DNA of 42,576 nt, from assembly GCA_022448265.1 (NCBI GenBank), contig JAKVCC010000008.1:1-42576 (forward strand), written 5' to 3'. The stretch comes from Pirellulales bacterium (GTDB taxonomy: Bacteria > Planctomycetota > Planctomycetia > Pirellulales > Lacipirellulaceae). The translations under genes were made by a program, and so were the position numbers. Below the pieces are notes generated by a model. The model saw nothing but the letters and a program-made list of their open reading frames with translations, ran no database searches and was not told the origin of the DNA. Numbering within the stretch: position 1 is the stretch's first letter; each line of letters opens with the position of its first letter. This document shows, one piece after another, positions 1 through 42,576 of this stretch.

Positions 1-806
1 GCAATAGCCCTGCGGGCCAGCATATTGATGTGTCCGACTAGCAATTCGTCCGGGTGTTTATCGTCGCTGCAAAGCATTGTTTCGCAAGGATACTCCGCCA
101 GAAGCGTCACCAGGGCTTCAAAGTTGCGTGCCGCCGAGCCCTCGCGAATCGCGATCTTGCAGCCGGCAGCAAGTTTATCCAGCGCCTCCTCCTTCGTAGA
201 ACATTCGTGATCGGTGCCAATCCCGGCGGCAATGTATTTGGCCGCATCCTGTCCGCGCAGCCCGGGTGCGTGACCGTCCACCGGCTTGCCTCGGTCGTGT
301 GCCGCTTTGATTTTTTTCAGGCACTGCCGATCGCCGGCAAGCACACCGAAAAAATTCATCATCTCCGAAAGATATAGAATTCTCGGATCGTCAAGCAAGG
401 TTTCGACTTCGGCTAGGGTAATCTCTCCCCCGGCCGTTTCGAATGGGGTCGCCGGCACACAAGATGGGGCTCCGAAGAAAAACTTAAAGGGCGTTGCAGA
501 TGCATTGTCCAGCATATAGTGGACGCCGGCCACGCCTAACACGTTGCCGATTTCGTGGGGGTCACTCACCGACGCCACCGTCCCGTGCGTGACCGCAGCG
601 CGGGCAAACTCTGTGGGCACCAACATCGAACTTTCCACATGCACGTGGGCGTCGATGAAGCCGGGCAACAAAAAAGTGCGAGGCTCGGAATCACTGGGGG
701 TCAGCGCAACGATTCGGCCAGCCACGACGGTGACTTCGGCGGCAAAAACACGGCGGGCCCCAATATCCACCACGCGGGCCAATATCGTTTGGGAGCCGGC
801 AGTCAT
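1..806 (-). CDS. ade: Adenine deaminase, C-terminus cut by the window edge
   Basis: Reading the minus strand from the ATG at 804-806 gives an open frame of 268 codons that runs off the left edge. It carries the amidohydrolase metal site (PGFIDAHVHVESSML, roughly residues 48-62), followed by the VSDPHEIGNVLGV stretch typical of adenine deaminase. This family converts adenine to hypoxanthine and ammonia for purine salvage, using a binuclear metal centre in the cytoplasm. AAGGAA lies 7 bases upstream of the ATG and supports this start. The gene begins 19 bp after the stop of the Arg/Gly-rich gene on the same strand, so the two are probably co-transcribed. The family is usually about 550-600 aa, so roughly half is visible. 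The function is well supported by motifs; only the missing C-terminal half is unverified. Confidence 0.9.
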   Translation of the reverse strand, partial: MTAGSQTILARVVDIGARRVFAAEVTVVAGRIVALTPSDSEPRTFLLPGFIDAHVHVESSMLVPTEFARAAVTHGTVASVSDPHEIGNVLGVAGVHYMLDNASATPFKFFFGAPSCVPATPFETAGGEITLAEVETLLDDPRILYLSEMMNFFGVLAGDRQCLKKIKAAHDRGKPVDGHAPGLRGQDAAKYIAAGIGTDHECSTKEEALDKLAAGCKIAIREGSAARNFEALVTLLAEYPCETMLCSDDKHPDELLVGHINMLARRAI

Positions 807-825
807 GCCAAATTCCTTGGGTGCC

Positions 826-2199
826 TCAGCTCTTATTCAAGCTGCCACCTCGTCCTCGACCGCCGCGACTGCGACCACCGCGACTGCGACCACCGCGACT
901 GCGACCACCGCGACTGCGCGAAGAGTCAGGTCTGCGGGGAGACTTGCTGTGCAACTCGAGATTGGCATCGACAATGACGCCTATTGCATCGGACCAGGTC
1001 GGTAAATTGCGATGCGAGGTTCGCGACTTCACCGTGGACCCCGACTCCTCGCCCATAGCTGAGGCGTCTTCCCTCGGCGCCGCTCCGGAATAGTTGGCCT
1101 CGTCCGCGCCGAGATCATCCAAATCCAGGCCATCGGCAAGCGAGCCAACCGACTCGCTCTTGGGCTGACGAGGCGTCTTCTGCTCAGCGCCTTCGGCCCG
1201 AGGTCGGCGGCGACCCCGGCGCCGGCGAGGCCGCTTCGCCCCTTCCGACCCGCCCGTTTCTTCCGAAAAACCTTCTTTGCCATCCAACAATTCGTCCGAC
1301 TGCGAGCCTTGTCCGGCAGCGGAGCGCTCGCCCGTCGTTCCGCCGTCGCGCCTCGACCTTCGACCTCCGCGCCGACGGCGAGGTCGCTTCCGTTTAGCAG
1401 TGGGTGACTGCCCCTCACCGGATTCATCATTGCCCGCGGGGGCCGCGGCACCAGGATCTCCTTCGACACCAGCAACCCCTTCAACTCCTCTGCCCGCCGG
1501 CCCGTCGCCAGGCGCTAACGCATCGTCCGGTCGCAAATCACCGACAGACGATTCGTTTTCAGACGTATCTTCGCTGCTCTCCAATTCCCGCGGCTCCCCC
1601 GACAATGGGTTCTCTCGTATGGCACTACCCCATGCAGAGGCCCCGATCGAAAACAAGGCGTCGAATGCGCTGCGGGCCGCATCGCCCGTCATACCCAGCA
1701 GATTCTTCTCGGCCACGGGATTGTCATTTGCCGAATCGGGAGTCGAATCCGGTGAATCTCCCGGGTCTGACGCATCTGCAGAGTTGGCCAGATCATCGGA
1801 GGTACTTGACTCGCGAGACTCCGCCGCAGCACTTTCGTCTTGCAAGCCTTTCATCGGCCCCAGGTCCACCTCGCCCGACCGGAGCAAAGAATCCTCAGCC
1901 CCACTCGGCCCTGTTTCGGTCGCCGGCACAGCCGGCCTTTCGATAGCCGCAGACCCTTCAGAAACATCAGCCTGTTTAGAAGCAGGAACACTGCTGTCAG
2001 GCTCGATATCCACGCCGAGATCGCCAGCAATTACCTTCCAGTCGCTGGGAGCCGTCTGGGGAGGCTCCACCTCAGGCCCCGCCGTCAATGACAATTCAAC
2101 ATCGGACGGTTGATGACGTTCGAAAGCCTCTGGGGTCGGCTCGACGCCCAAGTCTTTGGCCAGAGAATCCCAAGTCGTTTTTGGTGGGTTGGAGGCCAT
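826..2199 (-). CDS. Low-complexity Arg/Gly-rich (RGG-box) protein, probably nucleic-acid binding
   Basis: The 457-aa protein is mostly predicted disorder. A W-x-x-[LI]-A-x-D-L-G-V motif occurs twice near the N-terminus (residues 10-19 and 54-63). Residues 70-260 are acidic and Ser/Asp/Glu/Pro-rich. Two strongly basic clusters follow (about 269-285 and 322-334, runs of Lys/Arg/Pro). A short conserved-looking block around LPTWSDAIGVIV (399-410) precedes an RGG tail with tandem SRGGR pentapeptides (428-452). RGG boxes and Arg clusters commonly bind RNA or DNA, so a nucleic-acid-binding role is inferred, not shown. No enzymatic domain is visible, and any resemblance to the disordered tails of RNase E-type proteins is compositional only. 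The tail is encoded by a 15-bp DNA tandem repeat. Adenine deaminase follows after 19 bp. There is no strong SD before the ATG; GGTAAG is nearest. Confidence 0.75.
   Translation of the reverse strand: MASNPPKTTWDSLAKDLGVEPTPEAFERHQPSDVELSLTAGPEVEPPQTAPSDWKVIAGDLGVDIEPDSSVPASKQADVSEGSAAIERPAVPATETGPSGAEDSLLRSGEVDLGPMKGLQDESAAAESRESSTSDDLANSADASDPGDSPDSTPDSANDNPVAEKNLLGMTGDAARSAFDALFSIGASAWGSAIRENPLSGEPRELESSEDTSENESSVGDLRPDDALAPGDGPAGRGVEGVAGVEGDPGAAAPAGNDESGEGQSPTAKRKRPRRRRGGRRSRRDGGTTGERSAAGQGSQSDELLDGKEGFSEETGGSEGAKRPRRRRGRRRPRAEGAEQKTPRQPKSESVGSLADGLDLDDLGADEANYSGAAPREDASAMGEESGSTVKSRTSHRNLPTWSDAIGVIVDANLELHSKSPRRPDSSRSRGGRSRGGRSRGGRSRGGRGRGGSLNKS
864..915 (-). repeat. 15-bp tandem repeat encoding the SRGGR pentapeptides
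   Basis: Three exact 15-bp units (864-878, 879-893, 894-908; unit CGCGACTGCGACCAC on plus) and a 7-bp partial fourth unit (909-915) are visible. Read on minus they encode in-frame SRGGR repeats in the tail of the Arg/Gly-rich protein. The repeat identity is exact at DNA level, which suggests recent slippage or selection for identical codons. Confidence 0.9.
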
Positions 2200-2857
2200 G
2201 TCTTACCAAAAAGAAAAGATAGGTCATTTGAGTGGAAGTCCTCAATATACGGTGTCCGTACAAAATCGAAAAGGCATCCCTCTGATGCGGTAGGGAGGGG
2301 CCCCATTCATGCGGCGGACCAGGAATTGCCGCCGTGAGCCATTAAGGGCTGCCAACTTTCGGCTAAAGGTCGGCTTTTAGACAGACCGCAGGTGCCTGGC
2401 GCCAACGGTGCCCACCGCCACCGGGACTGATGTCGCAACCGCAGACCCCCAGAATTGCCGGCTCCCCGCAAAGTCAGCCTCTACGAACAGACCTTCGCCG
2501 GACAGAATTCCTCGGGCATTTCGCGCGGGCCGCTACAGGCCCAGACCTCCCGACTTCTGGCACCAACCACAAACAACCCCGGGATGTAACACGATCTCCT
2601 GCCACCAACTACCTGTTTTTGGAAAATTCAGCTTGGACTGCTCAGAATTCGTGGAAGAGGTCGAAATTCGAGGTTACACCATCGATAGCCTTATCCTGCC
2701 CAAAGTGTTCGAGAATGCACGAGGAATTGCACAAGCGGGGCTACCAGCCAGCGGAGACGCCACTGGGCGAATTCGTTAAGGCGGGTGCGAGGACCAAATG
2801 CCTGCCCCTCTGCCTCGACGGCAAAAAAAGGCAGCTTGGAAAAATTGAACAGGCTTG
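2200..2857. other. Intergenic stretch without a convincing gene
   Basis: About 650 bp lie between the start of the Arg/Gly-rich gene and the stop of the isochorismatase-like gene. Overlapping plus-strand frames are open (for example 2430-3002, which contains a CPKC motif), but they have no recognisable domain or ribosome-binding site, and the longest runs into the antisense of the hydrolase gene. It should hold the promoter of the Arg/Gly-rich/adenine deaminase operon, though I cannot point to a convincing -35/-10 pair. Confidence 0.5.
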
Positions 2858-3460
2858 CTATTGCGGGCAAGTCTCCTTAGCCAACGCACTGATTTGCTTA
2901 AACTCCGGTGTCCCCGCCTGGGCGCACCACTCGAACAGGGCCGCTTCAGTAGTCGAGAGGAGCGCGCCCGACGCCTCCATGCGGCGCAAGGCCATCTTGT
3001 GATCCATGGCATGGCGCGCACCGACTGCGTCAGCCGCCACCAACACTTGAAACCCATCTGCCATGAGATCTAAAACTGTTTGTTGCACACAAATATGGGT
3101 TTCGATACCACAAACCAGTACGCGATGGATGCCGACCGAGCGCCACTCCGAAAAAATATCGCTGCAGGCCGCACAGCTAAAGGCGAGCTTTCCAGCTGCC
3201 GGTAACGCCAGCCTCTCCGCCAGCAAAGGCGTCGTCGGGCCCAGCTTTTCCGGGTATTGTTCCGTCGCGGCGGCCCGTACGCCAAGAATATTAGCCCCGT
3301 CCAGCAAGCGGCGAGCATTCCAAATCAACGTCGCACGGGCGGGCTCTACGGCAAGCAGCTGCTCTTGCAGATCGACCAGCAGCAACCCAGTATCGGCGGG
3401 TCGCATTCGCTCCGGGCTGCGCGAGTGCGCGGCGGGCGGCGGGGATTTAGGTGCCGACAC
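2858..3460 (-). CDS. Isochorismatase-family cysteine hydrolase
   Basis: The catalytic triad of the isochorismatase-like family is visible in order: Asp in LLLVDLQEQLL, Lys in AAGKLAFSC, and the nucleophile Cys in CGIETHICVQQT. The following VLVAADAVGAR and MALRRMEASG blocks also match the family. Members hydrolyse small amides or related substrates; the substrate here cannot be told. I chose the GTG at 3458-3460 because AGGA lies 7 bases upstream and it gives 200 aa, a normal length. The frame remains open to an ATG at 3523 (221 aa), and an ATG at 3406 would also preserve the domain. The gene is transcribed divergently from hslV, with about 200 bp between the starts. It looks like a monocistronic housekeeping hydrolase. 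Confidence 0.85.
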   Translation of the reverse strand: MSAPKSPPPAAHSRSPERMRPADTGLLLVDLQEQLLAVEPARATLIWNARRLLDGANILGVRAAATEQYPEKLGPTTPLLAERLALPAAGKLAFSCAACSDIFSEWRSVGIHRVLVCGIETHICVQQTVLDLMADGFQVLVAADAVGARHAMDHKMALRRMEASGALLSTTEAALFEWCAQAGTPEFKQISALAKETCPQ

Positions 3461-3664
3461 GAGTTTTTCCTGATGCAACCAAAGGATGTCTATGATTTCC
3501 CAATGATAGGGAGCCCCAGTCATCTTTCCCAGGGCCCCACACTGCTTTCATCCAACAGAAATCCCGCATCACCACTGATTCGACCCCCTATCCCCTGTAT
3601 GCCTCCTCCGCGACAATAGGCTCCAGCCCCAACGGTTTCGCGCGTCTCCCAACTGAAAATCCCT

Positions 3665-4198
3665 ATGAAAACACGTTCCACCACGATTCTGACGGTTCGC
3701 CACAACGGCCAGGTTGCTATGGGCGGTGACGGACAGGTCTCCCTGGGAGAAACCGTCGTAAAAGCCGATGCGGTGAAAATTCGTCGGCTGATGGACGATC
3801 GCATTCTCGTTGGCTTCGCCGGCGCGGCGGCCGACGCGTTTGCCTTGATGGAACGCCTAGAGGCCAAGCTCAAGGACTATCCCGCCAATCTGCCGCGTGC
3901 GGCGACCGAACTGGCCAAGGAATGGCGCACCGACCGCGCGCTCCGTCGACTTGAAGCGATGGTCGCCGTCGTCAACGAAGAGCACACCCTGCTCGTCTCG
4001 GGTACCGGCGACGTGATTCAACCGAGCGACGGAATTCTGGGGATCGGCTCGGGAGGTCACTACGCCCTTTCGGCGGCCCGCGCCTTGGTGGCCCACAGCA
4101 GCTTGTCGGCAGCCGAAATCGTGCAAGCCTCGCTGGAGATTGCCGCCGATATTTGTGTCTACACCAACCGCAACCTGACCATTGAAAAACTGCAGTGA
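3665..4198 (+). CDS. hslV: ATP-dependent protease subunit HslV
   Basis: The 177-aa protein is the threonine peptidase of the HslUV (ClpYQ) protease. The N-terminal MKTRS is a short propeptide before [11 protein letters not shown], so the mature nucleophile should be the first Thr after Ser5. The [10 protein letters not shown] block that follows is typical of HslV. The protein assembles as a double hexameric ring that degrades proteins unfolded by HslU in the cytoplasm. The stop (TGA, 4196-4198) overlaps the GTG start of hslU in a GTGA arrangement, showing translational coupling. No clear Shine-Dalgarno is seen before the ATG. Length matches the family. Confidence 0.96.
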
Positions 4199-5541
4199 AA
4201 AACCTGACTCCTAGAGACATCGTAGTTGAGCTCGATCGACACATCGTCGGACAAGCTGAGGCCAAGCGCGCAGTGGCCGTAGCTGTGCGAAACCGCTGGC
4301 GCCGCCAACAGCTCGAAGACGAGATGCGCAAAGAAGTTGCTCCCAAAAACATACTCATGATTGGCCCCACAGGTGTGGGGAAAACGGAAATTGCCCGGCG
4401 CCTGTCGACATTAACCGGAGCGCCTTTTATCAAAGTCGAAGCAAGCAAGTACACCGAAGTGGGCTACTACGGGCGGGACGTCGAAAGCATGATCCGCGAA
4501 TTGGTCGAAAACGCCATCGGCCTGGTCCGCGAGCGGGAAATGGCCAGCGTCGAGGAGGAGGCCCACCGGCGGGTCAGCGAACGGCTGCTCGACTTGCTGG
4601 CCCCGGCCCCAACATCCTTTGACGTAGGGGTCGCAAGTGAGGATTCGCCGGAGCGCTATGAGCGGACCCGCGAAAAGATGCGGGCCATGCTGGTGGGCAA
4701 GGAGCTGGAAAACCGCAATGTCGAGATCACCATCGAGCAAAAAGCGCAGGCCATGATGATCCCTGGCATGGGCGGCCCTGGCGGCGAGGGAGTCGACTTT
4801 GACATGCAGGGCATGCTCGAAAAGATCCTGCCCAAAAACGTAGTCAGCCGCGAGATGACTGTCGCCGAAGCGCGCCAAGTGCTATTTGATCAGGAATGTG
4901 AAGCGTTGATCAACCAGGAGAAAGTCCATGCGCTGGCCGTCGAATTGGCAGAGAATAGCGGGATTATTTTCATCGACGAAATAGACAAAGTCGTCGCTAG
5001 CGAGGGGGGCCGCGGGGCTGACGTGTCGCGCCAAGGTGTCCAGCGAGATCTATTGCCCATCGTGGAGGGAACCACCATACAAACGCGTTACGGCTACGTC
5101 CGCACGGACCATGTATTGTTTGTGGCGGCAGGCGCTTTCCACAACGTCAACCCGAGCGAGTTAATGCCGGAACTCCAGGGTCGATTTCCGATTCGGGTGG
5201 AACTCAACGACCTGACGAAAGACGACTTTATCCGCATCCTCGCCGAGCCGCGCAATGCCCTTACCAAGCAATATGTGGCCCTGATGGCCACCGAAGGGGT
5301 GCGCATAACGTTTCAGAAAGATGCCGTCGAAGCACTCGCCAGTTATGCGCACGACGTCAACCAGACAACGCAAAACATCGGCGCCCGACGACTGCACACC
5401 ATCATGGAACGGCTGCTGGAAGAGCTGAGTTTTGAAGCACCCGACATGCAAATGGGCCAGGTAGACATAGGCGCCGCCTACGTCCGCGACCGCCTCGACA
5501 AGATTGCCGGCGACGAGGACCTTAGCAAGTTTATTCTATAA
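4195..5541 (+). CDS. hslU: HslU ATPase (ClpY), unfoldase of HslUV
   Basis: This 448-aa AAA+ protein has Walker [14 protein letters not shown] (about residues 58-70), the [16 protein letters not shown] pore region, Walker [10 protein letters not shown] and the C-terminal [16 protein letters not shown] sensor-2 helix. Between them lies the I-domain insertion characteristic of HslU. It unfolds substrates and threads them into the HslV chamber using ATP. The start is a GTG at 4195-4197 that overlaps the hslV stop. Length is close to the usual 440-450 aa. The 3' end overlaps by a few bases a small convergent ORF on minus. Confidence 0.97.
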
Positions 5542-5640
5542 GATCCGATACTCCAGAAAATCGCGGGAGTGCGTGATAAACAGCCACTGAACTTGCGCCA
5601 GTTGCTCGGGCGAATAATCGCTCGTGTGGTCACTACTCAT
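5536..5640 (-). CDS. Small ORF of 34 codons, unknown
   Basis: The minus strand encodes MSSDHTSDYSPEQLAQVQWL and a further 14 residues ending in EYRIL, with a TAG stop overlapping the hslU 3' end by 6 bp. AGGA lies 7 bases before this ATG, which is good spacing; an in-frame ATG two codons earlier also exists. Composition looks protein-like, with an amphipathic PEQLAQVQWLF stretch. I do not recognise a family. It could be a real small protein, a decayed C-terminal fragment or chance. Confidence 0.3.
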   Translation of the reverse strand: MSSDHTSDYSPEQLAQVQWLFITHSRDFLEYRIL

Positions 5641-5646
5641 CGCCAT

Positions 5647-5995
5647 TTCCTGCCAACATCGTACCACAAGGCTGAGTTTTCGGGCCTCAAGTACTAGATG
5701 ACACTCGGCGGCTCAGACTTAACAAAAATCTGGGGAGAATTTTAGTAGAGTGTGGCGGTGAGCAGGCGGGAGTGCCGCGACCTCTACTCCAGCACGAAAT
5801 CGATCTGGTTTTCGATATCCGCTTTGACCTCGACCAAGAGATCAGAACGGGCTGGACTTGCGTAGCGTTCAGGTACCAGCTCCGCCGCGGCTGCGTAGAC
5901 ACATTTAAGGGCTCAGGCCTCTTTGTTTGGTCAACCGAAGATCAAAGAGACCTGCGCCCTTTTTTCCTCCCAGCGGGCCAGGCCTTAATTCTTTT
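5647..5995. other. Intergenic stretch, nothing recognised
   Basis: About 350 bp lie between the small ORF and the stop of the EF-hand lipoprotein. Open frames here are extensions or shadows without motifs or ribosome-binding sites. No strong inverted repeat with a T-tract was seen. Confidence 0.5.
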
Positions 5996-6616
5996 TCACT
6001 TCGACAACGCGAAGAATGCCGCTGTGATGCGGTCGCCCGGGTGGACCTCGTGTCCCAACGTTGTCTCACTGTTGTACCGTTTGGGGATCTTGCGATTGGG
6101 GTGCGTGATCTCCACGCGATAGACGCCCGGCTGCATCGCGTCGAGACCTCTTTGGTCTGCGGGCAGCTTCGCGTCATCCACGGCCAGTTGTGCCTGTCCA
6201 TTGACGTCGGTGACTCCCTCGGCCGTCAGCACGGCACCGCCGAGGAACTCTTCGGGAATGAGCCGAACGGTCGCGCCAGACAGCGGCCGACCTCCGACGA
6301 GGACCGAGCATTGACGTATGGTCAGTCCGACGCCGCCAGAATACATCGATGCCAACCGCGAGGATACTTCCTCTTCGCCGAGATGCCGGTCGCCATTGGT
6401 ATCGTACTTGGAGATCGACACAAGCAAGCCAGGGCAGCCGACCAGTTCGGTCCGACTCAGCTTGCCGTCGCCATCTGCGTCATGCGCTTGGATCGCAGCC
6501 TCGGCGGCGCCCGCCGGATCGACCGACGGCGGCTTGATCGCCGATCCGCCGCCCGGCTGGCAGCCGCACAAGGCAGGCACCACAACGAGCAAACCATAGA
6601 ACCTAAAGATACGCAT
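5996..6616 (-). CDS. Lipoprotein with two EF-hand-like loops and a C-terminal carboxypeptidase-regulatory-like region
   Basis: The 206-aa protein has an N-terminal hydrophobic segment ending in the lipobox LCGC (Cys about residue 19), so it is probably a lipoprotein. Two DxDxDG-type calcium loops follow, in HDADGDGKLSRTEL and YDTNGDRHLGEEEV, then a region from LTIRQCSVLVGGRPLSG to VYRVEITHP that resembles the transthyretin-like/carboxypeptidase-regulatory fold. GAAGGGGG precedes the ATG. The gene starts 36 bp after the stop of the DUF1559 gene on the same strand, a pairing frequent in planctomycetes. A role in envelope surface assembly is plausible by context, but no function is shown. Confidence 0.85.
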   Translation of the reverse strand: MRIFRFYGLLVVVPALCGCQPGGGSAIKPPSVDPAGAAEAAIQAHDADGDGKLSRTELVGCPGLLVSISKYDTNGDRHLGEEEVSSRLASMYSGGVGLTIRQCSVLVGGRPLSGATVRLIPEEFLGGAVLTAEGVTDVNGQAQLAVDDAKLPADQRGLDAMQPGVYRVEITHPNRKIPKRYNSETTLGHEVHPGDRITAAFFALSK

Positions 6617-6652
6617 CGCGCTGCCCCCTTCAACTTCCAGTGGATCGTCCCA

Positions 6653-7711
6653 TTATTCACACACCGCACCGTCGCTCCGATTTGCGAGGCACTTGTGAAC
6701 TAGCGGGTCGATGTCGTAACTCCTGCCCTGGACACTGCCATCGCACATGGCGGCATACCAAATACTGGTGTGGGCGCTGCCAAAGCTCCAGGAATCTTCG
6801 AAGTTGGAACGATCTCGGCGTGGGGGCCGTGCCGCATTGCGGAAGTTGTCGTTGTTGTAGCCGGTACACCACGTCTCGTTGTCGCCGCCCGACCATCCGT
6901 CTAGGTAGTGCTCAGGATTGAGATAGCGTTCGCCGATCAAGTAGGTCTTGGAGGTGCCGTCGGTGATATTCTCCACGGCGATTTCACTCCGCGAAAAACT
7001 GACACCCGTAAGAGTGACCCCGCACCTTTCGATCTTGTTGCCCTTGGAATCGCTACACCAGGGAAAATCGTCGGCGAGGCCGTAATCGGGCTGCGGGGAA
7101 CGGTCGGTGGTGGTGGGGAATCCAACGGGAGGATACTCGTTGTGCCCTAGGTCGCCGCAATTGACTGCGTAGTCGCTGCGTCCCGCGACATTCTCGCCAG
7201 GCGGATTGTTTGCCGCATTGAATGCCAGAAACAGGCCGTCGCTCGGTTTGTCGAACGTCAAGCCATGGCGCCGCGTGGGGCAACTGACCATGGCAACTGG
7301 TGACACGATCGCCTCTCGCGCCCCTTGGTGTTGCCCGGTCGACATCGTGTCGAACGCGCCATCTCCCGCCGCGTCGTGCTTAGCGGATTCTTCGATGAAC
7401 GGCAGCACGTTGTAGATCCATCCGCCCGGCTGCTCTTTGCCGAAGCCCCGATCCGCGTCACCAACCCACCACCATCCCCAGCCGCCGGTCGGGAAATGGC
7501 CCACCGAAGCAAGGTGATTGTTGCAGCCCAGGGCAAGCTGCTTGAGATTGTTTTGGCAGCGGGTGCGCCGAGCTGCTTCGCGGGCCGCTTGCACGGCGGG
7601 CAGGAGCAATGCCACCAAAAGTCCAATGATCGTTATCACGACCAAGAGTTCAACGAGGGTAAAACCTCGTGGTATGCGGCGGAACATCTTCGACTTCTCG
7701 CAAGAACCCAT
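6653..7711 (-). CDS. DUF1559 protein with prepilin-type N-terminus
   Basis: The N-terminus has the prepilin peptidase site ([24 protein letters not shown]), immediately followed by the [23 protein letters not shown] block that marks DUF1559 (SBP_bac_10-like) proteins. The C-terminus carries the H-x-DG signature ([17 protein letters not shown]). The product is 352 aa. Such proteins are highly amplified in planctomycetes and are thought to be exported and pseudopilin-like; their role is unknown. The first ATG (7711) has AAGGA 11 bases upstream. An in-frame ATG eight codons later (7687), nearer the cleavage site, is a credible alternative. The EF-hand lipoprotein gene follows directly. Confidence 0.93.
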
Positions 7712-7865
7712 GAACCGGAATTTCCTTTTTAGGTACTACTTCGCGCGCATTTCGCTCCCCCTGCTATATACCCCCCCTATATTAAACCATAGCAAACCCG
7801 TGATTTTTGGCATTTCTCATGCGTTGATGGATGGCAGACAGCTCAAAAGACCGTGAGTCGGACCA

Positions 7866-9059
7866 TCACGTTTCGTCCAGCAGATCAACGCTCGCAAACG
7901 ACTTGCCTTCCAGCATCTCCAGGCTCGCCCCACCGCCGGTAGAAACATGGCTGACCTGGTCGGCGAAGCCCAGTTGCTCGATTGCCGCAGCGGAATCGCC
8001 ACCTCCGATAATGCTGGTGCTGCTGCCCGCGGCAATTGCTTGGGCCACCGCCTTGGTGCCCGCGTCAAACGGTTCAATTTCGAACACGCCCATCGGTCCG
8101 TTCCAAATCACTATCTTGGCGCCGGCCAACAGGTCCGCATAGAGCCGGGCCGTCTCCGGCCCAATGTCGAGCCCTTCAAACCCGTCGGGAATTTCGCCTG
8201 CCGCAACCACTTGCTTCCGGCAGTCGCCACTAAATGCGTCGCCACAATGAGTGTCGATGGGCAAGACAAGCTTGTCCCCACCTTTTTCAATCAGCATGCG
8301 GGCAAGATCCACCTTGTCGTGTTCGACCAGAGAATCGCCAACCCGTCCGCCCTGGGCTAGCGAAAACGTGTACGCCATAGCCCCGCCAATCAGAACCTTG
8401 TCGCAAACGCCAAGCAGATTATCGATGACATTAATCTTGTCGCTGACCTTGGCGCCACCCAAGAGGGCCACAAAGGGACGCTCGGGATGGGCCAGCGTGT
8501 CGGCCAAATATTTAATTTCTTTGGCGACCAGATCGCCGACAACCGCCGGCTTACCTTGCTCCTGCATCGCTTTGGGCACCGCAAACATAGAGCCCTCAGT
8601 ACGATGACAAGTCCCAAAGGCATTGTTGCAATAGATGTCGCCAAAACCGGCTAGTGTGGCAATATAGTCGGCGGCGTCTCCATTTTTTTCGCCGGGGTGA
8701 AATCGCAAATTTTCGAGCACCAACACTCCGCCGACGCCAAGCGATGCGACCTTGCTGGTCGCATCCTTGCCTACCGTATCGGCCGCCAAATCCACCGGTG
8801 CCTCAATCAGCTCTGCCAGGGCGGCGGCTGCCGGCTGGAGACTGTATTTAGGATTCACCTCCCCTTGGGGGCGCCCCAAATGGCTCATCAGCACGACACT
8901 GCCACCCCGGTCCAAAACATCTTGGATCATTGGCACAGCCAGCCGCACGCGGCGATCATCAGTCACCTGTCCCGCATCGTCAAGCGGCACATTAAAATCA
9001 ACACGCATCAAGACTTTTTTTCCGGCCACATCCAAGTCGCCAATCGTTCGCTTCGCCAT
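7866..9059 (-). CDS. pgk: Phosphoglycerate kinase
   Basis: The 397-aa protein shows the N-terminal [10 protein letters not shown] substrate loop, [27 protein letters not shown] and the C-terminal nucleotide-site [13 protein letters not shown] and [11 protein letters not shown] motifs. It interconverts 1,3-bisphosphoglycerate and 3-phosphoglycerate with ADP/ATP in glycolysis and gluconeogenesis. The start is the ATG at 9057-9059, with GGAG 7 bases upstream; the preceding TTG codon is not needed. Length matches the family (about 390-400 aa). It appears monocistronic: the neighbours are more than 150 bp away on the downstream side and 430 bp upstream. Confidence 0.98.
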
Positions 9060-9492
9060 CAAAGTCTCCGCAGAAACAACCCCGATTTAAGAAAACCCTA
9101 TTGCCCGTAACGCACCAAGAATTAAAAACCCATTTCAAAACCATCAATCGGTGTCAAGATTTCTGTGACTGGTGTCCAATCTCTGGATTTTGAAACAGGG
9201 CCTACTCTCTTGGCAACGGTCGGCTCACATAGCCAAAAACTTCCGGCATTCCGTGCACGAACACCGCAACTGCAAGACTAAGGACGAGCACGAATTGTTT
9301 GTCGTCGGAAATTTCGGGTTCAGTCGACCGTGGGCTGACCTTTGATTGGACCGCATTCTACCTTTCAGCCGCAACCCTTCGCTCTCACTTCTCGCGTTCG
9401 TACTTGTCAGGCAAGTTATTATTGGGCTGATTCTCCACGACCATCGATCGACCCCTGGGTACGCCGGAACGTGGGCTGTTTTCGGCGGAACA
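9060..9492. other. Intergenic stretch between pgk and tsaE
   Basis: About 430 bp without a convincing gene. Short frames on both strands (for example 9225-9521 minus) lack motifs and overlap tsaE. It presumably contains the pgk promoter and the end of the thiL-tsaE transcript; no clear terminator hairpin was found. Confidence 0.5.
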
Positions 9493-9993
9493 CTACTGCG
9501 ATCCTGGTTGGTCAGCCGCATTTACGCGGGCGTGGAGCTTCTCCAGAAGTGGGTCAAGCGCTGTTGTACTGCCAGTAACAATTATTTCTCTGCTCGCTTC
9601 GGATAGGACGTCGATGCGAACGGTCAGGTAATCTTCCGGCAAGCAGTCCGTGACGCGGTCCGCCCATTCGACCAAGGTGACCCCTTCGCTGTTAAAATAC
9701 TCTTCAGGCCCTAATTCGATGAACTCGTCCGTACTCGGCAGGCGGTAGGTGTCCAAATGATAGATTGGCAAACTCCCGTCCAGATACTCGTTTACCAGCA
9801 CAAAGGTAGGACTGGTAACCTGCTCCTGCCCTACGCCAAGCGCAGTGGCAAACCCCTGCACGAAGCGGGTCTTGCCAGCTCCCAAGGGGCCCACCAGCGC
9901 GATAACCGTTCCCCCGGGGAGGATCGCGGCCAGGTCGGCACCCAAGCGCGCGGTGGCTAGTTCATTCTCAGCGACCGTGCGAAACTCCATCAT
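9493..9993 (-). CDS. tsaE: tRNA threonylcarbamoyladenosine biosynthesis protein TsaE
   Basis: The 166-aa P-loop protein has Walker [14 protein letters not shown] (about residues 35-47), [18 protein letters not shown] and LVEWADRV, all typical of TsaE. It is the ATPase partner of TsaB/TsaD in making t6A37 on ANN-decoding tRNAs. The first of two adjacent ATGs (9991-9993) overlaps the thiL stop in an ATGA arrangement, so thiL and tsaE form a translationally coupled operon. Length is normal. Confidence 0.95.
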
Positions 9994-10937
9994 GATTTAT
10001 CTCCCTGGTGCTCGTAGCCGCAAGGCTCAAGCGGAATGGGCACTGCCCCAGAACCGACTTGCCACAACCCAGGGTCCGCGACGATTTCGCCGATACGCGT
10101 CACTGGAACCTGCAGGGGTTGATCGGCGAGAATCTGCTCAGCAACCCTCGCGGGCACTGCCAGTAGCAACTCAAAATCCTCGCCGTCCGACAGGGCATGC
10201 TCTACGGCGGATCGGCCGTCACGCTGGCTGAGCTGCTCGGCAGCCGGAGCCAAAGGAACTTGGCTGGTGTCGATGAACGCTCCTACACCACTGGCCTGGA
10301 CCAGGCGCGACGCATCGAGGGCCAATCCGTCACTAATGTCGATCCCCGCATGAAGCGAATAGCGCTCGTTGAGCAGCAGCGCCTCCTCGATACGGGGCTC
10401 CACCTGCAAATGCCTACCCAAAATGCTCCCACCCAAACGACCGGTCACCAGCAGTTGATCGCCCGCCTGGGCCCCGCAACGCGTCAGGGGGCCACCCTCG
10501 GTGGTGTGCCCAACGGCAGTCAAACTGAGGGCCAAGGGGCCATCCCATGAGTTGGTGTCCCCCCCCGCAATGGAAATATTAAATCGGGCGGCCAGAGGCA
10601 ACATGCCTGTGTAGAGCCCGATCGCTAACTCCAAGGGACTCTGCGGTGGACTGCCACCACGCGGCAACACCAATGACACAAAGGCGGACACCGGTCGCGC
10701 GGCCATGGCCGCCAGGTCGCTCAGATTCACTGCCAGGGCCTTATGCCCCACCACCTGCGGCTCCACTTCGGCAAGCAAAAAGTCAACGCCATCATTGAGC
10801 ATGTCGGTCGTAATTACCGTATCGGCCCCATGGCTGCGCGGCAGCACCGCCCCATCGTCTCCGAGTCCGACGGTCAGCTTTGGATCGGGCGGCAAACGGT
10901 CGTGCAGCCAGGCAAATAGTTCACTCTCCAAACTCAC
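9990..10937 (-). CDS. thiL: Thiamine-monophosphate kinase
   Basis: The 315-aa protein has GLGDDGAVL and [11 protein letters not shown] metal/ATP-site motifs near the N-terminus, then GGDTN and, in the C-terminal half, [11 protein letters not shown] and SDGEDFELL, which mark ThiL of the AIR-synthase-related fold. It phosphorylates thiamine monophosphate to thiamine diphosphate with ATP. The start is a GTG (10935-10937) with AGGGTG about 8 bases upstream. Its stop overlaps the start of tsaE by 4 bp. Length is in the family range. Confidence 0.95.
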
Positions 10938-11242
10938 CGTAATTCACCCTAACAGACGAAACCGACTCAAAACCTGACCCAAAACGCGCTTTCTACCCAT
11001 TCCACCAAGCGATTTGCACTACCTGTTATGCGAACAAGTTCCTTGCAATCCGTCAATCGCCCCACTAACGTAGCGTGCAGCGGATGCGCGGGCGCCCGCG
11101 GGCCAACGGCCGTGTAAGAGATGTATTGGTGCCCGTAGCAGATCACATGGGCAGCGGACCGTAAGCCGCGCGCTGGCGACACACGGAGTTAGCAAAACAC
11201 TAGGGTTAGCAAAACGGCGGTTAAAGAAACGGAGTTCACAAC
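10938..11242. other. thiL-csrA intergenic region
   Basis: About 300 bp between divergently transcribed thiL and csrA. It contains a GC-rich 14-bp palindrome (about 11087-11100) and, next to csrA, three short direct repeats listed separately. No gene is convincing; the antisense-like frame 10967-11182 has no motif. Confidence 0.5.
11188..11230 (+). repeat. Triple GTTA..AAAC direct repeat upstream of csrA
   Basis: GTTAGCAAAAC occurs exactly at 11188-11198 and 11205-11215, and a third, degenerate copy GTTAAAGAAAC follows at 11220-11230, just before the csrA ribosome-binding site (GGAG). Start-to-start distances are 17 and 15 bp. They lie in or just before the leader of csrA. They could be binding sites for a regulator, RNA elements, or the product of a local duplication. 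Confidence 0.55.
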
Positions 11243-11449
11243 GTGCTGGTTGTATCCCGAAAAGTTGGCGAGCGCATTCTTATCGGCGACAACATTGCCG
11301 TGACCTTGGTCAAAGTGGGCAGCGGCAGCGTCCGAATTGGGATTGAGGCGCCTACCGAAATGGCGGTCATCCGAGAGGAGTTGGCTGAGCAATTGCGTCA
11401 GGCAACACAGTTGGCGATCGACGAGGCTAAACGGTCTTCGGTAGGGTAG
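11243..11449 (+). CDS. csrA: Carbon storage regulator CsrA
   Basis: The 68-aa protein begins MLVVSRKVGERILIGDNI and contains VRIGIEAPTEMAVIREEL, the full CsrA fold with the RNA-binding Arg in the conserved VxREEL region. CsrA dimers bind GGA motifs in mRNA leaders and control translation. The start is a GTG (11243-11245) with GGAG 8 bases upstream; that GGA overlaps the ribosome-binding site, so autoregulation is possible but not shown. No flagellar genes, a frequent neighbour, are present in the window. Confidence 0.96.
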   Translation: MLVVSRKVGERILIGDNIAVTLVKVGSGSVRIGIEAPTEMAVIREELAEQLRQATQLAIDEAKRSSVG

Positions 11450-11558
11450 ACGCGGGCAAACTAGTTGCCGGATGAGCGGTTCCTGAAAAAAACGCCTGAG
11501 AAAGATGGGCGACGCGCTTCACTCTTCTAAAAAGAGAGCTTCTTAAAAAGGGGCCTTC

Positions 11559-12524
11559 CTACTTCATAACCTCTTGGTCTTCAGTAGCCTTCGCCGCCTG
11601 TTTTACCGCACTGGGCTTCTTAACGTTTCGCGGCGTTATTTCCAAACCGTGACGAACGTCCACGACATCCGGACCGCGGGCCGAATCCAGCGGGCCATAG
11701 CTAGCGACACATTGGCGCAAACGTCGAAGTTTTTCCGCCAAACCACCTTCTCCAGGGAGTCCGACGCCCGGCGCGGCACCCCAAACGATTCGCGTGCCGC
11801 CGCGCGAAATCAAATGAAAGACGTAATAGCGATGCTCGCCACGAATCTCGGGCCGGGCCGACGGGAGAATGTCGACCAGATGCAGTTCTTCCCAGGAATC
11901 AGCGAGGCAGACAGCCAGATCGGCCGCTCCCTTCACGCGCTGGTCGGCCCACCGCTGCCCTAAGGGCGGACGGGCAGCTATGCCACCAATCCGCGGCAAA
12001 TACTGCCGCCGAATGTCGGGCACGTCTTGGGGCGGCAGATGCACGGTATCTCGGTCGATAGGCACAAACTCGACACCCTGTTTGTAGGCCATCTCTACCA
12101 CCGCAACGGGTCGCCGGTAAGTCAACTCAACGTGTACCCCGGGCGGAAAACTCTTGGTTATCTTGTCTACCGATTCCACCCACGGATGCAACTCGAAGGC
12201 GTCTTTCACCACCTGCGCAAAAGTGTCGTCGAGTACCGACAGGCGCCGCTCCAGCCCAGCGTTGTGCACCACCTCCGCCCGCACGTCACCCAAAATCCAC
12301 TCGGGAAGTGGCGAAATCGTAATGCCACTGTCGGTCAGAATATATCGATCGCGGTGGATCACGGTAGGCGCCACGTGTTGCCAAACCGTGTGCAAGCCCC
12401 AGCCCAGCAAGACTACCACCGCCAGGGCTAATAGCACTCGCACTCGGGACAAAAAAGGCCCTCGCGTAGCGCCGTTCACGGTAGACGACTTGCCCCTCGA
12501 TATTTTCCTCTTCGCCTTGGCCAT
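11559..12524 (-). CDS. Putative FtsQ/DivIB-like cell-division protein (POTRA, single TM)
   Basis: The 321-aa protein has a basic cytoplasmic tail (residues 1-26), one membrane helix (about 27-48, VRVLLALAVVVLLGWGL) and an extracytoplasmic domain. Residues 61-145 follow a POTRA-like pattern: a short strand, a helix region, an HPWVESVDKITKSFPPGVHVEL segment and RRPVAVVEM, as in FtsQ/DivIB, where the motif is roughly 'P-W-V-x-x-A-x-V-x-R-x-x-P-x-x-L-x-I-x-V-x-E-R-x-P-v-A'. Its neighbour on the same strand is murB, as in classical dcw clusters. AAGGTG precedes the ATG at 12524; an upstream ATG at 12539 is less likely. Planctomycetes lack FtsZ, so a retained FtsQ-like protein would be notable. Sequence identity to FtsQ is low and the assignment is inferred. 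Confidence 0.65.
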   Translation of the reverse strand: MAKAKRKISRGKSSTVNGATRGPFLSRVRVLLALAVVVLLGWGLHTVWQHVAPTVIHRDRYILTDSGITISPLPEWILGDVRAEVVHNAGLERRLSVLDDTFAQVVKDAFELHPWVESVDKITKSFPPGVHVELTYRRPVAVVEMAYKQGVEFVPIDRDTVHLPPQDVPDIRRQYLPRIGGIAARPPLGQRWADQRVKGAADLAVCLADSWEELHLVDILPSARPEIRGEHRYYVFHLISRGGTRIVWGAAPGVGLPGEGGLAEKLRRLRQCVASYGPLDSARGPDVVDVRHGLEITPRNVKKPSAVKQAAKATEDQEVMK

Positions 12525-12703
12525 CGCAACACCTTCCATGGGTTTTCCGGCGTCAGAGGCTAGGCCAAAGCTACCAAGAGGATCTCTCTCAGCGGCTGGC
12601 TTCGCACGACTGCGATCAGCGCCAGTGGCTACCGCTTACGCCCCAGTCCTTGCGCCCCGTTCTAAACTGCCCGCGTCTCGTGCCTCATAACTGGCGGCCC
12701 TCG

Positions 12704-13582
12704 CTACCATATCTCCAATTCCGTCTCCAACTCGACCCCCAATCTTTCCGCAACTCGGCTGCGAATCATGTCGATCAAACGTAGCACGTCCTGACTGGTA
12801 GCCCCTTGGTCCGCGACCACGAAATTGGCATGGCGCTGGCTGACTTCCACGGCCCCCACGCGCGTGCCCTTGAGCCCCGCCTGATCGATTAGCGTGCCGG
12901 CGCTCATGCCACGCGGATTCTTGAAGAGACTGGCCACATTTTGATGCGACAAGGGCTGAGATGCCTTTTTAACAATCCACTGCTTTTGCATCCGCTTAGT
13001 GAGTTGCTCTGGATCATCTTCCTCCAACTGGAACTCCGCGTTGAGGATCACCAACTCGTCGAGGCTACTTTGCCGATAGGCGAATACCAGATCCTCGCGA
13101 TTGCGCTGCAGGATCTCACCTGCGCGGGTCATGACTGTGGCCCGATCGGCCCATTGGCCAATGTCGCCACCGCGACTACCCGAGTTACCGTGCAATGCCC
13201 CACCCACCGTACCCGGAATTCCAACCAGAGGCTCCAGTCCAGCCAGTCCCGCCCGGACGGTTTCGCTAATCGCGTGCGCTAGCTTCGCGCCACCGCCGGC
13301 TTGCAGCCGATGCCCTTGAACCTGGATATCGGTGAAGCCACCGCCCGTAAGACCCACGACCATCCCCGCGACTTGGTCATCGCGGATCAGCAAGTTAGAG
13401 CCACCCCCTAAAACGCGGACAGGGACTTCTTCTTCGCGACAGCGCCTGACCAGAGCGGCCAGTTCATCGACCGATTTCGGCTCTGAGTAAAACTCGGCCG
13501 CGCCTCCCAGTCTGAGCCAAGTCCGATCGGCCAACGGCTCTTGCTGGCGAACTATTTTTTCGAAGCCACTAACTAGGGTCAT
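12704..13582 (-). CDS. murB: UDP-N-acetylenolpyruvoylglucosamine reductase
   Basis: The 292-aa flavoprotein has the FAD-binding VRVLGGGSNLLIRD motif, GIPGTVGGALHGNSGSRGGDIG, YRQSSL (catalytic-region Tyr-Arg) and VASLFKNPRGMSAGTLIDQAGLKG with the catalytic Ser. It reduces UDP-GlcNAc-enolpyruvate to UDP-MurNAc in peptidoglycan synthesis, using NADPH. AAGGTG lies 8 bases before the ATG. Length matches type II MurB, and the FtsQ-like gene lies 180 bp downstream on the same strand. It supports a peptidoglycan-containing wall in this organism. Confidence 0.97.
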   Translation of the reverse strand: MTLVSGFEKIVRQQEPLADRTWLRLGGAAEFYSEPKSVDELAALVRRCREEEVPVRVLGGGSNLLIRDDQVAGMVVGLTGGGFTDIQVQGHRLQAGGGAKLAHAISETVRAGLAGLEPLVGIPGTVGGALHGNSGSRGGDIGQWADRATVMTRAGEILQRNREDLVFAYRQSSLDELVILNAEFQLEEDDPEQLTKRMQKQWIVKKASQPLSHQNVASLFKNPRGMSAGTLIDQAGLKGTRVGAVEVSQRHANFVVADQGATSQDVLRLIDMIRSRVAERLGVELETELEIW

Positions 13583-13814
13583 TGCAAAAACACCTTAAAA
13601 GAGCACGCTTTATGGTGACTAGTTTGCCGGTCGCCGTCAATTCTCGGGCCCTATTTTGTGAGATCTCCGCACCCACAAGAGTAATCACTATTCCGCCCAA
13701 CACGTTACATCGGACAACCGTTTCGCCGCCTCAAACAGAACTCGCGAGGCACCGGTCATGCCAGGCGCCGCGGTAGAAACGAGGCGGAAAAACAAGTCGA
13801 AACACCGATTTTAC

Positions 13815-14291
13815 TCAAGATCGAACGTCCCCACACTGCTTTAAGGCTTCGTAGGCGGCCACAGCAACGGCATTCGAAAGATTCAGGCTGCGAACGGCAC
13901 TGCGGGTAGGAATCCGCAGACACTGCTGGTGTCCGTCTCGGAGCATCTCGTCAGGCAACCCTTTGGATTCGGATCCGAAGACCAAAACATCGCCTTCCGA
14001 AAAATGGGCCTTGGTATAAGCGACCACTCCTTTTTTACTGAAATACCACCGCTTGGACTGCGGCAGGCATGCGTCCAGCGCTTGCCAGTCGTCGACTACC
14101 TGCCACTCCAGATGCTGCCAATAATCGAGACCGGCGCGGCGAAGGTGGTAGTCATCCACGTGAAAACCCAGCGGCCGGACAAGCCATAACTTCGCTCCAA
14201 CCGCCACGCAAGTCCTACCGACACTGCCGGTATTGTCGGGAATCTCCGGCTGGTAAAGCACGATGTGGATGCGGGGGACGTATTTGGGCAT
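13815..14291 (-). CDS. trmL: tRNA (cytidine(34)-2'-O)-methyltransferase TrmL
   Basis: The 158-aa protein is a SPOUT (trefoil-knot) methyltransferase. It shows IVLYQPEIPDNTGSVGRTC at the N-terminus, LVFGSESKGLP in the middle and IPTRSAVRSLNLSNAVAV, the AdoMet knot, at the C-terminus. TrmL methylates the wobble ribose of tRNA-Leu. Length fits the family. There is no clear ribosome-binding site; the ATG at 14291 is the only start preserving the first strand. Confidence 0.93.
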   Translation of the reverse strand: MPKYVPRIHIVLYQPEIPDNTGSVGRTCVAVGAKLWLVRPLGFHVDDYHLRRAGLDYWQHLEWQVVDDWQALDACLPQSKRWYFSKKGVVAYTKAHFSEGDVLVFGSESKGLPDEMLRDGHQQCLRIPTRSAVRSLNLSNAVAVAAYEALKQCGDVRS

Positions 14292-14415
14292 AGGGAGAAC
14301 AAGGGGCTAGACTATGGAAACCGAGCCATGGATCTTACGCCGGCTGGCGGTTACGGATTATCATACATGCTCATTCACCTGTCACCCATCACCCATCTAC
14401 CATCAAAAAACTAAC

Positions 14416-15471
14416 ATGCCCTTGGGATTTGCGATCGTCGGCACGGGCATGATCAGTCGGTTTCACGCGCGAGCCATCAATGCGGTGCGCGGGGCGAAAT
14501 TGATCGCCTGCTGTAGCCAGACGGCAAAGCGCGCCCAAGCCTTTGCCGAAGAAGTTGGCTGCACGCCCTATCACAAGATGGTTGATATGCTGGCGGATTC
14601 AAGAATTGACGTGGTCACCATCGCCACGCCCAGCGGTGCACATCAGGAGCCGGCGGTTGCCGCGGCGCGAGCCGGCAGGCATGTGGTCGTCGAAAAGCCG
14701 CTCGAAATCACACTTCAGCGCTGTGATCGCATCATTCGCGAATGCGACAAACGGGACGTCAAACTGGCCACTATTTTTCCCTCTCGATTCCACAAAGGCG
14801 CGATTCAAATGAAGCGTGCGGTCGACCAGGGGCGGTTTGGCCGTTTGACGTTGGGCGACGCATACGTGAAGTGGTTTCGCTCGCAAGATTATTACGACAG
14901 CGGCGCCTGGCGTGGAACTTGGGCCCTGGATGGCGGTGGCGCCCTGATGAATCAGGCAATCCATACGGTCGACCTGCTGAGTTGGCTAATGGGACCGGTG
15001 CTAGAAATCCAGGCCCAAACCGCGACGCTGGCCCATAAACGGATTGAAGTGGAAGACGTTGCCACCGCCACGGTGCGCTTTGCCAATGGGGCGTTGGGTG
15101 TGATAGAAGCCACGACCGCCGCTTTTCCAGGCTATCTCAAACGGATCGAACTTCATGGCAGCCAGGGTTCAGCCGTGCTGGAGGAAGAAGATATCAAGGC
15201 CTGGGACTTTGCCAAGGAGGTCCGTGGAGACCAAGCTATTCGCAGAGCCATGTCCAACCGCAAGAGCGGCGGCGGCGGCGCTGCCGATCCGGCGGCCATC
15301 GGCCACCACCCCCACACCGTGCAATTCCGCGACTTTGTCCGGGCGATCCACGCCGACCGCACACCAGCGATCGACGGACACGAAGGCCGCAAGGCAGTCG
15401 AGATTATCTTGGCAATCTATAAGGCGGCTCATACAGGAAAGACGGTGAAGTTGCCGCTGAAGGGCCGCTGA
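14416..15471 (+). CDS. Gfo/Idh/MocA-family oxidoreductase
   Basis: The 351-aa protein starts MPLGFAIVGTGMISRFHA with the NAD(P)-binding GxGxxx motif. VVVEKPLEIT (EKP motif) and NQAIHTVDLLSWLMG (His/Asp of the active-site region) follow, then the GFO/IDH C-terminal domain. Members oxidise or rearrange sugars and polyols; the substrate cannot be assigned. I chose the ATG at 14416 because homology begins there; the frame is open 34 codons further upstream with no family similarity. There is no strong ribosome-binding site. The gene appears monocistronic. Confidence 0.93.
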   Translation: MPLGFAIVGTGMISRFHARAINAVRGAKLIACCSQTAKRAQAFAEEVGCTPYHKMVDMLADSRIDVVTIATPSGAHQEPAVAAARAGRHVVVEKPLEITLQRCDRIIRECDKRDVKLATIFPSRFHKGAIQMKRAVDQGRFGRLTLGDAYVKWFRSQDYYDSGAWRGTWALDGGGALMNQAIHTVDLLSWLMGPVLEIQAQTATLAHKRIEVEDVATATVRFANGALGVIEATTAAFPGYLKRIELHGSQGSAVLEEEDIKAWDFAKEVRGDQAIRRAMSNRKSGGGGAADPAAIGHHPHTVQFRDFVRAIHADRTPAIDGHEGRKAVEIILAIYKAAHTGKTVKLPLKGR

Positions 15472-15498
15472 GGCGGGAGTTTGGGAGGCGCGTAGAGC

Positions 15499-15519
15499 GA
15501 GCCCCCCGTTCGGGGTCTC
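15499..15519 (+). terminator. Hairpin after the oxidoreductase gene, weak terminator candidate
   Basis: GAG-C-CCCC, loop CGTTC, GGGG-T-CTC forms an 8-bp stem with one mismatch about 28 bp downstream of the oxidoreductase stop. There is no downstream T-run, so intrinsic termination is doubtful. Confidence 0.3.
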
Positions 15520-15770
15520 TCGGGCCGCGCCACCTGTACTCGCCACAGCGATGCTAGCAGAGGCATCTGCCTTGGCGGATACGTGCCCACGCGGGTAGGA
15601 AATACTTGGACGCAATTTTTGCCCGGCCCCGGTCGCGATTCACGAAGCTTGCAGCTCTATCCAACCCCGACCTCGGGACTGGCAGCGTCTCCTAACTGCC
15701 CTTGATGGCGTGGCGCCGCTTCACCGACAATGGCCCTTTCCAACACACACTTCTCGGGAAGGAATCCCCG

Positions 15771-16709
15771 TTGTCCTTCAAGTTCGTCGCTGATTACGTG
15801 GTCTACCTAGTGGTGCGGCTAATGATCTGCACAGTTCAATCGCTGCCGTTAGGGATTTGCCTGGCGATTTCTCGGCGCGGAGGCTGGCTTTGCTGGGAAG
15901 TGCTGCGTTTTCGCCGTCAGGTCGTCGAAGAAAATCTGCGAATTGCCTTTCCCCAAGAGTCGGTAGCCAGGCGGAATCAGATTGGGCTGGAAATGTGGCG
16001 GCATCTGTTGTTGATGATGATAGAAATCGCGCATGCGCCACGTAAGATCACACGCACCACCTGGCGACATTATGCGTCCATTCCGAGCATGAAGGAGATA
16101 CTCGTCCGCCTGATCGACGACCGCCCGCTGGTAATCATCTCCGGTCATTTGGGAAATTTTGAGGTAGGAGGTTTTTTGCTGGCTTTGCACGGTTTTCCCA
16201 CGCATACGGTGGCACGGGAACTCGACAATCGGCTGCTTGACAAGTTTGTCAATAAGTTCCGGGGGGCAAGCGGCCAATTCATGTTGTCCAAACATGGCAG
16301 TCGCGACCAAATCGCGGCCGTCCTCGACTCCGGTGGCACACTCGTCCTGCTAGGCGATCAGTTCGCTGGCCAGGGCGGTTGCTGGGTTGATTTTTTTGGT
16401 CGTCCAGCTTCCACGCACAAGGCAATGGCCCTGTTTACGCTTGCCAGCCAGGCACCCACAGCCGTTTCGTCGGCCCTGCGTCGAGCAGGACCTCTCACCA
16501 TTGAAATGGACGTACCCGACATCGTCGATCCTGGGTCGAACACGTTTTCGCTGGGATCGGTCCGGCTGCTTACCGAGTGGTACACCGCGCACCTCGAAAA
16601 AATGGTGCGCGGTGCCCCTGAGCAATATTGGTGGGTCCACCGGCGCTGGAAGGGAGATCCAAATGGTCGCCGGCGACGGCGGCCAACGAAGCGCGAGCTG
16701 GCGGCGTGA
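15771..16709 (+). CDS. LpxL/HtrB-type lysophospholipid (lipid A) acyltransferase
   Basis: The 312-aa protein belongs to the LpxL/HtrB acyltransferase family. An N-terminal amphipathic/membrane segment (FVADYVVYLVVRLMI) is followed by VVEENLRIAFPQ, the HxxxxE-type motif ISGHLGNFEVGG, LVLLGDQFAGQGG, VDFFGRPASTHKAMALF and the C-terminal APEQYWWVHRRWKG. The family adds acyl chains to lipid A precursors at the inner membrane, fitting a lipid-A-containing outer membrane. I chose the TTG at 15771 because AAGGA lies 7 bases upstream and similarity begins immediately; an ATG at 15705 would add 22 residues. No lipid A genes are adjacent, so the true acceptor is unproven. Confidence 0.87.
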   Translation: MSFKFVADYVVYLVVRLMICTVQSLPLGICLAISRRGGWLCWEVLRFRRQVVEENLRIAFPQESVARRNQIGLEMWRHLLLMMIEIAHAPRKITRTTWRHYASIPSMKEILVRLIDDRPLVIISGHLGNFEVGGFLLALHGFPTHTVARELDNRLLDKFVNKFRGASGQFMLSKHGSRDQIAAVLDSGGTLVLLGDQFAGQGGCWVDFFGRPASTHKAMALFTLASQAPTAVSSALRRAGPLTIEMDVPDIVDPGSNTFSLGSVRLLTEWYTAHLEKMVRGAPEQYWWVHRRWKGDPNGRRRRRPTKRELAA

Positions 16710-16871
16710 GGCGGTGCCCGACGAAACCAACAGCCAGTCGTAAGACAGACTGCCGACAAGTGGAGGAGTTCATAGGCAGCATGGCGGCTGTTTCGCTCAC
16801 CCGACAGGCTCCACTTTCGCCGGATCGCCGCCTTGCAAGGGGCGGCTGGACGTAGATAATCAACGGTCCCC

Positions 16872-16898
16872 TCCCCCGCCTCCCCCGCCTCCCCCGCC
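16872..16898 (-). repeat. 9-bp G-rich tandem repeat (minus strand), potential G-quadruplex
   Basis: The 9-bp unit TCCCCCGCC occurs three times exactly (16872-16880, 16881-16889, 16890-16898) after a CCCC run at 16868. On minus this gives four G-runs of four or five Gs separated by short loops, a sequence that can fold as a G-quadruplex. It ends 8 bp upstream of the GTG start of the double-GNAT gene and replaces the usual Shine-Dalgarno. Confidence 0.75.
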
Positions 16899-16906
16899 GA
16901 CCTGCC

Positions 16907-17881
16907 GTGTATTGTCTTCGGCCGTTCCGCAATAGCGATCCACCGCATCTGGCGGAGATCTGGCGTAGCCAGCCTCCCCAAAGGGGAATTCTGCAGCCAG
17001 TCTCAGCCCCACTCTTGGAATACGCCGTCTTTTCGAAAATGCACTTCGACCATCGTGGGCTGATCGTAGCTACACGTGACGAAGTGCCAACTGGTTTTGT
17101 CCACGCGGGATTTGGGCCCAACGAGGCAGGGACCGCCATGGACACCAGCATGGGTACGACCCATTTGCTGATGCTCCGCGCTGGCCACACAGATGAGAGG
17201 TTGGCCGACGATCTGTTGGCTGCCAGCGAACACTACCTTCACAGTCAGGGCGCTAAGGTGACCTATGCTGGAGGCATCAAACCGATGAACTCCTTTTACC
17301 TGGGTCTCTACGGCGGCAGCGAAATTCCTGGCGTGCTGCAATCCAACCATTTATTGCACGACACCTGTCGGAGGCGAAATTACGCCGAAGCAGGCCGCGT
17401 TTCGATCTTGCATTGCGATTTGGTCCAGTTTCGGGCGCCGGTCTCCCACAAGGTGCGACAATTGCGTCACTCAACCCGTGTCGTGGAAAAGCATGATCCG
17501 ATTGCGACTAACTGGTGGGAGGCGTGTGTCTGGGGGTCGCAACAACGGGACTGCTTCCAGTTGGTAGAAAAAACTACCGAGAGGGTGATCGCATCCGCTT
17601 TATTTTGGGACATTCAGCCACTTTCAGCGTCCTGGGGCATTTGCACAGCAGGACTATTCCAGTTGCATGTTGAGTCAGATTGGCGGCGCAAGGGCTGCGC
17701 GACCTATCTACTGGGTGAAGCATTTCGATTGCTTCGCCGCCGTGGTGTGGCCACCATTGAGGTGCAAACCATGGCCACCAATGACGCTGCCCAGGACCTG
17801 TATCGCGGGCTGGGATTTGTGGAAGTCGACTATGGACTCGTCTTTCGCAAAAACGGCGCGGACCAAAACGGCACGGTGTAG
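16907..17881 (+). CDS. GNAT-family N-acetyltransferase with two GNAT-like domains
   Basis: The 324-aa protein contains a degenerate N-terminal GNAT-like half (from YCLRPFRNSDPPHLAEIW, with TGFVHAGFGPN) and a C-terminal half with a clear acetyl-CoA-binding motif A (LHVESDWRRKGCATYLLGEA), followed by ATIEVQTMATNDAAQDLYRGLGFVEV. GNAT enzymes acetylate amines of small molecules or proteins; the acceptor is unknown. The start is a GTG at 16907 directly after C-rich repeats with no ribosome-binding site, so initiation may be unusual or the start may lie elsewhere. No operon partners are seen. Confidence 0.82.
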   Translation: MYCLRPFRNSDPPHLAEIWRSQPPQRGILQPVSAPLLEYAVFSKMHFDHRGLIVATRDEVPTGFVHAGFGPNEAGTAMDTSMGTTHLLMLRAGHTDERLADDLLAASEHYLHSQGAKVTYAGGIKPMNSFYLGLYGGSEIPGVLQSNHLLHDTCRRRNYAEAGRVSILHCDLVQFRAPVSHKVRQLRHSTRVVEKHDPIATNWWEACVWGSQQRDCFQLVEKTTERVIASALFWDIQPLSASWGICTAGLFQLHVESDWRRKGCATYLLGEAFRLLRRRGVATIEVQTMATNDAAQDLYRGLGFVEVDYGLVFRKNGADQNGTV

Positions 17882-18140
17882 CTGCGACAAGGATCGGGTA
17901 TCGCACAGGTACACCAACTAGCTGGTGTCTGCTGGTTCGAGGCGCAAATCACTTGGTCGCTCGACACGGTGCGCCTATCACAAACTGGCGCTCAGCAGCT
18001 ACAATTCGTTAGAACCCATTTCCAAAGTGAATTAGTCGGCCCGAAGACCCCGAAAAATGGTCACCCTGTAATCAGGTTTTGAGACGAATCCTACGAACTT
18101 TGCCCCGCCTTTTTCATCCCTAACTGCAGAGGGAATTGCC

Positions 18141-19613
18141 ATGGACACCGTCAGTCAAAAAGTCCCTCGACCGCAAATTCGTCAAACGGATTGCTTTATC
18201 GGTGGCAAATGGATTCCATCGGCAAGCGGCAAGATCTTCGAGACCATCCACCCGGCAACCGAGGAAGTTATCGCGCAGGTTGCCGAAGGAGATAAGGAAG
18301 ATATCGACCTCGCAGTCGATGCAGCACGTGGACAATTCGACGGTGGGGAGTGGTCCCGCTTAGATGCTCGCGAGCGGGGTCAACTGATGTTCAAGTTGGC
18401 CGACCTGCTTGAGGAACATGCCGACGAGTTGGCCGCGTTGGAAACGCTGGATAATGGCAAGCCGGTAAAGGACGCCCGCGCGGCAGACATCCCGCTGGTT
18501 ATCGATTGCATTCGCTACTACGCGGGTTGGGCCGACAAAATCCAAGGCGATACCATCCCCATCCGCGGCGACTATTTTTGTTACACGCAGCGGGAACCGG
18601 TAGGAGTGGTGGGCCAGATCATTCCGTGGAACTTCCCCGCGCTGATGGTGGCATGGAAGTGGGGCCCGGCGCTTGCGGCCGGCTGTACGATCGTGATGAA
18701 GCCGGCCGAACAAACGCCCCTCTCCTGCCTGCGAATGGCACGACTGGCTCAACAGGCGGGCATTCCCGACGGTGTGATCAATGTGGTCCCCGGCTACGGC
18801 CCCACGGCAGGCGCTGCCTTGGTCCGACACCCGGGCGTCGACAAGATTGCCTTTACCGGGGAGCTGGCCACGGCAAAAATCATCCAGCGGGAGGCGGCCG
18901 ACACCATGAAGCGACTTACCTTCGAACTGGGCGGCAAGAGCCCGAACGTGGTTTTCGCGGACGCCGACCTAGAAGCCGCTGCCGCGGGCGCCCATCTGGG
19001 GCTCTACTTCAATCAAGGTCAATGCTGCTGTGCCGGCAGCCGATTGTTTGTCGAGTCCAAAGTTCACGATGAACTGGTGGAACGGTTGGTCGAAAAAAAC
19101 AAGCAACAAGTCATCGGCGACCCGTTTGACCCTGCAACCGAGCAAGGCCCGCAAGTGGACGAGGCCCAGTTTGACAAGATTCTCGACTATGTCGGCTATG
19201 GCAAGCAGGACGGAGCTCAATGCGTTACGGGAGGAAAGCGATTTGGGAACCAGGGATATTTCGTGGAGCCAACCTTGTTTACCGGCGTCACCGACGACAT
19301 GCGCATCGCCAAGGACGAAATATTCGGCCCCGTGTTGAGCGTACTCCGATTTGACGATGTCGACGAAATTGCGCGACGGGCGAACGACACGAATTTCGGT
19401 TTGGCCGCCGCCGTTTGGAGTCGCGATATCGGAAAAGCCCACCGCTTCGCCAGTCAACTTCGCGCGGGGACCGTGTGGGTCAATTGCTACGACGTCTTCG
19501 ACGCCGCCGCCCCCTTCGGTGGCTTCAAGCAAAGCGGCTTGGGCCGCGAACTGGGCGAAGCCGGCTTGGCAGCCTACACCGAGTCGAAGACAGTCACCAT
19601 CGCGGTCAGCTAA
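18141..19613 (+). CDS. NAD(P)-dependent aldehyde dehydrogenase
   Basis: The 490-aa protein has [17 protein letters not shown] (cofactor and substrate fold), [10 protein letters not shown], the catalytic Glu in [11 protein letters not shown] and the nucleophile Cys in NQGQCCCAG, with [11 protein letters not shown] and [15 protein letters not shown] at the C-terminus. It matches class 1/2-like aldehyde dehydrogenases that oxidise aldehydes to acids. AGAGGGA lies just before the ATG. It stands alone, with 250 bp upstream, so no substrate is implied by context. A GCTACAAT box lies at 17998-18005. Confidence 0.94.
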
Positions 19614-19629
19614 GGGTGAGAGGCGGGGC

Positions 19630-21045
19630 TCAGCGCAGCGTCTGGGATCGTCGCGCCACCGACATATGTCCGAAAAACGTTTCCTCACCGCGGACAACAT
19701 AAAATTTCACCTGGCCGGCTCGAGCCAGCGTGTCCGCACGCTCGACAATAAAGCGGAGATCTTTTTCCGTCACGGTAGTCCAGCGGTGCATCTTTACCAA
19801 CAGGTCGCCCGCCTGCACACCCTGTTTAGCAGCCGAACTGCCCGCACGTACCGAAACCACCTGCATTCCGCCCCGATAGGGGACCCCCAGTTTGCGAAAC
19901 GTGGAGGAGGGCTCTGCCCTGAGTTTCAGCCCCAGCGTTTCCCAGGCCGCTTCCGCCAGTCTGACTGATTTGCTCGATTGAGAATTGGTGGCCTGATGGG
20001 ACTGCCTACTAAAACGATTTGGCGAACGGCGGGCCAAATTCAGGTCCAGTTGCAACGTTTCATTCTCGCGGCGGACCACCAGTGGTATCCGCTGGCCGCG
20101 AGGCCGGCCCAACAGGGCCCGCTCCACGTCCATAGGCCGGTGAATGTCGGTATTGCCGATCCGCTCCAATTGGTCTCCACGCTTTAGTCCACTCCGCTCC
20201 GCAGGGCTTTCACGATCCATGCGGGCAACGGTCACCGGCCCGGTCGGACCATCGAGAGCCAAGGCGGTCATACCGTGCCAATGATTGTCCAGTTTCTCAA
20301 TGCTCAGTAGTCGCGTGGCGATCTCGAGAGCTTTGTCCACTGGTATCGCAAAGCCGATTCCCTGGGCGCCGGCCCGCACCGCCACATTCACACCAATCAT
20401 TTCCCCGTCAATGTTCAGCAGCGGACCACCTGAATTGCCCGGGTTGATACTCGCGTCTGTTTGAATCAAATCGAGGTACTGCTGCGACTCGTTTACCTGA
20501 ACATTGCGGTGGAGCGCACTCACAATTCCCGTTGTGACGGTGTGTTCGTAGCCAAACGCGTTGCCCACAGCCACCACGGTTTCTCCCGCCATCAGATCTT
20601 CGGAAGTGCCCAGATGAATCACCGGTAAAGGTGAAGGCGTACGAATTCGAATGATTGCCAAATCACTCTTTTTGTCGTATGCAACAATTTTGGCCACGTA
20701 GGTTTGACCGCCCGCCAATGTAGTATTAATCCGCTTCACGCCGTCCACCACATGGTGGTTGGTGAGAATATAGCCGCGCGAGTCGATGACGACACCCGTC
20801 CCCATGCCATTGACTTGCCGGGGCGAAGTGAGTGTCCCTTCCACAGTTTCGGAAATCGATTTTTGTCCTTGAATATTAACGACCGCTGGCCTAGCATCGC
20901 GCACCGCTCGGACGATGGGGGTCAGCCGCTCACTCGCCTCGCTAAAGCGAGGCTCAAGACTGGACGCAAAAATTGCCACCACCAGCAATAGCAGCGTAGA
21001 CGGCGCGCACGCGATGACGCCAGGGCGGGAGCGCAATTCATGCAT
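19630..21045 (-). CDS. HtrA/DegP-type trypsin-like serine protease with two PDZ domains
   Basis: The 471-aa protein has a signal/anchor segment (about residues 13-30), then a trypsin-like domain with His98 (NHHVV), Asp128 (KKSDLA) and Ser205 (GNSGGP), and two PDZ modules (about 245-330 and 370-455). HtrA/DegP proteases degrade or refold misfolded periplasmic proteins. I chose the ATG at 21045; the frame is open to a TTG at 21123 that lacks a good ribosome-binding site. The substrate-site strand GIGFAIPVDKAL is intact, so it is likely active. The gene converges on the aldehyde dehydrogenase gene with 16 bp between stops. Confidence 0.92.
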   Translation of the reverse strand: MHELRSRPGVIACAPSTLLLLVVAIFASSLEPRFSEASERLTPIVRAVRDARPAVVNIQGQKSISETVEGTLTSPRQVNGMGTGVVIDSRGYILTNHHVVDGVKRINTTLAGGQTYVAKIVAYDKKSDLAIIRIRTPSPLPVIHLGTSEDLMAGETVVAVGNAFGYEHTVTTGIVSALHRNVQVNESQQYLDLIQTDASINPGNSGGPLLNIDGEMIGVNVAVRAGAQGIGFAIPVDKALEIATRLLSIEKLDNHWHGMTALALDGPTGPVTVARMDRESPAERSGLKRGDQLERIGNTDIHRPMDVERALLGRPRGQRIPLVVRRENETLQLDLNLARRSPNRFSRQSHQATNSQSSKSVRLAEAAWETLGLKLRAEPSSTFRKLGVPYRGGMQVVSVRAGSSAAKQGVQAGDLLVKMHRWTTVTEKDLRFIVERADTLARAGQVKFYVVRGEETFFGHMSVARRSQTLR

Positions 21046-21671
21046 GGTGGGTCGTTCCAAAGTCAAGCGCGCGCCGTGAAAAATACGGGCGAGAATAGGC
21101 GGCGCGGGGTGTCCAACACGCAAGACCTATACAAATACCAAAAAAATGCTGCTATTGCTCGCACCCGGGTGCTGGCACTCCTGGTAAATGAATAGGTTCT
21201 TACTAGGTGCTAGAAGCGAAATCGGCCCGCTCTTGTGACCGGCTTAAGCATCGTCACCGCCTGCCGGTAGAGTCGGCCTAGCTTGTCTGAGGAAATAGAA
21301 AGCATGGCTAACGATTGGGCGCCTGGCGGGACCTGGGCCGCCTGCGGGGTGGGCTGCGACGTCGATTCCATCAACCCCGGCCTGACGAAAAACTTTAGCG
21401 ATTAAGCAAAAGCTACCAGCTCAAAAGCATGCATGGTCCGGATGACACCTGCGGCCTGGTCAAAGTCGAACTTGCTCGGCAACTCTCATTTCCCGCGCGC
21501 CAGTAGCGTCGAGACGAGGCCGCGGGGCGTTTATACGTTGAAGATCGAGTCGGCCGAGCAAGCTACAGACCGACTGGCGAAACGCAGCCCAATACCCAAA
21601 CGCGCAGACCAACATTTAGCAGTATGCGCGAGCCTCATAAGAAATGCACGACCCGCACCGTCCGGGGCGTG
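21046..21671. other. Intergenic stretch with one possible small ORF
   Basis: About 630 bp between the protease start and the stop of the membrane-anchored oxidoreductase-like gene. Apart from the small ORF at 21304-21405, the only long frame (21433-22266 plus) is antisense to the latter and has no motif. Confidence 0.5.
21304..21405 (+). CDS. Possible small ORF of 33 codons, unknown
   Basis: ATG at 21304 preceded by AGGA (10 bases) opens a frame reading MANDWAPGGTWAACGVGCDV and ending in TKNFSD, with two Cys in a CGVGC pattern. No family is recognised and it may be chance; the ribosome-binding site and the Gly/Cys pattern are the only support. Confidence 0.2.
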   Translation: MANDWAPGGTWAACGVGCDVDSINPGLTKNFSD

Positions 21672-22889
21672 CTACTGCCCCTTTGCCCCGCCATCTCGCC
21701 CACGACTCTCGGACTGTAAGGGAGTCAAAAAGAATTTGGGCACAAGCTGCAACAGCAGGAATAATGCCAGCATGGGCAACAAAACGTGCGGCCAATATTT
21801 GGCCACCGGGATGCCAAGTTGCCCGGCCAACCAGCCCAATGCCAGCAAGCATGGCACCAGCACCACAAGAACACCACAGCTGAGTGCCGACATCGTACCC
21901 TTGAACGCCAATTGCTCGGTCAACTGCTGGGGATGGATGTCGATCATCCGCCCGCGACGAAGACTGATTTCAATCGTATCGGCCAGCTCCATCGCGAGCA
22001 GGGCCGCTGGCCAAGTCGAAGACGGCCCGCCACGCTTCTCCACGGCGTCTGCAAACCGCTCCAGCGCGGCTCGGGCGGCGGGCACTGCCTGCGTAGAAGT
22101 CGATGTGGACGTCTCCCCAGGCATGGTTTCCAGCCGATGGACCAGCCCATGGTTTGGTTCGGACACCTCAAAATCGACCACCACACTTCCCTGCTCAGCG
22201 ACCAATTCCAATCGCGGAGCCTCCCGGTCGCTACCGGGCCCAACCGACCAGCGGACAGGCACCTGACTGGCTCCCAACAACTGCACACTCAATCCTGCAT
22301 AGGTTGAATCCTCTTTCGGTGAGCCCAGCGCTCCCAATTTGTCGAGCCGGCCACCTACCCGGCTCAGGAGTTCAACATCGCGGGCAAACTGCCGCAGAAC
22401 GCGGGGCCGCGAGCGCTCGGCGAGGGGCCGCTCCCAAACAATTTGCTCAACACGGCCCAGTTGCGGATGGCCATCGCTCACCCAGGCCGCACACGTGTCA
22501 AGAATCGGCTGCTGCTCGAGCAGTGGATTGAAATGGTGCAGTACAGCGCCACTTTCGGCACGCGCCATATCAATTTCGTAGTATGCCAAAACCGAGTCGA
22601 TTAGAGGAAAGGCGGCCAGCACGGCCACGCCATTCTTGGCCAATTGAATAAGCTGTTCGGCGCGCATCTCCTCGCCTGCGCTACCTCGCCCGAGAATCAC
22701 GCCATCGCAGAAGTCGTGGTCCATAAGCACCTCCCAGTGCGTACCCGGCTGCTCACCGGCCAGGCTCGCCAGGCGCCCCGCCACCTTACCCGGCACGTCT
22801 GCAAACCAGGTTAGCTTGTGCCCCAGCTCGACGGCAGCCTCGGCCAGGCACACGCTTTCGTCGTCCCCTCCTAGCAATGCAAATCTCAT
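21672..22889 (-). CDS. Gfo/Idh/MocA-like protein with two C-terminal membrane helices
   Basis: The 405-aa protein begins with a Rossmann-like MRFALLGGDDESVCLAEAA and a domain arrangement resembling Gfo/Idh/MocA proteins: a second, substrate-like domain around 150-310. The usual EKP signature is not evident. Two hydrophobic helices follow (about 332-357 and 366-388), then a basic/polar tail. Such a membrane anchor on an oxidoreductase-like fold is unusual. The protein is probably inner-membrane-attached with the Rossmann part in the cytoplasm. There is no Shine-Dalgarno before the ATG at 22889. It is divergent from the HEAT/LRR/PDZ gene. Activity cannot be assumed because key catalytic motifs are unclear. 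Confidence 0.7.
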   Translation of the reverse strand: MRFALLGGDDESVCLAEAAVELGHKLTWFADVPGKVAGRLASLAGEQPGTHWEVLMDHDFCDGVILGRGSAGEEMRAEQLIQLAKNGVAVLAAFPLIDSVLAYYEIDMARAESGAVLHHFNPLLEQQPILDTCAAWVSDGHPQLGRVEQIVWERPLAERSRPRVLRQFARDVELLSRVGGRLDKLGALGSPKEDSTYAGLSVQLLGASQVPVRWSVGPGSDREAPRLELVAEQGSVVVDFEVSEPNHGLVHRLETMPGETSTSTSTQAVPAARAALERFADAVEKRGGPSSTWPAALLAMELADTIEISLRRGRMIDIHPQQLTEQLAFKGTMSALSCGVLVVLVPCLLALGWLAGQLGIPVAKYWPHVLLPMLALFLLLQLVPKFFLTPLQSESRGRDGGAKGQ

Positions 22890-23157
22890 TCGTGTGAACG
22901 TAATCGACCGCGCGCAAGACTACAACGGGGTCATATCCGGCCCAAAAAAACGCCGAGGAATTGCCCGTGAGCCATCGGCAAGAAATGCTACAATGTAGCG
23001 GCACGGGCTCGCAAAACAGCGGGCTGGCTGCTCCGCGACTTTGAACGCCGGTTCGGACCCATTATCTGAGTATTTGTCGGGATGAATCTGTTGCTTGGCC
23101 CACTGCAAGTCACCGCACAGCGGTGCAGACCAGGCCTTTTTCGCCTTATTCAAGATC

Positions 23158-24273
23158 ATGCTCTCTTGCCTATCTAGCTGTTTGAGCCTTGCATTTTCCT
23201 GCCGTCTCCGCCGTGATACCGGGACGTGCAAGTTCATAGTTCTGCTTATCGCAGGACTACTGCTGTGTGGATGGCCCCTCTGCTGCACCGCCCAGCCGAC
23301 AGAGCCCCCAAAAATCGTCGAGGATCTAATCAAGCAGCTTGACTCCAACCGATTTGAGGTACGTCAACTTGCGGAGCGCCGACTTGCCGAGATGGGCATG
23401 CCAGCCCTGGCTGCCGTGGGAAAGTCGGCTGCGTCAGGTTCGCTGGAAAGTTCGACACGTGCCCTGAATATTATGCTCGCCTGGCTGGAGGGATCCGATC
23501 CACAGCTCCGCATGGCGGCTTTAGACGAGATTGCCAAACTCGCCAACCGCCCCAAGGAAGCGGCGATTGCCGCAACATTGCTAAGCGATGCCCGTGAACA
23601 GGTGGCCCTGCAAGCCATCAAGGATTTGGGCGGCTATTACGGAAACGACGTACAAATTCGTATCGCTGCCTCTGTTCAGGTTGTTATTGGCAAGCGGTGG
23701 AAAGGGGGCCTCGAAGGCTTGAAGCACCTGGAAGATGTCCACAGCGTGACAACCCTCAGTCTCCACTCTGCGCCCCTGGATGAACGGGCGCTGGTGTATC
23801 TGAAAAATCTGCCCAATGTGCTGCGATTCGAATTCTACGGAACTGCGATTTCGGCAGGCGCCCTGCAAGAATTCGAGGCGCAGGTCACCGCACAAAGGGC
23901 CGCTGCCAATCTCGCAGCTCCGATAGTTGTCCGCCGCAGCGGCGCCTGGCTAGGCATTTCCGGCGATGTCCAAACGCCCAACCCGGGAGCAACAGTCAGA
24001 GGCGTTCATCCCGAGGGTGCGGCGGCCAATGCAGGCATTCGTGCGCGAGACAGGATTACCCAAATCGATGGCGAAGATGTAGCTGATTTCAAGGCCCTGA
24101 CTGATCGCATCGCCATGTATCGTCCTGGCGACACCGTTACATTGACAGTCCTGCGCCGTCAGCAGTCACTACCGGTCAAGGTCACATTTCAAGAATGGGG
24201 AACGAATCTCCCCATCGCCCCGCACAACCGATCGGTCCCGCTACCCAAGCAATTTCGTATCGAGCGGCGCTAG
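23158..24273 (+). CDS. Exported protein with HEAT-like, LRR-like and PDZ regions
   Basis: The 371-aa product has a positively charged N-terminus and a hydrophobic segment (FIVLLIAGLLLCGWPLCC) ending near CTAQP, consistent with a signal peptide. Helical HEAT-like repeats follow (residues about 50-165), then a short leucine-rich stretch (LEGLKHLEDVHSVTTLSLHS) and a C-terminal PDZ domain (AWLGISGDV to VTFQEW). No protease domain is present, so it is probably a scaffold or adaptor in the periplasm. I chose the ATG at 23158; the frame is open upstream to a TTG at 23095, and no start has a strong ribosome-binding site. Function unknown. Confidence 0.75.
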   Translation: MLSCLSSCLSLAFSCRLRRDTGTCKFIVLLIAGLLLCGWPLCCTAQPTEPPKIVEDLIKQLDSNRFEVRQLAERRLAEMGMPALAAVGKSAASGSLESSTRALNIMLAWLEGSDPQLRMAALDEIAKLANRPKEAAIAATLLSDAREQVALQAIKDLGGYYGNDVQIRIAASVQVVIGKRWKGGLEGLKHLEDVHSVTTLSLHSAPLDERALVYLKNLPNVLRFEFYGTAISAGALQEFEAQVTAQRAAANLAAPIVVRRSGAWLGISGDVQTPNPGATVRGVHPEGAAANAGIRARDRITQIDGEDVADFKALTDRIAMYRPGDTVTLTVLRRQQSLPVKVTFQEWGTNLPIAPHNRSVPLPKQFRIERR

Positions 24274-24470
24274 CCCTGCTGAACCCCCAGCCGGCTACCT
24301 ACCAAGCGGTGTCCACAAAGCTAGCCGGAGTTGGAGTCAGAGGCAAACCTATTTCAACCAATGCATCCGGCAGAGGCGTTGGAGACGAAGCAGCTCGGGC
24401 GCGACAAGTCCCCCATGGCCTATGCGGCCAACGACATGTTGATTTGCGCTAGATCTAAGGAAAAAACGTT

Positions 24471-25970
24471 CTACAGCCGGCCTACGAACATCGACCCATT
24501 ATCAGCCACAGAGAACAAAGGCCGGAACGGACTGCGGCAACCGCGGCGAGCATTTCGGCCCATGTGCCAAACTAGGCTGATACCAACATTCCACGATTCC
24601 TGCTGCACGGCAGCCGGCCCCGAGGGCTCGTCGGTAATCAGGTAGTTGAACGTTGATCGCACCGACCAGCGATCGTTCAGCGGGGCGAAAAATTCCGCGC
24701 CGACTATGCCCTCGCTGTCGGACGTACCACCGCCCCAAAAGCGGGCTTCGTAGCTATTGTTGAAGTTGAGGCGGAAGAAACCGACAAACTGATCAACGGT
24801 TGCAAAGGTGCCACCCAACGAAGGGCTCGAATTGGTACTAGTGGCCGACCAAAACCCGATTTCGCGACCGCGCGGGCTTTTTATACTGACTTCTGCGCGA
24901 ACCTGTTGCAGATTGACGTCCCTATTCAAATCATCGTCCATGTAATCCCAAACGGCACCAAACTGGAGTCCCGTCTGGACACGCCGAAAAAAACCGGCCG
25001 TGACAAACTGCTGCGAACGACCCTCCGAAGAGGTGAGTGTTCCGTGCAGGCGGCTCTGCACCGCCTGGTATCCAAATTGCGAACTCAACTGGGGAAAGAG
25101 AAGCCCAAGCAGCGGCGCGCGTCCACTCACCTGGACGCCTTGATGAAAACCGAAACCAGAATTACTCTGACCGGCAGGGATAAAATCGCGTGGCCCTCGA
25201 AAACCCTGCACCCCACCCCAAACAGACAGGTCCTTGAAACGCGGCAGACAAATGGGAAAACACCAGTAATCAGGGCCGGGACGTCCTACACAACTGCCAC
25301 AGCTGGGTGCCATGCCACAGCCCGGATCGGCACAGCCGCATGTGGCATCCACAATGCAACATCCAGGCTCAGGACATCCGACACAGGGGCCGGTACAGCC
25401 GCAGCCCGGCTCACATAGACCACAACCAGGCTCGCACATACCGCAACAAGGATCTCCAATGCCACAGCCAGCTTCGCACATGCAGTCACCGTCGCAGGAG
25501 TGGCTGGCCAATTGCAGACCGGTTGACGGCAACTGGGCCGATAAATCGGAATCGTACTGCACCCTTTCGCTACTCGCCAAAGACCTCTTGGAATCGCTTT
25601 TGATCACCCCTTGGGCGTCCGGTGGTGTAGGCTGTTGGGCTTGGGAGCGCAACGCGTCACCCGACTCAGGTTTGCTAGCAATCGTCTTTTTCTTGGCCGA
25701 CTTGGTCGGACGGAGTGGATTGACCGCTTGCCCGGTAACTTGGGTAGCATCCAGCGGCACCTCGCGCGACGCTGAGCGCTGCTGCGCCTTAACGGATGGC
25801 CGGCGAAACTTTTGCTTAGTCTCGGCGGCAGTAGAGGAACCCGGCCGTTGAAATTGAAGATTGCTGCCACCAGCCGCTTGGGTCAGGCTGGCTGGCAACG
25901 CCAGCGCACTAGACAACAGTATCAGGTAGGCTGCAACAGCTCGTTGCCTAAACCATGGGAAGCTTTTCAT
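24471..25970 (-). CDS. DUF6666-type outer-membrane protein with cysteine-rich insert
   Basis: The 499-aa product starts at the ATG 25970, preceded by GAGGG 7 bases upstream, and has a signal peptide (VAAYLILLSSALALPASLTQA). A Lys/Ser/Thr-rich linker leads to a cysteine-rich segment (residues about 159-227; 20 Cys in 69 residues, repeated CEPGCG-like units). A C-terminal half follows (VWGGVQGFRGPRDF, FGFHQGVQV, FGYQAVQSRLHG and alternating strands to the end) that resembles the planctomycete DUF6666 family, probably an outer-membrane beta-barrel. The open frame extends further upstream (to 26132) but without a ribosome-binding site or signal. Function unknown; the cysteines may form disulfides or bind metal. 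Confidence 0.82.
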   Translation of the reverse strand: MKSFPWFRQRAVAAYLILLSSALALPASLTQAAGGSNLQFQRPGSSTAAETKQKFRRPSVKAQQRSASREVPLDATQVTGQAVNPLRPTKSAKKKTIASKPESGDALRSQAQQPTPPDAQGVIKSDSKRSLASSERVQYDSDLSAQLPSTGLQLASHSCDGDCMCEAGCGIGDPCCGMCEPGCGLCEPGCGCTGPCVGCPEPGCCIVDATCGCADPGCGMAPSCGSCVGRPGPDYWCFPICLPRFKDLSVWGGVQGFRGPRDFIPAGQSNSGFGFHQGVQVSGRAPLLGLLFPQLSSQFGYQAVQSRLHGTLTSSEGRSQQFVTAGFFRRVQTGLQFGAVWDYMDDDLNRDVNLQQVRAEVSIKSPRGREIGFWSATSTNSSPSLGGTFATVDQFVGFFRLNFNNSYEARFWGGGTSDSEGIVGAEFFAPLNDRWSVRSTFNYLITDEPSGPAAVQQESWNVGISLVWHMGRNARRGCRSPFRPLFSVADNGSMFVGRL

Positions 25971-27332
25971 CGGTCGACCCTCAACAGCCACGTTCAGCAA
26001 TTCGTAATTGCTCTCGTTGGCTGCCGCCTCAGACATCGACATGAACTGAAAAGGACGGCGTTGCGGCAAGCCCGCTTTCGCACGTCTCAATTCAGCACGT
26101 CTCGGGAGCCCCCCCGAAAAAACCACTTGCAATCCTTATCGGCCCCGCAGGCCCAGCCCAATCAGAAAAATTGAAATAACCGGAAAAATTTACCGAGATT
26201 CTTCCTGCCAGCACCCAGTGGCGATAGCAATGTTTGCGACGCGGTCCTGCAGGGTCTGGATCTACAGGAGAGACAACACCGAAACAGACCGCACGCATGT
26301 CCTAGCGGACTACATGGTCCACTGCTCCGGGCTGCTAGCCCGCCCCCGGCAAGGCGGGCTCGGGATTCCGCTGCCCCAAACTGTTTGGCGGTGCTGCAAG
26401 AACTTGTCTGAATAAGCCAATCCCTTGGAAGATGGGTCTCCTGAACAAATCCTAAGCCACAATCAGAAAACAACTTACTGCTTGCATTCGGATTTCTCGC
26501 TAGCTTGCAGCGGCAACTTGCATTAGCAGACAATTCCATATTGCCGGCCATCGTATGTGAAAATACTAGAGGCCAAACAGGACTCGAGAGTTTGCTGTAT
26601 TTTTTTTTAGCGGCACCTCTTCGCCGCATGTAGGGACCTACAGCGAAGGCCCGGCAACCTACATCCAAAGTCAAACCTCAGCGTCCTTTGGCAACCTTTG
26701 CTTAGGGATGTACACTCTGGCATGCGATAGGAGGTGTAGCCTCTGAGATACCATCGGAGACGTAGCTGGCCACAACGCGCGCGTCCGTCACCCTCTCTAG
26801 GATGGCTCAAGGGTTGGTGAACTTCCCATCGCTCCGCAATGAGAAAGCCAAGTCGCGCGCCACCACAGTTCCGGAGATAGCAGCAAGCACCACCTATGCA
26901 AATGCGCAAGGACGCGATTGGATCGTCGTTGAAATCGAGTCGGAATAACCGCGAGAGAGATTCGTTGAAAACACATGTGCGTAAACAATAATAAAGGGCC
27001 CCTTTTATCTCCCAGCACCCTAAAAAGAATAATATCTGCTTTCCTAGCGAAGGAGTGCACTCAGAGCCAGCGGAAGCAAGATTGCTTAGTTCGTGTCTGA
27101 ACGACAGGATCGCGACCAATTTCGACGCAAAAAAATGGATCGGTGCTTTCGAAGAACACCTGAATGTCGTCCACGATCACCTTCTGGCCACACCGAGATC
27201 AGGCTCAACAGCAGGATGGCGGCACACACACTCAACATTGCAACGGCTTAGCGCCTACTGCAATCAAATCACTAAAAGTGGTGGGCAACAAATTCCATTC
27301 CAACACATCGTTGATTAGAAAGTACATCATCA
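25971..27332. other. Gene-poor region, about 1.36 kb
   Basis: No convincing gene. Frames on both strands (for example 26162-26674 and 26607-27119 minus, 27055-27318 plus) have no recognisable motif. A 48-codon plus-strand frame at 26802-26948 looks protein-like at its end (RDWIVVEIESE) but its ribosome-binding site is poor. The region contains one strong inverted repeat (26337-26360). It may be decayed sequence, since the adjacent downstream region holds a clear pseudogene. Confidence 0.45.
26337..26360. other. 8-bp perfect inverted repeat (AGCCCGCC/GGCGGGCT)
   Basis: AGCCCGCC (26337-26344) and GGCGGGCT (26353-26360) form a perfect 8-bp GC-rich stem with an 8-base loop. There is no gene ending nearby and no T-run, so a terminator role is not supported; it may be a relic repeat. 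Confidence 0.5.
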
Positions 27333-27830
27333 ATGACCTCGGCTATCAAAGACGAAACTGCTCCGTACATAACTCGCGAAGGCAATGAGTACGTCCTTCG
27401 CTCCAGCCAGCGGTTTCCAGGATCTCCAGAGGAGATCTTCCCCTTCTTTTCTGATGCCACAAATCTTGAACGCATCACACCCGATTCCATCAAGTTCAAG
27501 ATCCTTACGCCATTGCCTATCGACATGCACGTAGGCACGCTCATCGACTATTCGCTTCGCATACGCGGCATGCCTATCAAGTGGCGAACACTAATCTCTG
27601 AGTGGGCCCCTCCCTTCAGGTTCGTCGATGAACAACTCAAGGGCCCCTACCGCCAATGGATCCACGAACACAGGTTCACCGATGAAGGACCGACCACATT
27701 GATGGAAGACACCGTTCGATACAAGGTTTACGGTGGCGCACTCATCAATTCACTTTTTGTTCAGCCCGACCTTATGAAAATCTTTACAAACCGGATCAAG
27801 GTTCTCAGGAAGCAGTTCCCGATTGCCTGA
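27333..27830 (+). CDS. SRPBCC-superfamily (polyketide cyclase/START-like) protein
   Basis: The 165-aa protein shows the SRPBCC layout: VLRSSQRFPGSPEEIFPFFSDATNLERITP at the N-terminus, central strands (GTLIDYSLRIRGMPIKWRTLI) and a C-terminal helix (SLFVQPDLMKIFTNRIKVLRKQF). The family forms a hydrophobic cavity and binds lipids or aromatic ligands; the ligand is unknown. Members often lie next to SDR oxidoreductases, which is not the case here. The stop is followed within one codon by the start of a decayed DUF1080 remnant. The ATG at 27333 lacks a strong ribosome-binding site. Confidence 0.85.
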   Translation: MTSAIKDETAPYITREGNEYVLRSSQRFPGSPEEIFPFFSDATNLERITPDSIKFKILTPLPIDMHVGTLIDYSLRIRGMPIKWRTLISEWAPPFRFVDEQLKGPYRQWIHEHRFTDEGPTTLMEDTVRYKVYGGALINSLFVQPDLMKIFTNRIKVLRKQFPIA

Positions 27831-28190
27831 AGAGAAGGATTTCACCAACGTCAATTGGGATACTGGCACTTCGGAATGGGATAGCAACGGCCTCAAATGC
27901 TTTGGAAATCCCGTTGGCGTCATCCACTCAGTGAAGCCGTACACGAATCTTGAAGTTGCCTAAGAATGGCGACATATGAAAGATGTTGGAAATTCTGCAT
28001 CTTCTTCTGGCAACCAATCGAAACCCTTGATCGACTCCAGGGGCCAGGACTTCCCAAAGGAATTGAATGCCGGGTTCTTGATCTGGGCTATACCGATACG
28101 CATGTGAAACAGACTGGCAATCAGCCGGACTGGTCCACCTGTGACGGCTTGCTGCCGGTTCATCTGGTGACAACAACGCCAAACTTACAA
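27829..28190 (+). pseudogene. Decayed DUF1080 (3-keto-disaccharide hydrolase) gene fragment
   Basis: Starting at 27829, the frame reads VNWDTGTSEWDSNGLKCFGN, then PVGVIHSVKPYTNLEVA, an in-frame TAA (27961-27963), and EWRHMKDVGNS, which aligns with the DUF1080 pattern (W..DG.L.C.GKP.G...T...Y.NFEL..EWRH). After GNS the similarity moves to the other frame: CIFFWQPIETLDRL, GPGLPKGIECRVLDLGYT and KQTGNQPDWSTCDG. The GNS-Gly-Ile junction reads GGA AAT TCT G-C ATC, as if one G was lost. A nonsense mutation and a frameshift, plus missing N- and C-terminal parts, mark it as a pseudogene. Function lost. Confidence 0.8.
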
Positions 28191-28347
28191 TAACCATCCG
28201 TCGACCGTTGGTCATTTGGCCACCCGTTGGTCGCCCACGAATTCACGACTTCAGACTCTAAGCCCCTTACGACCCCAGGGAGATTTGTTACGATGCGAAA
28301 AGAATTCTGAGACATGACTCGCCTGTTCTACTCACTCCGCACGCAAC

Positions 28348-29223
28348 ATGAATCGCCCCACTACACCTCATCAACCGGCCGAGTGTTCGCTGCAGCCCGT
28401 GGCGGGCGGCTGGCACTGCAGCCATCTCTATTACACGTGGGACCGCGGCACACTCGCCCGGATGTCAGCGGAGCAGATCACTGCTGGCCATGCCGACGTG
28501 ATTGCCCAACTTGATCCTGCGGGTAGTGAGGCGCCGCTCCGCTTACAGGTCTCAACCGTAAGCGGGCACAAGGCCGATTTTGGTCTGATGGTGATGGACC
28601 CGGACCCCCTGAAGGTCGATCGTGTGCATCAGCGATTGATGGCAGGGCCCCTTGGACCCGCACTGACTCCCGGCTATTCGTTTGTGTCGATGACAGAGAT
28701 CAGCGAATACGTCCCCTCTGTAGAAGACTTTGGTCGGCAGTTGCTCGCAGAAGGGGAAACGGAGGAAAGTCCGACCTTCGCAAAAAAAGTAAAAGCTTAC
28801 GAGGACCGCCTGGTCGGCATGAATCGCCAGCGACTCACGCCCGACTTCCCGAACTATCCCAACACCTGTTTTTATCCGATGAACAAGAAGCGGAAGGTGG
28901 GAGAAAACTGGTTTCTGCTAGCCAAAGAAGAGCGCAGCGCCATGATGAGCGAACATGCGCGCAGCGGGTGGGCGTTTGCTGGGAAAGTGAGCCAACTAAT
29001 TTCGGTCGGCCTGGGCTTCGACGACTGGGAATGGGGGGTTACCTTGTGGGCAGCCAACCCGGAATACCTAAAAGACATTGTCTATCGCATGCGATTCGAC
29101 GAAGCGAGCGCCCGCTACGCCCAGTTTGGGCCTTTTTTGGCAAGCTATGTCGTGACGGCCGAGGCAATGCTGGAGCACTGTCGGATTGGGGCTTTGGCAG
29201 GAGAGCCTGCGCGTGGGCACTAG
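28348..29223 (+). CDS. hemQ: Coproheme decarboxylase HemQ (chlorite dismutase-like)
   Basis: The 291-aa protein belongs to the Cld/HemQ family: YSFVSMTEISEYV, TCFYPMNKKRKVGENWF (the Tyr-Pro-Met motif with the catalytic Tyr), MMSEHARSGWAF (the axial His region) and GLGFDDWEWGVTLWAANPEY. HemQ decarboxylates iron-coproporphyrin to protoheme in the coproporphyrin-dependent heme pathway, using peroxide. The N-terminus has a slightly longer tail than minimal HemQ. The ATG has no strong ribosome-binding site. No other heme gene is in the window, so pathway membership is inferred from motifs. Confidence 0.92.
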   Translation: MNRPTTPHQPAECSLQPVAGGWHCSHLYYTWDRGTLARMSAEQITAGHADVIAQLDPAGSEAPLRLQVSTVSGHKADFGLMVMDPDPLKVDRVHQRLMAGPLGPALTPGYSFVSMTEISEYVPSVEDFGRQLLAEGETEESPTFAKKVKAYEDRLVGMNRQRLTPDFPNYPNTCFYPMNKKRKVGENWFLLAKEERSAMMSEHARSGWAFAGKVSQLISVGLGFDDWEWGVTLWAANPEYLKDIVYRMRFDEASARYAQFGPFLASYVVTAEAMLEHCRIGALAGEPARGH

Positions 29224-29341
29224 GTGGCGTCGTTTCCTTCAGCGGCCCCTGCTTCTCACCGCCTGACCCAGGGCTACAATGAGGGAGGACTTAAACGCGA
29301 GCTGCCGTTTGCGCTATCGTGTGCTATGAACTCGTTAGTCA

Positions 29342-30061
29342 ATGCTTCACATGTCTTCTGCTTCCCCAACTGCCAAAACTTTGGCACCCTCTATGCCCGC
29401 TGATCCATCCCCGCAAACCGGGCCGCCACCAGCAAATTGCGTGCACGAGGTCCGGCACCCGCTCATCCAACTCCACTTGACCCGACTGCGCGACAAAACG
29501 ACCACCGCCTCGCGATTTCGCCAATCTGTCCGGCGTTTAGCGACTTTGTTGGCCTACGAAGCGACGCAAGACCTGGCGGTGAAGGTAACTTCCGTGCAAA
29601 CACCCCTAGCAGAAACAGCTGGAGTCGAATTGACCCAACGGGTGGGTCTGGTCCCGATCCTGCGAGCCGGACTCGCTATGGTCGACCCGGTGCTCGACCT
29701 GGTTCCAGAAGCTGAAGTCTGGCATTTGGGTCTGTACAGAGACGAAGCCACGGCAAAGCCGGTGCGTTACTATGACAAGCTCCCCAATGGACAGCCCGTC
29801 GACGTGGCAATTGTCTTGGACCCCATGCTGGCTACCGGCGGATCAGTGATAGCGGCCCTGACGACACTTCGCGATTGGGGCGTCAAGCAGGTGAAGGTTG
29901 CTTCGCTTATCAGCTCGCGCCAAGGTGTGGATTTGGTCGCCGCACAATTTCCAGAAGTGCCAATTTTTGTTTGTCAGATCGACCCGGAATTAAATGATCA
30001 AAAGTTTATTGTGCCGGGCCTAGGTGACGCAGGAGATCGCATTTTTAACACTATTTATTAG
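29342..30061 (+). CDS. upp: Uracil phosphoribosyltransferase
   Basis: The 239-aa protein has LVPILRAGLAMVDPVL, the PRPP-binding loop VLDPMLATGGSV and the C-terminal IVPGLGDAGDRIFNT, all marks of UPRT. It converts uracil and PRPP to UMP. The first ~35 residues are extra (Pro/Ala/Ser-rich) relative to the usual ~210 aa; the true start may be later, for example near VHEVRHPLI. A GCTACAAT box lies at 29273-29280. It opens the salvage block of this region, with the NupC gene 117 bp downstream. Confidence 0.94.
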   Translation: MLHMSSASPTAKTLAPSMPADPSPQTGPPPANCVHEVRHPLIQLHLTRLRDKTTTASRFRQSVRRLATLLAYEATQDLAVKVTSVQTPLAETAGVELTQRVGLVPILRAGLAMVDPVLDLVPEAEVWHLGLYRDEATAKPVRYYDKLPNGQPVDVAIVLDPMLATGGSVIAALTTLRDWGVKQVKVASLISSRQGVDLVAAQFPEVPIFVCQIDPELNDQKFIVPGLGDAGDRIFNTIY

Positions 30062-30177
30062 TGCGAGGAATACCTAGTTCTCGCGTATGACTGTTGCTGG
30101 GAGCATGCCTGGTTGGGATCCCTCCGTGTCTCGGCGACCGCACTATTCATCCGCTGCGCGCAACCTGTGGATCAATT

Positions 30178-31431
30178 ATGGAGCGCTACACCGGTCTTTT
30201 GGGCCTGGCGGTTATCATCGGCCTGGCATGGCTGATGAGTTCGTACAAGCGTAGTCTTCCGTGGCGGGTAATCTGCGGTGGCCTCAGCTTGCAATTCATT
30301 TTCGCTCTTTTGATCCTGAAGACCCCCTTGGGACAATATTTTTTTGCCACGCTGGGTAACTTCTTTCAGGCAATTATCACTTGCACCGACGCCGGAGCCG
30401 CATTTCTTTTTGATCTGCACGAGCGTCCCGGCGATGACCCCTTGCCCCCCAACTACACACTGTGGCGGTGTTTTGCCTTCGGAGTGCTACCTACCATCGT
30501 GCTCTTCTCCTCGCTTATGGAGATTCTCTACTACATAGGAGTGATGCAAAAAATTGTCAGGTTTTTTTCCTGGCTCATGCAGAAAACCCTGGGAACTTCC
30601 GGCGCCGAAACACTATCGATTGCTGCAAATATATTCGTGGGCCAAACCGAGGCTCCGCTCGTTGTCAGGCCTTATGTGAAAGGAATGACAATCTCCGAGT
30701 TGAATGTTGTCATGGTGGGCGGCTTTGCCACGATTGCGGGAGGCGTGTTGGCGATTTTTGTTCGCATTGGCATCGATGCGGGCCATTTGATCACCGCTTC
30801 GGTCATTTCGGCACCCGCCGCCTTGGTGATCGCCAAGGTCATGCAGCCGGAGACAGAACACCCTCAGACAACTGGCCACGTGGAAGTCGCAGTGGAAAGC
30901 CGTTATGTCAACATCTTGGAAGCCACCGCAGAAGGCGCTGCGAGGGGCATGAAATTGGCGATCAATGTAGCGGCCATGCTCATCGCCTTTGTTGCCCTGG
31001 TCGCGCTGGTCGATCTGTGTTTAGGTGGGCTCGGCTGCTTGCTTGGATTTGAGGGAGATGCCTCCTGGTCACTCAACAAGATTTTTGGTGTCTTGTTCGC
31101 CCCCTTCGCATGGCTGATAGGAATCCCGTGGCCTGAGTGCTCCACGGCGGGTAGCCTGTTGGGTACAAAAATGGTAGTCAACGAAGTCCTGGCCTATTAT
31201 CAGCTAACCAATAGTGTTAGGGCTGATTTGCTTAGCCCACGTTCGCACGAAATAATGACCTATGCCCTCTGCGGGTTTGCCAACTTCAGCTCGATTGGCA
31301 TCCAGCTAGGCGGCATCGGCGGCATCGCTCCCGAACGCAAGAGTGATTTGGCCAGACTGGGCCTACGCGCAATGCTAGGTGGCACGCTGGCTGCCCTAAT
31401 GACCGCCTGCGTAGCCAGTCTCTTGCTGTAA
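30178..31431 (+). CDS. nupC: Concentrative nucleoside transporter, NupC-type
   Basis: The 417-aa membrane protein is in the CNT family. Hydrophobic helices run through, and the signature FVGQTEAPLVVRPYVKGM is present, with PEC.TAGSLLGTKMVVNE near the C-terminal half and FANFSSIGIQLGGIGG. CNT carriers import nucleosides with H+ or Na+ across the inner membrane. I chose the ATG at 30178, where similarity begins; the frame is open 28 codons upstream. It lies in a block of nucleoside-salvage genes, which supports the substrate class. Confidence 0.93.
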   Translation: MERYTGLLGLAVIIGLAWLMSSYKRSLPWRVICGGLSLQFIFALLILKTPLGQYFFATLGNFFQAIITCTDAGAAFLFDLHERPGDDPLPPNYTLWRCFAFGVLPTIVLFSSLMEILYYIGVMQKIVRFFSWLMQKTLGTSGAETLSIAANIFVGQTEAPLVVRPYVKGMTISELNVVMVGGFATIAGGVLAIFVRIGIDAGHLITASVISAPAALVIAKVMQPETEHPQTTGHVEVAVESRYVNILEATAEGAARGMKLAINVAAMLIAFVALVALVDLCLGGLGCLLGFEGDASWSLNKIFGVLFAPFAWLIGIPWPECSTAGSLLGTKMVVNEVLAYYQLTNSVRADLLSPRSHEIMTYALCGFANFSSIGIQLGGIGGIAPERKSDLARLGLRAMLGGTLAALMTACVASLLL

Positions 31432-31470
31432 GCAAAGGCACGTCTATCGCTGTCGTCGAAGCCGGTCTAT

Positions 31471-31479
31471 TGCTATAAT
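31471..31479 (+). promoter_or_regulatory. Extended -10 promoter candidate for hpt
   Basis: TGC-TATAAT matches an extended -10 element (TGn followed by a perfect TATAAT). There is no good -35 at 16-18 bp, as is usual for extended -10 promoters. It lies 135 bp before the hpt ATG, downstream of nupC. Confidence 0.45.
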
Positions 31480-31613
31480 CTGTAGACAATTCAAATCGGC
31501 CCGACGAAAAAAAAAGTTCTAGACACTCCAAGCGCAGCCTAACAATCGACGAAAATATAAGGGTGAAGCTCCCCCACGCGCCTGCGCACCTGCCGTACAA
31601 AAGGTCTGCCGCG

Positions 31614-32174
31614 ATGAAGATTCTACTCGACAAGGAAGCCCTTCATGATGGGGTCGCCCAAATGGCCCAGCAGATCGAAGTGGCCTTCGAAGGCCGCCAG
31701 CTGACCATCGTGGGCATTCTTACGGGCAGCGTGGTCTTGATGGCCGACCTGATCCGGAAAATTGACCAACCGATGCGAGTCGGCGTGATCCAGGCGAGCA
31801 GTTATCGAGGCGCGACCACCCAGCGTCGCGAGCTGGTAATCAACTCGGAATTACTAATCGACATTTCCGGCCGCGACGTGTTGCTGGTCGATGACATTTT
31901 CGATACGGGACACACGCTCAAGAGCGTGATTGAGAAGATGCAAGAATATGGCCCTAGCTCGATTCGCTCGGCCGTTCTGCTAAAAAAAGAGGGCCGCCAA
32001 GAAGTCGCTTGTGAGCCCGACTTCACTGCATTTAGGATCCCCGACGAATTTGTGGTCGGCTACGGACTGGACTATGAAGACATGTACCGCAACCTGCCCT
32101 ACTTAGCCGCCCTGGAATCGCACGACCTAAAAAAACACGCCCAACTTGCCACCGAAAACCAACTGCCTTTTTAA
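31614..32174 (+). CDS. hpt: Hypoxanthine phosphoribosyltransferase
   Basis: The 186-aa protein has VGILTGSVVLMADLIRK, VGVIQASSYRG, the PRPP motif VLLVDDIFDTGHTL and PDEFVVGYGLDY, all diagnostic of HPRT. It converts hypoxanthine (and often guanine) to IMP/GMP. I chose the ATG at 31614, with AAAGG about 9 bases upstream; a GTG 17 codons earlier is possible but not supported. Its substrates are the bases released by the purine nucleoside phosphorylases in this region. Confidence 0.95.
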   Translation: MKILLDKEALHDGVAQMAQQIEVAFEGRQLTIVGILTGSVVLMADLIRKIDQPMRVGVIQASSYRGATTQRRELVINSELLIDISGRDVLLVDDIFDTGHTLKSVIEKMQEYGPSSIRSAVLLKKEGRQEVACEPDFTAFRIPDEFVVGYGLDYEDMYRNLPYLAALESHDLKKHAQLATENQLPF

Positions 32175-32253
32175 AACCAGTTTCAAAACCCGGTTGGGGG
32201 GCGCAATTCTCGGACATCTTGACGCCCACCGATGACATTGAAATGGGTTCTTG

Positions 32254-33609
32254 TCAATAAATCCGATCGAGCAGAAGCGGTCCCAGTTGAGGCGGCTCAT
32301 CCGATAGGCAAATGCTAGCCTGCAGCTTCTCGCGCCCCGCATAGGCAACGTCGTCCGGGGCAAAGACGCGAGCCAACGGTTGGCCCATATCGACCTGGTC
32401 GCCCAGTCGCACGAGCATCTCAAAACCCGTTGAATAGTCCAGCGGGTCACCCAACTGTCGACGGCCGCCGCGCATCGCGATGACAGCCTCACCCAGGCGC
32501 TCTGCGTCGATTTCGGCGACGTGTCCAGCACGGATCGATATTACCTCACTGGCGGGCGCTACGATGCGACGTGCGTCGAGATCGCCGCCCTGAGCGGAGA
32601 CCATCTGGGAAAATCTTTCTCGTGCGGCGCCGGAGGAAATCGTTTTTTGCAATTGTTGACGTGCGCTATCGATGGCGCTGCTGGCTTCTCCCCTAGCCGG
32701 TCCCTGCAAAGGAGCGGCCTGCCCCTCCCCCCGCGCCGGCGTCGGCGAGAAATCATCTTCCACCGAGACGAGCAGCTCCACTCCGAGTGCCAGGGTAACT
32801 TCCATCAGGTCGTCTGGGCCACGACCTTCCAGCACTGCAATCGCCTCATTGACCTCTACGGCATTGCCCACCATGCGGCCCAGAGGTTGGTTCATATCCG
32901 TAAGCAGGGCGGTGGTCGCCACGCCCATTCGCTGGCCCGTGTCGACAAGCGACTTAGCCAACATGCGCGCCGCATCGACAGACTTCATGAATGCGCCGCT
33001 GCCAAACTTCACGTCAAGAACCAGTGCGTCGAGTCCCTCAGCCAACTTTTTGCTCATAATGCTCGCGGTAATCAGCGGAATCGAGGGAACTGTGGCGGTA
33101 ACGTCCCGCAAGGCGTAAAGTTTTCGATCGGCGGGAACAAGGTCTGGCGTAGCGCCGCTGATGACGCAACCGACTCGATGGATTACCTCGCGCATTTCAT
33201 CCATCCCCAAGTCGGTACGAAAACCCGGGATTGAATCGAGCTTGTCGAGCGTACCACCGGTGGATCCTAATCCGCGTCCCGAGATCATCGGAACCTGCAC
33301 GTCACAGCAAGCCAGCATGGCCGCCAAAGGAAGCGAAACCTTGTCGCCGATTCCCCCTGTGGAATGTTTATCGACCTTGGGGAGGTCCCCCGCTGTCCAG
33401 TCAAACGTTGCGCCGGAGGCCAGCATGTGATCGGTCAAGGCCGCGGTTTCGTCGGCAGACATCCCGCGTAAGTAGATCGCCATGGCGAGTGCCGACATCT
33501 GATAGTCGGGAATCTCTCCAGAGACATAGCCGCCAATAAAGGCCCCAATCTCATGGGCCGAGATTTCGCCACCATCGCGTTTGCGGGTTATTGTCCGGAC
33601 GGGATTCAT
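32254..33609 (-). CDS. deoA: Thymidine phosphorylase / pyrimidine-nucleoside phosphorylase
   Basis: The 451-aa protein carries the phosphorylase signature (KVDKHSTGGIGDKVSL), SGRGLGSTGGTLDKLDSIPGF and VLDVKFGSGAFMKS, and the C-terminal domain ending GRRQLGDPLDYSTGFEML. It splits thymidine (and often uridine) with phosphate. It includes an insertion of about 28 residues (285-313) rich in Pro/Gly/Ala/Arg, encoded by a palindromic DNA segment (32671-32757). The ATG at 33609 starts the homology; the frame is open 22 codons upstream. It lies 134 bp after the stop of the neighbouring pnp on the same strand. Confidence 0.94.
   Translation of the reverse strand: MNPVRTITRKRDGGEISAHEIGAFIGGYVSGEIPDYQMSALAMAIYLRGMSADETAALTDHMLASGATFDWTAGDLPKVDKHSTGGIGDKVSLPLAAMLACCDVQVPMISGRGLGSTGGTLDKLDSIPGFRTDLGMDEMREVIHRVGCVISGATPDLVPADRKLYALRDVTATVPSIPLITASIMSKKLAEGLDALVLDVKFGSGAFMKSVDAARMLAKSLVDTGQRMGVATTALLTDMNQPLGRMVGNAVEVNEAIAVLEGRGPDDLMEVTLALGVELLVSVEDDFSPTPARGEGQAAPLQGPARGEASSAIDSARQQLQKTISSGAARERFSQMVSAQGGDLDARRIVAPASEVISIRAGHVAEIDAERLGEAVIAMRGGRRQLGDPLDYSTGFEMLVRLGDQVDMGQPLARVFAPDDVAYAGREKLQASICLSDEPPQLGPLLLDRIY
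32686..32752. repeat. Imperfect palindromic segment inside deoA
   Basis: The arms TTCTCCCCTAGCCGG (32686-32700) and CCGGCGTCGGCGAGAA (about 32736-32752) match in their outer five bases and inner five bases, with mismatches between. The enclosed segment encodes an extra stretch (SPTPARGEGQAAPLQGPARG) not present in typical thymidine phosphorylase. It looks like an in-frame insertion of a small palindromic element. Confidence 0.5.
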
Positions 33610-33742
33610 GACAACGAAACGTAATAGATTCTCTACAGGGTGTCGAATGATCGATAAAGCGCGGCAGCCGAACAATACGCTCTGGTTGCCGATGGGTTAA
33701 GTGCCTTCTCCGTATGCCCCATGCACGGCCCAGCGTGGATGA

Positions 33743-34573
33743 CTACTTGTCCGGAAAATGCCTTATGACTCCTCGAATAATTGCACTAAGTTTGCTCGCC
33801 GCAGTGGCAGCAGCAGCATTAACGATGTGGCCGGTGATTTGCCTGGGCGCGTCGGGCGATCCGATGTTGGTGATCGTTGAAAGCCCCAGTACGTCGAGCC
33901 CCACATGCCGGGCAACAATCACCTCAGGAACGGTAGACATGCCTACCGCATCGCCTCCCAAGATCCGCACCATACGGTATTCGGCCCTCGTTTCGTAAGT
34001 CGGCCCCAGCAGCGCCATATACACGCCCCGATGCAACAAGAAACCCTCTCGACGTGCCGTCTCGACGGCAAACTCTTGCAAGTGCGGATCGTAGGGAGCC
34101 GACATATCCGGAAAACGGGGCCCGAGGGCATCGTCGTTGACGCCCACCAGCGGATTACGAAACATAAGATTGATCTGATCTTGAATCAGCATCACGTCAC
34201 CGACGGCATAGTGCGGGTTCAGCCCGCCAGCGGCATTGGAAACCACCAACATGCGGGCGCCCAGGGCTTTTAGCAACCTCACCGGCAACGTCGCCTGCTG
34301 GGGTGAATAACCTTCGTACAAATGAAATCGACCTTGAAAGACCACCACCGGCTCGCCCGCGAGACAGCCGCACACCAGCCGGCCGGCATGCCCTAGTGCC
34401 GTCACCTGTGGGAAATGCGGAATGTCGGCGTATCCAATTTCACACTCAATGTCGATCTGATCGGCCAAGCCCCTCAGCCCAGAGCCCAAGACAATGCCCA
34501 CACGTGGAGTCACCGGCCAACGATCGTGTACCACCTGGACAGCCGACTCAATTTGGGCAGCAAGCTTTAGCAT
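33743..34573 (-). CDS. Purine nucleoside phosphorylase (Asn-type base site)
   Basis: This 276-aa trimeric-type PNP has VGIVLGSGLRGLAD, GHAGRLVCG, GRFHLYEGYS, VSNAAGGLNP, GPTYETRAEYRM, VGMSTVPEVIVARH and ITN (Asn236). In human PNP, the equivalent Asn recognises 6-oxopurines, so inosine/guanosine are expected substrates. It is encoded directly after its paralog (10 bp from stop to ATG) on the same strand, so they are co-transcribed. The ATG at 34573 is chosen because homology starts there; the open frame extends into the upstream gene. It feeds hypoxanthine/guanine to Hpt. Confidence 0.94.
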   Translation of the reverse strand: MLKLAAQIESAVQVVHDRWPVTPRVGIVLGSGLRGLADQIDIECEIGYADIPHFPQVTALGHAGRLVCGCLAGEPVVVFQGRFHLYEGYSPQQATLPVRLLKALGARMLVVSNAAGGLNPHYAVGDVMLIQDQINLMFRNPLVGVNDDALGPRFPDMSAPYDPHLQEFAVETARREGFLLHRGVYMALLGPTYETRAEYRMVRILGGDAVGMSTVPEVIVARHVGLDVLGLSTITNIGSPDAPRQITGHIVNAAAATAASKLSAIIRGVIRHFPDK

Positions 34574-34583
34574 GCAACAATCG

Positions 34584-35414
34584 CTATTTTGAACCTTCGT
34601 GGGCCAGCACTCCCAAGACCAGCGACCGCAGCCTGGGTTCGGCCGAACCGGCCACCGCGATAATCTCCTCGACATTGGCAGGCTTCAGGGCATCGGGCAG
34701 ACACATGTCGGTAATCACCGACAGACCAAAGACCCGCAATCCACAATGGACGGCAACAATCACTTCAGGCACCGTCGACATGCCCACCACATCAGCGCCA
34801 ATAGTGCGCAAAAAACGATATTCGGCCCGGGTTTCCAGGTTCGGTCCGGTGACGGCGACCATGACCCCCCGATGGGCAACAAAATTCTCTTGCCTCGCCG
34901 TCTGTTGTGCTACTTCGATCAGCTCAGGTGTGTAGGGCGCCGACATATCGGGGAAGCGCGGCCCTAAAGCGTCATCGTTAATTCCAACCAGCGGGTTATC
35001 ACCCATCAAGTTGATCTGGTCGTCGATAATCATCACGTCCCCGGGCCGGTAAAGCGGATTCATCCCCCCAACCGCATGGGTCACCACCAGCAGCTCCGCC
35101 CCGAGTCGCTTCATCACGCGCACGGGCAACGTAATCTGCTTAAGAGAATAGCCCTCGTATTGATGAAATCGTCCCTCCATTGCTACGATGGGCAAGCCCC
35201 TGAGAATGCCGCAAACCAGTCGCCCCCGATGACTCGTAGCGGTTGATTTAGGGAAGTGGGGAATGTGCTCGTAGTCGATCGCTACGGGCGACTCGATGAG
35301 GTCTACAAGTCCGCCCAAGCCCGTGCCCAGAATGATACCCGCGCGAGGCGTCTCACCCCACTCGGCCCGAATTGCCGCCGCCGCCGCTTCAATTTTTTCG
35401 TTAAGATCCAGCAT
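34584..35414 (-). CDS. Purine nucleoside phosphorylase paralog (Asp-type base site)
   Basis: Also 276 aa, it is colinear with its neighbour: AGIILGTGLGGLVD, SHRGRLVCG, GRFHQYEGYS, VTHAVGGMNP, GPNLETRAEYRF and VGMSTVPEVIVAVH. It differs at key sites: Asp236 replaces the Asn of the base site (ITDM instead of ITNI), His113 replaces Asn, and Val248 lies where human PNP has His257. In human PNP an engineered Asn243-to-Asp change confers adenosine activity, so a 6-aminopurine substrate is an inference. The fold and phosphate-binding residues look intact. It precedes its paralog in the operon; deoC is 110 bp upstream. Confidence 0.93.
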   Translation of the reverse strand: MLDLNEKIEAAAAAIRAEWGETPRAGIILGTGLGGLVDLIESPVAIDYEHIPHFPKSTATSHRGRLVCGILRGLPIVAMEGRFHQYEGYSLKQITLPVRVMKRLGAELLVVTHAVGGMNPLYRPGDVMIIDDQINLMGDNPLVGINDDALGPRFPDMSAPYTPELIEVAQQTARQENFVAHRGVMVAVTGPNLETRAEYRFLRTIGADVVGMSTVPEVIVAVHCGLRVFGLSVITDMCLPDALKPANVEEIIAVAGSAEPRLRSLVLGVLAHEGSK

Positions 35415-35524
35415 TCAATTCTTTCTATTGTCACCCGGGATATCTGGTCACTCCCGTTTCAGAGTTACTCAGGCAGACTTCGTGCGCTGATCCTGCTAAA
35501 CCACGGTACTTGAACCATGCCCCT

Positions 35525-36232
35525 TCAATAGTCCCCCCGACTCTCCACCTGCTCGCCACAGGCAATCGCCTCGGTACCACTGGTCCCGATCCGGGTTGCT
35601 CCGCAGGCAACAAACTTCTTTGCATCTTCAAACGTACGGATGCCACCAGAAGCCTTCACTTGCACTTTGCTGCTGCAGCTCTTGCGCATCAGCCGGACAT
35701 CGTGTTCCACAGCACCAGTTGCGACCAAGGCTCCATGCGCATCTTTAACAAAACCAAAACCGGTCGATGTTTTCACGAAGGCAGCGCCCGAACGTTCGCA
35801 GATCTCGCAGAGCCGCCTCTTGATCGCATCGCTCGGCAGCAGTCCGGTTTCCAGAATCACCTTAGTAAGAGCCCCAGCGGCGTCAGCCGCATCGCAAACA
35901 GCCCGGATGTCGCTGGCAACGGACTCCCAATCTTCCTGGAGGACACAGCCAATATTCACTACCATATCGACCTCTTGTGCGCCAGCGGCACAGGCTGTTT
36001 CGGTTTCGTAAACCTTGCACGCCGTCGAAGTCCCGCCGTGCGGGAATCCAATGACGGTACTCGGAACGGTCTTAGTTCCAGCCAGCAATTCGGTAGCCAA
36101 CGAAACCATGGCCGGCTTAACGCATACGCTCGCCGCCCCAAGATCAGCACACAGCGAGCAGGCTTCACGTACGTCCACATCCGTTTGCGTTGGCTGCAGC
36201 ACCGCGTGATCAATGAGAGCGACAAGTGACAT
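35525..36232 (-). CDS. deoC: Deoxyribose-phosphate aldolase
   Basis: The 235-aa class I aldolase has LIDHAVLQP, VCVKPAMV, VIGFPHGG, EVDMVVNIG, KVILETGLL and the Schiff-base Lys in FVKTSTGF, with VKASGGIRTFEDA. It cleaves 2-deoxyribose 5-phosphate into acetaldehyde and glyceraldehyde 3-phosphate. The EEP-family gene ends 17 bp upstream on the same strand. AGGAGG is present 13 bases before the ATG, which is somewhat far. It would process the deoxyribose-phosphate made by the PNPs and DeoA after mutase action, although no phosphopentomutase gene is in the window. Confidence 0.96.
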   Translation of the reverse strand: MSLVALIDHAVLQPTQTDVDVREACSLCADLGAASVCVKPAMVSLATELLAGTKTVPSTVIGFPHGGTSTACKVYETETACAAGAQEVDMVVNIGCVLQEDWESVASDIRAVCDAADAAGALTKVILETGLLPSDAIKRRLCEICERSGAAFVKTSTGFGFVKDAHGALVATGAVEHDVRLMRKSCSSKVQVKASGGIRTFEDAKKFVACGATRIGTSGTEAIACGEQVESRGDY

Positions 36233-36249
36233 GACTGTAAGGCCGCCTC

Positions 36250-37293
36250 CTAACGGCTCGGCAGCATAAGATCTACCACAACCGCACGATGGTCAGAGGT
36301 TTCCAGAGCGACACTGTGAAATATAAATGCGCGCATCACGTAATCCATCAGCTCCTGGGGCAAGAAAATATGATCAATCATGGTAAAAACATCGTACGGA
36401 TCGCGGGCCCCATTCTCGTTCCGATCCCAAAACGCCGTATATCGATCGGCTTGACGAGGCATTCGGACCGCGACATTCACCAACTCGTCCCCCGGCTGCT
36501 GGGCATCAAAGTTCTTAATATCCCGCACCACACCGGTCAGCGTATGGCGCGCGTCGTCACGATCAGGGACATCCGGATCGTAGTCATTAATATCACCCAG
36601 GACGATAGGCAAGTAGCCTTTTTCGACGATTTCCTGTTTAACAATGCGCTGCACAATTTTTGCTTGCGCTGAGCGCTGAGCATTGGCATCATCGCTACTT
36701 GGGTTTGATTTCAGGTGCAGTCCAAGAAACCCCAATTTGTATCTACCGACCGAGAGGCAGTACACCGAGTGGCGACTAATACTTGCATGGCGTGTCGATG
36801 CCCGACCCTTTCGATCCCGAGTCTGATAAGATTCCCGCCAGGTGGGGTCGTCAATATCGGAGTGAAAGATACGAATCTGCGCACCCGCAATTGCGTCAGG
36901 GACGATTTTGCTAATGAGCGCCACATCCATGCCCGTGTACCTATCGAGGCCTTCCACGTGATAGCCGCGATAGCCTCCGAGCCCCTTCTCGTGCAAAATC
37001 TTAACGAGCAGATCGACCCCTTCCCGGGAAGTCACTTCAACCAGGTTCAGCACATCCGGATCGAGCGCTTCGATCACAGCGGCAACCCGCTCAAATTGGG
37101 CCTCTCGCGCGATGTCCCAACGGTACTTTTGTAATTCGCCAGCTCGGACCCGAGGTGCCGTCAAAATTTCTGCGTTAAAGGTTACGATCCTGAGTGGAGT
37201 GTCTGCAACAGCCTGCTGCCCGCTCGTCAGCAAACTCCATACCAGGGCCATCCCTAAATGCACCGCTCGCAACCGCCCCTCGAAGCAATCCAT
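36250..37293 (-). CDS. Exported endonuclease/exonuclease/phosphatase-family protein
   Basis: The 347-aa protein has an N-terminal hydrophobic segment (LGMALVWSLLTSGQQAVA), consistent with export, and the EEP fold: RIVTFNAEI, NLVEVTS, LGLHLKSNPS, VLGDINDYDPD, FTMIDHIFLP and TSDHRAVVVDL. EEP enzymes hydrolyse phosphodiester or phosphomonoester bonds with Mg2+. GGAGAGG lies before the ATG at 37293, which is a strong ribosome-binding site. It precedes deoC by 17 bp, so co-transcription is likely. Context suggests an extracytoplasmic nuclease or phosphatase that supplies nucleosides, but the substrate is inferred only from neighbours. Confidence 0.86.
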   Translation of the reverse strand: MDCFEGRLRAVHLGMALVWSLLTSGQQAVADTPLRIVTFNAEILTAPRVRAGELQKYRWDIAREAQFERVAAVIEALDPDVLNLVEVTSREGVDLLVKILHEKGLGGYRGYHVEGLDRYTGMDVALISKIVPDAIAGAQIRIFHSDIDDPTWRESYQTRDRKGRASTRHASISRHSVYCLSVGRYKLGFLGLHLKSNPSSDDANAQRSAQAKIVQRIVKQEIVEKGYLPIVLGDINDYDPDVPDRDDARHTLTGVVRDIKNFDAQQPGDELVNVAVRMPRQADRYTAFWDRNENGARDPYDVFTMIDHIFLPQELMDYVMRAFIFHSVALETSDHRAVVVDLMLPSR

Positions 37294-37594
37294 ACTTGAC
37301 CTCTCCTCGAGTTAGCGCCGAGTCGCTCCCGGCTGCCCGACCCACGCACCACACCTGAAAACCTGCTACACAAATAAACGGGCGACCCGCTATTTCTATC
37401 ACAGGTCTTGCATCCTACCTCAAAAAACGCAGCGATTGCAATGGACCGCCCAATCACCCGACATCACGATGGCAATCTAATCGAAGGCAACCTGCGCACA
37501 AACCTAGCACCGACACCCAATGCCAGACACGGTTATTGCGCGGGTCTATTGACTTAGCGCGGATCGACTGCGCGATCGGCTGTTACCGGACCTA
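37294..37594. other. Intergenic stretch, nothing recognised
   Basis: About 300 bp between the EEP gene and the DUF1559 stop. Short frames on both strands lack motifs. It presumably holds the EEP-deoC promoter; none is convincing. Confidence 0.5.
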
Positions 37595-38617
37595 CTAGGG
37601 ACTCACTTCGCCACCAGCCATAGTCAGGCCCGCCACAAACACGTTGGGGTCAATATGTTCAGCGTAGAAATGGACAGAACCGTCCGCCGAAGATATGAGG
37701 ATGCCACTCGGGTGAAATCCGAACGGTTGATTGACATTGTTGCAATTAACCATTTGCCCCGTGCCGCAAAAGTCGTTGATAGTCATCCACGTACTGGGAC
37801 TTCCCCAGCGAAACCGGCTATTCGCACTACGATCTTCCTTACCCGAATACAACACAGGTTCCGGATCGCTAGACTTCTGATACTCGCCAAAAATGAACGG
37901 TTTGGCCACCGACTCAAAATACATCCACGTGTTCGACAATCCGTCCAACACGTGCCCCGCTCGCACCTTCCTGCGATTGGTCAGGAGACCGTTATTGACA
38001 TTGAGAAAATCTCTCTGGAGCATTCCATCCCAAGCGGTGTCGCCGTCTTTGGTGCCGTTCTTGCCGTCCAGCAAGCCGTTAGCGATCAAGGGAGCCAACG
38101 ACGGAAAACCCGACACATCCACCCGGATCGCCGCATGATAATCGGTGGCGTGGCGATCCTGCTGAACGACCGCGCTCGACGGACAGATAAGAATTCCGCC
38201 CAAGTCCTGCTTTGTATGGCCTTCGTTATCGGCCATCAAATTCTCGTTCCAATCCCAATCGAGGTCGATCTTCTGAAACGTGTTGCCTTGTTCGAAGTAA
38301 GGAAGCAGCAGGGTCAGGCCATTGTGGCGGGCAAGTTCCGGAAGAACACCACTATTGGTAGTCGGAAAACCAGTGCGCATCTGGGTTGCGGGGGCAAAAA
38401 AGTTGCGCCTCGATTCAAAGTTGAGTGCCGCCAGCGCGAGATTCTTGAGATTGTTCTGGCATTGGCTACGCCGGGCTGCTTCGCGTGCCGCCTGCACAGC
38501 GGGGAGGAGTAGTGCGATGAGGATGCCAATAATGGCAATCACTACGAGCAACTCCACAAGGGTAAATCCGCCCTTCGCACAAAATCCTTCTGCCGTCGCC
38601 TTGCGCTGTCGCTTCAT
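37595..38617 (-). CDS. DUF1559 protein with prepilin-type N-terminus (second copy)
   Basis: The 340-aa product has the prepilin site [19 protein letters not shown], then [27 protein letters not shown] and a C-terminal variant of the H..DG signature ([19 protein letters not shown]). GGAG lies 9 bases before the ATG. It shares only family features with the copy at 6653-7711. It is transcribed after the large PEP-CTERM gene, with about 90 bp between, and may belong to the same envelope programme. Function unknown. Confidence 0.93.
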
Positions 38618-38707
38618 GAAGGCTATCTCCGGTATGCACCTGAGAAACTATGCGGCGTGCCACCCCCATCACCCAATCATATCGCCTGTTCCCCTCCACT
38701 TCATAGA

Positions 38708-41700
38708 TCAATGCGACGCCATCGATCCACCACCGAGCAATCGGAATCGCCGTAAGGACAACATACCCGTCAGCACCGCCACCAGTACCAGTGTTGCCGG
38801 TTCTGGAACTGCAGCGCCGCTCGCCAGGTTTGAGGCTCCGCTACCAAACTGCAGTTGCCAGGCAAAAAAATCAGCGCCATTGGAAATGCCGTCCCCGTTG
38901 GCATCGGACCCCGGGCCGCCGTAGTCGCCCTCCCATTGGAACAGATCATCTGCATCAACATCTACATCGTTATCAAAGTCTGCCGTGAATCCGCCCACCA
39001 CGTCTAAAGACGTGGTCGTGCCAATGGAACGAAGCTGCCAGCCAAGACCGGCGGCAAGCGAGGGAAGGATAAGCGTATCAAACGCGCCGCTGGTCCCATT
39101 CTGCGCATCTAAAAATCCAAACGAATCGCCAAGCTGTGGCTGAAACACTCCGCTCTCTAGGTCGATCAAACTTACCGCCAGATTGCCACCAAGCGCAACG
39201 ACCCCACTGACATCGATCTGATCAAACTCGCCGGCGCGGTTACCGCCAATTTCAATCTGCAGATCGCTGCTACCGGTGAGCGTAAGATCGCCGTCGATCG
39301 CCAATGTACCGGCCGTCGAGTCGCCGGCGGCGATCGTACCTGAAATAGTGAGATCGCCGGCCAGCGTGCCCAACCCCGTAAGCGCGGAAGCTGCGTCCCA
39401 GGAGGCAGTGCCTGCAAGGGCAAGTGTGGCGCCGCTGGCAATGCGCACCGCGCTGCTGACGCTGCCACTTCCCGCCAGCGATAGGGATCCAGCTTGAATA
39501 TCGGCCGGCCCGCCGAGATCGACCAAGCCGGTTATTGTCACCGGACCGGAGGACGTTTTGACTAGACCGGCCGTGCCAAACACCGTATTGCCGCCAAGCA
39601 CTAGCGAACTACCAGCCCCGACCTCCAACGACGTCTGGCCAGACCCCCCGTCGAAAGCTCCCGAAATGACCGCGCTGCTGCTGCCGCTGACACGCACCGT
39701 CGCGCCGCCCGCAGCGATGGTCACGACTCCCTGCAGCGTAGCAGTCGTACCGCTCGCAATTTGCATGGCTCCGAAACCGTTACCATTACCGGCAAGTACA
39801 AAATTCTCGCTAAGCACTAACGATGCAGGTCCAAAGTCGTCGTCCTGCGCAATAAAGAATCCTCCCGCCTCAATGACGGTATTCCCGGAAGTGCTGCCCA
39901 GCGCCATATTATCGGTCGGCTGGATCGAACCACCCAGTTCCACGATCGTTTGGCCCGTGTAGCTATTGTTGCCCAGAAGGGCCAGTTCTGCCACGGCAAC
40001 TATGTCGCCGCTGCCACTAATGTTGGTAACTGATTCAAAGTCAAGAACACGGATGATGCCATTGTTCACTACGCTGACGGGGCTGTTCGGAAACACATCA
40101 GCATTGCTTGTAGCGCTGCCAATCTGCAAAGTCCCACCGGGCTGGATGGCAAAGGTACTGCTATTGCCACCAGCTGGTGAGGAATCCATGATCACCGTAC
40201 CACCGCTGGCGATAGAGATTGCGCTAGTCATCGCCGAGGTGTCGCCGGAAAAAATGAGCGTTCCTCCATTGATTTGCGTGGGTCCCCCATAGCTATTGCC
40301 AGAATTGGCGATTTCGACCGCGCCGGCACCGTTGAGGGTGAGACTGCCACCGGTCAACGCTCCCGCGCCGACAAACGTATAGTCACCAGCCGCATCCACG
40401 ACGATCGCAGCCGGGCTCAAACTGCCCGACAGGTTAACGATCTTCTCTTGTCCCGTGTCGTCAAAGGTTACCGTGTCCAGGTTTGCAAACACGTCCACAT
40501 CCGAACCGTTGTTAAAGTTGGCCGTCGATTGCAAGTCCCACACGTCGCTAATCTGGCCGGTCCAGAGCAGGTTTTCCGCAGGGCCCGCCACCGCCACCGT
40601 TAATTCATAAAGCTGCACATCGTTCAGAGAGCCGGCCACTCGCGTATAAAACGTGCCCGCCCCCAACGACATCGACAGTGACTCGGTGCCTCCTGCTCCC
40701 GAGACGCTGGAGGTCCCCAACACGCTCACACCATTGGTACCAAACAACGTCAACGAAAGGTCGTTGAGAGAGGTAGCATCGAGAGTGGCCACCGTACCGT
40801 TTGCGGGCCCTGTCAGATACGACGCGCCCTGGGGCCGCAAATTGATCGAAATGTCGTGCGGTTCACTAAGGGTAAAACTGAAATAATCAACATCCGAGTC
40901 GTCGTCGATGCTGATGAAGTCATTCTGATCATCCAGAATAAACGTCGCACCTCCATTCTGGCCCAGGACGGCCGCCTGCAGTTGGCTAATCTGCCCAAGT
41001 GAAGTGGCAGACAAAAAAGTGTTGTTGCCGCCATTCTTTTCGTAAACGTCGCCATACTGCCGCTGCATGCCAAGCACGTCGTCCAACTGCGGTCCATCAA
41101 ATGCCGTCGTAATCGACGGCTCCAACAAAAAGCCAGAACTCCCAGCGTCGACATGGTTCAGGCCCACCCCATGCAAGGCCTCGTGCATGATCATATTCCG
41201 AAAGCCGAGAAAGTTATTTGCCTCGTTGTCAAAAAACGCGCCCTGATCGGTGTTGATTATCATTTCCCCATAATCGGGAAAAAAATTCGAAGCCAATGTG
41301 GTCGACCCCGCCCCGTAGGTGCAGCCGCCAATGCGCACGTCGCCACGAACACCTAAGCTGCCGAACATTTCAGTCGAAAAGTTGGCACCGTCGTCGGCGG
41401 ACACGTACGCATAGTCAAGCCCTGCCAACTCGCCAAGCCGATCGAAGGAATCGGCAAAGATCGAAAACCAGGGGCGCAGCACATAATTGCTTCCGCCTGG
41501 CCCAGCTCCAAACTCTAAGTCAAGCATCGCGATCAGATCGCTTTCGACCACTGCAGCGCCATTCGGAACGCGGGTGCCGTCATCCGCGAAGCTCCACGTC
41601 AGTGTGATCGGCGTACCAGTGGTACCAGTACCTCCATTGGTGGCGGTCGTATTCCACCGATCGGTAGCCTCATACGCTCGAAGTCTGGCTCCCCAGGTCG

Positions 41701-41743
41701 ACAGCAGCGCGCAGAACGATAACAGAATGATCCGCCGCACCAT
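38708..41743 (-). CDS. Large exported metzincin-like/PATR/dockerin/PEP-CTERM protein
   Basis: The 1011-aa product starts at the ATG 41743 with AAGGG upstream and has a signal peptide (RIILLSFCALLSTWGARLRA). HEALHGVGLNH (residues 187-197) is a metzincin zinc motif, and DDVLGMQRQYGD (221-232) resembles the end of an M10 matrixin domain. A DYFSFTLSEP region (PPC-like) and many Gly/Ser/Thr/Asn-rich beta-strand repeats of the autotransporter-associated (PATR) kind follow. Near the C-terminus are two calcium dockerin loops (DFDNDVDVDADDLFQW, DANGDGISNGADFFAW), then VPEPATLVLVAVLTG and an Arg-rich end, a PEP-CTERM sorting signal. The Met-turn appears as GFLLEP, lacking the usual Met. Secreted/surface role; peptidase activity uncertain. 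Confidence 0.88.
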   Translation of the reverse strand: MVRRIILLSFCALLSTWGARLRAYEATDRWNTTATNGGTGTTGTPITLTWSFADDGTRVPNGAAVVESDLIAMLDLEFGAGPGGSNYVLRPWFSIFADSFDRLGELAGLDYAYVSADDGANFSTEMFGSLGVRGDVRIGGCTYGAGSTTLASNFFPDYGEMIINTDQGAFFDNEANNFLGFRNMIMHEALHGVGLNHVDAGSSGFLLEPSITTAFDGPQLDDVLGMQRQYGDVYEKNGGNNTFLSATSLGQISQLQAAVLGQNGGATFILDDQNDFISIDDDSDVDYFSFTLSEPHDISINLRPQGASYLTGPANGTVATLDATSLNDLSLTLFGTNGVSVLGTSSVSGAGGTESLSMSLGAGTFYTRVAGSLNDVQLYELTVAVAGPAENLLWTGQISDVWDLQSTANFNNGSDVDVFANLDTVTFDDTGQEKIVNLSGSLSPAAIVVDAAGDYTFVGAGALTGGSLTLNGAGAVEIANSGNSYGGPTQINGGTLIFSGDTSAMTSAISIASGGTVIMDSSPAGGNSSTFAIQPGGTLQIGSATSNADVFPNSPVSVVNNGIIRVLDFESVTNISGSGDIVAVAELALLGNNSYTGQTIVELGGSIQPTDNMALGSTSGNTVIEAGGFFIAQDDDFGPASLVLSENFVLAGNGNGFGAMQIASGTTATLQGVVTIAAGGATVRVSGSSSAVISGAFDGGSGQTSLEVGAGSSLVLGGNTVFGTAGLVKTSSGPVTITGLVDLGGPADIQAGSLSLAGSGSVSSAVRIASGATLALAGTASWDAASALTGLGTLAGDLTISGTIAAGDSTAGTLAIDGDLTLTGSSDLQIEIGGNRAGEFDQIDVSGVVALGGNLAVSLIDLESGVFQPQLGDSFGFLDAQNGTSGAFDTLILPSLAAGLGWQLRSIGTTTSLDVVGGFTADFDNDVDVDADDLFQWEGDYGGPGSDANGDGISNGADFFAWQLQFGSGASNLASGAAVPEPATLVLVAVLTGMLSLRRFRLLGGGSMASH

Positions 41744-42307
41744 GGGCGCTACCCTTACCAAGAAACTATGCCAAAACCCCTCGGAATCCTCACTGCAGCC
41801 AAGATTCGCCGAACCCAAGATTAGCCCCTGTAGGCCAGATGCCCGGCTATCGCGAGTTAGACATAGACTCCGCGTGTTCCATCAAGACAGGCCGGCCGCC
41901 TCCAACGATGATTATGAGCAAAATGTGGCAAACTGGCAAACTTTGATCAGCACCGCGCCGGGTAACCGCCGGTGGCCAGCATGCTCGCTGCGAGGCCCCT
42001 CCCGGCCAGCTGGCTCCACTGTGGGCCATCGATCCAAAATTGGCAGGCCGGATTTTCTGACAAAACAAAGCGACACCTGGGTACGCTTATAAGGGTTATA
42101 TGAGTTACAGACTGATCATCTGATCCACGCGTTTGATTAGTGGCCTAAAATAGCCGGCCCTCAAGAGCGAGACACAGTCCTTCAGAGAAATTCAAGGCGA
42201 TTGGGTCCATGCTGAGAGCAAATAAATTAGTCAGCGTGATGGATTTTTTACACGGGTAGCAGCACACAGCACGGAACTACTGGGCGGCTTGGAAATCGCT
42301 TTCTTTT
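41744..42307. other. Intergenic stretch between the PEP-CTERM gene and the ROK gene
   Basis: About 560 bp without a convincing gene; a minus frame at 41847-42068 has a hydrophobic stretch but no ribosome-binding site or family. No clear terminator hairpin follows the ROK gene, although the region just downstream is A/T-rich. Confidence 0.5.
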
Positions 42308-42576
42308 TTACGCTCCCCGAGCGCGCATGCCCATCAGAACTGCACCCCGCCACCCCTGATCGGTGCTCGCGCTCCATACGATTTCGCAATTACCCGGCTC
42401 GCTGTTGAAGCACCGCTGAGCGTTTGTCTCATCATAAACGCGCTGGACAACCTGTAGAAACCATGCGCGCGCTGATTCAGACATCTCTGTCAACCCGCCG
42501 CCAATAACAAACAAATTAGGATGCAAGACGGGAGCAATACTAGCAAATAAGGCGCCAATCATGATCGCCCAGTCTT
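42308..42576 (-). CDS. ROK-family kinase/regulator, C-terminal fragment
   Basis: The frame continues past the right edge (in-frame codons read DWAI before the Met at 42562), so only about 89 C-terminal residues are visible. IGALFASIAPVLHPNLFVIGGGLTE matches the ROK C-terminal block 'ANLVNLLNPEVIVLGGG' that follows the phosphate/sugar site. ROK proteins are glucokinases, other sugar kinases or xyl/nag repressors; the catalytic Asp and zinc motif lie outside the window, so subclass cannot be told. Confidence 0.8.
   Translation of the reverse strand, partial: DWAIMIGALFASIAPVLHPNLFVIGGGLTEMSESARAWFLQVVQRVYDETNAQRCFNSEPGNCEIVWSASTDQGWRGAVLMGMRARGA

Follow-up and report, generated by a model that had tools for sequence, protein, structure and literature searches.

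FtsQ and its planctomycete relatives

FtsQ of model bacteria joins the division machinery later than FtsK and, together with FtsL and FtsB, regulates FtsWI. Members of the FtsQ/DivIB family (COG1589; E. coli FtsQ; PDB entries 8hhf, 2vh1, and 5z2w) share a simple architecture, in which one transmembrane helix is followed by a POTRA domain and then a beta domain. They share a location too: their genes lie in the dcw cluster, after murB or ddl and, where it is present, before ftsA.

FtsQ can outlast FtsZ. Ct764 of Chlamydia trachomatis, a PVC relative without FtsZ, is an FtsQ homolog recognized by its fold, and it locates to the septum (PMC4643143). Chlamydia differs from the organism considered here in keeping enzymes of late division and of peptidoglycan synthesis, FtsI and PBP2 among them (PMC5147048), whereas no PBP transpeptidase is detected in the genome described below.

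Within the Planctomycetota, ftsQ of P. limnophila is annotated as Plim_3909 and assigned to COG1589 (PMC12283558). Its deletion is reported to cause no growth or morphology phenotype, and the gene is nonessential; FtsK, by contrast, is the one dcw protein reported essential in this species (PMC10632474). FtsK is conserved across the PVC group, and murB, mraW, and ftsK are described as the only dcw genes kept throughout it; the Pirellulales, Isosphaerales, and Gemmatales are reported to have lost ftsW along with murA, murC, murD, murF, murG, and murJ (PMC12283558). Peptidoglycan has nonetheless been reported in planctomycetes (PMC4432640, PMC4432595, PMC13315336). The accessible parts of this literature contain no statement that ftsQ persists in the Pirellulales, and the heatmap of PMC12283558 may already show some cases. 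For the question of how division proceeds in planctomycetes without FtsZ, ftsQ offers a defined entry point to the machinery that is left.

The murB-ftsQ locus

The window is a stretch of 42,576 nucleotides and belongs to contig C78; the Pirellulales assembly totals 3.64 Mb and is 97% complete. It carries two adjacent minus-strand genes, murB and an ftsQ ortholog (Table 1). A preliminary description had proposed an FtsQ/DivIB-like gene about 180 bp after murB, encoding a protein with a single transmembrane segment and a POTRA-like extracytoplasmic domain, and each of these points is borne out. Counted from murB, the first ATG lies 164 bp away and the second 179 bp. The latter, Met6 ('MAKAK...', position 12524), is the probable start and yields a 321-residue product; it lines up with the script-chosen start of most relatives (alignment A4, 12 sequences). 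No ftsA follows ftsQ in the window itself.

Table 1. Features of the murB-ftsQ locus, in window coordinates (residue numbers are those of the 326-residue ORF).
Feature	Position	Strand	Basis
csrA-like 68-aa ORF, convergent; downstream border of the murB-ftsQ pair	11243..11449	+	Name from reading the sequence
ftsQ ortholog, 326-aa ORF	11559..12539	-	ORF list; relatives' matches; predicted model; fold matches
FtsQ-type beta domain, about residues 145-307	11619..12107	-	Fold match to FtsQ over residues 71-308; PF03799 matches in family members
POTRA domain, about residues 66-144	12108..12344	-	Sub-threshold PF08478 match (residues 109-140); POTRA domains of FtsQ and BamA match by fold; alignment A1
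Single transmembrane segment, about residues 33-53	12381..12443	-	Sequence reading (one hydrophobic stretch); helix 29-61 of the model
murB, upstream member of the conserved pair	12704..13582	-	NCBIfam murB equivalog NF010480, 292.9 bits (cut-off 259)

The upstream protein retains R170, S218, and E288, which align with the catalytic residues R159, S229, and E325 of E. coli MurB.

A divergent protein with a predicted FtsQ fold

The window gene is the planctomycete ftsQ, a true relative of bacterial FtsQ. This identification rests on three lines of evidence: the predicted fold; homology detected through the family; and gene order.

The protein has the bitopic FtsQ/DivIB layout, with a basic amino terminus and one hydrophobic stretch. 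An AlphaFold2 model built on 23 sequences has a mean pLDDT of 85.9 and a pTM of 0.73, and shows a POTRA domain followed by a beta domain. Structure prediction was the check set beforehand for this arrangement, and the model matches FtsQ over both domains. At E<=0.001, Foldseek returns eight PDB matches, every one an FtsQ chain (best 4.2e-9, 8hhf). VIA-align superposes residues 71-308 on FtsQ of FtsQ-FtsB structures (Z 11.9; for 5z2w, rmsd 4.8 with 189 residues aligned over 72-308), and residues 139-305 on 8bh1_C, the FtsQ chain of the P. aeruginosa FtsWIQBL complex (Z 10.6); the Z-score to DivIB is 6.3. BamA reaches at most 7.6, and its best rows span the POTRA domain only. The POTRA domain is FtsQ-type by fold match of the model (residues 66-143), and carries the conserved segment HPWV...P...V.L.YR.PVA (alignment A1). 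The beta domain contains a conserved G.RI.WG, together with a VDVR that resembles YVDLR of E. coli FtsQ, a likeness that HMMER recovers solely in a segment without significance (-2.4 bits). The TM-scores to FtsQ are modest and count against the match: 0.33-0.38 by query and 0.44-0.55 by target, with rmsd of 6.3-10.3. Such values are expected at identities of 14-18%, and a different inter-domain angle may explain part of them.

By sequence the protein is much harder to place. Its identity to known FtsQ proteins over aligned residues is 14-15%, and it falls below curated cut-offs. Searched alone, it matches PF08478 (POTRA_1) at a sub-threshold 13.1 bits (E 0.12, cut-off 23) and has no NCBIfam match; PF03799 (FtsQ_DivIB_C) matches neither this protein nor any other in its genome, a result that, taken alone, would wrongly point to no FtsQ. 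Likewise, a related-locus search with the single protein returned 24 pattern matches, none confirmed. Across 59 genomes of the relatives set, POTRA_1 matched in 15 at E<=0.1 and in none above the cut-off; among the 17 matches, five (L065, L067, L069, L073, and L080) belong to the ftsQ family.

Family alignments recover the relationship. They comprise A1 (33 sequences, the window protein plus 32 order loci), A2 (25), A3 (45, phylum-wide), the A4 mentioned above, and A5 (23). Among the 45 phylum-wide members, 13 match POTRA_1 (best 3.5e-6) and nine match FtsQ_DivIB_C (best 7.2e-6) at E<=0.05. A search of all PDB sequences with profile A3 puts E. coli FtsQ at the top (E 8.7e-4), the only match below E 0.1; the next row stands at 0.18. 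E. coli FtsQ, the one FtsQ from another phylum compared by sequence, scores 85.1% with A3 in hhalign. The 16 controls, namely the window MurB and 15 further proteins from the E. coli dcw region, do not exceed 1.1%. The order-level profile A1 gives 28.1%, versus 3.7% for the best control; against the PDB it finds no FtsQ, just two transmembrane-region matches at E about 0.3.

Gene order across the phylum

The gene had been described as occupying an ftsQ-like place, as in dcw clusters, with synteny in other planctomycetes proposed as a check. Gene order bears this out. Within the order, 57 loci were drawn from 56 of the 57 genomes with a match (G030 was left out). Where upstream DNA suffices, murB or ddl is the next recognizable same-strand upstream gene at 55 of 56 loci: murB at 48, ddl at seven. 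At the named loci with room, murB lies directly upstream in 21 of 21.

Farther out in the phylum, the family gene is often at the textbook ftsQ position. Two metagenome-assembled genomes (MAGs; L228 and L229) have murG-murC-murB-ddl-[ftsQ family]-ftsA-ftsZ, and L231 has the same order through ftsA; L172 has [ftsQ family]-ftsA. Loci L165, L167, L168, and L170 read mraY-ftsW-murG-murC-ddl-[ftsQ family], an arrangement in which murB is also present at L161, L163, and L171. Other loci do not fit, as neither murB nor ddl nor murC was found immediately upstream in 13 of the 46 automatic loci (L092-L137), seven of 20 chosen class loci, and six of 20 chosen phylum loci. The sets L092-L137, L138-L157, L158-L177, and L228-L231 share genomes, and their counts are not additive; the tally omits L058-L091, which are repeats of counted genomes plus other POTRA_1 matches.

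The P. limnophila counterpart

One phylum genome, G133, is presumably P. limnophila, as anchor positions support. Its single ftsQ family member falls in two pieces of the same ORF and spans 5.0233-5.0242 Mb. If the PBP genes that lie at 2.3204 and 5.2174 Mb in this genome are Plim_1789 and Plim_4064, interpolation between them places Plim_3909 at about 5.020 Mb (locus tags from PMC12283558). The family member lies near this estimate, so the P. limnophila ortholog of the window gene is very probably Plim_3909, the gene already studied. The reading of the window protein as a planctomycete FtsQ is upheld, but such a protein was not unknown. Plim_0010, which by locus number falls between murB and ddl, was considered as the ortholog and rejected, since the interpolated position favors Plim_3909. 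In 13 kb around the G133 family member there is no match to murB, ddl, or any other E. coli dcw protein. P. limnophila differs from the window genome in keeping two PBPs, by genome search, and in having FtsW, RodA, and Mur enzymes, according to a table in PMC12283558.

Retention and constraint

The relatives set comprises 59 genomes, the window's own among them, and 57 have a match to the ftsQ family, including every one of the 46 of good quality; all 37 genera are represented. The two genomes without a match are G003 (83% complete) and G005 (87%). With profile A1, the family is detected in 141 of 148 genomes of the class (129 of 136 of good quality) and in 123 of 149 genomes of the phylum (76 of 88). 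The 12 good-quality phylum genomes without an A1 match may reflect either loss or low sensitivity; the profile comes from the window's order, and misses farther out may be detection failures. In planctomycetes ftsQ is usually single-copy.

Seven residues are invariant in both A1 and A2: W120, R142, P144, L168, G194, W216, and G254. Among 231 sequence pairs, 30 have ftsQ dS<1.5, and 20 of these were listed. The three listed pairs with the fewest amino-acid changes (L218/L219, L212/L213, and L205/L206) give dN/dS of 0.13, 0.05, and 0.08; the other 17 give 0.31-0.77 at dS of 0.87-1.39, near saturation. The gene changes faster than murB (median dN ratio 2.7), and the correlation of dN between the two genes over the 231 pairs, 0.91, is expected from shared ancestry. 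In part of the family, ftsQ is eroding: L148 and L149 are without the carboxyl-terminal half of the beta domain, and L155 is without the POTRA domain. Five match rows from the relatives set each contain a single stop between the ends of the match; in L004 it lies in the amino-terminal part.

Missing wall-synthesis partners

The 97%-complete window genome has no match to PF00905 (PBP transpeptidase), PF01098 (FtsW/RodA), or PF00091 (tubulin/FtsZ). The PF01098 and PF00905 searches were positive in 10 of 14 known control genomes. Two Mur_ligase_M proteins were found: FolC, and a MurE-like ligase at 223.7 bits, under the murE cut-off of 257.3. The preliminary description had also suggested that the gene would bear on how wall growth and division are coupled; with no FtsW/RodA or PBP transpeptidase detected, such a coupling is doubtful here.

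The pattern extends to relatives. None of the 36 genomes of the window's family has an FtsW/RodA match, and three (G010, G027, and G034) have a partial, low-scoring PF00905 match of 26-36 bits (cut-off 22.1). In the order, FtsW/RodA is present in eight of 59 genomes. Neither PF01098 nor PF00905 matches in 48 of the 59, with the low-scoring PF00905 matches in G010, G027, G034, and G044 scored as present; ftsQ is kept in 46 of these 48, and in all 36 of good quality. Thus, ftsQ is retained where detectable FtsW/RodA and PBP transpeptidases are absent. A search with PF04977 (DivIC; FtsB/FtsL) gave weak matches in 48 of 59 genomes, none over the cut-off; FtsB and FtsL, as short coiled coils, may nevertheless be present. 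The retention of ftsQ where its canonical partners go undetected is apparently unreported, judging from the accessible literature; P. limnophila ftsQ itself was already known.

What might a partnerless FtsQ do?

A working model begins with a canonical dcw cluster (...murC-murB-ddl-ftsQ-ftsA-ftsZ), from which ftsQ would derive and which, at the window locus, would have shrunk to murB-ftsQ (Bythopirellula group, Lacipirellulaceae). The product would cross the inner membrane once and present its POTRA and beta domains in the periplasm as docking surfaces, as in FtsQ. Because the enzymes normally switched on by FtsQ-FtsL-FtsB are missing, FtsWI activation is probably no longer its main job. Most likely, it persists at the bud neck as a remnant scaffold of the division site. 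Its POTRA face would dock onto surviving machinery, with FtsK the most plausible (putative) partner because it is essential in P. limnophila (PMC10632474), and FtsQ would tie envelope closure to the inner membrane and to the clearing of the chromosome. That planctomycete ftsQ stems from a shrunken dcw cluster and is now most likely a bud-neck scaffold, plausibly with FtsK, seems somewhat better than an even bet; the scaffold step with its putative FtsK partner, taken separately, is close to a coin toss. The absence of a phenotype upon deletion in P. limnophila (PMC10632474) counts against a scaffold, but that species still has PBPs.

More tentatively, with chances a little short of even, FtsQ of the Pirellulales may be independent of peptidoglycan synthases altogether: a scaffold that has outlived FtsZ, FtsA, FtsW/RodA, and the PBP transpeptidases, and that helps to build the bud neck, perhaps with FtsK. 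If so, ftsQ would join murB, mraW, and ftsK as a further dcw gene kept across most of the Planctomycetota, and its divergence would make it hard to see for orthology tools. An FtsQ kept without the enzymes it activates being detectable may point to a role that bypasses FtsWI. Seen alongside the MAGs that still carry ftsQ-ftsA-ftsZ, this pattern suggests that a single phylum may have taken the dcw cluster apart step by step.

Other explanations deserve consideration. The protein could still work as a classical FtsQ, regulating septal peptidoglycan synthesis by enzymes too diverged to be recognized or of different kinds (diverged Mur ligases, other glycosyltransferases, or L,D-transpeptidases). 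The preserved MurB active-site residues, the remaining MurE-like ligase, the FtsW/RodA kept in eight of 59 order genomes, and the reports of planctomycete peptidoglycan (PMC4432640, PMC4432595, PMC13315336) all speak for this; even so, it appears rather unlikely, as the PF01098 and PF00905 searches, positive in 10 of 14 controls, find nothing in the window genome, the family as a whole has FtsW/RodA in none of 36 genomes and partial, weak PF00905 matches in three, and only one Mur-type ligase was found besides FolC. Alternatively, murB and ftsQ might form a conserved unit with a single non-divisome envelope function, for example a MurB product used in an FtsQ-anchored pathway. The directly upstream murB in 48 of 56 order loci and 21 of 21 named loci with room would fit such a unit, as would the conservation of murB despite the reported loss of murA, murC, murD, murF, and murG (PMC12283558). 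It is improbable nonetheless: elsewhere ddl intervenes, or no murB, ddl, or murC is found immediately upstream (13 of 46, seven of 20, and six of 20 loci); adjacency inherited from the dcw cluster need not imply joint function; and the correlated dN follows from common descent.

That ftsQ is a decaying relic without present function is a very slim prospect. The P. limnophila deletion without phenotype (PMC10632474), the partial domain loss in L148, L149, and L155, the 2.7-fold faster change than murB, and the five match rows with a stop speak for decay. Against it stand the presence of the gene in every one of the 46 good-quality genomes and 37 genera, the three pairs with low dN/dS, and the seven invariant residues. 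Least credible, to the point of being nearly negligible, is membership in another POTRA family, whether BamA/TamA-like or unclassified. The protein does fall under the POTRA_1 cut-off, and BamA POTRA domains match residues 66-143 too. BamA and TamA, however, place POTRA domains before an outer-membrane beta barrel, whereas this ORF of 326 residues has one POTRA domain and then an FtsQ-like beta domain; the BamA Z-scores of 7.6 or less concern essentially the POTRA domain, as against 11.9 over both domains for FtsQ; and the order ddl-[ftsQ family]-ftsA-ftsZ is that of a dcw cluster. Fold and gene order refute this reading unless both mislead.

FtsZ in three planctomycete genomes

Planctomycetes had been taken to lack FtsZ, and PMC13315336 repeats that no homolog can be found in them; the accessible parts of the few papers examined in depth hold no report of a planctomycete FtsZ. 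The generalization stands for 146 of 149 phylum genomes but fails for three, none of them among the 88 of good quality. All three FtsZ proteins pass both FtsZ Pfam cut-offs, although not that of TIGR00065 (94-162 bits, cut-off 295). The genomes are MAGs, 81-89% complete with 2-6% contamination, and a contaminant origin is possible. In two of the three, ftsZ lies on the same contig as an ftsQ family gene matched by profile A1 (E 1e-42 and 1e-29), and this linkage to a planctomycete-type ftsQ speaks against simple contamination.

FtsZ and FtsA

FtsZ is usually reported as absent from planctomycetes. Three of the 149 Planctomycetota genomes, all of them metagenome-assembled, encode FtsZ proteins with both PF00091 and PF12327 matches above cut-off. 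At two of these loci, L228 and L229, ftsZ lies immediately 3' of ftsQ-ftsA, and the division/cell-wall (dcw) cluster is near-complete. A further locus, L172 (genome G243), carries ftsQ followed by a divergent ftsA; no ftsZ match was found in this 13-kb locus, and G243 is not among the three genomes with a PF00091 match.

Loci and features of FtsZ, FtsA, FtsQ, MurB and the Mur ligase
Feature	Location	Strand	Match
FtsZ	L228:6300-7463	+	PF00091 and PF12327, above cut-off
FtsZ	L229:1822-2976	-	PF00091 and PF12327, above cut-off
FtsZ	L230:541-1677	-	PF00091 and PF12327, above cut-off
ftsQ, then divergent ftsA	L172:5854-8163	+	ftsA: TIGR01174, 137 of 175.85 bits
ftsQ family member lacking C-terminal half of beta domain	L148:5735-6397		
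ftsQ family member lacking C-terminal half of beta domain	L149:6176-6841		
ftsQ family member lacking POTRA domain	L155:5709-6377		
MurB	window, 12704-13582	-	
MurE-like ligase	L239:841-2421 (window genome G000, contig C10)		223.7 bits, under the murE cut-off of 257.3

Partial and two-copy loci

Separate halves of FtsQ seem to be eroding in separate lineages: part of the beta domain is missing at L148 and L149, the POTRA domain at L155. In another relative (locus L004, also designated L204), a stop codon interrupts the N-terminal part of ftsQ within the transmembrane region. This interruption, seen in a single metagenome-assembled genome, may reflect either an error or a pseudogene.

One genome, G057, contains the murC-murB-(ddl)-ftsQ cluster twice (L035 and L036). 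Because its assembly is 88% complete and 6% contaminated, G057 is possibly a mixed bin.

MurB and Mur ligases

The window MurB is 59.6-89% identical to the MurB proteins found in 28 relatives' loci, and retains the residues that align with the E. coli active site. Yet the only Mur ligase found in the same genome, besides FolC, is the MurE-like protein.
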